Positions 1 through 64,000 of a stretch of 64,000 nt of DNA are shown piece after piece. The position numbers and the translations under genes were made by a program. The notes under the pieces were generated by a model, which was not told the origin of the DNA, made no database searches, and saw only the letters and a program-made list of their open reading frames with translations. This DNA is from Pseudooceanicola antarcticus. Lineage in GTDB: Bacteria; Pseudomonadota; Alphaproteobacteria; Rhodobacterales; Rhodobacteraceae. Positions within the stretch are counted from its first letter, which is position 1. Each line of letters begins with the position of its first letter. The stretch lies in contig NZ_OBEA01000002.1 in NCBI RefSeq assembly GCF_900215355.1, positions 124,001 through 188,000 on the forward strand. The letters run 5' to 3'.

Positions 1-409
1 CCTCTCCGCCCTTGGACTGGATGGTCTGGCCGAGCGCCGACAGGGACTGACGCAGGACCGAACCCTCGTCGGCCAGCTCGGGGAAGCGCTCTGTCAGGAA
101 ATTCTGCAGGTTCTGGAAGAGCTTGGGGGCCGTGTTGAAGAGGTCGAGCGCCTGGTTCACCGCCGTTGGCAGGATCAGCAGGGCGCCAACGACGAAGATC
201 ACCACCGCGCCGAGGGTGATGATCGCCGTGGCCGCGGCGCGCGAGGTGCCTATGGCCTCGAGACGGTCGGCGACGGGGTCGAGGAAATAGGCGATGGCCA
301 TGCCCAGCAGGAAGGGCAGGATCACGTCGCCGAGCCACCACATCATGAGCAGGAACACCGCTGCCGCGATGCCCCAGTATTTCATCTGCTGACGAACCGG
401 CAAAGCCAC
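1..409 (-). CDS. AI-2E family transporter (PerM-like), C-terminus cut by window edge
   Basis: This is the N-terminal 136 residues of a minus-strand gene that runs off the left end. The best start is a GTG at 409 preceded by GGAGAAAGGA; an in-frame ATG lies at 385. The translation has a hydrophobic first segment ([15 protein letters not shown]), then [19 protein letters not shown], which is typical of the AI-2E/PerM exporter family, and a second hydrophobic stretch ([17 protein letters not shown]). The family comprises inner-membrane proteins of about 350 residues with roughly eight segments; substrates are mostly unknown despite the name. The gene is divergent from proS. Confidence 0.85.
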
Positions 410-542
410 CCCGATATCCTTTCTCCGCTTTTCCCCTATGTCGCCTTGCAGGGCGCAATTTTCAAGCGCGAAGGGCGCAGGCCATTGCCGGGCCGCGTGG
501 GTTTCAATAAACCAAGGCCCAACCCTAGATGAGAGGCCCAAT

Positions 543-1880
543 ATGCGTCTGTCCCGCTATTTCCTGCCCGTCCTGAAGGAGACCCCTTCGGAAGCGCAGA
601 TCGCCAGCCACCGCCTGATGCTGCGTGCCGGCATGATCAAACAGGCCAGCGCGGGGATCTACTCGTGGTTGCCGCTTGGCTTCAAGGTGTTGCGCAAGCT
701 CGAGAACATCGTCCACGAAGAGCAGATCCGCGCCGGTCACGTGCCGATGCTGATGCCGACCCTGCAGTCCGCCGAGCTCTGGAAGGAATCGGGGCGTTAC
801 GATGCCTACGGCCCCGAGATGCTGCGCATCCGCGACCGCCAGGACCGTGACATGCTCTATGGTCCGACCAACGAGGAGATGATCACCGACATCTTCCGCA
901 GTCATGTGAATTCCTACAAGGACCTGCCGCTGACGCTCTATCACGTGCAGTGGAAGTTCCGGGACGAGATCCGCCCGCGTTTCGGCGTGATGCGCGGCCG
1001 CGAGTTCTTCATGAAGGACGGCTACAACTTCGACCTGACCAAGGAAGACGCGCTGCACGCCTACAACCGTCACCTGGTCAGCTACCTGCGCACCTACGAG
1101 CGCATGGGCCTGCAGGCGATCCCGATGCGCGCCGATTCGGGCCCCATCGGGGGCGACGACACCCACGAGTTCCTGGTGCTGGCCGAGACGGGTGAGTCCG
1201 AGGTCTTCTACGACAGCCAGATCACCGAGCTGACCTTCGGCGACCGCGAGATCGACTATGATTCCGTCGAAGCCTGCCAGGCGGTGATGGAGGAGTTCAC
1301 CTCGCGCTACGCCCGCACCGACGAGACCCACGACGAGGCCGTCTTCGCCGAGGTCCCCGAAGAGCGCCGCCGCGTGGCGCGTGGCATCGAGGTTGGCCAG
1401 ATCTTTTACTTCGGCACCAAGTACTCGGACGCCATGGGCGCCACGGTGCAGGGGCCGGATGGCAAGTCGGTGCCGGTTCACATGGGCTCTCACGGGATCG
1501 GCGTCAGCCGCCTGGTGGGGGCGATCATCGAGGCCAACCACGATGACCGCGGCATCATCTGGCCCGAGGGCGTGACCCCCTTCCACGTCGGTATCGTCAA
1601 CCTGAAGTCCGGCGACGCCGAGGCCGATGCGGCCTGCGATGCGCTTTATTCCGCCTTTGTTTCCAAGGGGCTGGAGCCGCTGCTGGATGACACCAACGAG
1701 CGCGCCGGTGGCAAGTTCGCCACCATGGACCTGATCGGTCTGCCCTGGCGCATCACCGTCGGTCCGCGCGGTCTGAAGAACGGCGTGGTCGAGGTCACCT
1801 CGCGCCGCACCGGCGAGAGCGAAGAGATGTCGCCGGAAGCCGCGATCGAGAAGATCGTGGGCATCTACGCGGCGCTCTGA
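543..1880 (+). CDS. proS: prolyl-tRNA synthetase
   Basis: This 445-residue class II aminoacyl-tRNA synthetase charges tRNA-Pro. Class II motif 2 is visible at about residues 139-161 ([22 protein letters not shown]) and motif 3 at about 315-330 ([12 protein letters not shown]), followed by a C-terminal anticodon-binding domain. The length fits the short alphaproteobacterial type that lacks the large inserted editing domain of the E. coli enzyme (about 570 residues). The reading frame opens further upstream, but the ATG at 543 ([13 protein letters not shown]) follows GAGAGG and matches the family N-terminus. A dispersed repeat begins 22 bp after the stop. Confidence 0.96.
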
Positions 1881-1902
1881 CGTTGCGCCCGGCCGGGGGC
1901 GG

Positions 1903-1937
1903 GGCCTCCGGCGGGAGTATTTTCAGCCTGGTGATGA
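1903..1937 (+). repeat. dispersed intergenic element, type I core (single copy)
   Basis: About 35 bp just after proS. The core begins GCCTCCGGCGGGAG, continues GTATTTTCAGCC and ends TGGTGATG. The same type I core recurs, in inverted orientation, at 41284-41316 (identical over 33 bp) and, with a few changes, at 23204-23236. The 5' part can form a short hairpin (CTCC/GGGAG). All copies lie between genes. This is a solitary half-element; at the other two loci it faces a type II unit. Function is unknown; it resembles REP/REPIN-type repeats in distribution. Confidence 0.8.
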
Positions 1938-1988
1938 ATGGGGCGGGTGCGTAATCCCGCCCCTTCTGCTTTTTGGGGGAGAGATCTG

Positions 1989-2408
1989 ATGGGCAATGTG
2001 CTGGTGCCTGAGCTCGCGGTTTCGGACTGGCAGGCTTCGCGCGAGTTCTACTGCGATCTTCTAGGTTTTTCATGTCGTTACGCGCGCGAGGAAGAGGGGT
2101 TTTGCTATCTCGAGCGCGAGGGGGCCGAGATCATGCTGGACCAGATCGGCGCGGGGCGTGATTTCGACGGGGGCCATCTGCCCGAGACGCGGCCCTTCGG
2201 GCGTGGCGTGAACCTGCAGATCGAGGTCTCGGACCTGGGGCCGATACTGGCGGCGCTGGAGGCGGCGCGGGTGGATCTGTTCCTGGGACCGGAAGAGAAA
2301 TGGTATCGGATCGGGGATGAAGCGGGTGGCAACCGGCAGATCGTCGTGGCCGATCCCGATGGCTACCTGCTGCGTTTCTTCGAGGATCTCGGGCGGCGCC
2401 CGGCCTGA
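1989..2408 (+). CDS. VOC family (glyoxalase/bleomycin resistance-like) protein
   Basis: This 139-residue protein starts at ATG 1989 (MGNVLVPELAVSDW), preceded by GGGGGAGAG; the open frame upstream to 1938 is not needed. The N-terminal pattern (VSDWQASREFYCDLLGF) and the C-terminal VVADPDGYLLRFFEDLG are hallmarks of a vicinal oxygen chelate fold made of two beta-alpha-beta-beta-beta modules. Family members include glyoxalase I, extradiol dioxygenases and bleomycin-binding proteins; the substrate cannot be read from the sequence. It is monocistronic and convergent with the ghrA-like gene. Confidence 0.85.
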   Translation: MGNVLVPELAVSDWQASREFYCDLLGFSCRYAREEEGFCYLEREGAEIMLDQIGAGRDFDGGHLPETRPFGRGVNLQIEVSDLGPILAALEAARVDLFLGPEEKWYRIGDEAGGNRQIVVADPDGYLLRFFEDLGRRPA

Positions 2409-2438
2409 GGTTCAGGCCGGGTTAACGCGGCGAACGGG

Positions 2439-2482
2439 ACGTCGGTATGACGTCGGTGTCACGTCGGTATTGCGTCGGTGGA
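2439..2482. repeat. 11-bp tandem repeat (4 units), consensus RCGTCGGTNNN
   Basis: Four direct units start at 2439, 2450, 2461 and 2472, exactly 11 bp apart, with the octamer ACGTCGGT three times and GCGTCGGT once. The three spacer bases vary. The array lies in the 100-bp gap between the convergent VOC and ghrA-like genes. The same array with three units lies at 59019-59048. The 11-bp period puts all units on one face of the helix. It is intergenic and not part of any convincing reading frame. Confidence 0.85.
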
Positions 2483-2508
2483 TCTGCCGACACTCCGGCC
2501 GGGGGCGA

Positions 2509-3444
2509 TCAGTAGCCGCGCGCGCGGTCGACGAGGAATTTCAGCGGCTCGCCGGCCTCGCCACGCGAGACGTTCTCGGCCACCACCTCGGCGGCGGTGC
2601 GGGGCCGGGTCTCGGAGGCGATATGCGGGCAGACCGTGACCTTCGGGTGGGACCAGAAGGGATGCTCTGCCGGCAGGGGCTCGGTCCGGAACACATCCAG
2701 GGTCGCGTGGCGCAATTGGCCCGAATCGAGCGCTGCGACCAGGTCCTGATCGACGATCATCGGGCCGCGTCCGGGGTTGATCACCACCGCGCCCCTGGGT
2801 AGCTGGGCCAGGCGCCTTGCGTCCAGCAGGTCGGTGGTTTCCGGGGTCAGGGGCAGCAGCAGGATCAGGATCTGGGCGGTCGAAAGCGCCTCGTCCAGGC
2901 CCGCGTCGCCCGAGAGGCAGGTGATGCCGGGGATGTCCTTCTGCGAGCGGCTCCAGCCGGTGACCGGGAAGCCGAGACCCGCCAGCGCCTGGGCGCAGGC
3001 GCTGCCCAGCTCGCCGAGGCCCAGCATGGTGACCGGGCGTTCCTCGGCCAGCGGCGGGATCATGCGCGCGCCGTCCCAGTCGCCATCCTGGTGGGCCAGG
3101 AAGTGGTCGATATGCAGGTGATGGCGCAGCACGTGGCCGGTGACCCATTCCACCATGCCGCGCGACAGCCCGTGGTCGACCATGCGGGCCAGCGGCTGGG
3201 TCAGGGTTTCATTGCCGACGATGGCCTCGACCCCGGCCCAGAGGTTCAGCACCGCCTTGCAGCGGGTGTAGGGGGTGAAATCCTGCAGCGGCGAATTGGG
3301 CGCATAGACGATGTAGTCGACCTCTTCGGGGGCAAACTCGGTGCGCAGGTCGACGGCCAGGTCGCGCGCGGCGAAGGCGGCGCGCAGGGGCGCCTCGTAG
3401 TCGGTCCAGCGCTCGGCGGTGGCGGCGAAGAGGACGTTGATCAT
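2509..3444 (-). CDS. ghrA: glyoxylate/hydroxypyruvate reductase A-like D-2-hydroxyacid dehydrogenase
   Basis: A 311-residue NAD(P)H-dependent D-isomer-specific 2-hydroxyacid dehydrogenase, likely reducing glyoxylate or hydroxypyruvate in the cytosol. The Rossmann dinucleotide loop GLGELG is at residues 142-147. The catalytic triad is visible as R226 (NPGRG), E255 (FRTEPLP) and H274 (CPHIAS). Length and overall sequence fit the GhrA branch (about 312 residues) rather than SerA or GhrB. The start has AGGGAGCCCC upstream. It is the last gene of the minus-strand run downstream of trmD, 62 bp away, and may be read through from it. Confidence 0.85.
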   Translation of the reverse strand: MINVLFAATAERWTDYEAPLRAAFAARDLAVDLRTEFAPEEVDYIVYAPNSPLQDFTPYTRCKAVLNLWAGVEAIVGNETLTQPLARMVDHGLSRGMVEWVTGHVLRHHLHIDHFLAHQDGDWDGARMIPPLAEERPVTMLGLGELGSACAQALAGLGFPVTGWSRSQKDIPGITCLSGDAGLDEALSTAQILILLLPLTPETTDLLDARRLAQLPRGAVVINPGRGPMIVDQDLVAALDSGQLRHATLDVFRTEPLPAEHPFWSHPKVTVCPHIASETRPRTAAEVVAENVSRGEAGEPLKFLVDRARGY

Positions 3445-3506
3445 CTGGGGCTCCCTTGGTCTTTCGGGCGGACGCTATCAGGCGGCGGGGAGCTTGCCAA
3501 ACAGGC

Positions 3507-4454
3507 TTAGCTGCGCGCCAGCCGGGCCAGCAGGGCCACGGCGCGCAGGGGATCGGCGGGCAGGGTCAGATCCGGGCGCTCGCGCAGCACCTGCGCCAGC
3601 TCCGGCGCCTCGGTCTCGAGGAAGGCGGTCAGGGTCTGGGTGTCGCGGATGGCGCGGATGTCGTCGTCCAGCAGGTCCTCGCGGCTGGCCGCCCAGAGGT
3701 CGGGGCGGCGGGTGCGGGTCAGCGTCTCGGACATCTCGCGGCGCCAGCGGGCGATCTCGCCGTGGTTGCCGGACATCAGCGTCGGCGGGATCTCTCGCCC
3801 CTGCCATTCGGCGGGGCGGGTGTATTGCGGATGCTCCAGCATGCCGTCCGAGAAGCTTTCCTCGACCGTCGATGCCGCATTGCCCAGCACGCCGGGCAGC
3901 AGGCGCACGGTGGCATCCAGCATGGCCTGGGCCGCCGGTTCACCGCCGGTCATGACGAAATCGCCGAGGCTGACTTCGCGGATGCCGTAGTGTTCCAGCA
4001 CGCGTTCGTCGAGACCCTCGAAGCGGCCGCAGATCAGCGTCACGCCGGGGCCCGAGGCCCAGGCGCGGGCCATCTTCTGGTCAAAGCGCGGGCCGCGCGG
4101 CGAGAGGTAGTAGATCGGCCGGGGGAAGGGCGCGCGCGCATGGGCCTCTTCGATGGCCGCGCCCATGACATCGGCGCGCAGCACCATGCCGGCGCCGCCA
4201 CCGGCCGGCGTGTCGTCGACGTTGCGGTGCTTGGTCAGCCCGTGGTCGCGCAGGTTCACCGTGTCGAGCTGCCAGAGCCCGTCCTTCAGCGCCTTGCCGG
4301 TCAGGCTTTCGCCCAGCAGACCGGGGAAGGCCTGGGGCAGCAGGGTGATCACCTGCGCCATCCAGACACCGGCGAGGCGTTCGCTGTCGTCCATCAGCGA
4401 GCGGGGCTTGAGGCTGGCCGAGATGCTCTTGCGACCATGGGATTTCAGCGCCAT
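3507..4454 (-). CDS. trmD: tRNA (guanine-N1)-methyltransferase TrmD
   Basis: This 315-residue SPOUT methyltransferase makes m1G37 in tRNAs using S-adenosylmethionine, preventing +1 frameshifting. The knot region is clear: YYLSPRGPRFDQ, LICGRFEGLDERV and SLGDFVMTGGEPAA. It is about 60 residues longer than E. coli TrmD. About 30 extra residues (GRKSISASLKPRSL) precede the usual VITLLPQAFPG start, and there is a C-terminal tail of about 30. The ATG follows AGGAAGGA, so the long form looks real, and I recall a similar N-terminal extension in other Rhodobacterales. It lies downstream of rimM with one gene interposed. Confidence 0.93.
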   Translation of the reverse strand: MALKSHGRKSISASLKPRSLMDDSERLAGVWMAQVITLLPQAFPGLLGESLTGKALKDGLWQLDTVNLRDHGLTKHRNVDDTPAGGGAGMVLRADVMGAAIEEAHARAPFPRPIYYLSPRGPRFDQKMARAWASGPGVTLICGRFEGLDERVLEHYGIREVSLGDFVMTGGEPAAQAMLDATVRLLPGVLGNAASTVEESFSDGMLEHPQYTRPAEWQGREIPPTLMSGNHGEIARWRREMSETLTRTRRPDLWAASREDLLDDDIRAIRDTQTLTAFLETEAPELAQVLRERPDLTLPADPLRAVALLARLARS

Positions 4455-4482
4455 CGGGTGTCCTTCCTGTGAGCCCCGGCTA

Positions 4483-5298
4483 TTAGCCCTGCCGGGCCTT
4501 GCGGATCAATGCCTTCTTGGCCTCTTTCAGCGCCTCGCGGTCAAGCTCGGAGCGGTTCAGGGCCAGGAACTGATCTGCCAGGCCGCGCAGGCTGGCATTG
4601 GCGGGGGGCAGGGCGGGGATGCGGTCGCGGATCTCGCCCGGCACCCCGGCCAGGTCGAGAAGTGGCGTCAGCGGCCCGTGGGGCAGGTCCGAGGTCTCTT
4701 CCAGAGCGCGGGTGGCCAGTGTCACTTCGGGCAGGGCCCTGGCAATGCGTCTGGCCATGGCGCGCAGGTCGGTGGCATCGCCCTGGGCCGCCGCATAGCT
4801 TGCCGCATCGTCGCGCATCCGGGCGACGCGCAGGTGGTGGTGGTGGCAGGAGCGCACCCAGGCCTCGGGCGCGCGGGTCGAGAGGTAGAGCGTCACCTCG
4901 GGCAGCGCGCCCCAGCTTCGGGCAAGCCCGTGCAGCAGCGCGGTCAGCAGCGCCGGCGCCTCGGGGTAGCCCCGCCTGCCCAGGCGGCCGGGGATCAGGC
5001 CCGAGAGATCCTCGGACGAGATCAGCAGCGGGCGTGGATCGGCGGGATCGAGTCTGTCGAAAAGACGCGCCGCCTCGGTCTCGACCCGGCCCAGGCTTTC
5101 GGGAGAGGGCGCACCGCCATGGTCGCGGGTGGCGGCGGTCAGCGCCTCCATGTCCCGTTTCAGCAGGATGCGGAGCTGGGGCGAGAGGACCTCGCGCGCG
5201 GCGTCCAGCATCTCTTGCACGGAAGAGGTGCCGGTCTTGTGGAAACCGGCGTGCAGGATCAGCCGGGGCAGGGCGCGGGGCTTGTGGGCCCCGGCCAT
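4483..5298 (-). CDS. sulfotransferase-like P-loop protein between rimM and trmD
   Basis: A 271-residue protein whose N-terminus reads LILHAGFHKTGTSSVQ (residues 13-28), the 5'-phosphosulfate-binding loop typical of PAPS-dependent sulfotransferases and related polysaccharide-modifying enzymes. A 3'-phosphate-binding arginine/serine region may correspond to VTLYLSTRAPEAWVRS (about residues 142-157). There is no signal peptide, so it is cytosolic. Its ATG lies 1 nt after the rimM stop and its stop 28 bp before trmD, so it is embedded in the translation operon. The acceptor is unknown. The C-terminal third is basic (ALKEAKKALIRKA). Confidence 0.75.
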   Translation of the reverse strand: MAGAHKPRALPRLILHAGFHKTGTSSVQEMLDAAREVLSPQLRILLKRDMEALTAATRDHGGAPSPESLGRVETEAARLFDRLDPADPRPLLISSEDLSGLIPGRLGRRGYPEAPALLTALLHGLARSWGALPEVTLYLSTRAPEAWVRSCHHHHLRVARMRDDAASYAAAQGDATDLRAMARRIARALPEVTLATRALEETSDLPHGPLTPLLDLAGVPGEIRDRIPALPPANASLRGLADQFLALNRSELDREALKEAKKALIRKARQG

Positions 5299-5299
5299 G

Positions 5300-5821
5300 T
5301 CAGAAGAGGCCTTCGGGCGGGTCGGCGACGATGCGGCCCGCGTCCAGGTCGACGGTGGGCACGGCCTCGAGCGTGAAGGGAAGAAGGACCGTGTTCGTCT
5401 GGCCGGGAGGGGCGATCTCGAGCAGGTCGCCGGCGCCGTGGTCCATCACCGCGCGGACGCGGCCCAGCAGGGTGCCGCCGGTGTCGACCACGTCGAGGCC
5501 GATCAGGTCGGCGTGGTAGAATTCATCGTCGGGCAGGGCGGGCAGCCGGTCGCGCGGCGCATAGAGGCGCAGGCCCTTCAGCGCATCGGCCTCTTCCTTT
5601 GTCTCGATCCCGCCGATGCGGGCGGCAAAGCCGTTCTTGATCGCCCGCGTCAGGGTGACCGGGTAGCTCTTGCTGCCGTCCTCGGTGCTGAGAGGAGAGT
5701 ATTCGGCGATATCAGAGGGCTCGGCGCAGAAGCTTTTCAGCCGCACCTCGCCACGCACGCCGTAGGAGCCGGCGAGGGCGCCGAGACAGATCAGGTCGGG
5801 GGATGTCTTGTCGGTGGTCAT
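5300..5821 (-). CDS. rimM: 16S rRNA maturation protein RimM
   Basis: This 173-residue protein helps the 30S head region mature by binding ribosomal protein S19. The N-terminal RimM domain begins [21 protein letters not shown] (about residues 11-31), and a C-terminal PRC-barrel domain carries [20 protein letters not shown]. The open frame continues upstream, but ATG 5821 ([10 protein letters not shown]) fits the family length. It sits between the 44-residue miniprotein gene and the sulfotransferase-like gene. The order rpsP-rimM-trmD is the widespread bacterial arrangement, here with extra genes inserted. Confidence 0.94.
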
Positions 5822-5859
5822 TGGGGGCCTCGGGGCCGTCTGTCGGTCTGCTTCTGGAT

Positions 5860-5994
5860 CTACTCGCACAGGATGTCGGACAGAAGGTCGGCCTTGTCCA
5901 GACATTCCTGAGCCACGCGGTCGCGTTCGTAGACAATCCCCGCCAGGAAGGCGAGGCCGAGAAGGATCGGCAGGCGAAACAGACGAAACAACAT
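5860..5994 (-). CDS. 44-residue single-pass membrane miniprotein
   Basis: The frame is ATG at 5994 to TAG at 5860. The N-terminal 22 residues form one hydrophobic helix ([19 protein letters not shown]) followed by a charged tail ([19 protein letters not shown]) ending with Cys-Glu. It lies in the rpsP-rimM gap, 38 bp before rimM, on the same strand. A positive-inside N-terminus (two Arg) and two cysteines are visible. I do not recognise a family. The codon use and position favour a real gene, perhaps a conserved small operon member. A signal-anchor topology with a periplasmic tail is likely. Confidence 0.6.
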
Positions 5995-6182
5995 TCAGGG
6001 TCCCGGATGCACGGCAGACAGGCCGCCACGTGGTCGTGGCCATGGGGGGCCAATAGCGCGGAATCGGGACAGAATGATGGCAGGGGAAAGGGAACGGGCT
6101 GCGAGGGGAAGTGCTAATGCTTTCCGGGGCCGTGGTTTTTTGCCGTCGGGGCGGCTCGGGCGGCGAAGCCTTGCCGAGCGGT

Positions 6183-6209
6183 GCCCCCTCCGCATGGCGC
6201 GGAGGGGGC
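6183..6209 (-). other. strong hairpin just downstream of rpsP
   Basis: Perfect 11-bp stem GCCCCCTCCGC/GCGGAGGGGGC with a 5-nt loop, 13 nt after the rpsP stop on the transcribed strand. There is no T-tract, so it is more likely an mRNA 3'-end stabiliser or partial attenuator than a full intrinsic terminator. The remaining gap down to the miniprotein gene (5995-6182) shows nothing else I can name. Confidence 0.55.
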
Positions 6210-6221
6210 GGCCTGAGAGGA

Positions 6222-6599
6222 TTACTCCTCGGCGGCGTCTTCTGCGGGGGCAGCAGCGGCTTCGGCTTCTTTTTCAGCCTTGGCAGCGGCGCGCTCCTGG
6301 GCGGCTTTGCCCGGGGTGCCCTTCTTCAGGTTGGCGCGCTCTTTCTTGTCGAGCACACCCGCGGCTTCCAGGAAGCGCGAGACGCGGTCGGTGGGCTGGG
6401 CGCCCTGGTCCAGCCAGTACTGCACGCGCTCCATGTTCAGCTTGACGCGGTCTTCGCTGTCCTTGGCGAGCAGCGGGTTGTAGGTGCCCAGTTTCTCGAT
6501 GAAACGGCCATCGCGCGGCATGCGCGAGTCGGCGGCGACAACGGCGTAGTGGGGGCGCTTCTTGGAGCCACCACGGGCGAGACGGATCTTCATGGCCAT
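6222..6599 (-). CDS. rpsP: 30S ribosomal protein S16 with acidic/alanine-rich tail
   Basis: A 125-residue S16. The core ([26 protein letters not shown] at the N-terminus, then [21 protein letters not shown]) covers about residues 1-80. The rest is a low-complexity Ala/Glu/Lys tail, a known kind of extension in alphaproteobacterial S16. The start follows AAGGAGAAATAAA. It is downstream of the chorismate mutase gene (162 bp with a strong hairpin) and upstream of rimM. Confidence 0.96.
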
Positions 6600-6720
6600 T
6601 TTATTTCTCCTTCAATGGCGTTCATTTGGCGGCGGGGCCGCGTCTGGTGTGACGGCAGGTGCCGCCGGGTTGGGTGGCGGGGGGAACCCCACCCTTAGGG
6701 GGTCCTCCGCCTGGTCTTCA

Positions 6721-6753
6721 CGGGGAGGACGGGATGTCATCCCGTCTGCCCCG
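6721..6753 (-). other. extended hairpin in the aroQ-rpsP gap
   Basis: A 7-bp perfect inner stem (GACGGGA/TCCCGTC) is extended by a CGGGG/CCCCG outer stem with one mismatch and one wobble. It lies 8 bp after the chorismate mutase stop and about 120 bp before rpsP. There is no T-tract in either direction. It may separate expression of rpsP from the GNAT/chorismate mutase genes or form part of an rpsP leader. Confidence 0.5.
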
Positions 6754-6761
6754 GCTGGGCC

Positions 6762-7067
6762 TCAGCCCTGGTGCTGCCGGTGATGCCGGATCACCTCCTG
6801 AATGATGAAGTTCAGGAATTTCTTGGCGAATTCGGGATCGAGATCCGCGGCTTTCGCCAGTTCTTCGAGGCGCGCGATCTGCGCGTCCTCGCGTGCGGGG
6901 TCGGAGGGCGGAAGGTCGTGTTCGGCCTTCAGCTTGCCGACGGCCTGGGTGTGCTTGAAGCGCTCGCCCAGGGTATAGACAAGGATGGCGTCCAGCCGGT
7001 CGATGCTTTCGCGGTGGCCCTTCAGCACTTCGGCGGCGCGGGCGACGACATCTTCAGTCAAGGGCAT
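6762..7067 (-). CDS. chorismate mutase, AroQ class
   Basis: A 101-residue all-helical protein that converts chorismate to prephenate. The pattern HRESIDRLDAILVYTLGERFKHTQAVGKLKAEH carries the AroQ active-site arginines and lysine, and the C-terminal helix has FIIQEVIRHH, close to the family's second active-site segment. It is monofunctional, with no dehydratase or dehydrogenase domain. The start is the ATG at 7067, preceded by GAAAGGAT; the longer open frame is a neighbour's shadow. Its 5' end overlaps the last GNAT gene by 14 bp, which implies co-transcription with the GNAT array. Confidence 0.9.
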   Translation of the reverse strand: MPLTEDVVARAAEVLKGHRESIDRLDAILVYTLGERFKHTQAVGKLKAEHDLPPSDPAREDAQIARLEELAKAADLDPEFAKKFLNFIIQEVIRHHRQHQG

Positions 7068-7653
7068 ATCCTTTCGGCGTGAACAGGGGGTCCTGGTAGG
7101 AGCGGATTTCCAGCTCGATCCCGTCCGCCAGCTGGCTGGAGCGCAGCACGGAGGGGGCCGGGTGGCGATAGCAGTACTCGTTGCCATCGACCGAGGCCGC
7201 GGTGGTGTCACGGGTGGCGCCGAGGCGTTCGCAAAGCCGGATCGAGGCCAGGTTCTTGGGGTCGACGTAGGACACCGCACCCTCCCAGCCGAGCTGCTCG
7301 TAGAAGTAGCGCCGGGCGGCATGGGTGGCCTCGAGGGCGTAGCCCTTGCCGGCGGTCTCGGGCCAGATGATCCAGGCCAGCTCGGCCTCGGGCCAGGTGG
7401 CGGGCTTCCAGCCGCCGGCCATGCCAAGCGGCTTGTCCGTGATCTTGTCGTGCATCATCCACATGCCGTAGCCGCGGATCTGCCAATGGCCGATCTCGGC
7501 GGCGTAGAGCATCCAGGTCTCGTAGCCGTTCAGCGGCCCGCCCATGAAGCGCGAGCGGTAGGAGCTGAAGGTGGCCTTGAAATCCGGGTAATCCTGCGGC
7601 TCGGGGCCACGCAGGATCAGACGGTCGGTCTCGATCACGGGGATATCGGTCAT
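7054..7653 (-). CDS. GNAT N-acetyltransferase (RimJ/RimL type), fourth of four tandem copies
   Basis: A 199-residue GNAT. The family opening VIETDRLILRGPEPQD is followed by GHWQIRGYGMWMMHD, a WPEAELAWIIWPETAGKGYALEA acetyl-CoA loop region and YVDPKNLASIRLCERLGA. These blocks line up with the three genes upstream of it. It is 14 residues longer than they are at its C-terminus and overlaps chorismate mutase there. The ATG overlaps the preceding GNAT stop by 4 bp. The acceptor is unknown. Confidence 0.85.
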   Translation of the reverse strand: MTDIPVIETDRLILRGPEPQDYPDFKATFSSYRSRFMGGPLNGYETWMLYAAEIGHWQIRGYGMWMMHDKITDKPLGMAGGWKPATWPEAELAWIIWPETAGKGYALEATHAARRYFYEQLGWEGAVSYVDPKNLASIRLCERLGATRDTTAASVDGNEYCYRHPAPSVLRSSQLADGIELEIRSYQDPLFTPKGYALD

Positions 7654-8204
7654 GCGTCCCCCTTCGCCGCTGAGGGGTGGCGGTAGACCAGCACCGTGGT
7701 GCCGAAGAACTCGGGCTTCTCGCGCTCGACCGTGGCGCCGAGGCGTTCGGCCAGGGCGCGCGAGCGGGTGTTGTCCGGGTCGATGTAGGAGATCAGCCGG
7801 TCGAAGCCCCAGGTCTCGGCGGCGTAGCGGCGGGCGGTGAGCGCGGCCTCGTAGGCGAAGCCGCGGCCCTCGTGATCCGCGAAGATGTGCCAGCCGATTT
7901 CGGGCTCGTCCCATTGCAGGTGGTCGATCACGCCGACCCGGCCGACGGTCTCGCCCGAGGCCTTTTCCTGCACGGTCCACATGCCGTGGCCGCGCCACAT
8001 CCAATGGCCCATGTTCGTCAGGAAGCCGCGCCAGACCTGATCATGGTCGGTCACCGGACCGCCGAGGAACCGCATGCGATCGGCATCGCTGTTGAAGTCG
8101 CAGAGCGGGGCGAAGTCCCGCGGCTCGGGGCCGCGCAGGATCAGCCGTTCGGTCTCGAGGACCGGGATCGGCAGCTCGTGGGCGCGTTGTCCAAGGGCGG
8201 TCAT
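7650..8204 (-). CDS. GNAT N-acetyltransferase, third of four tandem copies
   Basis: A 184-residue GNAT with VLETERLILRGPEPRD, GHWMWRGHGMWTVQE, HEGRGFAYEAALTARRYAAE and YIDPDNTRSRALAERLGA. It ends with YRHPS, as do two of its paralogues. It is closest by eye to the fourth copy, sharing LILRGPEP. Start and stop both overlap their neighbours by 4 bp, so it is translationally coupled. RimJ/RimL-type enzymes acetylate N-termini of ribosomal proteins or small amines; which applies here is unknown. Confidence 0.85.
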   Translation of the reverse strand: MTALGQRAHELPIPVLETERLILRGPEPRDFAPLCDFNSDADRMRFLGGPVTDHDQVWRGFLTNMGHWMWRGHGMWTVQEKASGETVGRVGVIDHLQWDEPEIGWHIFADHEGRGFAYEAALTARRYAAETWGFDRLISYIDPDNTRSRALAERLGATVEREKPEFFGTTVLVYRHPSAAKGDA

Positions 8205-8752
8205 GCGTAGGCCTCCACGCCGCCTTCGGCCAGCGCCTCGGGGCCGGGGTGACGATAGACATGCACCGGGGTCTCATAGCCCGGAGGGGTGGCCATGCCG
8301 TCGGGCGCGGCACCCATGCGGCGGGCCACGGCGGCGGAGCCTGCGTTGTCGGCATCGACCAGCGAGATCGCGGTGGTCCAGCCCAGCACGTCATAGGCAT
8401 GGGCGCGGGCGGCCAGAGCCGCCTCGGTGGCGTAGCCGCGGCCTTCGTGGCCCTCGAAGAGGTCCCAGCCGATCTCGGCCTCGGGCCATTCCAGCGGGTT
8501 CCACAGTCCGACCATGCCGACGGTCTCTCCGGTCTCGGTCAGGTCGACCATCCAGCGACCGTAGCCGCGCAGGGTCCAGTGGCCGATCTCGGTGGCCAGC
8601 TGACGCCAGGCCATGGCGCGGGTTTTGGGCCCGCCGACGAAGGCAGAGCGCTCGGAGGCGTAGAAGGTGACCAGCGTATCGACATCCTGGGGGTCGGGGG
8701 CGCGCAGGGTCAGCCGTTCGGTGGTCAGGGTGGGGATGGTGACTGCGGTCAT
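8201..8752 (-). CDS. GNAT N-acetyltransferase, second of four tandem copies
   Basis: A 183-residue GNAT. The visible blocks are TLTTERLTLRAPDPQD, GHWTLRGYGRWMVDL, WPEAEIGWDLFEGHEGRGYATEA and LVDADNAGSAAVARRMGA. I chose the ATG at 8752 (MTAVTIPTL), which overlaps the preceding GNAT stop by 4 bp; the frame extends upstream only as a shadow. It ends in a short acidic/alanine tail. Confidence 0.85.
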   Translation of the reverse strand: MTAVTIPTLTTERLTLRAPDPQDVDTLVTFYASERSAFVGGPKTRAMAWRQLATEIGHWTLRGYGRWMVDLTETGETVGMVGLWNPLEWPEAEIGWDLFEGHEGRGYATEAALAARAHAYDVLGWTTAISLVDADNAGSAAVARRMGAAPDGMATPPGYETPVHVYRHPGPEALAEGGVEAYA

Positions 8753-9303
8753 TGCAGGCCCTCCAGCAATTTGCGGCCCGCGACGGTGCGCGGCAGGTGA
8801 CGCCAGATCCGCATGTCGCCGGCCATCCGGTGGTGGAACATGCCCTCGGAGCGCGCGCCGAGGCGCTTGACCATGGCGATGGAGCGGTCGTTCTCGGGGT
8901 CCACGAGGCTGATGCAGGAGGCCCAGCCCTTGTCCTGGAACAGCCAGTCGAGCACGCCGCGCGCGGCTTCGGTGGCATAGCCCTTGCCCTCGGCGCCGTC
9001 GAGCAGCTGCCAGGAGAGCTCGGGCTCGGGCCAGCCGCGCGGGAACCAGGGGCCGACAAGGCCCACGTCGAGGTCGGTCTCGCGGTCGATCACCGCGAAA
9101 TGGCCGTAGCCGCGCAGGTGCCAGTGACCGATGATGGTGGCGATGGACCACCAGGCGGCTTCCTCGTCGGGGTGCTGGTCGACGAAGAGGCGGGCGCCGG
9201 GCATCAGGTAGGCGGCGACCGGGTCGAACTCGGGCGAGGCGGGGCAGACCAGGCGCAGGCGCTCTGTCTCGATGATGGGCCAGGAGGGAGCGGAGGCGAT
9301 CAT
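8749..9303 (-). CDS. GNAT N-acetyltransferase, first of four tandem copies
   Basis: A 184-residue GNAT with IIETERLRLVCPASPEFD, GHWHLRGYGHFAVID, WPEPELSWQLLDGAEGKGYATEA and LVDPENDRSIAMVKRLGA. It is the most divergent of the four (its C-terminus lacks YRHP and reads RIWRHLP). Its own Shine-Dalgarno GGGAGGA precedes the ATG, while the next three genes rely on 4-bp overlaps, so this is the entry point of the array. It starts 173 bp after ffh. Confidence 0.85.
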   Translation of the reverse strand: MIASAPSWPIIETERLRLVCPASPEFDPVAAYLMPGARLFVDQHPDEEAAWWSIATIIGHWHLRGYGHFAVIDRETDLDVGLVGPWFPRGWPEPELSWQLLDGAEGKGYATEAARGVLDWLFQDKGWASCISLVDPENDRSIAMVKRLGARSEGMFHHRMAGDMRIWRHLPRTVAGRKLLEGLQ

Positions 9304-9479
9304 GCGGCGTCCTCCCGCTTGGCGGGCCAGCCCTTGGCGCGGGAAGTGTGGGCAGGCTGGCGGTCGCAGGCACGCTCCTCATCCGTCGGCGCCGTGATGC
9401 GGGCCGGGGTCGCCGCGCGATGCGGCGCGATCATGAGCGCCGCGAAGGCGTCACAGGATATGAGGAGCTGGGCGCTCAC
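9300..9479 (-). CDS. possible 59-residue ORF between ffh and the GNAT array
   Basis: A GTG at 9479 overlaps the ffh stop (GTGA), and the frame closes at a TGA overlapping the first GNAT ATG (ATGA). The product has several cysteines and a basic C-terminal half (TSRAKGWPAKREDAA). No Shine-Dalgarno is obvious and I recognise no family. The double 4-bp overlap is the only argument that it is coding. Confidence 0.22.
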   Translation of the reverse strand: MSAQLLISCDAFAALMIAPHRAATPARITAPTDEERACDRQPAHTSRAKGWPAKREDAA

Positions 9480-10987
9480 TTCTTCTTGCCGAAACCGGAG
9501 AGGCCGGGGGGCAGGGCACCGCCGCCGAGACCGGGCAGGCCGCCGGGCATGCCACCCTTGCCGCCGAGGGCCTTGGCGGCCTGTTCCAGCTGCTTGGGGT
9601 CCATCTGCGAGGGGTCCATGCCTTCGGGCATGCCGCCCTTGCCCATCATCTGCTTCATGGCCTGTTTCATCATGCCGCCTTTGCCCATCTTGCCCATCTT
9701 CTTCATCATGTCCGCCATCTGGCGGTGCATCTTCAGAAGCTTGTTGAGGTCGCTGACCTCCTGGCCGGCACCGGCGGCGATGCGCTTCTTGCGCGAGGCC
9801 TGCAGCAGCTGCGGGTTGGCACGTTCCTTCTTGGTCATCGACTGGATCAGGGCGATCTGGCGGGTCAGCACCTTGTCGTCCATGCCGGCGGCCTGGGCCT
9901 GCTTGGCCATCTTGCCCATGCCCGGCATCATCCCCATGATGCCCTCCATGCCCCCCATCTTGAGCATCTGCTCAAGCTGCATGCGCATGTCGTTCATGTT
10001 GAACTGGCCCTTGGTGAAACGCTTCATCATGCGTTCGGCCTGTTCGGCCTCCAGCACTTCCTGCGCCTTCTCCACCAGGGCGACGATATCGCCCATGCCG
10101 AGGATGCGGCCGGCGATCCGGTCGGGCTCGAAGGTTTCGAGCGCTTCCATCTTCTCGCCCAGGCCGACGAACTTGATCGGCTTGCCGGTCACGGCCCGCA
10201 TCGAGAGCGCCGCACCGCCGCGCCCGTCGCCGTCCATACGGGTCAGGCAGACGCCGGTGATGCCGATGCGCTCGTCGAAGTTCTGCGCGGTGTGCACCGC
10301 GTCCTGGCCGGTCAGGCCATCGACCACCAGCAGCGTCTCGCGCGGGTTGGCCACGTCGCGGACCGCTTCCACCTGGGCCATCAGCTCTTCGTCGATCGAA
10401 AGACGGCCGGCGGTGTCCAGCATGTAGACGTCATAGCCGCCCAGGCCCGCCTGGGTCTTGGCGCGCTTGGCGATGGCCACGGGGTCCTCGCCCTTGACGA
10501 TGGGCAGGGTGTCGACGCCGATCTGGGTGCCGAGGATGGCCAGCTGCTCCATCGCCGCGGGACGGTTCACGTCGAGCGAGGCCATCAGGACCTTCTTGCC
10601 CTCGCGCTCCTTCAGCCGCTTGGCCAGCTTGGCGGTGGTGGTGGTCTTGCCGCCGCCCTGCAGGCCGACCATCAGGATCGGCGCGGGCGGGTTGTCGATC
10701 TTCAGCGCACCGGGCTCGCCTTCACCGGCCAGCACCGCGATCAGCTCGTCATGGACGATCTTCACGACCTGCTGGCCCGGCGTCACCGACTTGGTGACCG
10801 CCGCGCCGGTGGCCTTCTTCTCGACCGCCTTGATGAAGTTGCGCGCCACGGGCAGCGAGACGTCGGCCTCGAGCAGCGCCACGCGGACCTCGCGCAGGGC
10901 GGTCTTGACGTCATCCTCGGAGAGGGCGCCAGCCTTGGTCAGTCGGTCGAAGACGCCGGAGAGGCGTTCGGATAGATTTTCAAACAT
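9476..10987 (-). CDS. ffh: signal recognition particle protein Ffh (SRP54)
   Basis: A 503-residue GTPase that, with 4.5S RNA, targets nascent membrane proteins to FtsY. The N domain is at residues 1-90. The G domain has the P-loop GLQGGGKTT at 108-116, DTAGR and TRMDGDGRGG. The M domain, from about 300 onward, is very rich in Met and Gly (MGGMEGIMGMMPGMGK, MKQAMKQMMGKGGMPEG), longer than in E. coli (453 residues), and ends in KKK. It heads the minus-strand cluster reaching through the GNATs to rpsP. I do not see a 4.5S RNA gene nearby. Confidence 0.96.
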   Translation of the reverse strand: MFENLSERLSGVFDRLTKAGALSEDDVKTALREVRVALLEADVSLPVARNFIKAVEKKATGAAVTKSVTPGQQVVKIVHDELIAVLAGEGEPGALKIDNPPAPILMVGLQGGGKTTTTAKLAKRLKEREGKKVLMASLDVNRPAAMEQLAILGTQIGVDTLPIVKGEDPVAIAKRAKTQAGLGGYDVYMLDTAGRLSIDEELMAQVEAVRDVANPRETLLVVDGLTGQDAVHTAQNFDERIGITGVCLTRMDGDGRGGAALSMRAVTGKPIKFVGLGEKMEALETFEPDRIAGRILGMGDIVALVEKAQEVLEAEQAERMMKRFTKGQFNMNDMRMQLEQMLKMGGMEGIMGMMPGMGKMAKQAQAAGMDDKVLTRQIALIQSMTKKERANPQLLQASRKKRIAAGAGQEVSDLNKLLKMHRQMADMMKKMGKMGKGGMMKQAMKQMMGKGGMPEGMDPSQMDPKQLEQAAKALGGKGGMPGGLPGLGGGALPPGLSGFGKKK

Positions 10988-11340
10988 GCCCCGGCCCTCC
11001 TGCGGCCTTCGTGAAGTGCGTTGCCCTCCACTTGGGTGGAGGAGGTGAAAAGCTCAACCACCGGGAGGGTGGTCAGATCGGTCTGTGGTCCCGAGGCCTG
11101 CGCCGGAAGCACAAAGGTCAAGCGCACCAGTGGGCGCAACGCGCTGACTGGTGGCGATCCCCGCATAAGGCGATGGGACCGGAATCATTATGGACTCCGG
11201 GTATTGGCGGCGCGTTTACGCCCGCCCGGTGAGCGAGTCAACCCGGACGGGCGCCGGCAGGGCAGGAGACACCCGGCCGGAACCGGGCGTGCTTGCGCCC
11301 GGCAGCACGGCGCGGGACGGGGAGACCCGGCCGGCTATTG
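10988..11340. other. 353-bp intergenic region upstream of ffh
   Basis: No gene is convincing here. Two hairpins lie close to ffh: CCTCCAC/GTGGAGG (11025-11042) and ACCACC/GGTGGT (11057-11073). Both could sit in the ffh 5' leader. Near the other end, GGAGACACCCGGCCGG and GGAGACCCGGCCGG form a degenerate direct repeat (about 11265-11331), with a CCGGGCG/CGCCCGG stem-loop between them (11283-11302) that may end the small gene at 11341. No tRNA or 4.5S RNA signature was found. Confidence 0.5.
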
Positions 11341-11532
11341 TCACACGGGGGTCGCGTGACGCGGCTCTGCGGGAGCGGCGACGGGGAAGCCCATGCCGCG
11401 CAGCATCGCCATGTTGACGTTGTAGGCGGCAAGCCAGAAGGCCGTGCCGGCCATGCAGGTGTAGATGGTGGCCTGCGCCGGGGTCATGCTCAGGGCAAGA
11501 TCCGGCAGGAATACCGTTGGATACGTGGTCAT
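11341..11532 (-). CDS. 63-residue hypothetical protein with a membrane-like segment
   Basis: ATG at 11532 preceded by GAGAGGGTAGTGAG. The sequence MTTYPTVFLPDLALSMTPAQ leads into a moderately hydrophobic helix (MAGTAFWLAAYNVNMAMLRG) and a proline/alanine tail. I recognise no family. It is divergent from the LysR gene, across a 297-bp gap with an inverted repeat, so it is a candidate target of that regulator. Codon use looks like that of its neighbours. Confidence 0.55.
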   Translation of the reverse strand: MTTYPTVFLPDLALSMTPAQATIYTCMAGTAFWLAAYNVNMAMLRGMGFPVAAPAEPRHATPV

Positions 11533-11743
11533 CTCACTACCCTCTCTGGGGCCCCTCCCGAGGGCGGCCAAGCCTTGCAGCCGGACCCGGTGGCGACGCC
11601 CCGATACTGCGGCCGGAGCCGAAATGGCCCGGTCCGCGATGAGGGAAGTATAGCAGAAGACCCCTGAAACGCCTTGCGCCATGTCAAATGCGCCGGATTT
11701 GCCCGGTGGCGGAGGGTGCGTCAGAGCGGGGAGGGCCGCTCTC

Positions 11744-11769
11744 TGCGCATTCCCTGTTGCAAATGCGCA
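11744..11769. promoter_or_regulatory. inverted repeat TGCGCATT-N10-AATGCGCA, candidate LysR operator
   Basis: A perfect 8-bp dyad with a 10-bp spacer, 61-86 bp upstream of the LysR start and in the divergent gap to the small gene at 11341. A third TGCGCA half-site follows at 11804. LysR regulators usually bind a T-N11-A dyad in the divergent intergenic region, and this one has that position and geometry. It is inferred, not shown. Confidence 0.5.
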
Positions 11770-11829
11770 CGAAAGCCGCTCTGATTGCCAGGTCGCGTTA
11801 GTCTGCGCACAACTTCTGGCAGGACACAC

Positions 11830-12717
11830 ATGGATAATTGGGACGAGATCCGCACGGCCTATCAGGTGGCCCGACTGGGCACCGTATCCGGCGCCGCAGA
11901 GGTGCTGGGCGTGCACCATGCCACCGTCATCCGTCATATCGACGCGCTTGAGAAGCGCATGGGCGTGAAGCTGTTCCAGCGCCATACCCGAGGCTACACG
12001 GCGACCGAGGCCGGTCAGGACCTGCTGCGCGTGGCCCAGGCCACGGACGATCAGTTCAGCCAGCTTTCGGCCCGGATCAAGGGGCGCGGCAACGAGGTCT
12101 CGGGCGAGCTGGTGGTCACCACCATCGGCGGGCTGAGCCAGTTGCTGGTGCCGATCCTCGCCGGTTTCCAGGCCGAATACCCGGATGTGCAGCTGCGCTA
12201 CCTGACCTCCATGCGGCTCTTCCGGCTGGAATACGGCGAGGCCCATGTGGCGATCCGCGCCGGTTCGCCGCCGCAGCAGCCCGACAACGTGGTGCAGCCC
12301 TTCCTGACCCTGAGAAGCGCCATCTACGGCAGCAAGGATTACGTCGAGCGCCACGGCATGCCGAAGATCCCCGAGCGCATGGCCGGGCATCGATTCGTCG
12401 GCCTCGACGACGTGAACAGCCGTGCCCCCTGGGCGCAGTGGATGCGAGAGACCGTGCCCGCCCACCAGGTGGTCTTCCGCTCGGGCGACACGCGGGCGGT
12501 GCGCCAGGCGGTGCTTTCGGGCGTCGGCATGGGCTTCCTTGGCACCTATGAATGCACCCAGGACAACAACCTGGTCGAGGTGCATCCGCCGCTGCCCGAA
12601 TGGGAAAGCCGGCTCTGGCTGGTGACCCATATGGATCTGCACCGCACGACCAAGGTGCAGGCCTTCCTGCGCTATCTCAAGGACCATACCGAGCACCTGC
12701 GCGAGGAAGTCGAGTGA
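11830..12717 (+). CDS. LysR family transcriptional regulator
   Basis: A 295-residue protein. The N-terminal winged helix is at residues 1-62, with TVSGAAEVLGVHHATVIRHI as the helix-turn-helix and LFQRHTRGYTATEAG as the wing. The effector domain follows, from GELVVTTIGGLSQLLVP to the end. The ATG at 11830 gives the canonical length; the upstream frame extension is not needed. The last codons overlap the DMT exporter start by 4 bp (GTGA), so the two form an operon and the exporter may depend on the regulator's own promoter. Confidence 0.93.
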   Translation: MDNWDEIRTAYQVARLGTVSGAAEVLGVHHATVIRHIDALEKRMGVKLFQRHTRGYTATEAGQDLLRVAQATDDQFSQLSARIKGRGNEVSGELVVTTIGGLSQLLVPILAGFQAEYPDVQLRYLTSMRLFRLEYGEAHVAIRAGSPPQQPDNVVQPFLTLRSAIYGSKDYVERHGMPKIPERMAGHRFVGLDDVNSRAPWAQWMRETVPAHQVVFRSGDTRAVRQAVLSGVGMGFLGTYECTQDNNLVEVHPPLPEWESRLWLVTHMDLHRTTKVQAFLRYLKDHTEHLREEVE

Positions 12718-13616
12718 CAGCACTATCCCTGCGTGAGAACGCGGCGGAGGTTCGGAAGGGGCATCTGGCGATGCTGGCCTTCTCGGGCCTTGTCGCGGGA
12801 AGCTTCCCCCTTGGCTCCATGGCCTCCCAGCATGTCGATCCGGCGGCGCTCACGGCGCTGCGGCTGCTGCTGGCGGCGGTGGCGGTCGGCTCCATCGCGC
12901 TGATGCGCACGGGCATGAGTGCGGCGCAGTTCCGCGCGCCCTGGCGCTACCTGCTGCTCGGGGGGCTTTTCGGGGCCTACTTCGTGCTGATGTTCGAGGG
13001 GCTGAAGACCACGCGGCCGGTGTCCAGCGCCGCCATGTTCACCCTGGTGCCGCTGATGTCGGCGGGCTTCGGCTGGCTGCTGCTGCGCCAGATCACCACG
13101 GCGCGGATCGCGCTGGCGCTGAGCATCGGCGCAGCGGGGGCGCTCTGGGTGGTCTTCGATGGCGACCCGCAGGCTCTTCTGGCCTTCGAGATCGGCCCCG
13201 GAGAAAAGATCTACTTCTTCGGCTGCGTCGCCCATGCCATCTACACCCCGCTGGTGCCGCGCCTGAACCGCGGCGAGCCGACGCTCGTCTTCACCTTCGG
13301 CACGCTGCTGGCGGGCGCGCTGGTGGTCGGCGCCTGGGCCCTGCCCGAGATCCTCTCGACCCAGTGGCTGACCCTGCCCGCCATCGTCTGGATCACGCTG
13401 GTCTATGTTGCCATCATCGCCTCGGCGGTGACCGGCGTGCTGCTGCAGTTCGCCTCGATGCGCCTGCCGGCAGCCAAGGTCATGGCCTATACCTACCTGA
13501 CGCCCTCCTGGGTGATCCTGTGGCAGGCGGCCCTGGGCCGTGGCCTGCCGCCGGCGATCATCTTCGGTGGGGTGGCGCTGACCGTGGTGGCGCTGCTGCT
13601 GCTGCTGAAGGAATAG
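12714..13616 (+). CDS. DMT superfamily (EamA) transporter
   Basis: A 300-residue inner-membrane protein with about ten hydrophobic segments in two EamA repeats; visible signatures are LTALRLLLAAVAVG and, in the second half, AAKVMAYTYLTPSWVILWQ. It starts at GTG 12714, overlapping the LysR stop. Family members export amino acids, metabolites or drugs. The cargo is unknown. Co-transcription with a LysR regulator suggests inducible export. It is convergent with the ArsR gene, 7 bp away. Confidence 0.88.
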   Translation: MTALSLRENAAEVRKGHLAMLAFSGLVAGSFPLGSMASQHVDPAALTALRLLLAAVAVGSIALMRTGMSAAQFRAPWRYLLLGGLFGAYFVLMFEGLKTTRPVSSAAMFTLVPLMSAGFGWLLLRQITTARIALALSIGAAGALWVVFDGDPQALLAFEIGPGEKIYFFGCVAHAIYTPLVPRLNRGEPTLVFTFGTLLAGALVVGAWALPEILSTQWLTLPAIVWITLVYVAIIASAVTGVLLQFASMRLPAAKVMAYTYLTPSWVILWQAALGRGLPPAIIFGGVALTVVALLLLLKE

Positions 13617-13623
13617 CAGCGCG

Positions 13624-13995
13624 CTATTCTTCCTCGTCGTCCGAGCCGTCGTCCTCGGGGTCCGAAAGCCCAGGGTCCGACAGCTCTGACGCAAGGAAGC
13701 GCTCGAAGGCGTCGAGGTTCACCGCCTCGAACTGACCGAAGCCCTGCATCCAGATCGAGGCCTCGCGCAGGGCGTCGGGTTCCAGCTTGCACCACTTCAC
13801 CCGGCCGCGCTTCTCCTGGGTGATCAGACCGGCATTGGCCAGGATCACGAGGTGCTTGGAGACGGCGGCCAGCGACATCTCGAAGGGTTCGGCCACATCG
13901 GTGACCGCCATGTCATCTTCCAGCAGCATCGACAGGATGGCCCGACGGGTCGGGTCCGAAAGAGCTGCAAAGACCATATCGAGAGAAGGCGCCAT
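13624..13995 (-). CDS. ArsR family transcriptional regulator
   Basis: A 123-residue winged-helix repressor starting at ATG 13995 (MAPSLDMVFAALSDPTRRAIL). The helix-turn-helix is MSLAAVSKHLVILANAGL, followed by the beta-wing KRGRVKWCKLEPDAL. The usual metal-binding CVC motif of ArsR/SmtB metal sensors is absent, so it is probably of the non-metal subgroup. The C-terminus is strongly acidic (LSDPEDDGSDDEEE). Two inverted repeats upstream fit autoregulation. It is divergent from the F0 operon. Confidence 0.9.
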   Translation of the reverse strand: MAPSLDMVFAALSDPTRRAILSMLLEDDMAVTDVAEPFEMSLAAVSKHLVILANAGLITQEKRGRVKWCKLEPDALREASIWMQGFGQFEAVNLDAFERFLASELSDPGLSDPEDDGSDDEEE

Positions 13996-14039
13996 GGCCC
14001 CGGATAGGCGGGCAGGGGGAGGGTGGTCAACGCAAAAGC

Positions 14040-14055
14040 TCAACCGGGGTGTTGA
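14040..14055. promoter_or_regulatory. ArsR-type inverted repeat TCAAC-N6-GTTGA
   Basis: A perfect 5-bp dyad 45-60 bp upstream of the arsR start. Its half-site (TCAAC) is nearly repeated at 14112-14129, making a pair of candidate operators for the adjacent repressor. Confidence 0.5.
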
Positions 14056-14111
14056 ATGTCGGGCGCTGTGCAAGGGGCCGAAATGGCGCGAAAAACCCGG
14101 CTGGCGGCAAG

Positions 14112-14129
14112 CTTAACCGAAAGGTTGAG
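14112..14129. promoter_or_regulatory. second ArsR-type inverted repeat CTTAACC-N4-GGTTGAG
   Basis: A 7-bp dyad with one mismatch, 72 bp from the first site and about 185 bp upstream of atpI. If it is bound by the ArsR protein, the F0 operon could also be affected. The rest of the 318-bp arsR-atpI gap holds only the motif at 14278 and a possible -35 (TTGACT at 14256). Confidence 0.45.
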
Positions 14130-14277
14130 AATGCCTTTTGCGGCCCTGAGGCGCCTCATGTCGGCGAAACCCCTTGAAACATCACCTATCTGACAGGGGT
14201 AAATTCGCCTGTTAACAATGGCTTGGGTCGGCCACGGCTGCGCATTCACGAAGCGTTGACTCGGGCCCCCTGCACCC

Positions 14278-14294
14278 TTAGCAAAGCGCTAACC
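14278..14294. promoter_or_regulatory. TTAGC/GCTAA dyad with GCGCTAACC core, shared with the pckA promoter
   Basis: Reads TTAGCAAAGCGCTAACC, 20 bp before the atpI start. The GCGCTAACC core is exact on the other strand at 43749-43761 upstream of pckA, and with one inserted A at 43768-43781. GTTAGCGC-type sequences fit LacI-family operators. Established knowledge: in Rhodobacter sphaeroides the LacI-family regulator CceR activates F1F0 ATPase and gluconeogenesis genes. The link is inference. The site lies unusually close to the start codon for an activator. Confidence 0.4.
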
Positions 14295-14313
14295 AACGCG
14301 GGATCTCTCTGCC

Positions 14314-14649
14314 ATGCCCGACACCGACCACCGCAGCAAACTGGCCGCTCTCGAGGCCCGGATCGCCGCGGCCAAGGCGGGTGGCACGAAGCAGGGGCAC
14401 GCGCATGGACAGGAACATTACTCCGCCGCGCAAGTCGGTTGGAGGATGGTGACGGAGCTGGTGGCGGGACTGCTGCTGGGTTTCGGGATCGGGTTCGGGC
14501 TGGATTGGCTTTTCGGTATCCAGCCGGTGATGATGATCCTCTTCACCCTCCTCGGCTTCGTGGCCGGAGTTAAGACGATGCTCCGCTCCGCTCAGGAGCT
14601 GCAGGAAAAACCATCCGGCCCAGGTGCCGGGGACGATGACGAGGGATAA
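14314..14649 (+). CDS. atpI: ATP synthase protein I (AtpI)
   Basis: A 111-residue protein. A hydrophilic N-terminus with His-rich stretch ([10 protein letters not shown]) is followed by two membrane helices ([22 protein letters not shown] and [19 protein letters not shown]) and an acidic tail. AtpI is thought to help c-ring assembly or Mg2+ supply; it is not a structural subunit of the enzyme. It leads the F0 operon, 2 bp before atpB. Confidence 0.9.
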
Positions 14650-14651
14650 GC

Positions 14652-15413
14652 ATGGCGACTGAAGCGCACGGTGCAGAAGAAGGTTCCAGCCTGGTCTTCC
14701 ATCCGATGGACCAGTTCATCGTGAAGCCGCTCTTCGGTGGGACCGAGGTGCATTGGTACACGATCACCAACGTGACCCTGTGGATGGCGCTGACGATCGT
14801 CGCCGTCCTGGCCCTGATGGTGCTGGGCACCTCGGGCAAGAAGCAGGTTCCCTCGCGTGGTCAGTCGATGGCGGAAATGGCCTACGGCTTCGTCTACAAG
14901 ATGGTGGAAGACGTGTCCGGCAAGGACGGTCTGCGTTACTTCCCCTACATCTTCACGCTTTTCATGTTCATCGTCTTCGCCAACGTGCTTGGCCTGCTGC
15001 CGATGTCCTTCACCACGACCTCGCATTTCGCGGTCACCGTGGTGCTGGCGCTGGCGGTGTTCCTGGGCGTGACCATCCTGGGCTTCGTGCTTCACGGCAC
15101 CCACTTCCTCGGCCTGTTCTGGGTCAGCTCGGCCCCCGGCCCGCTGCGTCCCGTCCTGGCCGTGATCGAGATCATTTCCTACTTCGTGCGCCCCGTCAGC
15201 CATTCCATTCGTCTGGCCGGCAACGTCATGGCAGGCCACGCGGTGATCAAGGTCTTCGCAGGTTTCGCAGCGATCGCGGCGGTCTCGCCGGTGTCGATCC
15301 TGGCCATCGTCGGCATGTACGGTCTTGAGGTCCTGGTGGCCTTCATCCAGGCCTACGTGTTCACGATCCTGACCTGCGTCTACCTGAAAGACGCGCTGCA
15401 TCCGGCGCACTGA
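14652..15413 (+). CDS. atpB: F0 ATP synthase subunit a
   Basis: A 253-residue integral membrane protein providing the proton half-channels. The essential arginine lies in [14 protein letters not shown], within [13 protein letters not shown]-terminal [21 protein letters not shown] is the conserved last helix, carrying the glutamine opposite that arginine. The start follows GGGATAAGC. A 77-bp gap with a good Shine-Dalgarno (AAGGAGAAAACG) separates it from atpE. Confidence 0.96.
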
Positions 15414-15490
15414 GTTTCGAATACCCGCGGGGTGGGATCCTCCTCCTCGCGGACCCTATCCAGCCAATTCCAACGTAAGGAGAAAACGAG

Positions 15491-15727
15491 ATGGAAGGCG
15501 ATATCGCAGAACTGGGCAAGTACATCGGTGTTGGTCTGACCGCCATCGGCATGGGCGGCGCAGCCATGGGTGTGGGCAACGTGGCAGGCAACTTCCTGTC
15601 CGGCGCGCTCCGCAACCCCTCCGCAGCAGCCAGCCAGACCGCCACGCTGTTCATCGGCATGGCCTTCGCAGAAGCCCTGGGGATCTTCTCGTTCCTCGTC
15701 GCTCTGCTGCTGATGTTCGCCGTCTAA
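15491..15727 (+). CDS. atpE: F0 ATP synthase subunit c
   Basis: A 78-residue hairpin protein that forms the rotor ring. Two helices surround the polar loop RNP (residues 41-44), and the proton-carrying carboxylate is E61 ([11 protein letters not shown]). The [14 protein letters not shown] run in helix 1 gives the glycine packing motif. Many copies per enzyme are needed; a strong ribosome-binding site upstream and the hairpin downstream fit raised expression. Confidence 0.97.
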
Positions 15728-15752
15728 GACTGCCGGAACAGATCCTTACGCG

Positions 15753-15778
15753 CGGGTGGGTCCTTTTGGGCTCACCCG
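15753..15778 (+). other. hairpin between atpE and atpX
   Basis: An 11-bp stem with two wobbles (CGGGTGGGTCC/GGGCTCACCCG) and a TTTT loop. It lies 25 bp after the subunit c stop. No T-tract follows, so it is more likely a 3' stabiliser of the atpE segment, matching the high stoichiometry of c, than a terminator. Confidence 0.5.
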
Positions 15779-15820
15779 TGGTAACTTGACTACAGATCCA
15801 GTTCCCGGGAGTTCGCAGAG

Positions 15821-16363
15821 ATGGCGACCGAAACGCACGACGCCGTGGAAGGCGCTGCCCACGCAGCGGAATCCGCAGGCATGCCGCAGCTCGATTTCTC
15901 GACCTGGGGCAACCAGATTTTCTGGCTGATCGTCACGCTCGTCGTGATCTACCTGATCCTTTCCAAGATCGCGCTGCCCCGTGTGGGCGCGGTTCTGGCC
16001 GACCGGGCGGGAACGATTGCCAATAACATCGCCGCAGCGGATGAGCTGAAGCAGAAGGCCAAGGACGCGGAAGCGGCCTACGACAAGGCCCTCGCCGATG
16101 CCCGCGCCGAAGCTTCCTCGATCGTCGAGGCCACCCGTGCCGAGAACGCCGAGAAGCTGAAAGCCGCCACCGCAGAGGCCGATGCCAAGATCGCGGCCAA
16201 GACTGCCGAAGGCGAAGCGGCGATTGCCGAAATTCGCGCCGGCGCTGCTGTCGCGGCCGAAACCGTCGCCCGCGAGGCCGCAGCCGAGATCGTCTCGGCC
16301 ATGGGCTTCAAGGCATCCGACGAAGAGATCGCCGCAGGCGTCTCGTCGCGGCTGAAAGGATGA
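15821..16363 (+). CDS. atpX: F0 ATP synthase subunit b'
   Basis: A 180-residue peripheral stalk subunit. One membrane helix ([21 protein letters not shown], about residues 31-51) is followed by a long Ala/Glu/Lys coiled coil. Photosynthetic and many alphaproteobacteria have b and b' heterodimers rather than b2. The gene is ordered between c and b as usual. Its stop overlaps an ATG at 16360, but the next gene more likely starts at 16369. Confidence 0.93.
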
Positions 16364-16368
16364 GGACC

Positions 16369-16932
16369 ATGAAGAAACTCGCCCTGACCGCCGCTGCGCT
16401 GGCCCTGACCGCAAGCCCCGCCTTCGCGGCCTCCGGTCCCTTCTTCTCGCTCGGCAACACCGATTTCATCGTGCTGATCGCCTTCATCGCCTTCATCGCG
16501 GTGCTGGTGTACTTCAAGGTCCCCGGCCTGATCGGCGGTCTGCTGGACAAGCGGGCCGACGGCATCAAGTCGGAGCTCGAGGAAGCCCGCGCGCTGCATG
16601 AAGATGCCAAGGACCTGCTGGCCTCCTTCGAGCGCAAGCAGAAGGAAGTGCAGGACCAGGCGGACCGGATCGTCGCCACGGCGAAATCCGAAGCCGCTGC
16701 CGCAGCAGAGCAGGCCGACGCGGAGCTGGAGAAGTCCATCGCCCGCCGCCTGGCCGCCGCAGAAGAGCAGATCGCTTCCGCAGAGGCTTCGGCCGTCAAG
16801 GAAGTGCGCGACACCGCCGTGACCACCGCGATTGCAGTGGCCCGCGAGGTGATCGCCAAGCAGATGACCGACAGCCAGTCCGCCGCCCTGGTGGACAGCG
16901 CGATCGAGGACGTGAAGACCCGTCTCAACTGA
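16369..16932 (+). CDS. atpF: F0 ATP synthase subunit b
   Basis: A 187-residue peripheral stalk subunit. Before the membrane helix (DFIVLIAFIAFIAVLVYF) there is a signal-peptide-like N-terminus (MKKLALTAAALALTASPAFA), a known feature of this subfamily. A long coiled coil follows. I chose ATG 16369, preceded by GAGGA, over ATG 16360, which has no spaced ribosome-binding site. It is the last F0 gene, followed by a clear terminator. F1 genes are not in the window. Confidence 0.93.
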   Translation: MKKLALTAAALALTASPAFAASGPFFSLGNTDFIVLIAFIAFIAVLVYFKVPGLIGGLLDKRADGIKSELEEARALHEDAKDLLASFERKQKEVQDQADRIVATAKSEAAAAAEQADAELEKSIARRLAAAEEQIASAEASAVKEVRDTAVTTAIAVAREVIAKQMTDSQSAALVDSAIEDVKTRLN

Positions 16933-16960
16933 GACCCGCTTCACGGCTGATTATCTGAGA

Positions 16961-16992
16961 CCCCCGGCCCTGCGCCGGGGGTTTCGCTTTTG
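16961..16992 (+). terminator. intrinsic terminator of the F0 operon
   Basis: Stem CCCCCGGC/GCCGGGGG with a 5-nt loop, followed by TTTCGCTTTT. It lies 28 bp after atpF and ends the operon before the convergent GntR gene. Confidence 0.88.
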
Positions 16993-17048
16993 GAGAGGTG
17001 CAATCCGGCTGGGCGATTGCGGCGCAGGTGATATCAGCCGCCGGGTCC

Positions 17049-17807
17049 TTAGCTCCGCGCCAGTCGCATCTGGGCGATTTCTTCCCGCCGTGCCCGATCC
17101 AGGTGGCCCTTGTAGGCCTCGCGCACGTAATCCAGATGCGCCTCGACCGCCTGCCGTGCGGCCTCCGGGTCGCGCGCCTGCAGGGCGGTGTTGATCGCCC
17201 GGTGCTGTGCCAGCAGCCGTTCCGAGGTGCCCGGACCGTCGAACATGATGTCCCGATTGTAGAAGACACCCGAGCGCAGCAGGTCCAGCATCGAGCGCAT
17301 CATGTGCAGCAGCACGATATTGTGGCTGGCCTCGAGGATCGCCAGGTGGAACTCGGCATCCAGCCGCGCCTCCTCGGCGGGATCTGCGCGGTCCTTGGCC
17401 TGCTCCATGCGGTTAAAGCAGCGATCGACCAGCGCCAGGTCCGCCGCCAGCCCGTCCCGCGCCGCGCGCTCCGCCGCCTGGCCCTCGAGGTCGCGCCGGA
17501 AGGAGAGGTAGTCGAAGACCGCTTCCTCGTGACGCTGAAACAGCGCCACCAGCGCCGGAGAGAAGGCCGCGCCCAGCACATCGGCCACGTAGACGCCCGA
17601 GCCCGCCCGGCTTTGCAGCAGCCCCCGCGCCTGCAGGTCGGCCAGCGCTTCGCGCAGCGAGGGGCGAGAGACCTCCATCCGCTCGGCCAGCTCACGCTCG
17701 GCGGGCAGGCGTTCGCCGGGGCGCAGCAGGCCGCGCAGGATCAGCAGCTCGATCTGGCGGACCACCGCGTCGGCGCGCTTCTCTGAGGGGATCGGCTGGA
17801 AAGGCAT
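17049..17807 (-). CDS. GntR family regulator, FadR/FCD subfamily
   Basis: A 252-residue protein. The N-terminal winged helix (LLRPGERLPAERELAERMEVSRPSLREALADLQARGLL) spans about residues 25-65, and an all-helical FCD effector domain follows, with metal-ligand candidates in LDAEFHLAILEASHN. FCD regulators often sense carboxylates such as lactate, glycolate or pyruvate; no target pathway lies nearby. A GGTCA-N7-TGACC dyad sits 20 bp upstream of the start and suggests autoregulation. Confidence 0.9.
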   Translation of the reverse strand: MPFQPIPSEKRADAVVRQIELLILRGLLRPGERLPAERELAERMEVSRPSLREALADLQARGLLQSRAGSGVYVADVLGAAFSPALVALFQRHEEAVFDYLSFRRDLEGQAAERAARDGLAADLALVDRCFNRMEQAKDRADPAEEARLDAEFHLAILEASHNIVLLHMMRSMLDLLRSGVFYNRDIMFDGPGTSERLLAQHRAINTALQARDPEAARQAVEAHLDYVREAYKGHLDRARREEIAQMRLARS

Positions 17808-17826
17808 CTTGGCTCCGTCTTGGATT

Positions 17827-17843
17827 GGTCAGAAATTATGACC
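17827..17843. promoter_or_regulatory. GGTCA-N7-TGACC dyad, candidate GntR operator
   Basis: A perfect 5-bp inverted repeat with an AT-rich centre, 20-36 bp before the GntR start codon. FadR-type regulators commonly bind TGGTC-like dyads overlapping their own promoter. The spacer here is longer than in the classical FadR box. Confidence 0.45.
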
Positions 17844-17910
17844 GCGTGAGCCGCGACGCAAGGGCGCTGCGCATAGGAGACGATTAACCCTGCTGCGCCA
17901 AGACTGGGCC

Positions 17911-18324
17911 ATGCGCCTGCTCCTGCCTCTTGCCCTGCCTCTCCTGCTGCTGCTCACCGCCTGCGGCCAGCCCGACCCCTACTTCAGGGAGAGCGCCGTG
18001 ACCCGTGTCGAGGTGCAGGGCGACATCTTCGACGTGCGCCTGCGCGGCCGCCTGGCCGAGGCGGTCCGCCGCAACCCGCGCTATGCGCCGCGCCTCGGGC
18101 CGGTCGGGCCCCGTGCGGCAAATGCCATGCAGGCGGTCTCGGGCTGCCGGGTGGCCGAGATCCGTGGCGATGCCGCCATGGTGCTGGGCCTGCTCGATTG
18201 CGGCGCCGGCAGCAGCGCCGGCGACCGCCGCAAACGCGCCCCCGCCAGCTGCGAGATCGTCGAACGCTGGCGGCTCCTGGGGGGCCAGGAAGAGGGGCTT
18301 TTGCTGGACTGCCTGCGGATCTGA
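17911..18324 (+). CDS. small lipoprotein of unknown function
   Basis: A 137-residue protein with a lipoprotein signal peptide: MRLLLPLALPLLLLLTACGQ, lipobox LTAC with Cys18. The mature part has a VEVQGDIFDVRLRGRLAEAVRR segment and four further cysteines (SGCRV, LDCGAG, ASCEI, LDCLRI), compatible with two disulfides. I recognise no family. It is convergent with a GNAT gene 4 bp away. Confidence 0.75.
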   Translation: MRLLLPLALPLLLLLTACGQPDPYFRESAVTRVEVQGDIFDVRLRGRLAEAVRRNPRYAPRLGPVGPRAANAMQAVSGCRVAEIRGDAAMVLGLLDCGAGSSAGDRRKRAPASCEIVERWRLLGGQEEGLLLDCLRI

Positions 18325-18328
18325 GGCC

Positions 18329-18802
18329 TCAGGCCCCGGTCACCGCCTTCTCGAAGGTCAGGCTGGTCGGGCGGTCATAGCCCGCATGGGCGGTCCGGGC
18401 GATCTCGACAAAGCCAAGGCGCTGGAAGGTGGCGTGGTTCTCGGTGAGTTCGACGCGAGTCTGCAACCGCAGGCAGGGCAGACCAAGCGCCCGCGCCCGC
18501 GCCTCGGCATGGACCACCATGCGCCGGGCCATCCCCCGCCCCCGCGCCGCATCCGCGACGGCGAGCTTGCCAAGGTAGAGATGATCGGCCTTCGGCGTCA
18601 GCAACATGCAGGCCAGCGGCGCGGCGACGGGCGGCAGGACCCAAAGCTCCTGCGCAGCCGCTTCCCGTGCCAGCGCCTCGGGCGGCAGACGCCCCAGGGA
18701 CGAGGGCGGGTCGATCCGCCCCTCCATGTAGGCGAAGGCGCGCGTCAGCAGCGCATGGGTCGGCAGGATGTCCTGCTCCGGACCAAGGCGTATCGGCGTC
18801 AT
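18329..18802 (-). CDS. GNAT family N-acetyltransferase
   Basis: A 157-residue protein. The acetyl-CoA loop DAARGRGMARRMVVHAEARA and the late block RVELTENHATFQRLGFVEIARTAH identify a GNAT. The ATG at 18802 is preferred; a GTG three codons upstream is possible. It is unrelated by eye to the four-gene array except through the fold. A dispersed element separates it from the next GNAT on the same strand. Confidence 0.82.
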   Translation of the reverse strand: MTPIRLGPEQDILPTHALLTRAFAYMEGRIDPPSSLGRLPPEALAREAAAQELWVLPPVAAPLACMLLTPKADHLYLGKLAVADAARGRGMARRMVVHAEARARALGLPCLRLQTRVELTENHATFQRLGFVEIARTAHAGYDRPTSLTFEKAVTGA

Positions 18803-18892
18803 GGTCTGCACACCCGCTCTCGGCCAGGGCCTTCCGCCCGGCAGGCCGGGCGCAAGACCGCAACCGGCGCTGGTCCTTTCCCCATCCGACGG

Positions 18893-18943
18893 CCAGCAAT
18901 ACTGCGGGGGAGACAGGCGCAGCCTGGCGGGGGCAGAGCCCCC
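18893..18943 (-). repeat. dispersed intergenic element, type II unit (reverse)
   Basis: Read on the plus strand: AATACTGCGGGGGAGA, then a hairpin CAGGC-GCA-GCCTG (18914-18926), then a second hairpin GGGGGC-AGA-GCCCCC (18929-18943). The order core, variable hairpin, GC hairpin is that of the elements at 23257-23317 and 41124-41187 (opposite orientation), but the variable hairpin has a different sequence. It lies between two GNAT genes. Confidence 0.75.
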
Positions 18944-18991
18944 CTGACCGCCTTGACCGGGGCGCGGGGCCAGCCCGTTTCCCAGACCATC

Positions 18992-19459
18992 TCAGGCCTC
19001 GGCCGTCACGAGGTCCTTGGTCATGAAGACCGACACCCCGTTGTCCTCATAATCCCCGAAGACGCCGCAGCGGGCAAAGCCATTGGCCTCGTAGAGCCGG
19101 CAGGCGGCGGCCAGCGCGTCTCCGGTCTCGAGCTTCAGCACCGAGAGCCCCTCGTCCCGTGCGGTGGCCTCGATATGGTGCAGAAGCGCCGTGCCCACGC
19201 CCTTGCCGCGCGCGGCCTCGCTGACGAAGAAGCTCTTGACCTCGCCATAGCCCGCCTTGATCTGCAGCGCCCCGCAGCCAAGGGCGAGATCCCCCTCGCG
19301 CGCCAGGAAGAAGCGGATGGAGGGCGCGCAGAGCGCCTCGTGGGACAGGAAGTTGTTCTCTTCCGGCTTGTAGAGCGTGCGCATCAGAAGCTGCGAAGCG
19401 TCAAGCAGGGCCGAGGCTTCGGGATCGAGCGGCGAGGCGGGGGAAATGGTCAGCGTCAT
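18992..19459 (-). CDS. GNAT family N-acetyltransferase
   Basis: A 155-residue GNAT. KAGYGEVKSFFVSEAARGKGVGTALLHHIE is the acetyl-CoA binding segment, followed by LKLETGDALAAACRLYEANGFARCG. It resembles the small putative-acetyltransferase branch (YafP/ElaA-like). Of the possible starts I favour ATG 19459 (MTLTISPASPL) with AGG at a suitable distance; the frame opens up to 19591 without a better start. It is divergent from smc. Confidence 0.82.
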   Translation of the reverse strand: MTLTISPASPLDPEASALLDASQLLMRTLYKPEENNFLSHEALCAPSIRFFLAREGDLALGCGALQIKAGYGEVKSFFVSEAARGKGVGTALLHHIEATARDEGLSVLKLETGDALAAACRLYEANGFARCGVFGDYEDNGVSVFMTKDLVTAEA

Positions 19460-19598
19460 GGGCATCCTGTCGTATTGGCCCTTGGGCCGTTGGATCGGCC
19501 ATATCTCTGCGGGCCGCGCCGGGAAGGTCAAGGCCCCCCGGCCCCCTGACGCCACCGCATGGAAGGCCGTTTTCAGGCGAGGTTTCGCCATTTACCCA

Positions 19599-19639
19599 CA
19601 GTATCTTGTGGAAAACCCAAGGTGCACTCCAAGATACTG
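19599..19639. promoter_or_regulatory. 10-bp inverted repeat CAGTATCTTG-N21-CAAGATACTG upstream of smc
   Basis: Perfect arms at 19599-19608 and 19630-19639, in the AT-richer part of the GNAT/smc divergent gap, 90-130 bp upstream of smc. Centre-to-centre spacing is 31 bp, about three helical turns. No T-tract follows. Could be a regulator site or a cruciform; no match to a known box is claimed. Confidence 0.5.
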
Positions 19640-19728
19640 CGTCGGCATTGTTGACTCAGGCCACGCTGCTTCGCACCATTCCTGTTCAATATGGAATCAC
19701 TAAAGGCCAGCGCGAAGGACCGCTCCAC

Positions 19729-22700
19729 TTGCATTTCTCACGCCTCAGACTGACCGGCTTCAAGAGCTTCGTCGATCCGACGGACCTGATGATCAACACC
19801 GGCCTGACCGGGGTTGTCGGGCCCAATGGCTGTGGCAAGTCGAACCTGCTGGAAGCGCTCCGCTGGGTCATGGGCGAGAACCGCCCGACCGCCATGCGCG
19901 GCGGTGGCATGGAGGACGTGATCTTCGCCGGTGCCGCCTCGCGCCCGGCGCGCAACTTCGCCGAAGTCACCCTGCATATCGACAACTCGGACCGGCTGGC
20001 GCCCGCGGGCTTCAACGACGAGGACCAGATCGAGATCGTTCGCCGCATCACCCGCGACGTGGGCTCGGCCTACAAGGCCAATGCCAAGGACGTGCGGGCG
20101 CGGGATGTGCAGATGCTCTTTGCCGATGCCTCGACCGGCGCGCATAGCCCGGCGCTGGTGCGGCAGGGCCAGATCTCGGAGCTGATCAACGCCAAGCCGA
20201 AGAACCGGCGCCGCATCCTGGAAGAGGCGGCGGGGATCTCGGGTCTCTACCAGCGCCGCCACGAGGCCGAGCTGAAGCTGAAGGGCGCCGAGCAGAACCT
20301 GACCCGCGTCGATGACGTGATCGAGCAGCTGGCCACCCAGCTGGCCTCGCTGGAACGCCAGGCCCGCCAGGCCGCCCGCTACCGTGCCATCGGCGCCGAG
20401 CTGCGCCAGGCCGAGGGCATGCTGCTGTATCGTCGCTGGCGCGAGGCCGACGAGGCGCGCAACGCCGCGCTCGGGGCGTTCCGCGAAAGCTCGACCCTGG
20501 CCTCGCAGGCCGAACGCGCCGCCCGCACCGCTGCCGAGTCGCGCCAGCAGCTGGAAGACCAGCTGCCGCCGAAGCGCGAGGAAGAGGCCATCGCGGCGGC
20601 GGTCCTGCAACGCCTGACCGTGCAGCGCGACAGCCTGGGCGCCGAGAAAGAGCGCGCCATGCAGCAGATCCTGACCCTGAAGGCGAGGATCGAGCAGCTG
20701 GTGCGCGACCGCGAGCGTGAGGCCGGGCTGAACAAGGACGCCGGCGAGACCATCGAGCGTCTCGACTGGGAAGCGCGCGAGATCGCCAAGGCCCATGAAG
20801 GTCATGACGCCCGCCTCGCCGAGGCCGTGGAACTGGCAACCGAAGCCGCCTCGGTCCTCTCCGACCGCGAGGCCGACCTGGCCGAGCTGACCGAGGACGT
20901 GGCCCGTCTGGCAGCCCGCCACCAGTCGGCGCAGCGCCTGCTGGAAGACAGCCGCAAGAGCGCCGAACGCAGCGAGGCCGAGGCGCTGAAGGCCCGTGAC
21001 GCCGTGGCCGAGGCGCGCGGTCGTACCGCCGCCGCCGACGAGGCCTTCGAGCAGGCGCAGGAGGGCGAAGAGATCGCCCGCGCGCGCGTCGAGGCCGCCG
21101 AGGAAACCCAGGCCGAGGCCGAGGCTGCCCGCGCCGAGGCCCAGTCGGACGAGGCCGATGCCCGCGCCGCCCGTTCCTCTGCCGAGGGCGAGGCGAAGGC
21201 GCTTCAGGCCGAGGTCTCGGCCCTGGCCCGGCTGGTGCAGCGCGATGCCTCGGAAGGGGCGCAGCTGCTGGACGACGTGCGCGTCGATCCCGGTTTCGAG
21301 AAGGCCCTGGGCGCGGCCCTGGCCGACGACCTGCGCGCGCCCGTGGTGGGCGGCGAAGAGGTCTCGGGCTGGGTCGACCTGCCCGGATATGACAGGGCGC
21401 AGGCGCTGCCCGCGGGCGTGGCGCCGCTGGCGGCCCATGTGCAGGTGCCGGGCGTGCTGGCCCGCCGGATGAGCCAGATCGGCGTGGTGGAGCCCTCGGA
21501 GGGCGCCGCGCTGCAATCCGCCCTGCAACCGGGTCAACGGCTGGTCAGCCGCGACGGCGACCTCTGGCGGTGGGATGGCTACCGTTCGGGCGCCGAGGAT
21601 GCGCCCTCTGCCGCGGCGCTGCGGCTGGAACAGATGAACCGCCTCGACGCCCTGCGCGCCGATCTCGAAGCGGCCGAGGAGCGCGCCGAGGGCGCCCGAA
21701 TGGCCCATGAGGACCTGGCCGAGGCGCTGTCGCGCGCCTCGGAGGCCGACAAGGCCGCCCGCCAGGCCCGTGCCGAGGCCGACCGCCAGCTGACCGAGGC
21801 CGCCCGTGCCCTGTCGCGCGCCGAGGCCGACCGCAGCCTGGCCGCCAGCCGCGCCGAGAGCCTGGCGCAATCGGTGGCCCGCCACGAGGAAGAGGCGCTG
21901 GAAGCCCGCGCCCGCCTGCGCGAGGCCGAGGCGGCCGTGGAGGATCTGGAAGATCTGGACGAGGCGCGTTCGGGCATCGAGCAGCTGCGCATGGCGGTCG
22001 AGGCCGCGCGCATGGCGATGATGTCGCGCCGTACCGCCCATGACGAGATCCGCCGCGAGGGCGATGCCCGCACCCGCCGCCGCCAGGAGGTGGCGAAGGA
22101 GGTCTCGGGCTGGCGGCATCGCCTGGAAAGCGCCGACAAGCGTATCGCCGAGCTGGACGAGCGCCGGGCCGAGGCCGAGGCGCAGCTGGAGGAGGCCCAG
22201 GCCGAGCCCGAAGAGCTGGAGATGCAGCGCGAGGAACTGACCGAGGCCATGGAAGAGGCCGAGGAACGCCGCGCCCGCGCCGCCGATGCCCTGGCCCTGG
22301 CCGAGGCCGCCCTGCGCGAAGCCGTGGCCGGCGAGCGCGACGCCGAACGGACCGCCTCGGAGGCCCGCGAGGGCCGCGCCCGCGCCGAGGCCCGCGCCGA
22401 AAGCGCCGCCGAGGCCGTCACCCAGGCCGCCGAGCGTATCGCCGAGGTGCTGGAACAGACGCCGAAGCAGCTGCTGGAAACGCTCGACATGGCGGTCGAG
22501 GACATGCCCGCCTCGGACCAGGTCGAGGCCGATGTGAACCGCCTGAAACGCCAGCGCGACAGCCTAGGCGCGGTCAACCTGCGCGCCGAGGAAGACGCCC
22601 AGGAGGTCCGCGAGGAACATGATACCCTGGTCGCCGAGAAGGCCGACCTGGAAGAGGCCATCCGCGCCCTGCGCAACGGGATCTCGGGTCTCAACCGCGA

Positions 22701-23184
22701 GGGCCGCGAGCGCCTGCTGACCGCCTTCGAGCAGGTGAACACCAATTTCTCGCTGCTCTTCCGTCACCTCTTCAACGGTGGCGAGGCCAACCTGGTGCTG
22801 GTGGAAAGCGACGATCCGCTGGACGCGGGCCTGGAAATCATGTGTCAGCCGCCGGGCAAGAAGCTCTCGACGCTGTCACTGCTCTCGGGCGGCGAGCAGA
22901 CCCTGACGGCCATGGCGCTGATCTTCGCGGTCTTCCTGGCCAACCCGGCGCCGATCTGCGTGCTCGACGAGGTCGACGCGCCGCTCGACGATGCCAACGT
23001 GACCCGCTTCTGCGACATGCTGGACGAGATGTGCCGCCGCACCGATACCCGCTTCCTGATCATCACCCACCACGCGGTGACCATGGCCCGCATGGATCGC
23101 CTCTTCGGTGTGACGATGCAGGAACAGGGCGTCAGCCAGCTGGTCTCGGTCGATCTGAAGAAGGCCGAGCAGCTGGTCGCCTGA
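19729..23184 (+). CDS. smc: chromosome segregation ATPase SMC
   Basis: A 1151-residue condensin-type ATPase that organises and segregates the nucleoid with ScpA/ScpB. The Walker A GPNGCGKS is at about residues 31-38. Two very long Ala/Glu/Arg coiled coils flank a hinge around residues 500-640. The C-terminal head has the ABC signature LLSGGEQTLTAM (about 1052) and Walker B VLDEVDAPLDD (about 1078). The start is TTG 19729 (HFSRLRLTGFKSF), placed 9 bp after GAAGGA; no ATG is in frame there. scpA and scpB are not adjacent. The antisense 793-codon open frame is a shadow. Confidence 0.95.
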   Translation: MHFSRLRLTGFKSFVDPTDLMINTGLTGVVGPNGCGKSNLLEALRWVMGENRPTAMRGGGMEDVIFAGAASRPARNFAEVTLHIDNSDRLAPAGFNDEDQIEIVRRITRDVGSAYKANAKDVRARDVQMLFADASTGAHSPALVRQGQISELINAKPKNRRRILEEAAGISGLYQRRHEAELKLKGAEQNLTRVDDVIEQLATQLASLERQARQAARYRAIGAELRQAEGMLLYRRWREADEARNAALGAFRESSTLASQAERAARTAAESRQQLEDQLPPKREEEAIAAAVLQRLTVQRDSLGAEKERAMQQILTLKARIEQLVRDREREAGLNKDAGETIERLDWEAREIAKAHEGHDARLAEAVELATEAASVLSDREADLAELTEDVARLAARHQSAQRLLEDSRKSAERSEAEALKARDAVAEARGRTAAADEAFEQAQEGEEIARARVEAAEETQAEAEAARAEAQSDEADARAARSSAEGEAKALQAEVSALARLVQRDASEGAQLLDDVRVDPGFEKALGAALADDLRAPVVGGEEVSGWVDLPGYDRAQALPAGVAPLAAHVQVPGVLARRMSQIGVVEPSEGAALQSALQPGQRLVSRDGDLWRWDGYRSGAEDAPSAAALRLEQMNRLDALRADLEAAEERAEGARMAHEDLAEALSRASEADKAARQARAEADRQLTEAARALSRAEADRSLAASRAESLAQSVARHEEEALEARARLREAEAAVEDLEDLDEARSGIEQLRMAVEAARMAMMSRRTAHDEIRREGDARTRRRQEVAKEVSGWRHRLESADKRIAELDERRAEAEAQLEEAQAEPEELEMQREELTEAMEEAEERRARAADALALAEAALREAVAGERDAERTASEAREGRARAEARAESAAEAVTQAAERIAEVLEQTPKQLLETLDMAVEDMPASDQVEADVNRLKRQRDSLGAVNLRAEEDAQEVREEHDTLVAEKADLEEAIRALRNGISGLNREGRERLLTAFEQVNTNFSLLFRHLFNGGEANLVLVESDDPLDAGLEIMCQPPGKKLSTLSLLSGGEQTLTAMALIFAVFLANPAPICVLDEVDAPLDDANVTRFCDMLDEMCRRTDTRFLIITHHAVTMARMDRLFGVTMQEQGVSQLVSVDLKKAEQLVA

Positions 23185-23203
23185 CAGCACCCTGACGGCC
23201 CGT

Positions 23204-23317
23204 GCCTCCGGCGGGAGTATTTCCGGCCCGGTGATGGAACAAGGCGCTCCTATTCCCATCACCAGGCTGAAAATACTCCGGGGGAGTCTCCGGTACGGAG
23301 ACGGGGGCAGCGCCCCC
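23204..23317. repeat. dispersed element doublet (type I forward + type II reverse)
   Basis: Type I core (GCCTCCGGCGGGAG ... GGTGATG) at 23204-23236 faces, across about 20 bp, an inverted type II unit at 23257-23317: CATCACCAGGCTG, AAAATACTCCGGGGG, a variable hairpin GTCTCCG-GTA-CGGAGAC (23286-23302) and a GC hairpin GGGGGC-AGC-GCCCCC (23303-23317). It is followed by an imperfect GGCCTTTTCCC/GGGGAAAGGCC hairpin (23321-23357). It lies between the convergent smc and lytic transglycosylase genes, where these hairpins could also end transcripts. Confidence 0.8.
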
Positions 23318-23362
23318 CAGGGCCTTTTCCCGGCTCCCCGCGGGGCGGGGAAAGGCCACCTT

Positions 23363-24535
23363 CTAGAGACGGTTCAGCAGCGCCGCCGTCGGCCAGCCAT
23401 CCACGTCCATGCCCAGCTCGCCCTGCACCGCGCGCACCGCCGCGCGCGTACCGGCGCCGAGGATGCCGTCGATCTCGCCCACGTCGTGGCCCCGCGCGGC
23501 CAGCTTCTGTTGCAGCTGCTTCATCTGCGCCCCTTCCAGCCCCGGGGCCGGGTTGCCCGCGTCGAAGATCGGCGCGCCCTCCAGGCGGGTGGCGAAATAG
23601 GCCGCGGTCAGCACGTAGGTGAAGCTCTGGTTCCACTCGAAGAGCACCGAGAAATTCGGATAGGCCAGGAAGGCCGGGCCGCCCTTGCCCTGGGGCAGGA
23701 TCAGCGAGGCGGGCTGATTGCCCTGCCAGCCGCCCGCACGGGGCGAGACGCCAAGCGCCTGCCAGTCGCGCGGGGCGAGCTGCGTGTCCAGCCCCGCCTT
23801 CGACCAATCCATCGAGGCGGGCAGCACGACCTCCTGCAGCCAGGGCTCATTGGGGCGCCAGCCAAGCGCGCGCAGCATCTTCGCGCCCGACATCAGCGCA
23901 TCCGGAGCCGAGCTCTTCAGCCGCACGTGGCCGTCGCCATCGCCGTCGACGCCGTTCTCGATGATATCAGCGGGCAGCATCTGCACCTGGCCGATCTCTC
24001 CGGCCCAGGCGCCGGTGGTGGTGGCGGGATCGAAATCGCCGTGCTCGTAGAGCTCCAGCGCCGCGAAGACCTGCGGCCGGAAGAGCTCGGGGCGGCGGCA
24101 GTCATGGGCCAGGGTGACCAGCGCATTGGCGGTGTTGAAATCCCCCTGGTAGCCGCCGTAGTCGGTCTCGAAGGCCCAAAAGGCCAGAAGGATGCCCCGC
24201 GGCACCCCCATCTCGCTCTCGATCCGGTCGAAGACCTTCGCGTATTGCGCCTCCTTGGCGCGGCCATTGTCGATGCGGTTCTGCGAGATCAGCCGCCGCG
24301 CGAAGCTGGTGAAATCCAGCTGGAAGACCCCCTGCCGGCGATCCGCCGCGATGACGGCGGGATCCTGGCGGATGGGGGCAAAGAAGGCCGCGGCGGTGGC
24401 GGGGGAATGGCCCCGGCGGATGGCCTCGGATTTCATCTCATCGACAAAGGCGGGGAAACTGCCTCCGCAGCCCTGGGCAAGGACGGGCAGGGGGCTGACC
24501 AGAAGGCTGGTCAGCAAAAGCGCGTGGCGGATCAT
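23363..24535 (-). CDS. lytic murein transglycosylase (MltB-like) with peptidoglycan-binding domain
   Basis: A 390-residue secreted enzyme that cleaves the glycan backbone of murein to anhydro-muropeptides. A signal peptide (MIRHALLLTSLLVSPLPVLAQ) is present without a lipobox. The catalytic domain contains ILLAFWAFETDYGGYQGDF with catalytic E123, and AGEIGQVQMLPADI. A C-terminal peptidoglycan-binding domain (QMKQLQQKLAARGHDVGEIDG ... GTRAAVRAVQ) covers about residues 330-390. It is monocistronic. Confidence 0.9.
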   Translation of the reverse strand: MIRHALLLTSLLVSPLPVLAQGCGGSFPAFVDEMKSEAIRRGHSPATAAAFFAPIRQDPAVIAADRRQGVFQLDFTSFARRLISQNRIDNGRAKEAQYAKVFDRIESEMGVPRGILLAFWAFETDYGGYQGDFNTANALVTLAHDCRRPELFRPQVFAALELYEHGDFDPATTTGAWAGEIGQVQMLPADIIENGVDGDGDGHVRLKSSAPDALMSGAKMLRALGWRPNEPWLQEVVLPASMDWSKAGLDTQLAPRDWQALGVSPRAGGWQGNQPASLILPQGKGGPAFLAYPNFSVLFEWNQSFTYVLTAAYFATRLEGAPIFDAGNPAPGLEGAQMKQLQQKLAARGHDVGEIDGILGAGTRAAVRAVQGELGMDVDGWPTAALLNRL

Positions 24536-24611
24536 GGGGGCTCCCTTTTTCTCTCCTTGGGCAACCTAGCAGGAGACCGCCTTCGGGCAATGCCCGATCC
24601 GGGGGGCGGTG

Positions 24612-25520
24612 CTAAAGCAGGGAGAGCAGCAGGCAGACGGCAAGCAGCACGCCCCAGAGCCGCCACAGCCAGCTGCAGGCGGCCTCGATCCGGGCGGGGC
24701 CGGGATTGCGATTGCCGGCCGGGTGGACGAAGGGATAGTCGCGGATCTGCCCGTCGTAGCTGCGCGGCCCCGACAGCGCCACGTCCAGCGCGCGGGCCAT
24801 GGCGGCCTCGGGCCAGCCGGCATTGGGCGAGCGGTGGCGGCGCGCCTCGGTTGTGATCGCCTGCCAGTCGGACAGCCGTCCCGAGAGCGCCGCCAGCACC
24901 AGCGCGGTCAGGCGGGCGGGGACCAGGTTCAGAAGGTCATCGAGACGGGCCGCGGCCCAGCCGAAGTCCTCGTGCCGGGGCGTGCGGTAGCCCACCATGG
25001 AATCGGCGGTGTTGACCAGCTTGTAGATCAGCATCCCCGGCAGGCCTGCGACGAGGAACCAGAAGGCCGGTGCCACCACCCCGTCCGAGGCATTCTCGGC
25101 GCCGCTCTCGATGGCGGCGCGGGACATGTCGGCGGGCTGCATCGAGCGCGTGTCACGGCTGACGATACGGGCCACGGCGCGGCGGCCCTCGCCGGGCGAC
25201 ATGCGCAGGCCAAGTGCCACGGCGCGCACGTGTTCCACCAGCGAACGCTGGGCCAGAAGCACGGCAGCCACCAGCACCTGAGGCAGCCAGCCGAAAAGTG
25301 AGATGAACCAGCCCAGCCCCCAGCCCAGCAGGACCAGCCCGGTCACCATGGCGACCCCCTTCAGGCGGCGGTCACGGCCCTCGTTGAGCCGTGCGTCGGC
25401 CAGGCCGATCAGCCGGCCCGCCAGCACGGCGGGATGGGGCAGGCGATCCCACAGCCAGCGCGGCTCGCCGAAGCAGGCGTCCAGGATCAGCGCCAGGGCC
25501 AGCATCAGGGCAGCGCTCAT
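24612..25520 (-). CDS. cobD: adenosylcobinamide-phosphate synthase CobD (CbiB)
   Basis: A 302-residue inner-membrane enzyme of cobalamin synthesis that attaches the aminopropanol arm to cobyric acid. Signatures are [18 protein letters not shown] near the N-terminus, [19 protein letters not shown] and [20 protein letters not shown]. The ATG overlaps the cobC stop by 4 bp, so the two are translationally coupled. The hydrophobic C-terminus ([13 protein letters not shown]) is a final membrane helix. Confidence 0.94.
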
Positions 25521-26464
25521 GACAGCGCCTCCTGCAGGCGGTCCCAGCCCTCGGGGCCCGGCATGCCGAGGCGGATGGCATGGCGCGACCAGGGGAAGAT
25601 GCGGCTCCAGATGTGGTGGCGGGCCAGGTGCTCCTGCATGCGGGCGGCATCGGGCACCTCGTAGAGGCGGAAGAGCGACGTGCCGCCCGAAAGGTCGGCC
25701 CCGGCCCCGGTCATCAGCGCATCGAGCCGCGCGGCATCGGCTGCCAGCCGGGCGCGGGTCTCTTCGGCCCAGGCCAGGTCCGACAGCGCGGCAGTGCCGG
25801 CGATCAGCGCAGGCCCCGAGACCGCCCAGGGGCCCAGCATGTCCTCGAGCCGCTGCAGGGGCTTCTCGGCGCCGATGACGAACCCCAGGCGCAGCCCGGC
25901 CAGCCCCCAGAACTTGCCGAAGCTCTTCAGCACCAGCAGGTCGAAGCGCGGGCAGAGACCCACATGAGAGCGCTCGGGCGCCACGTCGCAGAAGCTCTCG
26001 TCGATGACGGTGAGGCCGCGGGGCGCGGGCGCGGGGTGGAAGGCGCCCGTGGGGTTGTTGGGATGCACCAGGACGCGGCCGCGCGCCGGGCCCGTCTCGC
26101 GGACCTGCCAGCGGTGGCGGTCGAAGGCGGCGGCGTGCTCGTTGTAGGTGGGTCCGGGGATCTCGACGCTGGCGGGGGGCGCCAGGCGGGGGATCTGGGC
26201 GATGGCGGCAGAGGCGCCGGGCACCGGCAGGATCGAGGCCTCTTCGGGTATGTTCCAGAACCGCCGCGCCGCCGCGATCAGCGCCTCGCGGGCGCCGGCG
26301 TCGGGCAGGGCGGTCCAGGCCTCGCCGGGAAGATCGGGCAGGGGGTAGGGCACCGGGTTGATGCCGGTCGAGAGGTCGAGCCAGTCTGCCCGCGTGCCGC
26401 CATGGCGGGCGCAGGCCGCGTCCAGGTTGCCGCCGTGGTCTCGGGCGATCACCTCGGAGCTCAT
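25517..26464 (-). CDS. cobC: threonine-phosphate decarboxylase (CobC/CobD type, PLP)
   Basis: A 315-residue fold-type I PLP enzyme that makes (R)-1-amino-2-propanol phosphate for the cobalamin lower arm. HPNNPTGAF (134-142) and DESFCD (155-160) are aminotransferase class I motifs; the PLP lysine is K184 in [15 protein letters not shown]. The start ATG 26464 ([12 protein letters not shown]) overlaps the stop of a 19-codon upstream frame. It is the first gene of a cobC-cobD pair. No cobalamin riboswitch was recognised upstream. Confidence 0.93.
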
Positions 26465-26520
26465 TCGGGCACCCCGCCTTGGGTGCGCGGGCAGAGGGGG
26501 CGGCGGTCTGTCTTGGGCAT
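26461..26520 (-). CDS. possible 19-residue leader ORF upstream of cobC
   Basis: ATG at 26520 preceded by AGGAACGAGAG; the product [19 protein letters not shown] ends in a TGA that overlaps the cobC ATG (ATGA). The overlap would couple its translation to cobC. There is no obvious regulatory codon run. It could be chance. Confidence 0.25.
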
Positions 26521-26564
26521 CGGGCTCTCGTTCCTGCTGTCGCTGTCCTTTCACCACAGGCAGC

Positions 26565-26588
26565 GCGCTTTGCCAAATGGCAAAGCGC
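26565..26588. promoter_or_regulatory. 24-bp perfect palindrome upstream of cobC
   Basis: Arms GCGCTTTGCC and GGCAAAGCGC around AAAT. It lies 101-124 bp before the cobC start. As RNA it would be a strong hairpin without a T-tract; as DNA it is a typical dimeric-repressor operator. In the 314-bp gap it is the first of two strong dyads, the other serving the divergent gene. Confidence 0.55.
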
Positions 26589-26661
26589 CGCCGGTCTTCA
26601 CGCCGGTCCCGGCGGCGGAACGCCCATTCCCCCCCCGCAAACACAGGGGAGTCGCGGCGAT

Positions 26662-26689
26662 GGTTAACAAGTTGGGAGCTTTGTTAACC
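26662..26689. promoter_or_regulatory. 28-bp inverted repeat GGTTAACAA-N10-TTGTTAACC
   Basis: Perfect 9-bp arms, 90-117 bp upstream of the receiver-like gene. A further TTGTTAGCA follows at 26692-26700. TTAAC half-sites recall CtrA-type motifs, but the spacing differs from the canonical TTAA-N7-TTAA. The rest of the cobC/receiver gap (26589-26661, 26701-26764) shows nothing else recognisable. Confidence 0.55.
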
Positions 26690-26778
26690 GATTGTTAGCA
26701 TGTGAAGCGGAGACTTCCGGCAGACGACATCGCCGGGCGGCTGATCTCAAGGGCCATGAACCGGCAAGGAGCAGCGCT

Positions 26779-27258
26779 TTGGGCAAGGTGGTTGAAATCG
26801 GGGGGCGATGCCCTCATCCACGCCAGGAGATTGCCGGTTGGACCGGCGATCATATCCGCGCGCTGATCGTCGAGAGCGAACCGAACCTGGGCTGGCTCTG
26901 GAAACGCCACCTCGACCGGATCGGCGCAGAGACCTGCCTGGCCCATGGCCAGGACGCGGCCATCGCCTACCTGCAATGCGTCAGCTTCGACGTGGTGGTG
27001 CTGGACCTGGTGCTGGACCATGGCTCTGCCCTGGCGGTGTCGGATTTCGCCAGCTACCGCCAGCCCGACGCCAAGGTGATCTTCGTCACCAACACCAATT
27101 TCTTCTCGGACGGCTCGATCTTCCGGCATGCCAGCAATGCCTGCGCCATGATGCACTCGGACGCGCCGGCCTCTGACCTGGCCGCGCTGGTCGAGCACTA
27201 CGGCCGCGCCCCGAAGCCCGAGACCGAGGTGCCGGGCAGCCTGCTGGGCGGCAAGTAG
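26779..27258 (+). CDS. degenerate response-regulator receiver-domain protein
   Basis: A 159-residue protein. I set the start at TTG 26779, 8 bp after AAGGAG; the upstream frame lacks a better site. A receiver-like fold spans about residues 25-140: acidic E32/E34 (IVESEPNLG), a candidate phospho-acceptor D76 (VVVLDLVLD) and T104 (IFVTNTN). The usual conserved lysine region (KPF) is replaced by MMHSDAP, so phosphorylation switching may be lost or altered. There is no output domain. It stands alone and may act as a protein-protein regulator. Confidence 0.65.
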   Translation: MGKVVEIGGRCPHPRQEIAGWTGDHIRALIVESEPNLGWLWKRHLDRIGAETCLAHGQDAAIAYLQCVSFDVVVLDLVLDHGSALAVSDFASYRQPDAKVIFVTNTNFFSDGSIFRHASNACAMMHSDAPASDLAALVEHYGRAPKPETEVPGSLLGGK

Positions 27259-27281
27259 GGGCCCACTTGCCGCCTGGGGCC

Positions 27282-28256
27282 TCAGCCCCGCCCGTGCGGT
27301 GCCAGCAGGTCGAGCTCTGCGGTGATCGGCACGATGCGGTGCGGATTGATGTTGTCGTGGCTGTAGTAATAGTGCCGCGTGATGTGGTCGAAGTTCACCG
27401 TGCCGGCGACGCCGGGCGTCTGGTAGAGCTCGCGCAGGTAGCCCCAGATGTTGGGGTAATCCACGATCCGCCGCAGGTTGCACTTGAAGTGGGTGTGATA
27501 GACCTTGTCGAAGCGGATCAGAGTGGTGAAGAGCCGCCAGTCGGCCTCGGTCAGCGTGTCGCCGGCGAGATAACGGTTCTCCGACAGGATCTCCTCGACC
27601 CAGTCCAGGGTCTCGAAGAGCGGCGCGACGGCCTGGTCATAGGCCTCCTGGGTGGTGGCGAAACCGGCCTTGTAGACACCGTTGTTCACGTTGTCATAGA
27701 CCCGCGCGTTGATCTCGTCGATGCGGGGCAGCAGGGCCTCGGGGGCGTAATCGTCGGTATTGCCGGTGATCTCGTTGAATGCGCTGTTCATCATGCGGAT
27801 GATCTCGGCGCTCTCGTTCGAGACGATCTTGCCGGTCTGCTTGTCGAAGAGCACGGGCACGGTGACCCGCGTGGTCACGTCGGGGGTGTCCTTGAGGTAG
27901 ATGTCCCGCATGTAGCGCGAGCCGAAGAGCTTGTCGCCGGTGGCGCCGTCGAAGTCCTCGCGGAACTCCCAGCCGTCGGACAGCATGTCGGGATGCACCA
28001 CCGAGACGTCGATATGCTCTTCCAGACCCTTCAGGGCGCGGAAGATCAGCGTCCGGTGTGCCCAGGGGCAGGCGAGAGAGACGTAGAGGTGGTAGCGGCC
28101 GCTTTCGGCCTTGAAGCCGTCAGAGCCGCTCGGCCCCGCGCTGCCATCGGCGGTCACCCAGTTGCGGAAGCTTGCGTCCTGGCGGACGAACTTCCCGCCG
28201 TTGCTTTCCGTGTCATACCATTTGTCGGCCCATTCGCCGTCGACGAGCAATCCCAT
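27282..28256 (-). CDS. glutathionyl-hydroquinone reductase (GST Xi class, YqjG-like)
   Basis: A 324-residue glutathione transferase family enzyme that reduces glutathionyl-hydroquinones. The catalytic cysteine is C63 in SLACPWAHRTLI. The thioredoxin-like domain includes VPVLFDKQTGKIVSNESAEI, and the C-terminal helical domain has YLAGDTLTEADWRLFTTLIRFD. The length matches the YqjG/ECM4 family. It is monocistronic; the 270-bp gap upstream (28257-28526) has no recognisable element beyond a small GTGCA-TGAT-TGCAC dyad at about 28359-28372. Confidence 0.92.
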   Translation of the reverse strand: MGLLVDGEWADKWYDTESNGGKFVRQDASFRNWVTADGSAGPSGSDGFKAESGRYHLYVSLACPWAHRTLIFRALKGLEEHIDVSVVHPDMLSDGWEFREDFDGATGDKLFGSRYMRDIYLKDTPDVTTRVTVPVLFDKQTGKIVSNESAEIIRMMNSAFNEITGNTDDYAPEALLPRIDEINARVYDNVNNGVYKAGFATTQEAYDQAVAPLFETLDWVEEILSENRYLAGDTLTEADWRLFTTLIRFDKVYHTHFKCNLRRIVDYPNIWGYLRELYQTPGVAGTVNFDHITRHYYYSHDNINPHRIVPITAELDLLAPHGRG

Positions 28257-28526
28257 GATGAAGTCCTTGTCTGTTGATGCCGGGTGCCTCCCGGAGTGTT
28301 AACCCTTAGCTAGCGGCCTCCGGGCCCATGGCAAACAGGCGAGGCCGCGCAGTTGGGGTGCATGATTGCACATTGGCGCCCGCAATGGCATGGCGTTGCG
28401 CGTCAGTCGCAGGTTTCCTCAGGGTTGATTTGGCTCTGTCCCCACTTGTGCAATTTGGTTAACCTCAATGAAACGAGTCCTGTCCCAGATTGCGCGGACC
28501 GGAGCAGATCGGAGCCTTGGGCCATC

Positions 28527-28883
28527 ATGTCGACTTTTCTCCCGAAAGAGCTTGAAGAGGGGCTGCAGGAGGCCCGCAAGTATCGTGCGCGCAAGGCATC
28601 TCGCCTGCGGGTCGAGGCTGACGGCAAGAGCTTTCCCGTCCTGAAGCGTTGGGAAAACGGCTTTTCTGTCGACGCAGAGGTCGTTCCCCCCCTGCGCGGC
28701 AACGTCGAATTGTTCGAGGGCAGTCGATTCCTCTCCACCTGCCTGATCATCGCCTCGGCGGAAGAGGGTGGCCAGATGCGCTACGAGTACAAGCGCTCGA
28801 CCCCCGCGCGGGATGCGGCTCCGCTGGACTTCCAGAAGGACGCCGATGCGCCCGTGGCCCTGCTGGGTCGCGCGACGGACTAG
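28527..28883 (+). CDS. PilZ-like small protein, hypothetical
   Basis: A 118-residue protein. The arrangement RKASRLRVEADGKSFPVLKRWENGFSVD, LRGNVELFEGSRFLSTCLI resembles a PilZ beta-barrel (basic N-terminal RxxxR-like stretch and later SVD...G), but the consensus is not complete, so c-di-GMP binding is only a possibility. Start ATG 28527 (MSTFLPKELEEGL). No signal peptide. It is monocistronic. Confidence 0.6.
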   Translation: MSTFLPKELEEGLQEARKYRARKASRLRVEADGKSFPVLKRWENGFSVDAEVVPPLRGNVELFEGSRFLSTCLIIASAEEGGQMRYEYKRSTPARDAAPLDFQKDADAPVALLGRATD

Positions 28884-29199
28884 CCCCCGGCCCCTCTGCC
28901 CCTGCCTTTGCATGGCCCCTCTGGCCGTCCGCCCCGTGCCGTGCCCCTGATGGCGCGCGCTTGCTTCAAGGCAGAGCGCCGGGGGATGCGTGCAACCTGA
29001 GCAATAGGGAAAAGTTGTCAGTGTCAGTATTCTCGCGGATTTGACATGACGCCGACAGCTTTGCATTCTGCGCTGCAAGTGACGCCCTGTCAGGTGTCCG
29101 GTTGCGGCCCTGTTCGGATCGCGAGAAGGAAGGGGCGTCCTAGATCCCTCCCATGCCGGAAACCGTCCCGACAGACGCGCACTGTCAGGGAGGATTGAC
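28884..29199. other. 316-bp intergenic region upstream of the TRAP operon
   Basis: Apart from the promoter at 29041-29069, the region holds several CTGTCAG/CAGTGTCAG-like words (about 29014-29026, 29088-29095, 29181-29188), which may be half-sites for an unknown regulator. No gene or RNA is recognised. Confidence 0.4.
29041..29069 (+). promoter_or_regulatory. sigma-70-like promoter of the dctPQM operon
   Basis: A perfect -35 TTGACA (29041-29046), a 17-bp spacer and -10 CATTCT (29064-29069, three of six matches). This predicts transcription from about 29076, giving a leader of about 125 nt to dctP. Confidence 0.5.
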
Positions 29200-30237
29200 A
29201 TGACATTTATCAAAACGGCTCTTCGGGGCCTGACCGCGACGGCTATGCTGGCCGCAACCACCTTCGCCGTTTCGGCGCAGGAGGTGACGCTGAAGATGCA
29301 CTACTTCCTACCGCCTCAGGCCATCGTGCCCAAGGATGTGCTGGATGTCTGGGCCAAGAAGGTCGAGGCCGAGAGCGAAGGCCGCATCAAGATCCAGCAG
29401 TTCCCGGCGATGCAGCTTGGCGGGCGCCCGCCCGAGCTGGCCGACCAGGTGCTGGACGGCGTGGCCGACATCATCTGGACCCTGCCGGGCTATACCCCCG
29501 GTCGCTTCCCCTCGACCGAGGTCTTCGAGCTGCCCTTCATCGCCGCCGGTCCCGAGGCCACCTCGAAGGCGTTCTGGGAATTCACCGAGAACAACATGAT
29601 GGACACCGAGTTCGCCGGCATCAAGCCGCTGGGTCTCTGGGTGCATGGCCCCGGCGTGATCCACTCGGAAGATCCGCTGGTCAGCCCTGACGACCTGAAC
29701 GGCGTCAAGCTGCGCGCGCCGTCGCGGGTGACCAACATGTACTTCAGCCGTCTCGGCGCCACCGCCATCGGCATGCCGGTGCCCGCGGTGCCCGAAGCGC
29801 TGTCGAAGGGCGTGATCGACGCCACCGTCCTGCCCTGGGAAGTCACCACCTCGCTGAAGATCGCCGAGCTGGTCGACAACCACACCCAGTTCCCCGACGA
29901 GACGCTCTATGTCGCCACCATGTTCATGGGCATGAACCAGGGCGTCTATGACGACCTGCCCGATGACCTGAAGGCGGTGATCGATGCCAACTCCGGGCTC
30001 GAGTTCTCGGGCTTTGCCGGGGAAGTCATGGCCAAGGGCGACGTGATCGGTCACCAGATGGCGGTCGATGCGGGCAACAACATCATCTCCCTCACCCCCG
30101 AGCAGATCGCGCCGTGGAAAGCACCCGCGGCCGAGATCGAGGCGGAGTGGATCGAAGAGATGAACGGTCGTGGTCTTGATGGCGCTGCAATGGTCGAAGA
30201 GGCCAAGGCACTGATCGCCAAGTACGACGCGATGTAA
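29200..30237 (+). CDS. TRAP transporter solute-binding protein, DctP family
   Basis: A 345-residue periplasmic receptor that delivers a carboxylate-type ligand to the DctQM permease. The signal peptide is MTFIKTALRGLTATAMLAATTFAVSAQE. Typical DctP blocks follow: LKMHYFLPPQAIVPKDVLDVWAKKVE, IQQFPAMQLGGRPPELADQV and the helix region NGVKLRAPSRVTNMYFSRLGA, which includes the ligand-contacting arginine (about R172). The start follows AGGGAGGATTGAC. The substrate is unknown. Three hairpins separate it from dctQ. Confidence 0.93.
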   Translation: MTFIKTALRGLTATAMLAATTFAVSAQEVTLKMHYFLPPQAIVPKDVLDVWAKKVEAESEGRIKIQQFPAMQLGGRPPELADQVLDGVADIIWTLPGYTPGRFPSTEVFELPFIAAGPEATSKAFWEFTENNMMDTEFAGIKPLGLWVHGPGVIHSEDPLVSPDDLNGVKLRAPSRVTNMYFSRLGATAIGMPVPAVPEALSKGVIDATVLPWEVTTSLKIAELVDNHTQFPDETLYVATMFMGMNQGVYDDLPDDLKAVIDANSGLEFSGFAGEVMAKGDVIGHQMAVDAGNNIISLTPEQIAPWKAPAAEIEAEWIEEMNGRGLDGAAMVEEAKALIAKYDAM

Positions 30238-30250
30238 TCGCCTGTCTCAT

Positions 30251-30338
30251 GGCGCCCCGTTCCGGGGCGCCGGTTGCGCGGGCTGCCAGGAGGCGCGCCC
30301 GCGACTGCCTCAAACCCCGCTCCCGGATCAGGTCCGGG
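30251..30338 (+). other. three consecutive hairpins between dctP and dctQ
   Basis: Stem-loops GGCGCCCCG/CGGGGCGCC (30251-30271), CGCGGGC/GCCCGCG (30277-30303) and CCCGGA/TCCGGG (30322-30338). None is followed by a T-run. Such structures commonly protect the binding-protein mRNA and reduce read-through into the permease genes, matching the excess of receptor over permease. Confidence 0.6.
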
Positions 30339-30360
30339 GGCGCCTCCCTGGAGAAAGCTC

Positions 30361-30951
30361 TTGCGAATTTACCCTCTATTCCTGTGGCTTGCGCGGATCA
30401 TGGCGATCCTCGGCGGGCTGGTTCTGACGGTGCTTGTCTTGTTGACGGTGGTTTCGGTCACCGGGCGCGCACTCAACGGTGTCATGCATCTTGGCTGGGT
30501 CGAGAGCCTGGCCGGGCCGCTGGCCCAGGGGCTGCTCGATGCGGGGCTTGGCCCGATCACCGGCGATTTCGAACTGGTCGAGGCTGGCATCGCCTTCACC
30601 ATCTTCGCCTTCCTGCCGCTGGCGCAGATCAGCGGCTCCCATGCCACGGTGGACATCTTCACCTCCTTCCTGCCGATCAGCGCCAACCGCGTGCTGATGG
30701 CGCTCTGGGAGGTCCTCTTCGCGGCGGCGCTGATCGTCATCGCCTGGCGTCTCTACGAGGGGATGCAGGGCAAGATGCGCTACAATGAGACCACCTTCCT
30801 GCTGCAGTTCCCGGTCTGGTGGGCCTTCGCCGCCTCCTTCGCCGCGGCCGTGATGGCGGCACTGGTGAGCAGCTTCACCGCCGCGGCGCGGGTCTGGGAA
30901 ATGCTTACCGGCGCCTCTGTGCTGCCCGAGTTCGGGGAGGTCGACCATTGA
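30361..30951 (+). CDS. TRAP transporter small permease, DctQ family
   Basis: A 196-residue protein with four membrane segments (for example IMAILGGLVLTVLVLLTVVSVTGR and WWAFAASFAAAVMAALVSSF). It supports the large permease in Na+-driven uptake. Start TTG 30361 lies 6 bp after GGAGAAA; no ATG is available at that place. The stop overlaps the next start by 4 bp (TTGA). It is slightly long for DctQ because of an inserted polar loop (GLGPITGDFELVE). Confidence 0.88.
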   Translation: MRIYPLFLWLARIMAILGGLVLTVLVLLTVVSVTGRALNGVMHLGWVESLAGPLAQGLLDAGLGPITGDFELVEAGIAFTIFAFLPLAQISGSHATVDIFTSFLPISANRVLMALWEVLFAAALIVIAWRLYEGMQGKMRYNETTFLLQFPVWWAFAASFAAAVMAALVSSFTAAARVWEMLTGASVLPEFGEVDH

Positions 30952-32270
30952 CCGATTTTGCCATCGGGATGTGGTCCTTCCCCATCCTCCTGCTGCTGAT
31001 CTTCCTGCGCATGCCCATCGGGCTTGCCATGTTCGCGGTCGGCTTCCTGGGCCTGTCCTGGGTCACCGGCGGCACCACCGTGGTGCTGTCGAAACTCAAG
31101 CTCGAGACCTATTCGACGTTCTCCAGCTACTCGCTGTCGATCGTGCCGATGTTCCTGCTCATGGGCCATTTCGCCACCCTGGGTGGCATGAGCCAGGCCC
31201 TCTTCCGCGCCGCCGAGGCCTTCCTGGGCCATCGCAAGGGCGGGTTGGCCATGGCCGCCGTCGGTGCCTGCGCCGGCTTCGGCTCGATCTGCGGCAGCTC
31301 GCTGGCCACCGCCGCCACGATGAGCAAGGTGGCCCTGCCCGAGCTGAAGCGCAACGGCTACTCGGGCGGCTTCGCCACCGCCACCCTGGCCGCAGGTGGC
31401 ACCCTGGGCATCCTGATCCCGCCCTCGGTGATCCTGGTGATCTACGCCATCCTGACCGAGCAGAACATCGCCAAGCTCTTCATGGCGGCCTTCGTGCCCG
31501 GCATCCTGGCGGCGGCAGGCTACATGATCACCATCATGGTCTATGCCCGCCTGCATCCCGATGCGGCAGGCCAGCGCCCGCCCATGCCCTGGTCCGAGCG
31601 CCTGCGCGCGCTGCTGGATGTCTGGCCCGTGCTGCTGGTCTTCCTGGCCGTGGTCGGCGGTATCTACCTGGGCATCTTCACCCCCACGGAGGGGGCGGCC
31701 GTCGGCGCCTTCGGCACCGGACTCATCGCCATCATCAACGGCGGCCTGCGCGGCCGCGCCTGGCTCGAGAGCTTCTATTCCACGGCGCGTTCCACGGCGA
31801 TGATCTTCTTCATCGTGCTGGGCGCGGGCTTCTACAACGGCTTCCTGGCGCTGACCCAGGTCCCGCAGGAGCTTTCGGTCTGGGTCACCTCTCTGGGCCT
31901 GAGCCCCTGGATGGTGCTGGTGCTGATCCTGGTGCTCTACCTGGTGATGGGCTGCGTGATGGATTCGCTGTCGATGATCCTGCTGACCATCCCGATCTTC
32001 TGGCCGATCATCTCGGCGCTGGACTTTGGCATGGACCCCGAGGAGCTGGCAATCTGGTTCGGCATCATCGTGCTGATCGTGGTCGAGGTGGGGCTGATCA
32101 CGCCTCCGGTGGGGATGAACCTCTTCGTCATCAACTCGATGGATCGTGAGACGCCGATTTCGCACACCTACCGGGCGGTCATGTACTTTGTCGCCTCGGA
32201 TATCCTGCGGGTGGCGTTGCTGGTGATCTTCCCCTCCATCTCGCTGTTCCTGCTGCGTATCTTCCACTAG
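30948..32270 (+). CDS. TRAP transporter large permease, DctM family
   Basis: A 440-residue permease with about 12 membrane segments. DctM signatures are LRMPIGLAMFAVGFLG, ACAGFGSICGSSLATAATM, LAAGGTLGILIPPSVILVIYA and, near the C-terminus, EVGLITPPVGMNLFVIN. The TTG at 30948 overlaps the dctQ stop and follows GGGGAGG. It ends the operon; a GC-rich stem-loop lies 8 bp downstream. Confidence 0.95.
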   Translation: MTDFAIGMWSFPILLLLIFLRMPIGLAMFAVGFLGLSWVTGGTTVVLSKLKLETYSTFSSYSLSIVPMFLLMGHFATLGGMSQALFRAAEAFLGHRKGGLAMAAVGACAGFGSICGSSLATAATMSKVALPELKRNGYSGGFATATLAAGGTLGILIPPSVILVIYAILTEQNIAKLFMAAFVPGILAAAGYMITIMVYARLHPDAAGQRPPMPWSERLRALLDVWPVLLVFLAVVGGIYLGIFTPTEGAAVGAFGTGLIAIINGGLRGRAWLESFYSTARSTAMIFFIVLGAGFYNGFLALTQVPQELSVWVTSLGLSPWMVLVLILVLYLVMGCVMDSLSMILLTIPIFWPIISALDFGMDPEELAIWFGIIVLIVVEVGLITPPVGMNLFVINSMDRETPISHTYRAVMYFVASDILRVALLVIFPSISLFLLRIFH

Positions 32271-32278
32271 GACCAGTT

Positions 32279-32315
32279 CCGCCGGTCCTCGCACAGGGGG
32301 CCGGCGGGGGTTTCT
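32279..32315 (+). terminator. probable terminator of the dctPQM operon
   Basis: Stem CCGCCGGTCC/GGGCCGGCGG (one wobble), then GGG and TTTCT. The T-tract is short, so it may be only partly efficient. Confidence 0.6.
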
Positions 32316-32371
32316 CGTGGCGCGTACTCGCCTTAAAGTGGAGCGGCGGGGCCACAGGCAGGAGAGGCAGG

Positions 32372-32845
32372 ATGACAGCGCGGACCGAAAGCAGCGTGAC
32401 GGCGGCGGACGAGGCCCCCCCGGAGCTCTTCATGCGCGGCCTCGTCGGCCATGCGCTGAAGCGAGCGCACCACCACCTGCATTCCGAAGCCGGGCGCCAG
32501 CTGGAAGGGCTGGGCCTGCGCGGCGCGACCTTCTCGGCGCTCTCGGTGATCTGTGACCGGCCCGGCCTGCGCCAGGGCGAGCTGGCAGAGCTGCTCTCGG
32601 CGGAGCGGTCCAACATCGTGGTCACCGTCGAGGCGCTGGAAAGCGCGGGGCTCGTGGTGCGGCACCGGATCGAGGATGACAGGCGGGTCTGGCAACTGCA
32701 TCCGACCGAGACCGGGCGGGCGCTCTGTGCCCGCGCCAATGCCGAGATGCGCGCGCTCGAGGACCGGCTCCTGCGGGGGCTGAACGGGCGCGACAAGGCG
32801 CGGCTGATCAGCCTGCTGGAGCGCATCGCTCCGCCGGAAGGCTAG
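32372..32845 (+). CDS. MarR family transcriptional regulator
   Basis: A 157-residue winged-helix protein. Helix-turn-helix LRQGELAELLSAERSNIVVTVEALESAGLV, then a wing with the MarR-typical DDRRVWQLHPTETGRAL. It is a dimer by C-terminal helices (LLRGLNGRDKARLISLLERI). The gene 76 bp downstream encodes an Asp-box protein and may be its target. The ligand is unknown. Confidence 0.9.
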   Translation: MTARTESSVTAADEAPPELFMRGLVGHALKRAHHHLHSEAGRQLEGLGLRGATFSALSVICDRPGLRQGELAELLSAERSNIVVTVEALESAGLVVRHRIEDDRRVWQLHPTETGRALCARANAEMRALEDRLLRGLNGRDKARLISLLERIAPPEG

Positions 32846-32920
32846 GCCGTTCAAGAATCCTCTGCGCGCTTTCGGGTGCCGATGCTATCCTTTGCGCAGC
32901 GTAAAGCCAGGGAGGGCGGC

Positions 32921-34075
32921 ATGGGCGATGTGACAGTTCTCATCGGGACCACCAAGGGGGTCTTTCTGCTGGAGGGCGGCGCGAGGCGCGAGGGCTGGAA
33001 GGTCTCGGGCCCACATTGCGGCGGCTGGCCCATCAACCATGTCATCGGAGATCCCGAGACCGGCCGCATCTGGGCCGGGGGCGGGGGCGATTGGTGCGGC
33101 GCCGGTGTCTGGCGTTCTGACGACGGCGGCGAGAGCTGGACATGCTCGCGGATGACGCAGGGCATGATGGACGACTGGGCCGCCAATGATCCCGATTTCG
33201 CCGCCATGATCGGCTGGACGGAAGAGCCGCTGCCCTTCGGCCATGATTTCAGCCAGGTCTGGTCGCTGCACTATGCCCATGGGGTGCTCTCTGCCGGAAC
33301 CAAGCCCGCGCGGCTGCTGCAAAGCCATGACGGCGGAGAGACATGGGCCAAGGTCACCGGTCTTTCCGAACATCCCTCTGCCGAGAGCTGGCAGCCCGGT
33401 GCCGCCGGGCTGACCCTGCACACGATCCTGTCGGACCCCGACGACCCGGCGCGCAGCTGGCTGGGGATCTCGGCCGCCGGTGTCTTTGCCACCGAGGATG
33501 GTGGCGCCACCTGGGACCGGCGCAACCGGCTGTCCAATGCCCAGGCCTGCGACGACCACGATCACCCCGCCGCGCCGCGGGACGGAGAGATCGGCCATTG
33601 CGTGCACAACATGGTGCTGGCGCCGGGCGGCGGAGAGCGGCTCTATCAGCAGAACCACCACGGCGTCTGGCGTTCGGAGGATGGGGGCCGCAGCTGGGAG
33701 GACATCACCAGGGGCCTGCCCTCGACCTTCGGCTTCCCGGTGCGGGTGCATCCGCGCGATCCCGATACGCTCTGGAGCTTCCCGCTCAACGGCGACATGC
33801 AGGGCCGCTTTCCGCCCGATGCCGCCGCCGCCGTCTGGCGCTCGCGCGATGCCGGGGCCACTTGGCAGGCAATGCGCGAGGGGCTGCCGCAGGAGGCCTG
33901 CTTCTTCACCGTGCTGCGTCAGGCCATGGGCGGTGACAACCATGATCCGGCGGGGGTCTATTTCGGCACCAACTCGGGCTCTGTCTTCGCCAGCCTCGAC
34001 GAGGGCGAGACCTGGCAGGAGATCGCCCGCCACCTGCCCACGGTGCTGGCGGTCGAGGTCCTCGACCGCCGCTAG
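32921..34075 (+). CDS. Asp-box (BNR) beta-propeller protein, sialidase-like fold
   Basis: A 384-residue protein with no signal peptide, starting at ATG 32921 after GGGAGGGCGGC. Six S-x-D-x-G-x-x-W Asp-boxes are visible: VWRSDDGGESW, LLQSHDGGETW, VFATEDGGATW, VWRSEDGGRSW, VWRSRDAGATW and VFASLDEGETW. They mark a BNR/sortilin-like propeller. The catalytic residues of true sialidases are not obvious. It resembles the group annotated as exo-alpha-sialidase or glycosyl hydrolase without proof. It probably forms a unit with the MarR gene. Confidence 0.8.
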   Translation: MGDVTVLIGTTKGVFLLEGGARREGWKVSGPHCGGWPINHVIGDPETGRIWAGGGGDWCGAGVWRSDDGGESWTCSRMTQGMMDDWAANDPDFAAMIGWTEEPLPFGHDFSQVWSLHYAHGVLSAGTKPARLLQSHDGGETWAKVTGLSEHPSAESWQPGAAGLTLHTILSDPDDPARSWLGISAAGVFATEDGGATWDRRNRLSNAQACDDHDHPAAPRDGEIGHCVHNMVLAPGGGERLYQQNHHGVWRSEDGGRSWEDITRGLPSTFGFPVRVHPRDPDTLWSFPLNGDMQGRFPPDAAAAVWRSRDAGATWQAMREGLPQEACFFTVLRQAMGGDNHDPAGVYFGTNSGSVFASLDEGETWQEIARHLPTVLAVEVLDRR

Positions 34076-34078
34076 CCC

Positions 34079-34606
34079 TCAGGAGGCAGGCAGGTTGTAG
34101 GGATCGAAGCCGCACATCTCGCCTGCGGCCTGCATGGCCTCGCGGTAGCCCGAGGCCGAGAAGAGCCCGTAGAGCCAATCTTCGCCCAGCCGGTTGCGGC
34201 GGATCACCATGCCGATGTCCTGCTGCGCCCCCGCGAAGGCGGCCAGCACGTCACCGACGAAGCCTGCGGTCAAGTCGCCGCGCCCGCCTGCGGGCCAGGC
34301 CTCAAGCCACATCTCGTCGCCCAGCCAGGTTTCCACCCCGTCGATCTCGAGCACCGCCTCGTCGATGTCGTCCCAGGGGGTGTCCTCGTCCGGGGACCAG
34401 GGCGAATATTCATAGTAGAAGGCCGCGTCGTAGCCGCCGGGGCTGAACTGGAAGACCAGCGCGCCAGAGGTGTCCCGCGCGGCGCGGGTGGTGAAGACAT
34501 GGCAGCGCTCGCCGATGCGCACGGCGCCCCAGTCCCCGACAGAGACGCCCTGGGCCAGGGCCGGGGGCGCAAGCAACAGCATCAGAATGGCGATCAGGTG
34601 GCGCAT
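34079..34606 (-). CDS. secreted protein of unknown function
   Basis: A 175-residue protein with a clear signal peptide (MRHLIAILMLLLAPPALAQG). The mature part is acidic, with RCHVFTTRAARDTSGALVFQFSPGG and YYEYSPWSPDEDTPWDD; the two cysteines (C35 in ERCHVF and one in GEMCGF near the C-terminus) may form a disulfide. It resembles the invasion-associated locus B type of small periplasmic proteins only loosely. Convergent with the Asp-box gene; 3 bp separates the stops. Confidence 0.6.
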   Translation of the reverse strand: MRHLIAILMLLLAPPALAQGVSVGDWGAVRIGERCHVFTTRAARDTSGALVFQFSPGGYDAAFYYEYSPWSPDEDTPWDDIDEAVLEIDGVETWLGDEMWLEAWPAGGRGDLTAGFVGDVLAAFAGAQQDIGMVIRRNRLGEDWLYGLFSASGYREAMQAAGEMCGFDPYNLPAS

Positions 34607-34697
34607 CGTGGTCTCCTTCCGGGGTTTCAGGTGAATGCCCCGCCCCCTGTCAGCGCCCGGTTAAGGCGGGGCAGGAAACTGCGGAGCATTCTAGCCA

Positions 34698-35537
34698 TCA
34701 CACCTGGCGCAGCGGCAGGTCCAGGATCTCGCGGGCTTGCTGCCAGCTGGCAACGGGGCGCTCGTACTTCTCGCAGAGCGCGGTGACCCGCTGCACGAGC
34801 GCCGCGTTGGAAGGCGCAAGGGTGGTCCGGTCGAGGCGGACGTTGTCCTCGAGCCCGCAACGGGCATGGCCGCCGGTCTCGACCACCCACTCGTTCAGCG
34901 TCAGCTGATGCGCGCCGATCCCGGCGGCGCACCATTCGCTGTCGGGCAGCAGGCGGGCCATGGTGGCGCGGTAGTAGTCGAAGACATCGCGGTCCACCGG
35001 CATGGCGTTCTTCACCCCCATGACGAATTGCACGTAGGGAGATTTCTCGAGCCGCCCGTCGGCATACATCTTCGCCGCCTGGTGGATGTGGCTCAGGTCG
35101 AAGGCCTCGATCTCGGGGCGCACACCGTAGGTCTTCATCTCTGCCGCCAGCCAGTCGACCAGATCCGGCGGGTTCTCGTAGACCCGCGTCGGGAAATTGT
35201 TCGAGCCGACCGAGAGCGAGGCCATGTCGGGCGCCAGCGGCAGCATGCCGCCCCGCGTCTGCCCCGCGCCCGAGCGCCCGCCGGTGGAAAACTGGATGAT
35301 CATGCCCGGACAATGCCGTTCCAGCCCCTCTTTCAGGGCGGCGAATTTCTCGGGGTCCGAGCTGGGCGTCTCGTCGTCGTTGCGCACATGGGCATGGACG
35401 ATGCTGGCGCCGGCCTCGAAGGCCTCATGGGTCGATTCCACCTGCTCGGAGACCGAGATCGGCACGGCGGGATTGTCGCTCTTGCGGGGCAGCGAGCCAG
35501 TGATGGCAACGCAGATGATGCAGGGTTTGGGCTCCAT
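34698..35537 (-). CDS. BKACE family beta-keto acid cleavage enzyme (DUF849)
   Basis: A 279-residue TIM-barrel enzyme. Zn-binding HAHVR (48-52) and the second pair in the SHIHQAAK region, plus GGRSGAG and VGSNNFPTRVYEN, fit the 3-keto-5-aminohexanoate cleavage family. Members condense acetyl-CoA with a beta-keto acid and release acetoacetate. The specific keto acid is unknown; the kamE subset lies in lysine fermentation clusters, not present here. It is monocistronic and divergent from the fasciclin gene. Confidence 0.9.
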   Translation of the reverse strand: MEPKPCIICVAITGSLPRKSDNPAVPISVSEQVESTHEAFEAGASIVHAHVRNDDETPSSDPEKFAALKEGLERHCPGMIIQFSTGGRSGAGQTRGGMLPLAPDMASLSVGSNNFPTRVYENPPDLVDWLAAEMKTYGVRPEIEAFDLSHIHQAAKMYADGRLEKSPYVQFVMGVKNAMPVDRDVFDYYRATMARLLPDSEWCAAGIGAHQLTLNEWVVETGGHARCGLEDNVRLDRTTLAPSNAALVQRVTALCEKYERPVASWQQAREILDLPLRQV

Positions 35538-35593
35538 CAGGGCAGTTAGGCGGGCGCTGCGAAAGCTGTCAACCGCGGTGCCTCACGCAGCTG

Positions 35594-35607
35594 TCACGCA
35601 GGCGTGA
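35594..35607. promoter_or_regulatory. 14-bp dyad TCACGC-AG-GCGTGA in the BKACE/fasciclin divergent gap
   Basis: Perfect 6-bp arms, 91-104 bp before the fasciclin start and about 57 bp before the BKACE start. A CTCACGC half-site precedes it at 35582. Candidate binding site for a dimeric regulator of either gene. Confidence 0.4.
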
Positions 35608-35697
35608 CCAACGAATTGAGAACCGAAGCGACATCGCCGCCGTACTTCCATCAACCAGCCAGCAAGAAGGCTGCCTGGGAACAAATTCTGGAGGAAT

Positions 35698-36264
35698 ATG
35701 AAGATGACCCGCAAGATCGCACTCACCGCCGCCCTGATCGCTGGTACCGCAACCGCCGCATTCGCAGCTGACAACCCGATGGTCGGCGGCGCGCCGATGA
35801 TGGCCGACATGACCATCGTCGAGAACGCCTCTGCTGCCCCCAACCTGACCACCCTGGTCGCTGCCGTAAAGGCCGCGGGCCTGGTTGACACCCTGGCCAG
35901 CGAAGGCCCCTTCACCGTCTTCGCCCCCACCAATGACGCCTTCGGCATGATCAAGGAAGACAGCCTGAACGCGCTGCTGATGGAAGAGAACAAGGACCAG
36001 CTGACGCAGATCCTGACCTGCCACGTGGTCGCCACCGAGGCCTTCTCGACCGACATCGCCGGCATGATCGCCGATGACGGCGGCATGCACGTGGTGCCCA
36101 CCGTCGGCGGCTGCGAGCTGAAGGCCTACATGGAAGGCGGCGAGCTGAAGCTGGAAGACGAGAACGGCCGTGTCTCCACCGTGACCATCGCCGATGTCGA
36201 CCAGTCGAACGGCGTCGTCCACGTCATTGACCGCGTCATCCTGCCCGCCGGCCAGGCAGGCTGA
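35698..36264 (+). CDS. secreted fasciclin (FAS1) domain protein
   Basis: A 188-residue protein. The signal peptide is MKMTRKIALTAALIAGTATAAFAAD, and one FAS1 domain fills the rest: NLTTLVAAVKAAGLVDTLASEGPFTVFAPTNDAF (H1 motif) and later VHVIDRVILPA (H2 motif). Bacterial FAS1 proteins mediate adhesion or biofilm functions in the periplasm or outside the cell. The start follows TGGAGGAAT. A terminator ends the transcript. Confidence 0.94.
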   Translation: MKMTRKIALTAALIAGTATAAFAADNPMVGGAPMMADMTIVENASAAPNLTTLVAAVKAAGLVDTLASEGPFTVFAPTNDAFGMIKEDSLNALLMEENKDQLTQILTCHVVATEAFSTDIAGMIADDGGMHVVPTVGGCELKAYMEGGELKLEDENGRVSTVTIADVDQSNGVVHVIDRVILPAGQAG

Positions 36265-36304
36265 TACCCAAGCGGTATGTAACGAGTGGCGCGTGTATCG
36301 CCGG

Positions 36305-36336
36305 GACGGGTCACCTTCGGGTGGCCCGTTTTCTTG
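36305..36336 (+). terminator. intrinsic terminator of the fasciclin gene
   Basis: Stem ACGGGTCACC/GGTGGCCCGT closed by a TTCG tetraloop, then TTTCTT. It lies 41 bp after the fasciclin stop. Confidence 0.85.
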
Positions 36337-36357
36337 TGCGCGGTCCGCGACGCGCGA

Positions 36358-36768
36358 CTAGTTCGGGATGTAGGAGATATATTGAACGGGCACCCAGCCC
36401 TGTCGCGGGGCGCTGACCTCTCGCCGTTCCAGCGCGCCGCAGACCTCGCGGTTCTGGCCATAGACGATGCCGGCCCAGGTGCCGCGGTACTCGAAGACCA
36501 GGAAGGTGTCGCCATGGCTCAGGCCCTGCCGGGTGCGATATTCCTCGCCAGGTCCGGTGCGTATGGGAAAGGTCCCGCCCTCGCCCGGCCCTTCGCCCAG
36601 GAAAACCGCCGCCTCGCAATTGCGCCGCGCGTCGCGGGGCAGCTCGTGAATGGCCACGTCAGGCGGTCCCGAGAGCCCTTCGATCTCGACCTGGGTGAAG
36701 AGCACGCCAATGCCGCCCACCATGAAGAGCGTACCAAGGAGCAGGCCTAGTCGGATCTGGAATTGCAT
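36358..36768 (-). CDS. membrane-anchored SH3-like protein of unknown function
   Basis: A 136-residue protein with one N-terminal membrane helix (RLGLLLGTLFMVGGIGVLF) and a periplasmic part resembling a bacterial SH3 domain: FPIRTGPGEEYRTRQGLSHGDTFLVFEYRGTWAGIVY ... QGWVPVQYISYIPN. SH3b domains often bind murein peptides. The start has GGAGGAACCC upstream. Two cysteines (NCEAA, EVCGAL) may pair. Confidence 0.7.
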   Translation of the reverse strand: MQFQIRLGLLLGTLFMVGGIGVLFTQVEIEGLSGPPDVAIHELPRDARRNCEAAVFLGEGPGEGGTFPIRTGPGEEYRTRQGLSHGDTFLVFEYRGTWAGIVYGQNREVCGALERREVSAPRQGWVPVQYISYIPN

Positions 36769-36850
36769 GGGTTCCTCCGGGCGGCAGTTCCGCCCGCGCC
36801 ACGCCTATCCCTGGCACCCCCGCGAAGTCACATGAATTCCCCGAAGGATT

Positions 36851-36887
36851 AGAGGCAAAGGCGCTGCAAACCGCGCCCCTTGCCTCT
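36851..36887 (-). other. long hairpin downstream of mcd
   Basis: Stem AGAGGCAA/TTGCCTCT continued inward by GGCGC/GCGCC with a small bulge. It lies about 85 bp after the mcd stop and has no T-tract. Possibly a transcript end or stabiliser. Confidence 0.45.
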
Positions 36888-36900
36888 ATCCGACGGCTCG

Positions 36901-36931
36901 AAATACTGCGGGGGTCCGGGGGCTGGCCCCC
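36901..36931 (-). repeat. dispersed intergenic element, short type II unit without variable hairpin
   Basis: AAATACTGCGGGGG is followed by GGGGGC-TG-GCCCCC (36918-36931). Compared with 18893, 23257 and 41124, the middle variable hairpin is missing. It is in the mcd 3' flank. Confidence 0.6.
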
Positions 36932-36970
36932 GGTCCCGTGCGCTCCACCCGCTCAGGTGCTGCTTCGGCG

Positions 36971-38656
36971 TCAGGCCAGCAGCCGCCGGGCGATGACCTG
37001 GGCCTGGATCTCTGCCGCGCCCTCGAAGATCGACAGGATGCGCGCATCGCAAAGCAACCGCGAGGCCACGTATTCCAGGGCGAACCCGTTGCCGCCGTGG
37101 ATCTGCAGCGCATTGTCGGCGCAGGCCCAGGCCACGCGGGCGCCAAGCAGCTTGGCCATCCCGGCCTCAAGATCGCAGCGGCGGTCGTTGTCCTTCTCGA
37201 AGGCAGCGAAATAGGTCAGTTGGCGCGCTACCATGATCTCGACCGCCATCATGGCCAGCTTGCCCGAGACGCGCGGGAATTGTGCCAGCGGCCCGCCGAA
37301 GGCCTTGCGGTCCAGCGCATATTGCAACCCGACGTCCAGCGCAGCCTGGGCCACGCCGATGGCGCGCGCGGCGGTCTGGATGCGGGCGCTCTCGAAGGTC
37401 TGCATGAGCTGCTTGAAGCCCTTCCCCTCTTCCCCGCCCAGCAGGTTCTCGCCCTTCACGGCGAAATTGTCGAAACCCAGTTCGTATTCCTTCATGCCGC
37501 GATATCCCAGCACCTCGATCTCGCCGCCGGACATGCCCGGCGTGGGGAAGGGATCGTCATCGGTGCCGGGTGTCTTCTCGGCCAGGAACATCGACAGCCC
37601 GCGGTGATCGGTCGAGGCAGGATCGGTGCGCGCCAGCAGGGTCATCACATGGGTGCGCGCCGCATGGGTGATCCAGGTCTTGTTGCCGGTGACGCGGTAG
37701 TCCTCGCCCTCCTTCACCGCGCGGGTGCGCAGGCTGGCCAGGTCCGAGCCTGTATTGGGCTCGGTGAAGACGGCGGTCGGCAGGATTTCCCCCGAGGCGA
37801 GCTTCGGCAGCCAGTGTTCCTTCTGCGCCTCGGTGCCGCCGCAGAGGATCAGCTCGGCCGCGATCTCGGACCGGGTGCCAAGGGAGCCGACGCCGATATA
37901 GCCGCGCGACAGCTCTTCCGAGACCACGACCATCGAGGCCTTGGACAGGCCGAAGCCGCCGTGTTCTTCGGGGATGGTCAGGCCGAAGACGCCCATCTCG
38001 GCCAGTTCCTCGATCACCGACATGGGGATCAGCTCGTCCTTCAGGTGCCACTCATGGGCGAAGGGCGCGACCTTCTCGGCGGCATAGCGGCGGAACTGGT
38101 CGCGGATCATCTCCAGCTCTTCATCCAGGCCGGTGGTACCGAAATGGCCCTGGCCCTGGCGCTCGATCATCAGCTCGGCCAGCCGGGTACGCGCGGCCTG
38201 GGTATTGCCGGAGTTGCACAGGGTCATCACCGCATCGGACATCAGCCCGCGCTGGTCCTCCTGGGTCAGGCCAAGGTCCTGCAGGCGCACGATCTCCTGC
38301 TGCGACATCTGGATGCCGCCGTAGATCTGCCAGAGGTATTCACCGAAGGCGATCTGACAAAGCAGCCCCTCCATCTCGCCGAAACTGCCCTCGTCAGAGA
38401 GCCGCGTGGCCCAGAGGTGCACCTGCCGCAGCGCCTCGGCATAGGTGGCGAGCCAGGCCAGGCCATGGGTGGCGGTCTGTTCGGCCTCCACCGCGCGGGC
38501 CGAGACGCGATCCTCGACCACCACCCTCTCGCGGACGCGGTTCCGGGCGCGGGACAGGATATCCTCGACCGGGCCAAGAGCTGCGCCGGTGAGGGTCAGC
38601 AGGTCGGGCAGAAGGGCATCGGGCTGCATCGCGGGGTCCTGTCCGTCATGGGGCAT
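36971..38656 (-). CDS. mcd: (2S)-methylsuccinyl-CoA dehydrogenase
   Basis: A 561-residue FAD enzyme oxidising (2S)-methylsuccinyl-CoA to mesaconyl-CoA in the ethylmalonyl-CoA pathway of acetate assimilation. The C-terminal two thirds are a normal acyl-CoA dehydrogenase (TIPEEHGGFGLSKASMVVV, AVFTEPNTGSDLASL, and the catalytic Glu545 in SIFEGAAEIQ). A 170-residue N-terminal extension (THGLAWLATYAEALRQ, IAFGEYLWQIYGGIQMSQQEI) is the feature that separates Mcd from other members. The start ATG 38656 follows GAGGAGAAAC. Other pathway genes are not in the window. Confidence 0.88.
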   Translation of the reverse strand: MPHDGQDPAMQPDALLPDLLTLTGAALGPVEDILSRARNRVRERVVVEDRVSARAVEAEQTATHGLAWLATYAEALRQVHLWATRLSDEGSFGEMEGLLCQIAFGEYLWQIYGGIQMSQQEIVRLQDLGLTQEDQRGLMSDAVMTLCNSGNTQAARTRLAELMIERQGQGHFGTTGLDEELEMIRDQFRRYAAEKVAPFAHEWHLKDELIPMSVIEELAEMGVFGLTIPEEHGGFGLSKASMVVVSEELSRGYIGVGSLGTRSEIAAELILCGGTEAQKEHWLPKLASGEILPTAVFTEPNTGSDLASLRTRAVKEGEDYRVTGNKTWITHAARTHVMTLLARTDPASTDHRGLSMFLAEKTPGTDDDPFPTPGMSGGEIEVLGYRGMKEYELGFDNFAVKGENLLGGEEGKGFKQLMQTFESARIQTAARAIGVAQAALDVGLQYALDRKAFGGPLAQFPRVSGKLAMMAVEIMVARQLTYFAAFEKDNDRRCDLEAGMAKLLGARVAWACADNALQIHGGNGFALEYVASRLLCDARILSIFEGAAEIQAQVIARRLLA

Positions 38657-38699
38657 CTGGTTTCTCCTCTTCTCGGGCACCGGAATAATCCTTTCGCAG

Positions 38700-38724
38700 T
38701 TGCAGCGCAATATGTTTGCGCAAA
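38700..38724. promoter_or_regulatory. tandem TTGC/GCAA dyads upstream of mcd
   Basis: TTGC-N3-GCAA (38700-38710) is followed after exactly 4 bp by TTTGCGCAAA (38715-38724), 44-68 bp before the mcd start. Two dyads separated by 4 bp resemble the RamB/PccR-type architecture (TTTGCAAA-N4-TTTGCAAA) known to control short-chain acyl-CoA genes in alphaproteobacteria. The half-sites are not identical to that consensus. Confidence 0.45.
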
Positions 38725-38799
38725 TCCCCAATCTGAGGATCTAAAGTTACGTGACAGATTTCACTTCTGGCCGGTGCCCTGCGGGTGTAGTCATTTGCC

Positions 38800-39585
38800 A
38801 TGACTGAATTTTTGCACCTTCCGGGCCCCGAGGGCCTGACCGCGCTGGCCTGGGTCGCGATCTTCGCCGTGGCGCTGATTGCCGGGCTGGTGAAGGGCAT
38901 GGTGGGATTCGCCATGCCGATGATCATGATCTCGGGCCTGGGCAGCCTGGTGGGACCGGACTGGGCGCTGGCGGGACTGATCCTGCCGACGCTGGTCACC
39001 AATGGCTGGCAGGCGCTGCGCCAGGGGCCGGCCGCGGCCTGGGAGGTGGTGAAGCGGTTCCGCATCTTCCTGGGCGTGGCCTTCGTCATGCTGATATTCT
39101 CGGCCCAGCTGGTGCGGGTGCTGCCGCAGCAGGTGATCCTGCTGATGATCGGCGGCCCCATCGTTCTCTTCGCGCTGACCCAGCTGATGGGGAAGGCGCT
39201 GACCCTGGCGCATCCGCCGAGACGCAGTGTCGAGCTGGCGGTGGCCAGTTTCGCCGGGTTCATCGGTGGCTTCTCGGGCGTCTGGGGGCCGCCGACCGTG
39301 GCCTATCTGACGGCCCTCGACACGCCCAAGAGCGAACAGGTTCGCGTGCAGGGGGTGATCTATGGCCTCGGCGCGCTGGCGCTGCTTGGCGCCCATCTGG
39401 GCTCGGGCGTGCTCAGGGCGCAGACGCTGCCCTTCTCCATCGTCATGGTGCCGGTGGCGCTGGCGGGCATGTGGATGGGCTTCCAGCTGCAGGACCGCAT
39501 CGACCAGAAGACCTTCCGCCGCGCCACGCTCGTGGTGCTGCTGGTGGCCGGGCTGAACCTGCTGCGCCGCGCCCTCTTCGCCTGA
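38800..39585 (+). CDS. sulfite exporter TauE/SafE (TSUP) family protein
   Basis: A 261-residue membrane protein with about eight helices in two related halves (for example VAIFAVALIAGLVKGMVGFAMPM and the second half FAGFIGGFSGVWGPPTVAYL). TSUP proteins export sulfite or organosulfonates or take up small organics. The substrate is unknown. Start ATG 38800. The gene is divergent from mcd and convergent with the RimB-RimK gene (3 bp apart). Confidence 0.9.
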   Translation: MTEFLHLPGPEGLTALAWVAIFAVALIAGLVKGMVGFAMPMIMISGLGSLVGPDWALAGLILPTLVTNGWQALRQGPAAAWEVVKRFRIFLGVAFVMLIFSAQLVRVLPQQVILLMIGGPIVLFALTQLMGKALTLAHPPRRSVELAVASFAGFIGGFSGVWGPPTVAYLTALDTPKSEQVRVQGVIYGLGALALLGAHLGSGVLRAQTLPFSIVMVPVALAGMWMGFQLQDRIDQKTFRRATLVVLLVAGLNLLRRALFA

Positions 39586-39588
39586 GCG

Positions 39589-40977
39589 CTACCGCTTGCC
39601 CGCCCGCTTGGCGCGCGGGCTGCGCGGCGCCACCTTGGCCTCGATATGTTCGATCACCATGGCGGCGATGTCCTTCTTCGAGGTGCGCTCGATCCCTTCC
39701 AGGCCAGGCGAGGAGTTGACCTCCAGCACCTTCGGCCCGTCATCGCCCCGCAAGAGATCGACGCCTGCGAGATCCAGCTTCATGGCGCGGGCGGCGCGTA
39801 CGGCGGTGTCGCGCTCGGCCTTCGAGATCCGCACGGTCTCGGCGGTGCCACCCTGGTGCAGGTTCGAGCGGAAGTCGTCCGGCGCGCCGCGGCGGCGCAT
39901 GGCGGCGACGACCTTGCCGCCGACGACCAGGCAGCGGATGTCCTCTCCGGCAGCTTCCTTGACGAAGCTCTGCACGAGGAAATCGGCCTTGAGGCCCCGG
40001 AAGGCGGAAATCACCGTCTCGGCGGCCTTCTTGGTCTCGGCCAGGACGACCCCCTTGCCCTGGGTCGATTCGAGCAGCTTCAGAACTAGGGGCGCGCCGC
40101 CGACCAGATGGATCAGGTTGCCGGAATCCTTGGGGCTGCGGGCGAAGGCGGTGGTGGGCATGCCGATGCGGTGCCGGGCCAGGACCTGGTGGGCATAGAG
40201 CTTGTCGCGCGACATGGCGATGCCCTCCGAGCCCGCAAGGCAATAGGTGCCCAGGCTCTCGAACTGGCGCACCACGGCGGTGCCGTAGGAGGTGATCGAG
40301 GCGCCGATGCGCGGGATCACAGCGTCGTAGTGGGGCAGGCGGCGGCCGTCGTAATGCACCTCGGCGCCGACGGCGCGGATGTTCATGTAGCAGCGCGAGG
40401 TGTCGATGACCTCCAGCGTGTGGCCGCGCGCCTCGGCGGCTTCGATCAGCCGGCGGGTCGAGTAATTGCCGGGCTCGCGCGTCAGCACCGCCAGGCGCAG
40501 GGCGCGGCGATGCTGCTTCAGGCGCGGCGTGTCGCGGTAGGCGTCGAAGGAGAGCTCGGGCTGCTGGTAGCTTTGCGAGGGATTGACGATCATGTCCTCG
40601 CAGATCGCCGAGCGGCCAAGCAGCATCCGGTAGGCCATGGCGCCCCGGTCGGTCAGGGTCACTTCCAGCGGCCAGCGGCGATCCCCGATCACCACCTCGG
40701 TCTCGATGACGAAGCGCAGCTCGGTCTCGCCGTTCGACGAGGTGACCTCGCGCCGGTCCTTGAGCGGCGCCGAGCAGATGATTTCCAGCTCGGGATCGCT
40801 GGGGTCGGGGTGGATCGCGAAACGCACCATGGGCTTGTCGGGCGAGCCGAAGGGTTCGATCGAGAAGGCATGTAGCGCGGAGGTCCGCGCCCCGGTGTCC
40901 ACTTTGGCGCGGATCGCCGGCAGTCCGAGGCCCGGAAGCGAGAGCCATTCTTCCCAGCCGAGAGTGAATTGCGCCAT
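39589..40977 (-). CDS. rimK: RimB-like aspartic peptidase domain fused to RimK-type ATP-grasp ligase
   Basis: A 462-residue two-domain protein. Residues 1-145 form a retropepsin-like RimB/ATP-dependent Zn-protease domain with the active-site motif [12 protein letters not shown] (Asp27). From about 160 a RimK ATP-grasp ligase follows: [48 protein letters not shown] and the catalytic [14 protein letters not shown]. RimK adds glutamates to ribosomal protein S6. In many bacteria rimB and rimK are separate, adjacent genes. The C-terminus is basic ([12 protein letters not shown]). Confidence 0.88.
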
Positions 40978-41355
40978 GTCAGGTCCTTCTGAGCTGTCCG
41001 CTGCGGGGTGGGGGGAATCGGCGGCCTGGGGCCACCCTATTCAAGTCGCGGCCTTATGACAGGGGCAGGTCTGCCGCAATGGGCCACCTGAGGCGGAGAT
41101 GATCTTCTCGGGGGCAATGTAGCGGGGGCGCTGCCCCCGTCGAGCAGGGCTCGACTCCCCCGGAGTATTTTCAGCCTGGTGATGATGGCTGGGGGGCGCC
41201 AAGAAGGCTCCCTCCTTCTCCGTGAAGAGCGTGCCACGGCCCCGGTTGAGAAGGAGGGAGCCCATCCGGGCAGGGGCCCGCTGCATCACCAGGCTGAAAA
41301 TACTCCCGCCGGAGGCATGGCCCGGAATGGGCCGGCTCCGCGGGCTGTCCTGGTC
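40978..41355. other. 378-bp intergenic region carrying a composite repeat
   Basis: Most of this gap between two minus-strand genes is the element described at 41124-41316. The rest (40978-41123) is upstream sequence of the RimB-RimK gene without a recognisable feature. Confidence 0.6.
41124..41316. repeat. dispersed element doublet (type II forward + type I reverse) with internal palindrome
   Basis: Type II unit: GC hairpin GGGGGC-GCT-GCCCCC (41124-41138), variable hairpin GTCGAGC-AGG-GCTCGAC (41139-41155), then TCCCCCGGAG and the TATTTTCAGCC...GGTGATG core to 41187. An inverted type I core is at 41284-41316. Between them is a perfect 15-bp inverted repeat: GGCTCCCTCCTTCTC (41206-41220) and GAGAAGGAGGGAGCC (41248-41262). 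The reverse complement of this doublet matches the arrangement at 23204-23317. It contains no gene. Confidence 0.8.
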
Positions 41356-41934
41356 TCAGCTGAGGAAGGTATTGCCGAAGCAGATGTCGATGGCCTCGGG
41401 GGCCTGCATCGGCTGGACGACCTGGAAGCTCTGACGCAGCAGCAGCTCGTCGCCCTGCGAGACCTCGAAGGTCCAGGTGCCGGTGACCAGCTCGCGGTCG
41501 AACTCGAAGTTGAAGCTGCGCACCCCCCAGCGGCTGTCGAGCGCGGGGTTCCAGCTTTCCACTGTCACCTGGCGCGGCCCGACCGGCGGGTGGCGCACGG
41601 TGAGAACGTAGGGGCCGGGAGGCGTGTCGGGGGCCAGCCGGATGCGGATGCCGAAGGAGATGCCGATATAGGCCGGGACCACGCGGGTCGAGAGCGCCAG
41701 CTCGGGGTTCTCGTCGGTCAGCAGGATGTAGCCCGATTCGGTGTCCGGTGCCGGTTCCCGGGCCACGTGATCGGCAGGGCAGTAGATCCCCGCCTCGGCG
41801 AGCTCGAGCGGTGGCTCCAGGATATCGCCGGGCAGGCCGGGGGCCGTGCCTTCGGCCAGGAGCGGCTGCGCCAGGGTGGGCAGGGCCAGTGCGGGCAGTG
41901 CTAGGCAGAGGAGAGCGCCGCGCAGAACGGCCAT
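41356..41934 (-). CDS. secreted DUF3859-type protein
   Basis: A 192-residue protein; start ATG 41934 gives a signal peptide MAVLRGALLCLALPALALPTLAQ. The mature domain (YIGISFGIRIRLAPDTPPGPYVLTVRHPP, ending in GTWTFEVSQGDELLLRQSFQVV) resembles the beta-sandwich DUF3859 family. Function is unknown. It is transcribed toward the repeat at 41124 and follows pckA by 59 bp. Confidence 0.7.
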   Translation of the reverse strand: MAVLRGALLCLALPALALPTLAQPLLAEGTAPGLPGDILEPPLELAEAGIYCPADHVAREPAPDTESGYILLTDENPELALSTRVVPAYIGISFGIRIRLAPDTPPGPYVLTVRHPPVGPRQVTVESWNPALDSRWGVRSFNFEFDRELVTGTWTFEVSQGDELLLRQSFQVVQPMQAPEAIDICFGNTFLS

Positions 41935-41993
41935 GGCCCCGCCCGGAAGGACGGGGCCAAGAGCCCGGATGGGATGCGCGGCGCGGCTCATGA

Positions 41994-43592
<1,599 letters not shown>

Positions 43593-44042
43593 CTCTAACA
43601 CTCCTGTAGCCGCGCTGGCGCGGCGGTCCTGTTCTCCTGCGCCGACCTGAAAGGTATCGGAGTGGCCGGACGGAGGAACCGGGGCAAAAGGTCCCGATAT
43701 CGGGCCTCATAACACGTCAACTTCGATTGTGAACAGTGCGCCGCGGGAGGTTAGCGCAACCATAATCGGTTTAGCGCAACCACTTGCGGGAAGCTGCCGC
43801 AGGCTTGGCAGGTCTCTGTCCCTCAAGGAAAAATTCAGGCCATCCTAAGACATTTTCGCCACAATTTCGCCATGGACCGGGGCGATTCGCGTTTCTCGAT
43901 TGCCTGTAATGCGTGGAAAGGTGATTATTGTGGTAAAATCATGTCGATAAGACCTCCGGACCTGGCCTAAGGATGCGGGCCCCGCAGACCCGCGGGGTGA
44001 CAGAATGTCCCGGTCGGAATGAGCAGTATGGAAGGAACAACC
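43593..44042. other. 450-bp divergent pckA/chvI intergenic region
   Basis: Holds promoters for both genes. Landmarks are the direct repeat at 43749-43781 and a TAAAAT box at 43932-43937 that may be the -10 of chvI. The stretch between (43790-43920) is AT-richer and has no recognisable RNA or reading frame. Confidence 0.5.
43749..43781. promoter_or_regulatory. paired GGTT(T)AGCGCAACC sites, 20 bp apart
   Basis: Site 1 GGTTAGCGCAACC (43749-43761) and site 2 GGTTTAGCGCAACC (43768-43781). TTAGCGCAACCA repeats exactly at a 20-bp distance, i.e. about two helical turns. Each is a near-palindrome around GCGC, as in LacI-family operators. They are 157-190 bp upstream of pckA. The atpI promoter carries a related core (14286-14294). 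A CceR-type role is inferred. Confidence 0.55.
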
Positions 44043-44744
44043 ATGTCCAAGATCGCTCTTGTGGACGACGACCGGAATATCCTCACCTCGGTAGCCATCA
44101 CGCTCGAGGCGGAGGGCTTCGAGGTAGAGACCTATTCCGACGGCCAGGCCGCGCTCGAGGCCTTCAACAAGGCCCTGCCCGACATGGCGGTGCTGGACAT
44201 CAAGATGCCGCGGATGGATGGCATGGACCTGCTGCAGCGGCTGCGCCAGAAGACCACCATGCCGGTGATCTTCCTGACCTCCAAGGATGACGAGATCGAC
44301 GAGGTGCTGGGCCTGCGCATGGGCGCCGACGACTACGTCAAGAAGCCCTTCAGTCAGCGCCTGCTGGTGGCCCGTATCCGGGCGCTGCTGCGCCGCCAGG
44401 AAGCCCAGGCCGGCGACATCATCCCCGAGACCGACGACACCAAGGTGATGGAGCGTGGCCACCTGCGCATGGATCCGCTGCGCCACTCGGTGACCTGGAA
44501 GGGCCAGGACGTGACCCTGACGGTGACCGAGTTCCTGCTGCTGCAGGCCCTGGCACAGCGTCCGGGCTTCGTGAAGAGCCGCGACCAGCTGATGGACGTG
44601 GCCTATGACGACCAGGTCTATGTCGACGACCGTACCATCGACAGCCACATCAAGCGCCTGCGCAAGAAGCTGCGCAACGCCGACCAGGATTTCTCCGCGA
44701 TCGAGACCCTCTACGGTATCGGTTACCGGTACAACGAAGAATAA
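44043..44744 (+). CDS. chvI: response regulator ChvI (OmpR family)
   Basis: A 233-residue two-component regulator. The receiver has acidic DDD (8-10), phospho-acceptor D52 ([11 protein letters not shown]) and K in [11 protein letters not shown]; a C-terminal winged helix has [23 protein letters not shown] 44043 follows GGAAGGA. ChvG-ChvI senses envelope or acid stress and links to central metabolism in alphaproteobacteria. chvG starts 11 bp downstream. Confidence 0.94.
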
Positions 44745-44754
44745 AGTCTCGTCC

Positions 44755-46479
44755 ATGGCGCTCGCCGAAGGGATCAGCGTGCAGGACAACTCTCCCCAGG
44801 AACGACGCAAGGGTGCCGAACGGCGCGGGGACGTCGTTCTGGGCGAGGAATTCGTCGCGCCCGGCGCGGTGGTGGACGAGGAGTTCCGCGAGCGCCGTGA
44901 GCGGCGCGGGATCTTCGCCCTCAAGGCCTCGCCGCTTACCCGCAAGATCATCATCTTCAACCTCATCGCGCTGAACGTGCTGGTGGCCGGGGTGCTTTAC
45001 CTCAGCTCCTCGCGGGAAAGCCTGCTGTCGCAGCGCCAGGCGGCGCTGGTCAGCGAGGCCGGGCTGATCGCCAATGTCTTCGAGGCGCAGATCGCCCCCG
45101 GAGCCGAAGTCGACCTGCGCGCCCGGCGCGGGGTGGACGTGGCCGGCACGCTGGCGGCGCTCGACCTGCGCGCGGGCCTGACCCTGATGGTCTTCGATGA
45201 CGCCGGAGAGCTGGTCGCCCGCCGCGCCGGGCCCCGCCCCGAGATCATCGAAACCACACCCACCTACGTCACTGATTTCCTGACCACGACCTGGGACGGG
45301 ATCGCCAGCATCTTCTCGTCGGGCCGGGTGCCGTTGCCCACCATCGCCATCGAGGAAGAGGCGCGCCGCCTGATCGCAGCCAATGGCGTCGCCGGCTCCG
45401 AGACCACCACGGCGCGTGGCGCCGAGGGCCGCTTTCATACCGCGCTGACCCCGATCCTGGCCGGAGAGCAGCCCGTCGGTGCCGTGGCCCTGGCCGGCAC
45501 GGTCGGAGAGATCGACGCCCTGGTCCGCCAGGAGCGTGAGCGCGTGTTGCAGATGTTCATCATCGCCACCCTGGTTTCGGTGGGCCTCAGCCTGGTGCTG
45601 GCCTCGACCATTGCCAATCCGCTCTCGGATCTGGCTGCCGCCGCCGAGCTGGGCGGGGACCGGGGCAACACCCGGCCCAAGCCCTCTCGGGTGCGCATCC
45701 CCGACCTGACCGCGCGGCCCGACGAGATCGGCCGCCTCTCGGGCGCGCTGCGGGGCATGGTCAGCGCGCTCTACGACCGCATCGACGCCAACGAGCAGTT
45801 CGCCGCGGATGTCGCCCATGAGATCAAGAACCCGCTGGCCAGCCTGCGCTCTGCGGTCGGCACCCTCAGGGTGGCCAAGCGCGACGACCAGCGCCTGCAG
45901 CTGATGGACGTGATCGAGCATGACGTGCGCCGCCTCGACCGGCTGGTCAGCGATATCTCCAACGCCTCTCGGCTCGATTCCGAGCTGGTGAAGGAAGAGG
46001 AAGAGGAATTCGACCTGCTGCGCATGCTGGGCAGCCTGACCGAGTACCTGGGCGAACAGGCGGCGGGCAAGGGCATCGACTTCATCACCGACCTGCCGCG
46101 CGAGGACCTGGTGCTGAGCGGGCTGGAAGCGCGGCTGGCGCAGGTCTTCGTCAACCTGATCACCAATGCGATCTCCTTCTGCGAAGAGGGCGACGCGATC
46201 CGCGTCTGGGCCCGGCGCCGTGAGAACCGCGTGCTGGTGGTGGTCGAGGACACCGGCCCCGGTATCCCCGACCAGTCGCTGCAGAAGATCTTCAAGCGCT
46301 TCTACTCGCATCGTCCGGCCTCGGACTTCGGCAACAACTCCGGCCTCGGGCTGGCCATCTCGAAGCAGATCGTCGAGGCCCATGGCGGCGTGATCTGGGC
46401 CGAGAACATCCGCCCCACCGATGCCGACATCACCTCGGATCCCCTCGGCGCGCGTTTCGTCGTGGGCCTGCCGATCTGA
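44755..46479 (+). CDS. chvG: sensor histidine kinase ChvG
   Basis: A 574-residue membrane kinase. A charged N-terminus of about 60 residues precedes TM1 (IIIFNLIALNVLVAGVLYL), then a periplasmic sensor domain, TM2 (MFIIATLVSVGLSLVLAS) and a HAMP linker. The phospho-acceptor is His355 in VAHEIKNPLASL; HATPase boxes are NLITNAISF, DTGPGIP and GLGLAISKQI. The start ATG 44755 has only a weak ribosome-binding site. hprK follows 2 bp later. Confidence 0.93.
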   Translation: MALAEGISVQDNSPQERRKGAERRGDVVLGEEFVAPGAVVDEEFRERRERRGIFALKASPLTRKIIIFNLIALNVLVAGVLYLSSSRESLLSQRQAALVSEAGLIANVFEAQIAPGAEVDLRARRGVDVAGTLAALDLRAGLTLMVFDDAGELVARRAGPRPEIIETTPTYVTDFLTTTWDGIASIFSSGRVPLPTIAIEEEARRLIAANGVAGSETTTARGAEGRFHTALTPILAGEQPVGAVALAGTVGEIDALVRQERERVLQMFIIATLVSVGLSLVLASTIANPLSDLAAAAELGGDRGNTRPKPSRVRIPDLTARPDEIGRLSGALRGMVSALYDRIDANEQFAADVAHEIKNPLASLRSAVGTLRVAKRDDQRLQLMDVIEHDVRRLDRLVSDISNASRLDSELVKEEEEEFDLLRMLGSLTEYLGEQAAGKGIDFITDLPREDLVLSGLEARLAQVFVNLITNAISFCEEGDAIRVWARRRENRVLVVVEDTGPGIPDQSLQKIFKRFYSHRPASDFGNNSGLGLAISKQIVEAHGGVIWAENIRPTDADITSDPLGARFVVGLPI

Positions 46480-46480
46480 G

Positions 46481-46912
46481 ATGGCGGGCGCGAGCGAAGC
46501 CCGCGTGATGCACGCCAGCTGCGTGGCGCTTCAGGGCCGCGCGGTGCTGATCCTGGGCGCCTCGGGCAGCGGTAAGAGCAGCCTGGCGCTTGAGCTCATG
46601 TCGCGGGGCGCCGCGCTGGTGGCGGACGACCGGGTCATTCTGACCCGAGAGGGCTCCCGCCTGATCGCCCGCGCGCCCGAGACGCTCTCGGGGATGATCG
46701 AGGCACGGGGGGTGGGCCTGCTTGGGGCGGCACCGGCGGGGCCGCAGCCGGTGCAGCTGGTGGTCGACCTCGATCAGACCGAGGAAAACCGACTTCCGCC
46801 GCATCGCAGCACGAATTTGCTGGGGCTTTCCCTAACCTTGCTTCACAATACCGACACCGCGGCTTTCGCTGCGGCGATTCTGCAATACTTGCGTGAAGGT
46901 CGGCGTGCATAG
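46481..46912 (+). CDS. hprK: truncated HPr kinase/phosphorylase (HprK C-terminal domain)
   Basis: A 143-residue protein limited to the catalytic domain, as usual in alphaproteobacteria (full-length Firmicute HprK is about 310). The P-loop [25 protein letters not shown] is clear, and [13 protein letters not shown] carries the K3-like conserved loop. It phosphorylates HPr on serine (Ser49 of the HPr encoded at 48348). It is cotranscribed with chvG. Confidence 0.92.
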
Positions 46913-46959
46913 ACATGCGCTGCGCGACTTTTCGCCCAGACCAACCAGCGACGGCACCC

Positions 46960-47862
46960 ATGGCCACCGCAGAAGAGCTTAGCCAGAAGACCAGCCGTCT
47001 CGTCCTCGTGACGGGACCGTCCGGCGCTGGCCGATCCACGGCGATCCGCGTGCTCGAGGACCTGGGCTTCGAGGCCATCGACAACCTGCCGCTGTCGCTG
47101 CTGCCCCGGCTGCTGGATGGCCCGCCGCTGCGCCGCCCGCTGGCACTTGGCCTCGACACCCGCAACCGGGATTTCTCGACCAATGCGCTGATCGAGGCGC
47201 TGGACAGCCTGCGTCAGATCCAGGGCGTGCCGCTGGAGCTGCTCTACCTCGACTGCCGCCCCGACGTGCTGTCGCGCCGCTTCTCCGAGACCCGGCGCCG
47301 GCACCCCATGGCCCCCGAAGAGACCCCCGAAGACGGGATCGCGCGCGAGTTCGACCTGCTGGGCCCGATCCGGGCGCGGGCGGATGTGCTGATCGACACC
47401 TCCGAGATGACGGTGCATGACCTGCGTGCCGAGGTGGACGGCCATTTCGCCCGGCAGGGCGGGCAGGGTCTGGCGGTCTCTCTGCATTCCTTCAGCTACA
47501 AGCGCGGTCTGCCGCGGGGCATCGACATGGTCTTCGACGTGCGCTTCCTGAAGAACCCCTATTGGGAGCCCGCGCTGCGCGGGCTCGACGGCACCGATCC
47601 CGCGGTGCAGGAGCACGTGGCCTCGGACGCGCGTTTCGCGCCCTTCCTTCGACAGGTCACCGACCTCACGCAGATGCTGCTGCCGGCCTATATCGAAGAG
47701 GGCAAGGCCCATCTGGCCATCGGATTCGGCTGCACCGGCGGACAACATCGTTCCGTCACATTGGCCGAAAGGCTGGGCCGGGCCCTTGCGGAGGCTGGCT
47801 GGCAGGTGTCTATAAGGCACCGCGAACAGGAACGGCGCCGGGCCGGCGAGGGGGTGAAATGA
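46960..47862 (+). CDS. rapZ: RapZ family nucleotide-binding protein
   Basis: A 300-residue P-loop protein; in E. coli RapZ binds the sRNAs that control GlmS. The N-terminal nucleotide site reads [20 protein letters not shown], with Arg in place of the Walker A lysine; the C-terminal RNA-binding-type domain has [22 protein letters not shown] 46960 matches family length; an ATG at 46915 would add 15 residues. The stop overlaps a possible start of the EIIA gene. Confidence 0.9.
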
Positions 47863-47906
47863 CCTCTGCCAGCGACCCGCAGCGCATACCCGAGGGAAGA
47901 CCGGCC

Positions 47907-48302
47907 TTGATCGGAATCGTCATCGTCGCCCATGGCGGGCTGGCAAAGGAATACAAGTCCGCCGTCGAGCATGTCGTCGGCGCCCAGCCGGGCATCTCCG
48001 CCATCTCGATCGAGAACAACTGCGACCGCGCCGGCAAGGAGGCAGAGATCTGTCTTGCCGCCGAGGACGTGGACCAGGGCCGGGGCGTGGTGGTCGTCAC
48101 CGACATGTTCGGAGGTTCTCCCAGCAATCTCTCGCTGATGGCCTGCCGCCCCGATGATCGACGGATTCTTTACGGCGTGAACCTTCCGGCCTTGATCAAA
48201 CTGGCCAAGTCGCGCCATAAATCGCTGCCGGAAGCGGTGCGCGATGCAACCGAGGCCGGACGCAAATATATTGATAGCCGCAATCTGAGCATGGGGACCT
48301 AG
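47907..48302 (+). CDS. PTS EIIA component, mannose family
   Basis: A 131-residue EIIA-Man domain; phospho-acceptor His in IGIVIVAHGGLAKEY, followed by VVVVTDMFGGSPSNL. I favour TTG 47907, 7 bp after GAGGGAAG; an ATG at 47859 overlapping the rapZ stop is possible and would add 16 residues. With HPr and HprK it makes a regulatory phosphorelay without sugar transport (no EIIB/EIIC). Enzyme I is elsewhere. Confidence 0.88.
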   Translation: MIGIVIVAHGGLAKEYKSAVEHVVGAQPGISAISIENNCDRAGKEAEICLAAEDVDQGRGVVVVTDMFGGSPSNLSLMACRPDDRRILYGVNLPALIKLAKSRHKSLPEAVRDATEAGRKYIDSRNLSMGT

Positions 48303-48347
48303 GACCCGGCCGGACAGGCAGGAACGGGTTTCGGGATAGGGACGAAG

Positions 48348-48626
48348 ATGAGCGACAGTATTACGCGTGAGCTGACCATCGTGAACGAGAAGGGTCTGCA
48401 TGCGCGTGCCTCGGCCAAGTTCGTCGAGGTGGTCGAGGCCTTCGATGCCCGCGCCGAGGTCAGCCGCGACGGCATGTCCACCGGCGGTGACTCGATCATG
48501 GGCCTTTTGATGTTGGCAGCCGGCAAGGGAAGCTCTATTGAGGTCGAAACCTCGGGCCCCGATGCAGGGGCGCTGGCGGACGCGCTGGAACGGCTGGTTG
48601 CAGACCGTTTCGGGGAAGAAATGTAG
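48348..48626 (+). CDS. ptsH: HPr phosphocarrier protein
   Basis: A 92-residue protein with phospho-His18 (NEKGLHARASAKF) and the HprK target Ser49 (GDSIMGLLML). It is slightly longer than E. coli HPr. It closes the hprK-rapZ-EIIA-ptsH cluster, the phosphorylation state of which signals carbon/nitrogen status in alphaproteobacteria. Confidence 0.95.
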   Translation: MSDSITRELTIVNEKGLHARASAKFVEVVEAFDARAEVSRDGMSTGGDSIMGLLMLAAGKGSSIEVETSGPDAGALADALERLVADRFGEEM

Positions 48627-48693
48627 CGACGGAACTTCTGGTACTTTGCGTTAGACGCTATAAGGGGCCGGAAGACGACGGACAGGTGACCTC

Positions 48694-49587
48694 TTGGTAG
48701 ATCAGACGCAAAACCAGTTGAGGAGCGCGGACGGCGCCCCGGAGCAGGTTGCCTACACGAAGTACGACCGTCGTTCGCTGACCTATTCCAACACCTTCGA
48801 CAATCCGCTGCAGCGCAATACCATCCTCGGCCTGGAATGGCTGACCGGCAAGCTGACGATCCTGCGGCTGATCCGCAAGTTCGAGCGTCAGGGCGCCCCC
48901 CAGGGCCAGGCCTTCTGGAAGGCCTGCCTGGATGTCATGGGCATTCCCGTGGTCACCCCCCAGGCCCAGCTCGAGAAGATCCCGGCCGATGGTCCCGTCG
49001 TGGTGGTGGCCAACCATCCCCATGGCATGGTCGACGGCATGATCCTGGCCGAGCTCGTGGGCCGTCGGCGGCTGGACTACAAGATCCTCACCCGCTCGGT
49101 GCTGACCGGCATCGACGAGGTTGCCTCGTCATACATGATCCCCGTGCCCTTCCCGCACGACCCGGAAGCGCAGAAGAAGATGATCGAGATGCGCGCCAAG
49201 GCCATGGCGCACCTGAAGGAGGGCGGCATCGTGGCGCTCTTCCCTTCGGGCGTGGTGGCCAGCTCCGAGACCATGTTCGGCCCCGCCATCGAGGCCGAGT
49301 GGAACGTCTTCACCGCGCAGATGATCCGTCGTTCGGGGGCCAAGGTCGTGCCGATCCGCTTCACCGGCTCCAACTCGCGCTGGTACCAGATGGCCAACCA
49401 GGTCTCTGCCACCCTGCGCCAGGGCCTGCTGCTGCACGAGATCGTCCATGCGCTGAACAAGCCCCAGGCTCCGGTCATCGGGGATGTCATCGACGACGAG
49501 GCGATGGAGCGGCTGACCAAGGACCCGCGCGGCTTCATGGCCTGGCTGCGGGAACACACCCTCTCTCTCGAGCCCGCCCGCGGCTGA
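48694..49587 (+). CDS. lysophospholipid acyltransferase-like protein
   Basis: A 297-residue PlsC-fold protein beginning at TTG 48694 after GACAGG. The active-site block is VVVVANHPHGMVDGM, a variant of the HX4D motif with five residues between His and Asp, as in the NHPxG branch; the second motif FPSGVVASS and PIRFTGSNSRW follow. It likely acylates a glycerolipid or aminolipid in the membrane. It lies 67 bp after ptsH and may be a separate unit. Confidence 0.8.
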   Translation: MVDQTQNQLRSADGAPEQVAYTKYDRRSLTYSNTFDNPLQRNTILGLEWLTGKLTILRLIRKFERQGAPQGQAFWKACLDVMGIPVVTPQAQLEKIPADGPVVVVANHPHGMVDGMILAELVGRRRLDYKILTRSVLTGIDEVASSYMIPVPFPHDPEAQKKMIEMRAKAMAHLKEGGIVALFPSGVVASSETMFGPAIEAEWNVFTAQMIRRSGAKVVPIRFTGSNSRWYQMANQVSATLRQGLLLHEIVHALNKPQAPVIGDVIDDEAMERLTKDPRGFMAWLREHTLSLEPARG

Positions 49588-49597
49588 TCCGGGTGCC

Positions 49598-49638
49598 GGG
49601 GGCTTTGCCCCCCGCCTTGAAGGGGGCTCGATGCCCCC
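49598..49638. repeat. two consecutive GGGGGC hairpins, related to the dispersed element
   Basis: GGGGGC-TTT-GCCCCC (49598-49612) and GGGGGC-TCGAT-GCCCCC (49622-49638), 9 bp apart. The stem sequence equals the GC hairpin of the type II dispersed unit, but the AATACTCC core is absent. It lies between the convergent acyltransferase and TIGR02186 genes and could stop transcription from either side. Confidence 0.55.
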
Positions 49639-49696
49639 GCGAAGGCGCGCCTGTGTGGGATGTGGGAAGCTGCCCCGCCCGGAGCGGCAGCCGGCC

Positions 49697-50512
49697 TTAC
49701 TGGCGGCGCAGAAGCCGGAAGCCTTCGGAGGCGGCCCAGCCCGAGAGCACGGCCACGACGATCGCCATCAGCGCATAGATCACCGCGTTCTCGCGCGAGA
49801 GCGCAAAGAGCCATTGCTCAAGCCCCACCTTGCCGACGCGGATCGCGGTCTCGTGCTTCGAGGCGAGCGCCCCGTTGCGCAGCAGGTAGACCTTCACCGT
49901 GTAGAGCCCGACGGGCAGGCTCGAGGGCAGCGGCACCTCGGTGCGGAACAGGGTCTGTTCGTCGAAACGCACCGTCCCCTCGCGCATCTGGTAGAGACCC
50001 GCGCCCTGGCGGATGCGCAGCAGGGCCTCGACGAAGGAATCCTCGTCCGTCACCTCGTCGCGCGAGCTGATCGAGCGGACGGCGCGGGGGATCGAGATCC
50101 GCTGGCGCAGGTCCTCGGTGGCGGTCAGCACCTGTTCGAGCGGAGCGCTGGTGGCCACGGCGTAGAAGCTGGGGGCCTGGTGGATGGTCACCTGGTCGGT
50201 GTTGACCCAGATCCCGGCCCGGCGCTCCTTGCGCAGCACGGCGACGGATTCGGTGGGTCCCTCGACGGTGATCACCACGTCCGCACCGGGGCTCAGCTGC
50301 GGGCCGGCGCGTTTGACCGCGCCGAAGATCAGGATCTCGGAGCCGTCGAAATTGGCAGTGATCGCCACGCGGTTCTGCGACAGGCCCAGCACCAGCTCTT
50401 CCTGGACCAGCTCCTCTTGCGGGGGTACGTCCGTGGCGGGGGCCTCCTGCGCCGGGCTTTGCAGCGGCAGGCCGAGCAGGGTCAGCAGGGATACCAGGCG
50501 CAGCAGGCGCAT
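49697..50512 (-). CDS. TIGR02186 family protein
   Basis: A 271-residue protein with a signal peptide (MRLLRLVSLLTLLGLPLQSPAQE) and one C-terminal membrane helix (NAVIYALMAIVVAVLSGWAA). The large periplasmic domain opens LVLGLSQNRVAITANFDGSEILIFGAV, which identifies the family. Function is unknown; the genes regularly accompany TSUP transporters. The start overlaps the TSUP stop by 1 bp. Confidence 0.85.
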   Translation of the reverse strand: MRLLRLVSLLTLLGLPLQSPAQEAPATDVPPQEELVQEELVLGLSQNRVAITANFDGSEILIFGAVKRAGPQLSPGADVVITVEGPTESVAVLRKERRAGIWVNTDQVTIHQAPSFYAVATSAPLEQVLTATEDLRQRISIPRAVRSISSRDEVTDEDSFVEALLRIRQGAGLYQMREGTVRFDEQTLFRTEVPLPSSLPVGLYTVKVYLLRNGALASKHETAIRVGKVGLEQWLFALSRENAVIYALMAIVVAVLSGWAASEGFRLLRRQ

Positions 50513-51423
50513 CAGAGCACCTCCGCGATGGTGTAGATTTCCGACGGCGGCAGGAAGAGATCGAGCGCCAGCTTGAAGCAGACCGCCAGCACCAGCATGG
50601 CCAGCAGGATTCGCAGCTGCTCGGCCTTCATGCGGGCGCCGATACGGGTGCCGAACTGGGCGCCGACGACGCCGCCGATCAGCAGGAAGAGCGCCAGCGC
50701 CACGTCGACCGTGTGGTTGGTGACCGCGTGCAGGAAGGTGGTGAAGGCCGCCACCACGATGATCTGCAGCAGCGAGGTGCCGATCACCACCTTGGTGGGG
50801 ATGTGCAGCAGGTAGATCATCGCCGGGACCATGATGAAGCCGCCGCCGACCCCCATCACCGCCGAGAGCACACCCACGGCCGCGCCGACCAGCAGCGGCG
50901 GGATGACCGAGATATAGAGCCCCGAGGTGCGGAAGCGCATCTTCAGCGGCAGCGTGTGCACCAGCCCGCGGCTCTTGCGCTTCTTGACCGGCGCGCCGCC
51001 CTTGGCACGGCGCAGGGCCGAGAGGCTCTCGATGAACATCAGCCCGCCGATGGCACCGAGGAAGACCACGTAGCAGAGGTTGACCAGCAGATCGACCTGG
51101 CCCAGCTGTTTCAGCCAGTTGAAGAGCGCCACGCCCGCGCCTGAGCCGACAAGGCCGCCGGCCTGTAGCACCAGCCCCATGCGCAGATCGACGTTCCTTC
51201 GCCTGAGATGGGCAAAGAGCCCCGAGACCGACGAGGCGATGATCTGGTTGGCGGAGGTGGCCACGGCCACGGCGGGGGGAATGCCGATGAAGAACAGCAG
51301 CGGCGTGATCAGGAAGCCGCCTCCGACCCCGAACATGCCCGAAAGTACCCCCACCATGCCGCCGAGACCCAGCAGCAGGAAGATGTTCACCGAAACCTCG
51401 GCAATGGGGAGGTAGATCTGCAT
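50512..51423 (-). CDS. sulfite exporter TauE/SafE (TSUP) family protein
   Basis: A 303-residue membrane protein with the two TSUP repeat signatures GMFGVGGGFLITPLL and AVMGVGGGFIMVPAM. A cytosolic basic loop (RRAKGGAPVKKRKSRG) lies between halves. I chose ATG 51423 (MQIYLPIAEVSVNIF) over an upstream frame extension. Coupled to the TIGR02186 gene, suggesting an exporter with a periplasmic partner, substrate probably a sulfur oxyanion or similar. Confidence 0.88.
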   Translation of the reverse strand: MQIYLPIAEVSVNIFLLLGLGGMVGVLSGMFGVGGGFLITPLLFFIGIPPAVAVATSANQIIASSVSGLFAHLRRRNVDLRMGLVLQAGGLVGSGAGVALFNWLKQLGQVDLLVNLCYVVFLGAIGGLMFIESLSALRRAKGGAPVKKRKSRGLVHTLPLKMRFRTSGLYISVIPPLLVGAAVGVLSAVMGVGGGFIMVPAMIYLLHIPTKVVIGTSLLQIIVVAAFTTFLHAVTNHTVDVALALFLLIGGVVGAQFGTRIGARMKAEQLRILLAMLVLAVCFKLALDLFLPPSEIYTIAEVL

Positions 51424-51575
51424 GATCTCTGTTAGCGCGACTGCCGCAACGCCGCAATGACGGGGCGCGGCTTGCCGCGAAAATTTCACCGGCTGTTCAG
51501 CTTATGGACGTCTGCGCGCTGGCCTCGGGGCCGGGGGAGGGGAGAAGGGCTTCAAGGCGGACGGCCCCGCAACGC

Positions 51576-51604
51576 AAAAGGCCCACGCCGGGGCGCGGGC
51601 CTTC
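51576..51604 (-). terminator. intrinsic terminator of the BMP-type ABC operon
   Basis: On the transcribed strand, stem AAGGCCC/GGGCCTT continued inward by CGC/GCG, followed by TT and GCG. It is about 20 bp after the last permease gene. The T-tract is short. Confidence 0.65.
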
Positions 51605-51625
51605 GCAAGGGTCCTGGTGGCTGGC

Positions 51626-52588
51626 TCAGCGCTCTTTGACGTAGGGCTCGCCCGAGGCGCGCGGCGGGATGGCCGCGCCGACGAAGCCCGCCAGGATGAC
51701 GATCGTCAGGATGTAGGGCAGGGCGTTCATGAACTGCACCGGGATGACGAAGGCGCCCAGGTCGATGTTCTGGTAGCGCAGCGCGATGGCCTGCAGCAGG
51801 CCGAAGAGCATCGTGGCCGAGAGGCAGTACCAGGGCCGCCACTTGGCGAAGATCAGCGCCGCCAGGGCGATGTAGCCGCGGCCTGCGGTCATCTCGCGCA
51901 CGAAGCCCGCCTGCAGCGCGGTGGCCAGGTAGCTGCCCGCCAGGCCGCAGAGCACACCGGCGATGATGATCGCGGCAAAGCGCAGACGCTGCACCGAGAT
52001 CCCGGCGGTATCCACCGCGGCGGGGTTCTCGCCGACCGCGCGCAGGCGCAGGCCGAAGCGGGTGCGGAACAGCACCCACCAGGACAGCGGCACCAGCAGG
52101 AAGGCCACGTAGACCAGGATCGAATGGCCCGAGATGAGCTCGTAGTAGATCGGGCCGATGATCGGCACGTCTTGCAGGCTCTCGGCGAAGGGCAGGGTGA
52201 TGTTGCTGTAGCGGCCCTCTTCCAGCGTCGGGGTCCGGCCGCCCTGGGCGAACCAGGTCTGCGCGATCAGCACCGTCACGCCCGAGGCCAGGAAGTTCAG
52301 CGCCACGCCCGAGATCAGCTGGTTGCCGCGGAAGGTGATCGAGGCCAGCCCGTGGATCATCGAGAAGGCGATGGCGGCCAGCACACCCGCGAGCAGCCCG
52401 ACCCAGACCGAGCCCGAGTAATAGGCGAAGGCGGCCGAGAAGAAGGCGGCGGCCAGGGCCTTGCCTTCAAGCCCGATATCCACCACGCCCGCGCGTTCCG
52501 AGAAGAGCCCGGCGAGGCACATCAGCAGCAGCGGCGTGCCCAGTCGGACGGTGGAGTCGAGGATCTGGAGAAGTGTCATCAGGTCCAT
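51626..52588 (-). CDS. BMP-type ABC transporter permease (second)
   Basis: A 320-residue permease of the nucleoside-type ABC family (NupQ/YufQ-like). Typical blocks are AGLFSERAGVVDIGLEGK and FRTRFGLRLRAVGENPAAVDTAG. Ten or so helices. The ATG follows GGAGAG and lies 3 bp after the LysE-family gene. It is the last gene of the operon. Confidence 0.9.
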   Translation of the reverse strand: MDLMTLLQILDSTVRLGTPLLLMCLAGLFSERAGVVDIGLEGKALAAAFFSAAFAYYSGSVWVGLLAGVLAAIAFSMIHGLASITFRGNQLISGVALNFLASGVTVLIAQTWFAQGGRTPTLEEGRYSNITLPFAESLQDVPIIGPIYYELISGHSILVYVAFLLVPLSWWVLFRTRFGLRLRAVGENPAAVDTAGISVQRLRFAAIIIAGVLCGLAGSYLATALQAGFVREMTAGRGYIALAALIFAKWRPWYCLSATMLFGLLQAIALRYQNIDLGAFVIPVQFMNALPYILTIVILAGFVGAAIPPRASGEPYVKER

Positions 52589-52591
52589 GGG

Positions 52592-53227
52592 TCAGCTCTC
52601 CGATGTGGCGATCTTGAAGGCGGCGAAGGCGAAGAAGACGCCGAGCGCCCCCTCGATCCAGCGCCGCCCGGCAGCATAGGCATGCCGCACGGGGGCGGAG
52701 GACAGGATCAGCGCCCAGGCCGCGTGGCAGGTGAAGGAAATCACGAAGGAACAGGCGATGAAGGCCGCCACCACAAGGGCGGAACCGCCCTGGGTCGCGC
52801 CGACCGCCGCGATGGCCAGCCAGAAGGCGATGGCCTTGGGGTTGGTCACCTGCATCAGGTAGCCCGCCGCGAAGAGCCGCGAGGCGCTGGCGGGGGCCAC
52901 TCTGGCCGCTTCGATCTTCGGCGGGTGGATGGCCTTGCGGAAGGCCCCCCAGGCCAGCCAGACCAGGTAGCTGGCGCCGATGATCCGCAGGACCTCCATC
53001 GCCCAGGCAAGCTGGCTCAGCAGCAGTCCCACGCCCAGCAGGGTCAGCACGTTGATCGTGCTGGAGCCCGCCGCGATCCCCGTGGTGGCGACCATGGCCG
53101 CGCCGCGCCCGCGCGAGGCGGAAACGCCCAGCAGGAAGGCCACGGCGGGACCGGGAGAGATCGCCGCGAAGGTCAGGATCGAGAAGGCCGCCACGAAGCG
53201 GGGCAGGTAGGTGATCAGCTCATCCAC
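52592..53227 (-). CDS. LysE/RhtB family exporter inserted in an ABC operon
   Basis: A 211-residue protein with six helices; FAAISPGPAVAFLLGVSASRG and YLMQVTNPKAIAFWLAIAAVG are LysE signatures. Family members export amino acids such as lysine or homoserine. Start GTG 53227 with AAGGAGG inside the end of the preceding permease gene. It is set between the two permease genes with 3-bp gaps on both sides, an unusual insertion. Separate export of a metabolite from the imported nucleoside is one explanation. Confidence 0.88.
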   Translation of the reverse strand: MDELITYLPRFVAAFSILTFAAISPGPAVAFLLGVSASRGRGAAMVATTGIAAGSSTINVLTLLGVGLLLSQLAWAMEVLRIIGASYLVWLAWGAFRKAIHPPKIEAARVAPASASRLFAAGYLMQVTNPKAIAFWLAIAAVGATQGGSALVVAAFIACSFVISFTCHAAWALILSSAPVRHAYAAGRRWIEGALGVFFAFAAFKIATSES

Positions 53228-53230
53228 CCC

Positions 53231-54322
53231 TCAGCCCTCCTTGCGCAGGGCCATGAAGACCCGCTCCAGCGGCCAGCGGACGATGTTGTCCATGGCGCCG
53301 GTGAAGAGGATGACGAGGGCCTGGATGACCACGATCAGCTCGCGCGGGATCGAGGTCCACATCGCCAGCTCGGCGCCGCCCTGGTAGAGGAAGCCGAAGA
53401 GGATCGAGGCCAGCAGCACGCCAACCGGGTGGTTGCGCCCCATGAGCGCCACGGCGATGCCGATGAAGCCCGCGCCCTCGGCGGAGTTGAGGATCAGCCG
53501 CTCGGCCTCGCCCTGGGTCACGTTGATGCCCATCAGGCCCGACAGCGCGCCCGAGATCAGCATGGCGACGATGATGATGCGGAAGGGCGAGATGCCGGCG
53601 TATTTGGCACCGCTCTCGGAATTGCCCTGGGAGCGGATCTCGTAGCCCAGCTTGGTGCGCCAGATCAGCAGCCAGACCAGCACGCAGGCCGCAAGCGCGA
53701 CGAAGAAGGTCACATTGGCCGGCGCGCCGCGGAACAGCACGCCCTCACCGCCCGCGAAGATGTCGCGGAAGGTGGGCAGGTGGGTGGCATCGGGGAAGGT
53801 GGCCGAGGCGGGCTCCATCGCGCCGACGGGGCGCAGCAGGTTGACCAGCACGTAGTTCAGGAAGGCCGCGGCGATGAAGTTGAACATGATCGTGGTGATC
53901 ACGATATGGCTGCCGCGCGCCGCCTGCAGGTAGGCCGGGATCAGCGCCCACAGCGCGCCGAAGAGCGCCGCGCCAAGGGTCGAGCCCAGAAGCGCCAGCG
54001 TCCAGTGCGGCCAGGGGATGAAGAGACAGCAAAGCGCCACGCCGAGCGAGCCGATCACCGCCTGGCCTTCGCCGCCGATGTTGAAGAGCTTGGCATGGAA
54101 CGCCACCGAGACCGCGAGGCCGGTGAAGATGAAGTTGGTGGCGTAGTAGAGGGTGTAGCCCCAGCCGGACGAGCGCATCAGCGCCCCGTCGACCATCAGC
54201 GAGAAGGCCTCCCAGGGGTTTTCACCGATGGCCCAGATGGCCACGGCGGACAGCACCGCCGCCAGCAGGAGCGAGATCAGCGGGATCAGGACCACATCGG
54301 CCCAGACAGGCATCCTATCCAT
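53231..54322 (-). CDS. BMP-type ABC transporter permease (first)
   Basis: A 363-residue permease (NupP/YufP-like). Blocks are FNIGGEGQAVIGSLGV, WALIPAYLQAARGSHIVITTIMFNFIA and RAVALMGRNHPVGVLLASILFG-like GIAVALMGRNHPVG. It overlaps the ATPase gene end by 8 bp. Confidence 0.9.
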   Translation of the reverse strand: MDRMPVWADVVLIPLISLLLAAVLSAVAIWAIGENPWEAFSLMVDGALMRSSGWGYTLYYATNFIFTGLAVSVAFHAKLFNIGGEGQAVIGSLGVALCCLFIPWPHWTLALLGSTLGAALFGALWALIPAYLQAARGSHIVITTIMFNFIAAAFLNYVLVNLLRPVGAMEPASATFPDATHLPTFRDIFAGGEGVLFRGAPANVTFFVALAACVLVWLLIWRTKLGYEIRSQGNSESGAKYAGISPFRIIIVAMLISGALSGLMGINVTQGEAERLILNSAEGAGFIGIAVALMGRNHPVGVLLASILFGFLYQGGAELAMWTSIPRELIVVIQALVILFTGAMDNIVRWPLERVFMALRKEG

Positions 54323-55934
54323 GTTTCGGTGCCTCTCCTTGTTCGACGGCGGCCATGTTTTCCTCGACCGCCTTGAAGTCTTCGGTAGCGGGCTCGCCCG
54401 AGATCCCGGCCATCAGGAGGCCCAGCTCGCGCTCGTCCGTTTCGTTCGGGTCGCGGAAGCCCATGATCTGGCCGTCGAACATCACCGCGATACGGTCCGA
54501 CAGCGACATGATCTCATCCAGCTCGACCGAGACCAGCAGGATCGCCTTGCCCGCGTCGCGCAGGCGGACGATTTCCTGGTGGATGAACTCGATGGCGCCG
54601 ATGTCGACGCCGCGGGTCGGCTGACCGACCAGCAGCAGGTCGGGGTTGCGCTCGATCTCGCGGGCCAGGACCACCTTCTGCTGGTTGCCCCCCGAGAAGC
54701 TCTTCGCCTTCAGGTTCGGATCCGGCGGGCGCACGTCGAAGCGCTCCATCTTGGCGGCGGCTTCCTTCTGGATCGCCGCGTTGTCCATCAGCGGGCCCTT
54801 CTGCCACTGCGGGTCGCGGTGGTAGCCGAAGACGGTGTTCTCCCAGGCGGTGAACTCCATGATCAGGCCTTCGCGCTGACGGTCCTCGGGCACGTTGCCG
54901 ATCGAGGCCGCACGTCGCGCCGCCCCGTCCGAGCCCTTGCCCGAAAGCGGCAGCTCGGCGCCCAGCATGGTGATCTCGCCGGTGCCGTCCATGATGCCGC
55001 CCAGCACGTGCATCAGCTCGGACTGGCCATTGCCGGCAACCCCCGCGAGACCCAGGATCTCGCCGCGGCGGATGTCGAAGGAAATGCCCTTCACCCGCTC
55101 GACGCCCTTGTCGTCGACGACCTTCAGATCCTTGACCGACAGGACCACGTCACCCGGAGTGGCGGGCTTCTTGTCGACGCGCAGCAGAACCTTGCGACCG
55201 ACCATCAGCTCGGCCAGCTCCTCGGGGCTGGTCTCGGCGGTCTTCACGGTCGCGGTCATCTGGCCGCGCCGCATGACGCTGACGGTGTCGGTGATTTCCA
55301 TGATCTCGCGCAGCTTGTGGGTGATCAGGATGATCGTCTTCCCCTCGCGCCGCAGGTTGTCGAGGATGCGGAACAGGTGGTCGGCCTCTGCGGGCGTCAG
55401 CACGCCCGTGGGTTCGTCCAGGATCAGGATGTTGGCCTCTCGATAGAGCGCCTTCAGGATCTCGACCCGCTGCTGGTGGCCCACCGAGAGATGCTCGATC
55501 AGGGCATCGGGGTCCACGTGCATCTCGTATTCTTCTGCAAGCTGTTTCAGCGACTTGCGCGCTTTCGAGATCGAGGGTCTCAGCGAGGCGCCCTCTTCGG
55601 CGCCCAGGATGATGTTCTCGACCACCGAGAAATTCTCGACCAGCTTGAAGTGCTGGAAGACCATGCCGATGCCGGCCGCGATGGCGTCCTGGCTGTCGTT
55701 GATCTGGGTCTTTTCCCCGTTGATGAAGATCTCGCCCGCATCGGCCTTGTAGAAGCCGTAGAGGATCGACATCAGGGTGGATTTGCCCGCGCCGTTCTCG
55801 CCGATGATGCCGTGGATCGTACCCGGCATGACGCGGATGGAAATGTCCTTATTGGCCTGGACCGGGCCGAAGGCTTTCGAGATGCCCTTGAGCTCGATGG
55901 CCGGCTGGGTGGTCTCGGAGGCAGGTGCAGTCAT
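54315..55934 (-). CDS. BMP-type ABC transporter ATP-binding protein (tandem ATPase)
   Basis: A 539-residue protein with two ABC domains, as in sugar/nucleoside importers. Domain 1: Walker A GENGAGKST, signature LSVGHQQRVE, Walker B ILILDEPTGVL. Domain 2: degenerate Walker A GVAGNGQSE, signature FSGGNQQKVVLA, Walker B DLLLVGQPTRGVD. The Lys-to-Gln-type change in the second Walker A is normal for the family. I chose ATG 55934; ATG 55943 is possible. Confidence 0.92.
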   Translation of the reverse strand: MTAPASETTQPAIELKGISKAFGPVQANKDISIRVMPGTIHGIIGENGAGKSTLMSILYGFYKADAGEIFINGEKTQINDSQDAIAAGIGMVFQHFKLVENFSVVENIILGAEEGASLRPSISKARKSLKQLAEEYEMHVDPDALIEHLSVGHQQRVEILKALYREANILILDEPTGVLTPAEADHLFRILDNLRREGKTIILITHKLREIMEITDTVSVMRRGQMTATVKTAETSPEELAELMVGRKVLLRVDKKPATPGDVVLSVKDLKVVDDKGVERVKGISFDIRRGEILGLAGVAGNGQSELMHVLGGIMDGTGEITMLGAELPLSGKGSDGAARRAASIGNVPEDRQREGLIMEFTAWENTVFGYHRDPQWQKGPLMDNAAIQKEAAAKMERFDVRPPDPNLKAKSFSGGNQQKVVLAREIERNPDLLLVGQPTRGVDIGAIEFIHQEIVRLRDAGKAILLVSVELDEIMSLSDRIAVMFDGQIMGFRDPNETDERELGLLMAGISGEPATEDFKAVEENMAAVEQGEAPKHG

Positions 55935-55993
55935 GTTCGGCATCCCGTGAAAGGAAACAGGGACCGCATTGGCCGCGGCCCCTGTCAAAGTGG

Positions 55994-56014
55994 GGCGGGG
56001 CAGGTTGCCCCGCC
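55994..56014 (-). other. hairpin between the BMP gene and the ATPase gene
   Basis: Perfect 9-bp stem GGCGGGGCA/TGCCCCGCC with a 3-nt loop, 8 bp after the BMP stop, no T-tract. It probably raises binding-protein mRNA relative to the ABC genes. Confidence 0.6.
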
Positions 56015-56021
56015 GGCCCGA

Positions 56022-57029
56022 TCAGAATTCCACTGCCGGGCAGGTGTTGTCGACGGTGTAGTCGTGCACTTCGATCTCGCCCGAGACGATGTCGCCGGCG
56101 GCGGCATAGACGGCCGAGAGGGTGTCGAAGTCGATCATGGTCTCGTTGTAGCCGTCCAGCGCGAAGCCGACGCCACGGTTCGAGAGGTCCTTGACCTGCA
56201 CGCCGGTCTCGAGGTCGGCGCCTGCGGACATCGCGTCATAGACGGCGTTGTCGACACGCTTCAGCATCGAGGTCAGCACGGAGCCGGGGTAGAGGTAGTT
56301 CTGGTTGCTGTCCACGCCGATGCCATAGGCACCTTCGTCGGCGGCGGTCTGCAGAACACCCAGGCCCGAGGCGCCGGCGGCGGCGAAGATCACGTCAGAG
56401 CCCTGGGACATCTGGGCCTTGGTCAGCTCGGAGGCCTTCACCGGGTCGTTCCACGCGGTCGGGTCGGTGCCGATCATGTTGGCGATGATCTTGGCATCGG
56501 GGTTCACGGCCTTGGCGCCCTGGGCAAAGCCGCAGGCAAACTTGCGGATCAGCGGGATGTCCATGCCGCCCACGAAGGAGACGGTGCCCGATTCGGAGGC
56601 TTCACCGGCGATCATGCCGACCAGGTAGGAGCCTTCGTGCTCGGAGAAACCGATCGACAGGACGTTGGGGTTGGCATCCGGGTCGACCCAGCCGTCGATG
56701 GTGACGAACTTGGTGTCGGGGTAGTCGCCGGCCACGTTGGCGATCGGGGTCGAGAACGAGAAGCCGGTGGTGATCACGGGCGAGAAGCCCTGCTCGGCGA
56801 AGCGGCGCAGCGCCTGCTCACGCTGGGCTTCCGAGGTCAGCTCGATGTCCTTGAACTCGCCACCGGTTTCAGCAGCCCAGCGGGTTGCACCGTTGAAGGC
56901 GGCTTCGTTGAACGACTTGTCGAACTTGCCGCCGAGGTCGTAGATCAGCGCCGGGTCGGCGAAGGATGCGGTTGCGGTCAGCGCCAGGCCGGTGGCGGCG
57001 GCGCCGAGGATCTTGGTCATCAGGGTCAT
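56022..57029 (-). CDS. BMP family nucleoside-type substrate-binding protein
   Basis: A 335-residue periplasmic protein with signal peptide MTLMTKILGAAATGLALTATASFAD. The BMP/PnrA fold is visible as LIYDLGGKFDKSFNEAAFNGA, ITTGFSFSTPIANVAGDYPDTKF, FVGGMDIPLIRKFACGFAQG and VIFAAAGASGLGVLQ. BMP proteins bind purine nucleosides; hence a purine or nucleoside uptake system. ATG 57029 follows GGGAGA. The 158-bp region upstream has no recognised element. Confidence 0.93.
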   Translation of the reverse strand: MTLMTKILGAAATGLALTATASFADPALIYDLGGKFDKSFNEAAFNGATRWAAETGGEFKDIELTSEAQREQALRRFAEQGFSPVITTGFSFSTPIANVAGDYPDTKFVTIDGWVDPDANPNVLSIGFSEHEGSYLVGMIAGEASESGTVSFVGGMDIPLIRKFACGFAQGAKAVNPDAKIIANMIGTDPTAWNDPVKASELTKAQMSQGSDVIFAAAGASGLGVLQTAADEGAYGIGVDSNQNYLYPGSVLTSMLKRVDNAVYDAMSAGADLETGVQVKDLSNRGVGFALDGYNETMIDFDTLSAVYAAAGDIVSGEIEVHDYTVDNTCPAVEF

Positions 57030-57187
57030 TTGGGTCTCCCAGTTGCGTGGCCGTCTCTGTCCGAACGGAGGCCTGCGGCCATTGCTGTCAGATCTCAGTG
57101 ATCCCGACGATTTAGGACAGAGCGGCTGAACGTGGTCAATAGCATTCTCTGACCGTTTGGTAGGGAAAAATGACTTCCGACGGGGGG

Positions 57188-57619
57188 TCACCCGAGGTCT
57201 TTGCTCATGATTTCAGCGTCTTTCACCGCGCCGTCCGGTGTCCGGTAGTAGCCCGGCCGCCGGCCGGTCTTCTCGAAACCTGCGGAAAGATAGAGCGCGA
57301 TGGCGGGGCCGTTGTCCGCCGCGACCTCCAACAGGGCACGGCGGGTGCCACGGGCGCTGGCCTCGGAGAGAAAACTCTCGACCAGGGCGCGGCCCAAGCC
57401 CCGGCGGCGGGCGGCGGGATCGACGGCGAGGGTGAGGATCTCGGCCTCGTCCAGCAGCTGCCGGGCCAGCAGGAAACCACCCGGCGTCTCGAGCAGGAAA
57501 CAGTGGCGGTCCCCGATCAGCTGCGCGATCTCGGCGGCGGACCAGGGGCGGGGGGTGGTGAAGCAGGCGGCGTGCAGGGCAGCCAGCGCCTGGGCGCGGG
57601 AGCTGGCCTCGGTGCTCAT
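57188..57619 (-). CDS. rimI: ribosomal protein S18-alanine N-acetyltransferase RimI
   Basis: A 143-residue GNAT beside tsaB, the usual place of rimI. It has the acetyl-CoA motif LTLAVDPAARRRGLGRALVESFL and LEVAADNGPAIALYLSAGFEKTGRRPGYY. RimI acetylates the N-terminal alanine of S18. The start overlaps the tsaB stop by 4 bp. Confidence 0.88.
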   Translation of the reverse strand: MSTEASSRAQALAALHAACFTTPRPWSAAEIAQLIGDRHCFLLETPGGFLLARQLLDEAEILTLAVDPAARRRGLGRALVESFLSEASARGTRRALLEVAADNGPAIALYLSAGFEKTGRRPGYYRTPDGAVKDAEIMSKDLG

Positions 57620-58236
57620 GGGATGATCCGGGGCGGGGCGTCGCGCGGCGGGGCCGCATCGGCGGGGCGCAGGTAGAAGGGCGCCGGGGCGCCATGGGCC
57701 GCGTCGATGCGGGTGGTGGCCACGGCGGCGATCAGCGGCGCGGGGTTTTCGGGCGCCGGGCGCGCGCCCGGAGCAGCGCCGATGATCAGCGTGTCCTCGG
57801 GCGTCAGCTCTGCCGGGATTTCCTCTGCGGCAAAGAGCCGGGCCTCGCCGGGGCCCTCGTCCAAAAAGAGCTGTCCGTAGAGCTGGTTACGCGGCGCGGG
57901 CAGGGTGGCCAGCAGGGGCCGGGGCTGGCCATGGGCCAGCATGTCGAAGCCGGTGACGCCGATGGCCGGGATGCCAAGGCCGAGCGCCAGCCCCCGCGCC
58001 AGCGAGACAGAGATGCGGATGCCGGTGAAGTTCCCCGGCCCGACGCCGACGGCCAGGGCCGAGAGCTCGGACCAGTTGCGGCCGGCGGTGGCGAGCAGCT
58101 CTTCCAGCAGCGGTACCAGGCGTTCGGCCTGGCCACGGGCCATCTCCTCGCGCTGCGAGGCGATCAGGCTGTCACCGTCCAGAAGGGCGGCGGCGCAATG
58201 GGGGGCGGAGGTATCGAAGGCGAGGATCAGGGACAT
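57616..58236 (-). CDS. tsaB: tRNA t6A threonylcarbamoyl complex protein TsaB
   Basis: A 206-residue ASKHA-fold partner of TsaD in t6A37 formation on ANN-decoding tRNAs. The family signature LAFDTSAPHCAAALLDG is followed by AVGVGPGNFTGIRISVSLARGLALGL. ATG 58236 is preferred over the longer frame. The C-terminus is alanine/proline rich. Confidence 0.93.
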   Translation of the reverse strand: MSLILAFDTSAPHCAAALLDGDSLIASQREEMARGQAERLVPLLEELLATAGRNWSELSALAVGVGPGNFTGIRISVSLARGLALGLGIPAIGVTGFDMLAHGQPRPLLATLPAPRNQLYGQLFLDEGPGEARLFAAEEIPAELTPEDTLIIGAAPGARPAPENPAPLIAAVATTRIDAAHGAPAPFYLRPADAAPPRDAPPRIIP

Positions 58237-58318
58237 GCTCTGGGTCTGGTCACTGTCTTGCAGCTTGCGCCGGTAGGGCTGCTGCCTGCGCCTGGGAGGG
58301 GCGGGCCCGCGCGGGGCC

Positions 58319-58340
58319 CGGCCCGGAAGGTGTCGGGCCG
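58319..58340 (-). other. hairpin between nfu and tsaB
   Basis: Stem CGGCCCG/CGGGCCG with an 8-nt loop, 4 bp after the nfu stop. No T-tract. Possible 3' end of the nfu mRNA. Confidence 0.4.
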
Positions 58341-58343
58341 TCC

Positions 58344-58907
58344 TCAGACGGCAACGGGCCGAACCTCGGTCACCTCGGGGATATAGTGGCGCAGCAGGTT
58401 CTCGATGCCCATCTTCAGCGTCAGCGTGGACGAGGGGCAACCGGCGCAGGCGCCCTGCATGTGCAGGTAGACAACGCCGCGCTCGAAGCCGTGGAAGGTG
58501 ATGTCGCCACCATCCTGGGCCACGGCGGGGCGCACGCGGGTGTCCAGCAGCTCCTTGATCTGGCCGACAATTTCGCCGTCGGGGCCATCATGCTCGGCAT
58601 GGCCGGAGCTCATGCCCTCGGCGCCGCCCATGACCGGCTCGCCGGACTGGTAGTGCTCCATGATGCCGCCCAGCAGGGCCGGCTTCAGGTGGTCCCATTC
58701 CAGCCCGTCGCGCTTGGTGACGGTGATGAAATCGGTGCCGAAGAAGATCCCCGTGACGCCGTCGACGGAAAACAGCCGCTTCGCCAGCGGAGATTTCTCG
58801 GCCGTCTCGGCAGAGGGGAAATCGGCTGTGCCGGCGTCCAGCACGGTCTGGCCGGGCAGGAACTTCAGCGTGGCGGGGTTGGGCGTGGATTCGGTCTGGA
58901 TGAACAT
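58344..58907 (-). CDS. nfuA: Nfu-type iron-sulfur cluster carrier protein
   Basis: A 187-residue protein. The N-terminal Nfu domain begins MFIQTESTPNPATLKFLPG, and the C-terminal NifU-like domain holds the cluster-binding CAGCPSS (CxxC) motif after GVVYLHMQGACAGCPSS. It delivers [4Fe-4S] clusters to apoenzymes. Start ATG 58907 has AAAGGG upstream. The promoter at 58934-58962 has an Irr-like box beside it, consistent with iron control. Confidence 0.9.
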   Translation of the reverse strand: MFIQTESTPNPATLKFLPGQTVLDAGTADFPSAETAEKSPLAKRLFSVDGVTGIFFGTDFITVTKRDGLEWDHLKPALLGGIMEHYQSGEPVMGGAEGMSSGHAEHDGPDGEIVGQIKELLDTRVRPAVAQDGGDITFHGFERGVVYLHMQGACAGCPSSTLTLKMGIENLLRHYIPEVTEVRPVAV

Positions 58908-58933
58908 CGGCGGACCCTTTCTGGTTGACCCCC

Positions 58934-58962
58934 GATATGCGCTCTCGAGGGGCAAGTGTCAA
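58934..58962 (-). promoter_or_regulatory. sigma-70-like promoter of nfuA
   Basis: On the minus strand: -35 TTGACA (58957-58962, perfect), 17-bp spacer, -10 CATATC (58934-58939). Transcription would begin near 58928, giving a leader of about 20 nt. Confidence 0.6.
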
Positions 58963-58965
58963 GAA

Positions 58966-58980
58966 TTGGAACCATTCTAA
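58966..58980 (-). promoter_or_regulatory. Irr-like iron box (TTAGAA-N3-TTCCAA) at the nfuA promoter
   Basis: On the minus strand it reads TTAGAATGGTTCCAA, a dyad with one mismatch from TTAGAA-N3-TTCTAA, the iron control element bound by Irr in alphaproteobacteria. It ends 3 bp before the -35 hexamer. Confidence 0.5.
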
Positions 58981-59018
58981 GGAGGCGCCGGACTCCCTGT
59001 CGGCCCCCTGTCTGTATC

Positions 59019-59048
59019 GCGTCGGTACAACGTCGGTATTACGTCGGT
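59019..59048. repeat. 11-bp tandem repeat (3 units), second locus
   Basis: Units at 59019 (GCGTCGGT), 59030 and 59041 (ACGTCGGT), spaced exactly 11 bp. Same octamer and period as at 2439-2482. It lies between the nfuA promoter and the 3' end of the universal stress protein gene. Confidence 0.85.
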
Positions 59049-59106
59049 GCCGGGAGCGCGGTGCGGTAAGGGGCGGGAAAGGACCGGGCCCGCAGGGCAG
59101 GCGGGC

Positions 59107-59562
59107 TCAGGTGATCGCTTCCAGGCGGTCCTTCGACAGGTCCTCGGGCACGATGGTGATCGGCACCGGCAGCGAGCCCGCGTTGCGGCTCATGGCGGTG
59201 ACCAGGGGGCCGGGGCCGCCCTTGCCGGCCGCCGCACCCAGCACCAGCACGCCGATATCACCGTCTTCCTGGATCTGGCCCAGGATCTGCTCGTAGGCCT
59301 CGCCCTCGCGGATCACCAGCTCGGGCTCGATCTTCTGACGATCGCGCATCCACTTGGCGAAGACCTCGAAATGGGCCTCGATCCGCTCGCGGGCCTCGGC
59401 GCGCATGATGTCGGCGACACCCATCCAGTGATTGAACTCGTCAGGTGCGATGATCGACAGGATGGTCACCCCGCCGCCGGTATTGGCGGCGCGCATGGCG
59501 GCAAAGCGCATGGCGTTGAGGCATTCGCGGCTGTCGTCGAGAACGACCAGGAACTTACGCAT
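59107..59562 (-). CDS. universal stress protein (UspA family)
   Basis: A 151-residue protein beginning MRKFLVVLDDSRECLNAMRFAA. It has the ATP-binding motif GAAAGKGGPGPLVTAM ... NAGSLPVPITIVPEDL (G-x2-G-x9-G-S type). ATP-binding Usp proteins aid survival under stress. ATG 59562 follows GGGGAGATCC. It is divergent from rnpB. Confidence 0.9.
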   Translation of the reverse strand: MRKFLVVLDDSRECLNAMRFAAMRAANTGGGVTILSIIAPDEFNHWMGVADIMRAEARERIEAHFEVFAKWMRDRQKIEPELVIREGEAYEQILGQIQEDGDIGVLVLGAAAGKGGPGPLVTAMSRNAGSLPVPITIVPEDLSKDRLEAIT

Positions 59563-59638
59563 GGATCTCCCCTTTGGGCAGATCATGGCGCATGGGGGCG
59601 TCAGGGGCAATGGGGATGGCTCTTCGCGGCGGGGGTGA

Positions 59639-59667
59639 TTGACCGCGTGCCGGGCTATGGCTATTGC
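59639..59667 (+). promoter_or_regulatory. promoter of rnpB
   Basis: -35 TTGACC (59639-59644), 17-bp spacer, -10 TATTGC (59662-59667). It predicts a start about 7-8 bp downstream, which matches the 5' end of the P1 stem of RNase P RNA at 59675. Confidence 0.7.
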
Positions 59668-59674
59668 GCGGGAT

Positions 59675-60076
<402 letters not shown>

Positions 60077-60266
60077 ATATTCTGATGCATCGCTTTTTCT
60101 CGAGCTGAGAGGGAACCCGCCCACGGCGGGCGCGCCCTGAGCCATTCCCCGCCAATGGTCGGGGGGAGGGGGCCTGAGCGTCGGGAACGCGCGGCCTCGG
60201 GCGGTGTTGTGGGAGTACAAGCCCTCGCCGGAAGCGGGGAGCGACAGTTCCACCAGGAGACTTTCC

Positions 60267-60962
60267 ATGAAGACCCTCATTGCAAGCACCAGCCGTACTG
60301 CCCTGATCGCCCTGGCCCTGGCGGCCCCCGTCATGACGCCGGTCCATGCCATCGCCCAGGATACCGAGATGAAAGAGGACGGCACCACCGATCCGCTGCT
60401 GGCGCCGAAAGCCGGGGCCGAGGTCGATGCCGAAGCCGATACCTCTGCCGATCCGCTGGCCCCTGAAGGTGCCGATGTGGCCCAGGACGGCGCGCCCGAA
60501 GGCATGGCCGATCCCATGGCCGACCCGATGGCCCCGGTCGGCGCCGAAACCGAGATGGCCGAAGGTGAGCCCGAGGCACAGGCGGTCGAAGGCCAGATCA
60601 CCCTGCAGGATCAGGACACCATCCTGGCCGAAGACCTGCTGGGCGCCCCCGTCTACAACAATGAAGACGAGAAGGTCGGCGACATCAACGACCTGATCAT
60701 CGCGCTCTCTGGCAATGTCGAAGGCGTCGTCATCGGTGTCGGCGGCTTCCTGGGCCTGGGCGAGAAGGATGTGGCCATCGAGATGGCGCAGCTGCAGGTT
60801 GCGACCTCGGAAGGCGACGTGCAGCGCCTGGTGACCAGCGCCTCGCGCGCCGACCTGGAATCGGCCCCCGAATTCGTCACCGCCCAGGAGCAGGCCCGCG
60901 AGGCCGAGGCCCTGAAGATGCAGAGCGAGACCACCGGCGGCACCGAGATCCCCGTGGAGTGA
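60267..60962 (+). CDS. secreted PRC-barrel domain protein
   Basis: A 231-residue protein with a signal peptide (MKTLIASTSRTALIALALAAPVMTPVHAIAQ). An acidic, Pro/Ala/Asp-rich linker with repeated DPMADPMA- and EADTSADPLA-like words follows (residues 35-115), then a PRC-barrel (ILAEDLLGAPVYNNEDEKVGDINDLIIAL ... VVIGVGGFLGLGEKDVAI). PRC-barrels act as protein or RNA contacts. The start follows AGGAGA. Terminator downstream. Confidence 0.8.
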   Translation: MKTLIASTSRTALIALALAAPVMTPVHAIAQDTEMKEDGTTDPLLAPKAGAEVDAEADTSADPLAPEGADVAQDGAPEGMADPMADPMAPVGAETEMAEGEPEAQAVEGQITLQDQDTILAEDLLGAPVYNNEDEKVGDINDLIIALSGNVEGVVIGVGGFLGLGEKDVAIEMAQLQVATSEGDVQRLVTSASRADLESAPEFVTAQEQAREAEALKMQSETTGGTEIPVE

Positions 60963-60988
60963 TGCTCTGCTCCGCGGAACGGAAAGCG

Positions 60989-61012
60989 AAAGGGGGCCTT
61001 TGGGCCCCTTTT
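60989..61012 (+). terminator. intrinsic terminator of the PRC-barrel gene
   Basis: Stem AAAGGGG/CCCCTTT with GC-rich inner part, then T-tail. It ends 50 bp after the stop. Confidence 0.75.
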
Positions 61013-61079
61013 CACGTAGGGGAGTTTCGGATTTCCCCCGCTGGGAACAGGTTTTCGTGATTTTTCCGCCAATCCCCGG

Positions 61080-61107
61080 TTGACTCGGAGACGCGCCCGA
61101 GTAAAAG
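61080..61107 (+). promoter_or_regulatory. promoter of rpmG
   Basis: -35 TTGACT (61080-61085), 16-bp spacer, -10 TAAAAG (61102-61107). Leader of about 50 nt with TAGGAGAA ribosome-binding site. Confidence 0.55.
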
Positions 61108-61165
61108 GCGGGGTTCATGAGATTTCGCGGGCCGCCCGACGTGCGCCTGCTGTAGGAGAAGCACA

Positions 61166-61333
61166 ATGGCGAAGCCGACGACTATCAAGATCCGTCTGAA
61201 CTCGACCGCGGGCACGGGCCATTTCTACGTGACCAAGAAGAACGCGCGTACCATGACCGAAAAGATGACCGTACGAAAGTACGATCCCGTGGTGCGGAAG
61301 CATGTCGAGTACAAGGAAGGCAAGATCAAGTAA
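61166..61333 (+). CDS. rpmG: 50S ribosomal protein L33
   Basis: A 55-residue basic protein: [20 protein letters not shown], then [14 protein letters not shown] and [13 protein letters not shown]. It is the non-zinc, cysteine-free form. It is short and missed by longer ORF cutoffs. Strong ribosome-binding site (AGGAGAA) and a terminator frame it as a single-gene transcript. Confidence 0.96.
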
Positions 61334-61359
61334 GATCTGAAAACCTTGAAGACCTTGCA

Positions 61360-61390
61360 AGCCGCGCCGCAGAGCGCGGCTTTCTTCATT
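61360..61390 (+). terminator. intrinsic terminator of rpmG
   Basis: Stem AGCCGCGC/GCGCGGCT with a 6-nt loop followed by TTCTTCATTT. It lies 26 bp after the stop. Confidence 0.85.
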
Positions 61391-61463
61391 TCTGGCCGCG
61401 CCCTGTCTCCACCCTCCCCAGCAGACCCCGGTTCCACCGGGATGAGAGACAAGGACCGCCCTC

Positions 61464-62066
61464 ATGCCCCTTTCCAGCGACCCCGTCGACGAGACGCCGC
61501 CTGACAGCCTCGAGCTGCTTGACCTGCCCCGGCGCGCCACTGCGCCCCGCACCGGGCTGGCCAAGGATCTTTTCACCCGTCCGGCCATGCCTGCCGATAC
61601 CGAGGCCGTGAGCCGGATGCTGGCGCGCAGCTATCGCGCGCTGCTGGCCCCCGACTACCCGACCGAACTGCTGCGCGAGGCGCTGCCCTTCATCAAGCGG
61701 CCGCGTCCGGGGCTGCTGACCTGCGGCACCTATTTCGTCACCCTGACCGGCGATGACGAGCGGGTGCTGGCGGCGGGCGGCTGGACCGATACCTCGCCGC
61801 ATGGCGCGGCCGGACGCGCTGGAGAGGGCCATGTCCGCCACGTGGCCACCGATCCCGACGCGGCCCGGCAGGGGTTGGGGCGGACCCTGATGGGGCATGT
61901 CCTGCGCTCGGCGCGGGCGGCCGGGGTCGAGCGGCTGCACTGCCAGTCCACCCTGACCGCCGTGCCCTTCTACGAATCGCTGGGGTTCACCGCGCGTTCG
62001 CTGATCGAGCTGCGGCTGCCGAACGGGGTGCTCTTCCCGGCGGTGCAGATGATCCTGCGGGATTGA
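61464..62066 (+). CDS. GNAT family N-acetyltransferase
   Basis: A 200-residue GNAT with a 35-residue N-terminal extension (DPVDETPPDSLELLDLPRR). The fold is seen from LFTRPAMPADTEAVSRMLARSYRALL; the acetyl-CoA loop is VRHVATDPDAARQGLGRTLMGHVL, then YESLGFTARSLIELRLP. It is convergent with the YdeI-like gene, the two stops abutting (TGATCA). Confidence 0.82.
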   Translation: MPLSSDPVDETPPDSLELLDLPRRATAPRTGLAKDLFTRPAMPADTEAVSRMLARSYRALLAPDYPTELLREALPFIKRPRPGLLTCGTYFVTLTGDDERVLAAGGWTDTSPHGAAGRAGEGHVRHVATDPDAARQGLGRTLMGHVLRSARAAGVERLHCQSTLTAVPFYESLGFTARSLIELRLPNGVLFPAVQMILRD

Positions 62067-62687
62067 TCAGCGCTCGGTCGCGCCTTTCCCGGCAAGGATC
62101 CTGTCGCGGAACCTGGCGATCCGGTTCACCCGGGTCGCCGCCTGCTTCGCCCCGGCGAGGTTGATCACGTAGCTGCGCTGGCGGCCCGGGGTCAGGGCGG
62201 CGAAGGCCTCGGCCAGCTCGGGGTCGGCGTCCAGCGCCTCGGTCAGCTCGTCGGGCATGTCGAGGTCGCGGTCTTGCTTCGGGGGCTTCAGGCCCTGTTC
62301 GGCGTAGGACATGGCCTCGGCCAGGTAGGACAGGATCTGCGGCGCGAGGGCGGCGACCGGGGTCCTGGCGTCAAAGCGCAGCATGTCGGGGTTGCGGGTG
62401 TTCGGCCCCTGGCGTTGCAGCAGCGCCTCGGGGTCCTTCATCAGGGCAGCATTGAAGAAGGTGAGGCGGATATTGTCGCGGAAGGCGCCCAGGATCACGA
62501 TGTTACGCCCGGCGTGCATGTAGCAGGGGTGGCCCCACTTGGCATGTTCGCTGAGCCCCGCCTGCAGGCAGAGCGCCCGCAGCGCCGCCAGCTCTGCGGC
62601 CCAGAGCTGGGCCGAGCAATCGGCGGTGTCGAACCGCGCGCAGCGGCCGCAGCCCTTGGCGAAGAAGTCGTCGGGGTCGGTGATCAT
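62067..62687 (-). CDS. YdeI/OmpD-associated (DUF1801 + OmdA) family protein
   Basis: A 206-residue protein. The N-terminal DUF1801-like part has HAKWGHPCYMHAGRNIVILGAFRDNIRLTFFN, and the C-terminal OmdA-like part LDADPELAEAFAALTPGRQRSYVINLAGAKQAATRVNRI. YdeI homologues are linked to bacteriocin or peptide protection; the true role is unknown. Five cysteines (GCGRC, DCSA near N-terminus). Start ATG 62687 after GAGGCAGG. Confidence 0.85.
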   Translation of the reverse strand: MITDPDDFFAKGCGRCARFDTADCSAQLWAAELAALRALCLQAGLSEHAKWGHPCYMHAGRNIVILGAFRDNIRLTFFNAALMKDPEALLQRQGPNTRNPDMLRFDARTPVAALAPQILSYLAEAMSYAEQGLKPPKQDRDLDMPDELTEALDADPELAEAFAALTPGRQRSYVINLAGAKQAATRVNRIARFRDRILAGKGATER

Positions 62688-62736
62688 CGGCCTGCCTCGT
62701 GACATTTGCAGCCGACCCTAACCTGTCCTCCGAAAC

Positions 62737-62764
62737 GAAAAAAGCCGGCCCGAGGGCCGGCTTT
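62737..62764 (-). terminator. bidirectional-type intrinsic terminator of the YccA-like gene
   Basis: Stem AAAGCCGGCCC/GGGCCGGCTTT with a 3-nt centre; read on the minus strand it ends in a TTTTTT run. It lies 20 bp after the YccA-like stop. Confidence 0.85.
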
Positions 62765-62784
62765 CCGATGCGATGTGCCTGCGA

Positions 62785-63522
62785 TCACTCGCGGTTGCCG
62801 AGGAACTGCAGCAGGAACATGAACAGGTTGATGAAATCCAGGTAGAGCGACAGGGCGCCCATGATGGCGGCCTTGCCCAGCCATTCGCTGTCACCCGAGT
62901 GGGCGTGCTGCAGGTAGGTCACCTTGATCTTCTGGGTGTCATAGGCGGTCAGGCCGGCGAAGATCAGCACACCGATGATCGAGATCGCGAAGTGCAGCGC
63001 CGGGGAGCCCAGGAAGATGTTGATGACCGAGGCCACCAGGATGCCGATGACACCCATGATCAGGAAGGAGCCCCAGCCCGAGATGTCCTTCTTCGTGGTG
63101 TAGCCCCAGAGGGACAGGCCGGCGAAGGCGATCGAGGTGACCAGGAAGACCTGGGCGATCGAGATGCCGGTGAAGGCCACGAAGATCCAGCTCAGCGACA
63201 GGCCCATCACGGCCGCGAAGGCGTAGAAGAAGGTCTGTGCGGCGGCGGCCGAGAAGCGGTTGATCATCGCGCCGAAGCCGAAGACCATGGCCAGCGGGGC
63301 GAACATGATGATCCAGCCCAGGATGTTGGGCTGCAGGGTCACCGGATCACGGAAGATGCCGAGCAGCTCGGGCGAGGAGCCGATGGCCCATGCCACGAGG
63401 AAGGTCAGCAGGGTGCCCACGGACATGGTGCCGTAGACCTTGTTCATGTGGGCGCGAAGGCCCTCGTCGATTGCGGCGGTACGGGCACCTGCCGTCGCCT
63501 GCATGGTTCTGTAGTCAGCCAT
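62785..63522 (-). CDS. Bax inhibitor-1/YccA family membrane protein
   Basis: A 245-residue protein with seven hydrophobic segments (for example GTMSVGTLLTFLVAWAIG, ILGWIIMFAPLAMVFGFG, LVASVINIFLGS) and the BI-1 block FAGLTAYDTQKI with its conserved Asp; the C-terminus is LYLDFINLFMFLLQFLG. Bacterial members modulate membrane protein proteolysis (YccA inhibits FtsH) or act as proton/calcium leaks. Start ATG 63522 follows GGAGGCAATA. Confidence 0.9.
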   Translation of the reverse strand: MADYRTMQATAGARTAAIDEGLRAHMNKVYGTMSVGTLLTFLVAWAIGSSPELLGIFRDPVTLQPNILGWIIMFAPLAMVFGFGAMINRFSAAAAQTFFYAFAAVMGLSLSWIFVAFTGISIAQVFLVTSIAFAGLSLWGYTTKKDISGWGSFLIMGVIGILVASVINIFLGSPALHFAISIIGVLIFAGLTAYDTQKIKVTYLQHAHSGDSEWLGKAAIMGALSLYLDFINLFMFLLQFLGNRE

Positions 63523-64000
63523 TATTGCCTCCGGTAAGGACTGTTCTGCCCAGATGAGGGCTTCGCCTTCCAATATCGTGAACCGGACGGCCTATTTCAA
63601 GATTTTCAGGAGCGCGGGCAGGGCAATAACGTGAATGTCAGCTGCCATTTTCGCGCCGGGGGCCGCGAAAGGGCGGCCAGAGCCCGTGTGGCATGGCTTT
63701 GCCCGCGGATGAAGTATTGAAAAATCAGAAGAAAAAAGGTCCGCGACGCCGCCGGGAAGGCTGGAAAAAGCCAGGGGCGGGCGTCGCGGGGCCAGTCACG
63801 CACCACCGGGGAAGGTGGTCACGGGGAGAGAAGGGGCCCGCGCGGCCCGGACCGGGGTCGGGGAAACCCCTGGGGGCGGGGTGGGCGCGCGGACCAATCC
63901 ACGGCTTGGGTCCGCGGATAGAGGTCTGATCGGTCGGACCGGGGGCGCCGGACGGGACGTGTCCGGCAGGCCGGCCCGGTTGGGGCGGGACCGATCAGTT
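63523..64000. other. 478-bp right end without a recognised gene
   Basis: The YccA promoter must lie in the first part. From 63700 on the DNA is purine-rich and has no convincing reading frame; open frames at 63693-63929 (plus) and 63606-63806 (minus) lack a ribosome-binding site and look random. A 10-bp inverted repeat spans 63926-63998. Confidence 0.55.
63926..63998. repeat. inverted repeat CTGATCGGTC-N53-GACCGATCAG
   Basis: Perfect 10-bp arms at 63926-63935 and 63989-63998 around a very GC-rich centre. Could be paired sites of one regulator or a long stem-loop; it continues to the window edge. Confidence 0.5.

What the first reader, a model, noticed from the sequence alone, without database searches (positions are those of the whole stretch)
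23257..23317. Dispersed intergenic element with a covarying hairpin
Three type II copies share the order AATACTCC-like core, variable hairpin, GGGGGC/GCCCCC hairpin. The middle hairpin changes in sequence but keeps pairing: GTCTCCG/CGGAGAC (23286-23302), GTCGAGC/GCTCGAC (41139-41155) and CAGGC/GCCTG (18914-18926). All keep a 3-nt loop. Compensatory change implies selection on a structure, in RNA or in single-stranded DNA, rather than on a primary sequence. A copy without the middle hairpin is at 36901-36931.
Basis: partly seen in the sequence, partly recalled or inferred. Interest (0 to 1): 0.78.

Follow-up and report, generated by a model that had tools for sequence, protein, structure and literature searches.

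The report
Species-dialect palindromic repeat at gene ends
A short piece of DNA made of small hairpins followed by a fixed tail of about twenty letters sits beside the ends of many genes in a large family of bacteria, and the tail is spelled much alike in the copies of one genome but differently between species, so the copies seem to change together by a process I could not identify.

Summary
The own genome has 127 copies of the full architecture, 0 in a reversed-pattern control. A covariance model built from 25 of them hits 84 of 120 family genomes (own included) and none of 57 others sampled across the class. The middle hairpin covaries strongly (38 two-sided, 0 one-sided, 6 unpaired cells) with almost no G-U pairs (2 of 606; other gene-end hairpins 10.5%), which suggests DNA or both strands rather than RNA alone. 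Between two species, however, of 20 orthologous middle hairpins 6 keep the stem, 6 are swapped whole, 7 change without restored pairing and 1 is compensated. Copies avoid divergent gaps, often face each other in inverted pairs, and carry a tail that forms species dialects; orthologous sites can switch dialect. Canonical terminators are not depleted beside it and no RAYT transposase was found in 15 genus genomes. Best reading: a REP/BIME-like mosaic palindromic repeat of Rhodobacteraceae under concerted evolution. Its homogenising agent and function remain unknown.

The parts
23303..23317 (-). hairpin 1 of a type-1 unit, GGGGGC-GCT-GCCCCC on the element strand
   Evidence: GGGGCNNNGCCCC stands within 75 nt upstream of the core in 29 of 32 type-1 copies on contig C8 that were collected without asking for it
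23286..23302 (-). hairpin 2, the variable palindrome GTCTCCG/CGGAGAC
23271..23284 (-). CCCCC (23280-23284) + core GGAGTATTT (23271-23279) of the type-1 unit
23257..23270 (-). dialect-A tail TCAGCCTGGTGATG
23237..23256 (.). short palindromic interior of the inverted pair (57-nt form)
23204..23236 (+). facing type-2 unit: GCCTCCGGCG + GGAGTATTT (23214-23222) + tail CCGGCCCGGTGATG; follows the smc gene (stop ends at 23184)
41124..41184 (+). type-1 unit: hairpin 1, hairpin 2 (41139-41155), CCCCC, core 41162-41170, tail A 41171-41184
41185..41283 (.). long palindromic interior of the inverted pair (136-nt spacing)
41284..41316 (-). facing type-2 unit: tail A 41284-41297, core 41298-41306, head 41307-41316
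18883..18942 (-). solo type-1 unit with tail B; core 18897-18905, hairpin 2 around 18914-18926 with one mismatched pair further out
36887..36931 (-). solo unit with tail B and a hairpin-1-like GGGGGCCAGCCCCC but no hairpin 2; core 36901-36909
1904..1936 (+). solo type-2 unit with tail A; an ordinary hairpin + T-rich terminator follows from about 1940

Best explanation
The feature is a dispersed, mosaic, palindromic repeat family of Rhodobacteraceae that works like REP/BIME elements. Shown here: it is built from modules (a nearly constant hairpin 1, an exchangeable palindrome 2, a TATTT core with a dialect tail, often an inverted partner with a palindromic interior). It lies beside gene 3' ends and is nearly absent from divergent gaps. 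Its sites are largely kept between two close species while the sequence at a site can be swapped. Inferred: copies are homogenised as DNA within each genome, by recombination or short-tract conversion among the many copies, possibly helped by template switching inside palindromes. They persist where they do not disturb promoters and where a hairpin readable on both strands is tolerated or useful, such as 3'-end protection, blocking read-through or relieving supercoils between converging genes. The tail is most simply explained as the recognition sequence of a still unknown factor, or as a by-product of the homogenisation.
For: Copy number and specificity: 148 tail-A hits with up to 2 mismatches and 127 full type-1 heads, 0 in reversed controls; 84 of 120 family genomes against 0 of 57 other genomes sampled across the class, one of them a family member. 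Location on contig C8: of 47 copies 23 convergent, 23 tandem, 1 overlapping a gene call, 0 divergent, although divergent gaps are 29% of intergenic length; in G010 2 of 40 divergent, 19 convergent. 14 inverted facing pairs on C8, 57/58 nt (3), 132-154 nt (10) or 225 nt (1) apart, each with the same tail family at both ends. Hairpin 2: 38 two-sided, 0 one-sided, 6 unpaired cells in 25 distinct copies; 34, 0 and 6 in 33 rows from other genera. G-U in hairpin 2: 2 of 606 against 225 of 2138 pairs in hairpins at element-free gene ends. Mosaic: 2 hairpin-2 segments occur with both core types; 6 of 20 orthologous hairpins are swapped whole. Sites: of 24 syntenic gaps 22 keep an element in G010 (19 by regular expression, 3 by eye), 2 do not. 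Dialect replacement at fixed sites: 309949 (A-A, 145 nt, against B-B, 67 nt) and 89138 (both tails differ, interior nearly the same).
Against: No agent of mobility or conversion was found; RAYT is absent in 15 of 15 genus genomes searched, and I did not search for other transposases. At 89138 both tails differ while the interior stays, which one conversion tract does not explain. The long stems of the inverted pairs, unlike hairpin 2, do contain G-U pairs (48 of 643 on the sense strand), and their tail arms differ from each other by 0-5 of 24 letters without compensation, so the 'DNA-level' argument rests on hairpin 2 only. A family-wide architecture suggests a positive host function that I cannot name. 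No transcript data were available. REP's GTAG tag is absent.
Confidence: 0.6

Rival explanations
1. A lineage-specific DNA (or RNA) binding factor recognises TATTT plus tail; dialects reflect co-evolution of factor and sites, as DNA uptake sequences do with ComP.
For: The tail is near-uniform in several genomes (GGAAAGATGA in 23 of 26 listed rows of G005, two of the other three looking like chance hits; GGCAAGATGA in most listed rows of G016) and differs between species. Core position 2 is coupled to the tail: G000 A with GG 35 of 36, B with GC 11 of 12; G010 TCGG with GC 4 of 4, TCGAA with GG/AG 8 of 8 (5 of 53 and 15 of 53 unclassified rows dropped). 89138 shows parallel difference at both tails with little else changed.
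Against: Coupling also follows from common descent of copies. G000, G003, G010, G017 and G021 carry two or more dialects at once. No candidate factor was sought or found.
Confidence: 0.3
2. A bidirectional transcription terminator family: the hairpins plus the UAUUU run end transcription of the gene upstream, on both strands in pairs.
For: Lies 3' of genes and between converging genes; strong hairpins; short U-run in the core; in another genus head-to-head type-2 units form a long stem ending in TATTT (L241).
Against: The pattern scan finds no canonical terminator at either paired window site: hairpin 2 ends about 10 nt before a run of 3-4 T. Element-bearing ends are not depleted of canonical terminators (4 of 22 against 9 of 70 convergent, p 0.50; 3 of 15 against 10 of 134 tandem, p 0.13); in 5 of the 7 the terminator lies before the element, in 2 after it, one of these inside a pair's own interior. 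The conserved tail beyond the end point would be unexplained.
Confidence: 0.2
3. A non-autonomous mobile element (MITE/REPIN) mobilised by an unidentified transposase, with the tails as terminal inverted repeats.
For: Inverted pairs with standard spacings and related interiors at different loci; one clear presence/absence, 269757, gap 192 against 69 nt; matches on plasmids (7 of 72,556 records; five looked at).
Against: 22 of 24 sites are shared by two species; no target duplication evident at 269757 (poorly alignable); no PF01797 in the own and 14 other genus genomes; 19 of 47 copies on C8 are not in a facing pair; tails change in place.
Confidence: 0.15
4. A classical structured RNA (3'-UTR regulatory RNA) with compensatory evolution.
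For: Significant covariation; 3' position.
Against: Almost no G-U pairs in hairpin 2; unrestored change is commoner than compensation between orthologues; no Rfam family at gathering score there and only sub-threshold chance hits on the one site tested with lax filters; at 5 of 37 ends it lies beyond a canonical terminator.
Confidence: 0.1

Closest known systems
REP / BIME / REPIN elements (E. coli, Pseudomonas; PMC3116915 and PMC3733652, passages read)
   Same: Short palindromic extragenic repeats in many copies, beside genes, paired in inverted orientation, mosaic (the 3'-side location of BIMEs is recalled).
   Different: No GTAG or CGTC tag, no RAYT in the genus genomes searched, architecture with one nearly constant and one exchangeable hairpin, a 12-15 nt tail with species dialects.
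DNA uptake sequence dialects of Neisseriaceae (PMC3630211, passages read)
   Same: Short motif uniform within a species and differing between species; frequent inverted pairs; association with gene ends.
   Different: About 20 to 200 copies per genus genome by the patterns used instead of thousands (2245-5918 for several dialects in the passages read); 46 of 47 copies on C8 intergenic; part of a longer hairpin element; no uptake function known.
Rho-independent terminators
   Same: GC-rich hairpins 3' of genes with a T-containing segment after them.
   Different: T-run too short and too far from hairpin 2; conserved sequence continues beyond it; ordinary terminators coexist.
ERIC/NEMIS/MITE-type miniature elements (named in PMC3116915; otherwise recalled)
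   Same: Inverted terminal repeats around a palindromic interior.
   Different: Solo units common, positions stable between two species, no transposase known.

Membership tests
REP/BIME/REPIN | many short palindromic extragenic copies | tested here: met
REP/BIME/REPIN | inverted pairs forming hairpins | tested here: met
   14 pairs among 47 copies on C8; 19 copies are solo or not facing
REP/BIME/REPIN | GTAG (or CGTC) tetranucleotide tag at one end | tested here: not met
   core is GGAG/GCAG/GAAG/AGAG-TATTT, in other genera also GAGG/GGGA/GCGG-TATTT
REP/BIME/REPIN | RAYT / Y1 transposase (PF01797) in the genome | tested here: not met
   0 of 15 genus genomes including the own one; 3 of 9 other class genomes and 5 of 14 control genomes ring
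intrinsic terminator | hairpin immediately followed by a run of at least 5 T in 8 | tested here: not met
   (two window sites); separate terminators not depleted
intrinsic terminator | RNA 3' ends at the site | not testable with these tools
   no transcript data
DNA uptake sequence | very high copy number, also in coding DNA | tested here: not met
   148 tail-A hits per 4.2 Mb; 46 of 47 copies on C8 intergenic
DNA uptake sequence | promotes DNA uptake | not testable with these tools
   -
MITE | terminal inverted repeats | tested here: met
   pairs only
MITE | target-site duplication / empty sites | tested here: inconclusive
   one clear absence, no visible duplication
structured RNA family | covariation including G-U intermediates | tested here: not met
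   covariation yes, G-U in hairpin 2 almost none; the long pair stems do hold G-U (48 of 643)
Rfam family | match above gathering score | tested here: not met
   whole window: only RNase P and ffh; 41100-41340, lax

The most novel reading that the evidence does not exclude
Rhodobacteraceae use a previously undescribed gene-end recognition code: a hairpin module plus a tail read by a lineage-specific trans-acting factor. Factor and dispersed sites co-evolve, so that each species has its own dialect or dialects and sites switch dialect while staying in place.
Probability: 0.25. Interest if true: 0.88.

Novelty: new variant of a known kind. Interest (0 to 1): 0.66.

Why it matters
Dispersed short repeats of bacteria are usually explained by a transposase or by DNA uptake. 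For this family I found neither cause, yet tens to about two hundred copies per genome share a spelling while related species use another, at sites that largely stay put. It offers a natural system for asking how short dispersed sequences are homogenised. It shows that hairpin covariation between paralogous copies need not mean RNA structure (look for G-U pairs and compare orthologues). And it marks the 3' sides of genes in a large family of bacteria with an unread signal.

Tried and rejected
Rejected: a mobile REP with RAYT; a known Rfam RNA; a canonical terminator as the whole explanation; a phage-borne signal (no match in 50,697 phage records); chance. Considered and not pursued: a promoter reading of the core; GANTC (CcrM) sites at the base of hairpin 2, present in 49 of 100 listed copies but not separable from stem composition.

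Literature: eight answered searches (motif letters themselves) showed no listing that describes this element; only the listed rows were seen (25 of 553). In PMC12306157, PMC3733652, PMC8632094 and PMC5107571 I read only the passages returned for my terms, in PMC3630211 and PMC3116915 likewise.

Weak points. Gene positions on C8 and C35 come from my own simple codon-usage caller, not from an annotation. The pattern itself demands GGGGCNNNGCCCC and CCCCC, so 'hairpin 1 never varies' is by construction or by choice of the best-scoring copies; the fair figure is 29 of 32 on C8. The class- and family-wide model searches score only a limited number of candidates per genome, so copy counts there are floors. 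One search lists 100 of 127 copies and only those were used; one search uses the 25 distinct ones among 28 of length 44. The control takes the best hairpin per region; its own figure for hairpin 2 (0 of 408) covers 62 of the 100 copies. The orthologue tally and 3 of the 22 kept sites were read by eye. Orientation bias is weak: in tandem gaps on C8 15 copies read with and 8 against the upstream gene, in G010 10 and 8. The dialect lists are capped and their pattern demands AGTATTT.

Full report
What was checked. The window lies on contig C8 of a genome of the genus Pseudooceanicola.

Anatomy. Read in the sense of the gene upstream, a type-1 unit is hairpin 1 (GGGGGC-NNN-GCCCCC), a variable palindrome (hairpin 2), TCCCCC, a core such as GGAGTATTT and a tail. 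A type-2 unit has GCCTCCGGCG in place of these hairpins and the same core and tail. Two tails coexist in the genome: A, GGAGTATTTTCAGCCTGGTGATG, and B, GCAGTATTTTCAGCCGTCGGATAG. Contig C8 holds 47 copies, 32 type 1 and 15 type 2; GGGGCNNNGCCCC is found within 75 nt upstream of the core in 29 of the 32. Fourteen facing pairs join two units of the same tail family (11 A-A, 3 B-B), 57/58 nt (3), 132-154 nt (10) or 225 nt (1) apart, and the interior also folds back. The window sites 23204-23317 and 41124-41316 are such pairs; 1904-1936, 18883-18942 and 36887-36931 are solo.

More than chance. GGAGTATTT is found 5 times in the window against 0.04 expected. In the whole genome a tail-A pattern has 148 hits (up to 2 mismatches) and the full type-1 pattern 127, both with 0 in the reversed control. 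A covariance model from 25 distinct 44-nt copies hits 84 of 120 family genomes at E 1e-4, the own genome included. In the class-wide sample the own genome is the only one of 58 with a match; one of the 57 others is a family member. The type-2 motif is present in 109 of 248 family genomes; I count 2 control hits in the table.

Covariation. In 25 distinct copies the structure pairs in 97.8% of cells, with 38 two-sided changes, 0 one-sided and 6 unpaired cells, and 0 of 500 shuffles reach the covariation score. In 33 rows from other genera it is 98.3%, 34, 0 and 6 (fitted alignment, best copies). Swapping arms between copies of equal length lowers the share of stems of at least 5 pairs from 78% (64 segments) to 31% (730 chimaeras). 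G-U makes up 2 of 606 hairpin-2 pairs and 2 of 195 in other genera, against 225 of 2138 in hairpins at element-free gene ends of the same contig. RNA helices normally drift through G-U (established knowledge), so this palindrome seems constrained or regenerated as DNA, or on both strands. This holds for hairpin 2 only: the long stems of the inverted pairs contain 48 G-U of 643 pairs on the sense strand, and their two tail arms differ by 0-5 of 24 letters.

Orthologues temper it further. Of 20 hairpin-2 pairs at matched sites and strands in G000 and G010, 6 keep the stem, 6 are replaced by a different hairpin, 7 change without restored pairing (6 broken, 1 G-U) and 1 (296390, A-T to C-G) is compensated (read by eye). 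Two hairpin-2 segments occur with both core types. Modules are exchanged, and covariation among copies is in good part a record of exchange.

Location. On C8 46 of 47 copies are intergenic, none in divergent gaps, 23 in convergent gaps (genes from my own caller). In G010 2 of 40 are in divergent and 19 in convergent gaps, 1 overlaps a gene call. In tandem gaps 15 copies read with and 8 against the upstream gene on C8, 10 and 8 in G010. Canonical terminators are at least as frequent at element-bearing ends as elsewhere (7 of 37 against 19 of 204; per-class p 0.50 and 0.13; shuffled regions 2 of 241). At 1904-1936 the element precedes an ordinary terminator; in G010 the element is missing there while a hairpin plus T-run remains.

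Dialects (listings capped). G005 GGAAAGATGA in 23 of 26 rows; G015 mostly GGCAAGATGAAG; G012 and G001 mostly GGCCAGATGA, the latter with GAAG in the core. G016 mostly GGCAAGATGA with GAAG, while its three listed GGAG copies carry GCAAGAAGAAG; G003 mostly A, with B and relatives. G017 and G021 hold several (GACAAGGTGAAG, GACGACGTGAAG, GCTGTCGGATG, GCCATCGTATG). G014 gives 3 apparent chance hits with this pattern although variant copies exist there. At the smc 3' site 9 of 22 genus genomes carry an element (G000, G001, G003, G010, G012, G014, G016, G017, G021). In 8 of them the tail is of a kind listed elsewhere in the same genome (in G003 a minor one); G014 could not be judged. Core position 2 is coupled to the tail (unclassified rows, 5 of 53 and 15 of 53, dropped).

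Site stability. Of 31 element gaps on C8, 24 have a syntenic gap in the G010 stretch and 7 do not. Of the 24, 19 hold an element by regular expression, 3 more by eye (160723, 518143, 641193), and 2 do not (125880, 269757). At 309949 the heads stay while the pair block differs (A-A, 145 nt, against B-B, 67 nt). At 89138 both tails differ (GCAG..TCGGAT against GGAG..TCGAAT) with a nearly unchanged interior. At 291867 one tail differs. Positions thus seem older than the sequences they carry: concerted evolution at fixed sites.

Beyond the genus. Type-1 copies from 29 other genera keep the architecture; the three letters before TATTT vary (GAG, AGG, GGA, CGG), and the tail is often like CAAGATGAAG or CAAGAAGAAG. 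Copies also occur on Rhodobacterales plasmids, in convergent gaps at three of the four places that have annotation.

Mechanism. Shown: architecture, location, near-Watson-Crick covariation of hairpin 2, exchange of modules, dialects. Inferred: the copies are homogenised as DNA, by recombination or conversion, or by a factor that reads the tail, and a both-strand hairpin beside gene ends is useful or harmless. I hold the REP/BIME-like reading at 0.6 and the dialect-reading factor at 0.25-0.3 (the two are not exclusive). It is not a REP member by tag or transposase, not an intrinsic terminator by structure, not a DUS by copy number.

Noticed in passing
window 2441-2479 and 59021-59048: GTCGGT repeated every 11 bases (helically phased direct repeats); on contig C8 arrays of three or more at exactly this spacing occur only at these two places. 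A similar spaced CGGTAT array stands at the smc 3' side in G016.
   Followed up: partly
window 23284-23288 and type-1 copies of the own genome: A GANTC (CcrM methylation) site lies at the base of hairpin 2 in 49 of 100 listed type-1 copies, its N varying with the stem, while GANTC is rare on the contig (580 seen, about 2265 expected from base composition).
   Followed up: partly
window 11117-11168 (-) and 59677-60078 (+): Rfam matches: ffh sRNA (RF01793) and bacterial class A RNase P (RF00010).
   Followed up: no
window about 7217-9282: Related segments repeated up to four times at 518-575 nt spacing, 60-91% identical, perhaps tandem paralogous genes.
   Followed up: no
L258 (Paracoccus aminophilus pAMI6) about 1365-1530: Two type-1 units face each other, each with its own hairpins and with the tail GAACATGAAAGAC; cores GGGATATTT and GAGGATATTT, so another genus has its own dialect on a plasmid.
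   Followed up: partly
L241 1501-1558: In another genus two type-2 units stand head to head, forming a long GC stem between AAATA and TATTT, which looks like a proper bidirectional terminator.
   Followed up: no
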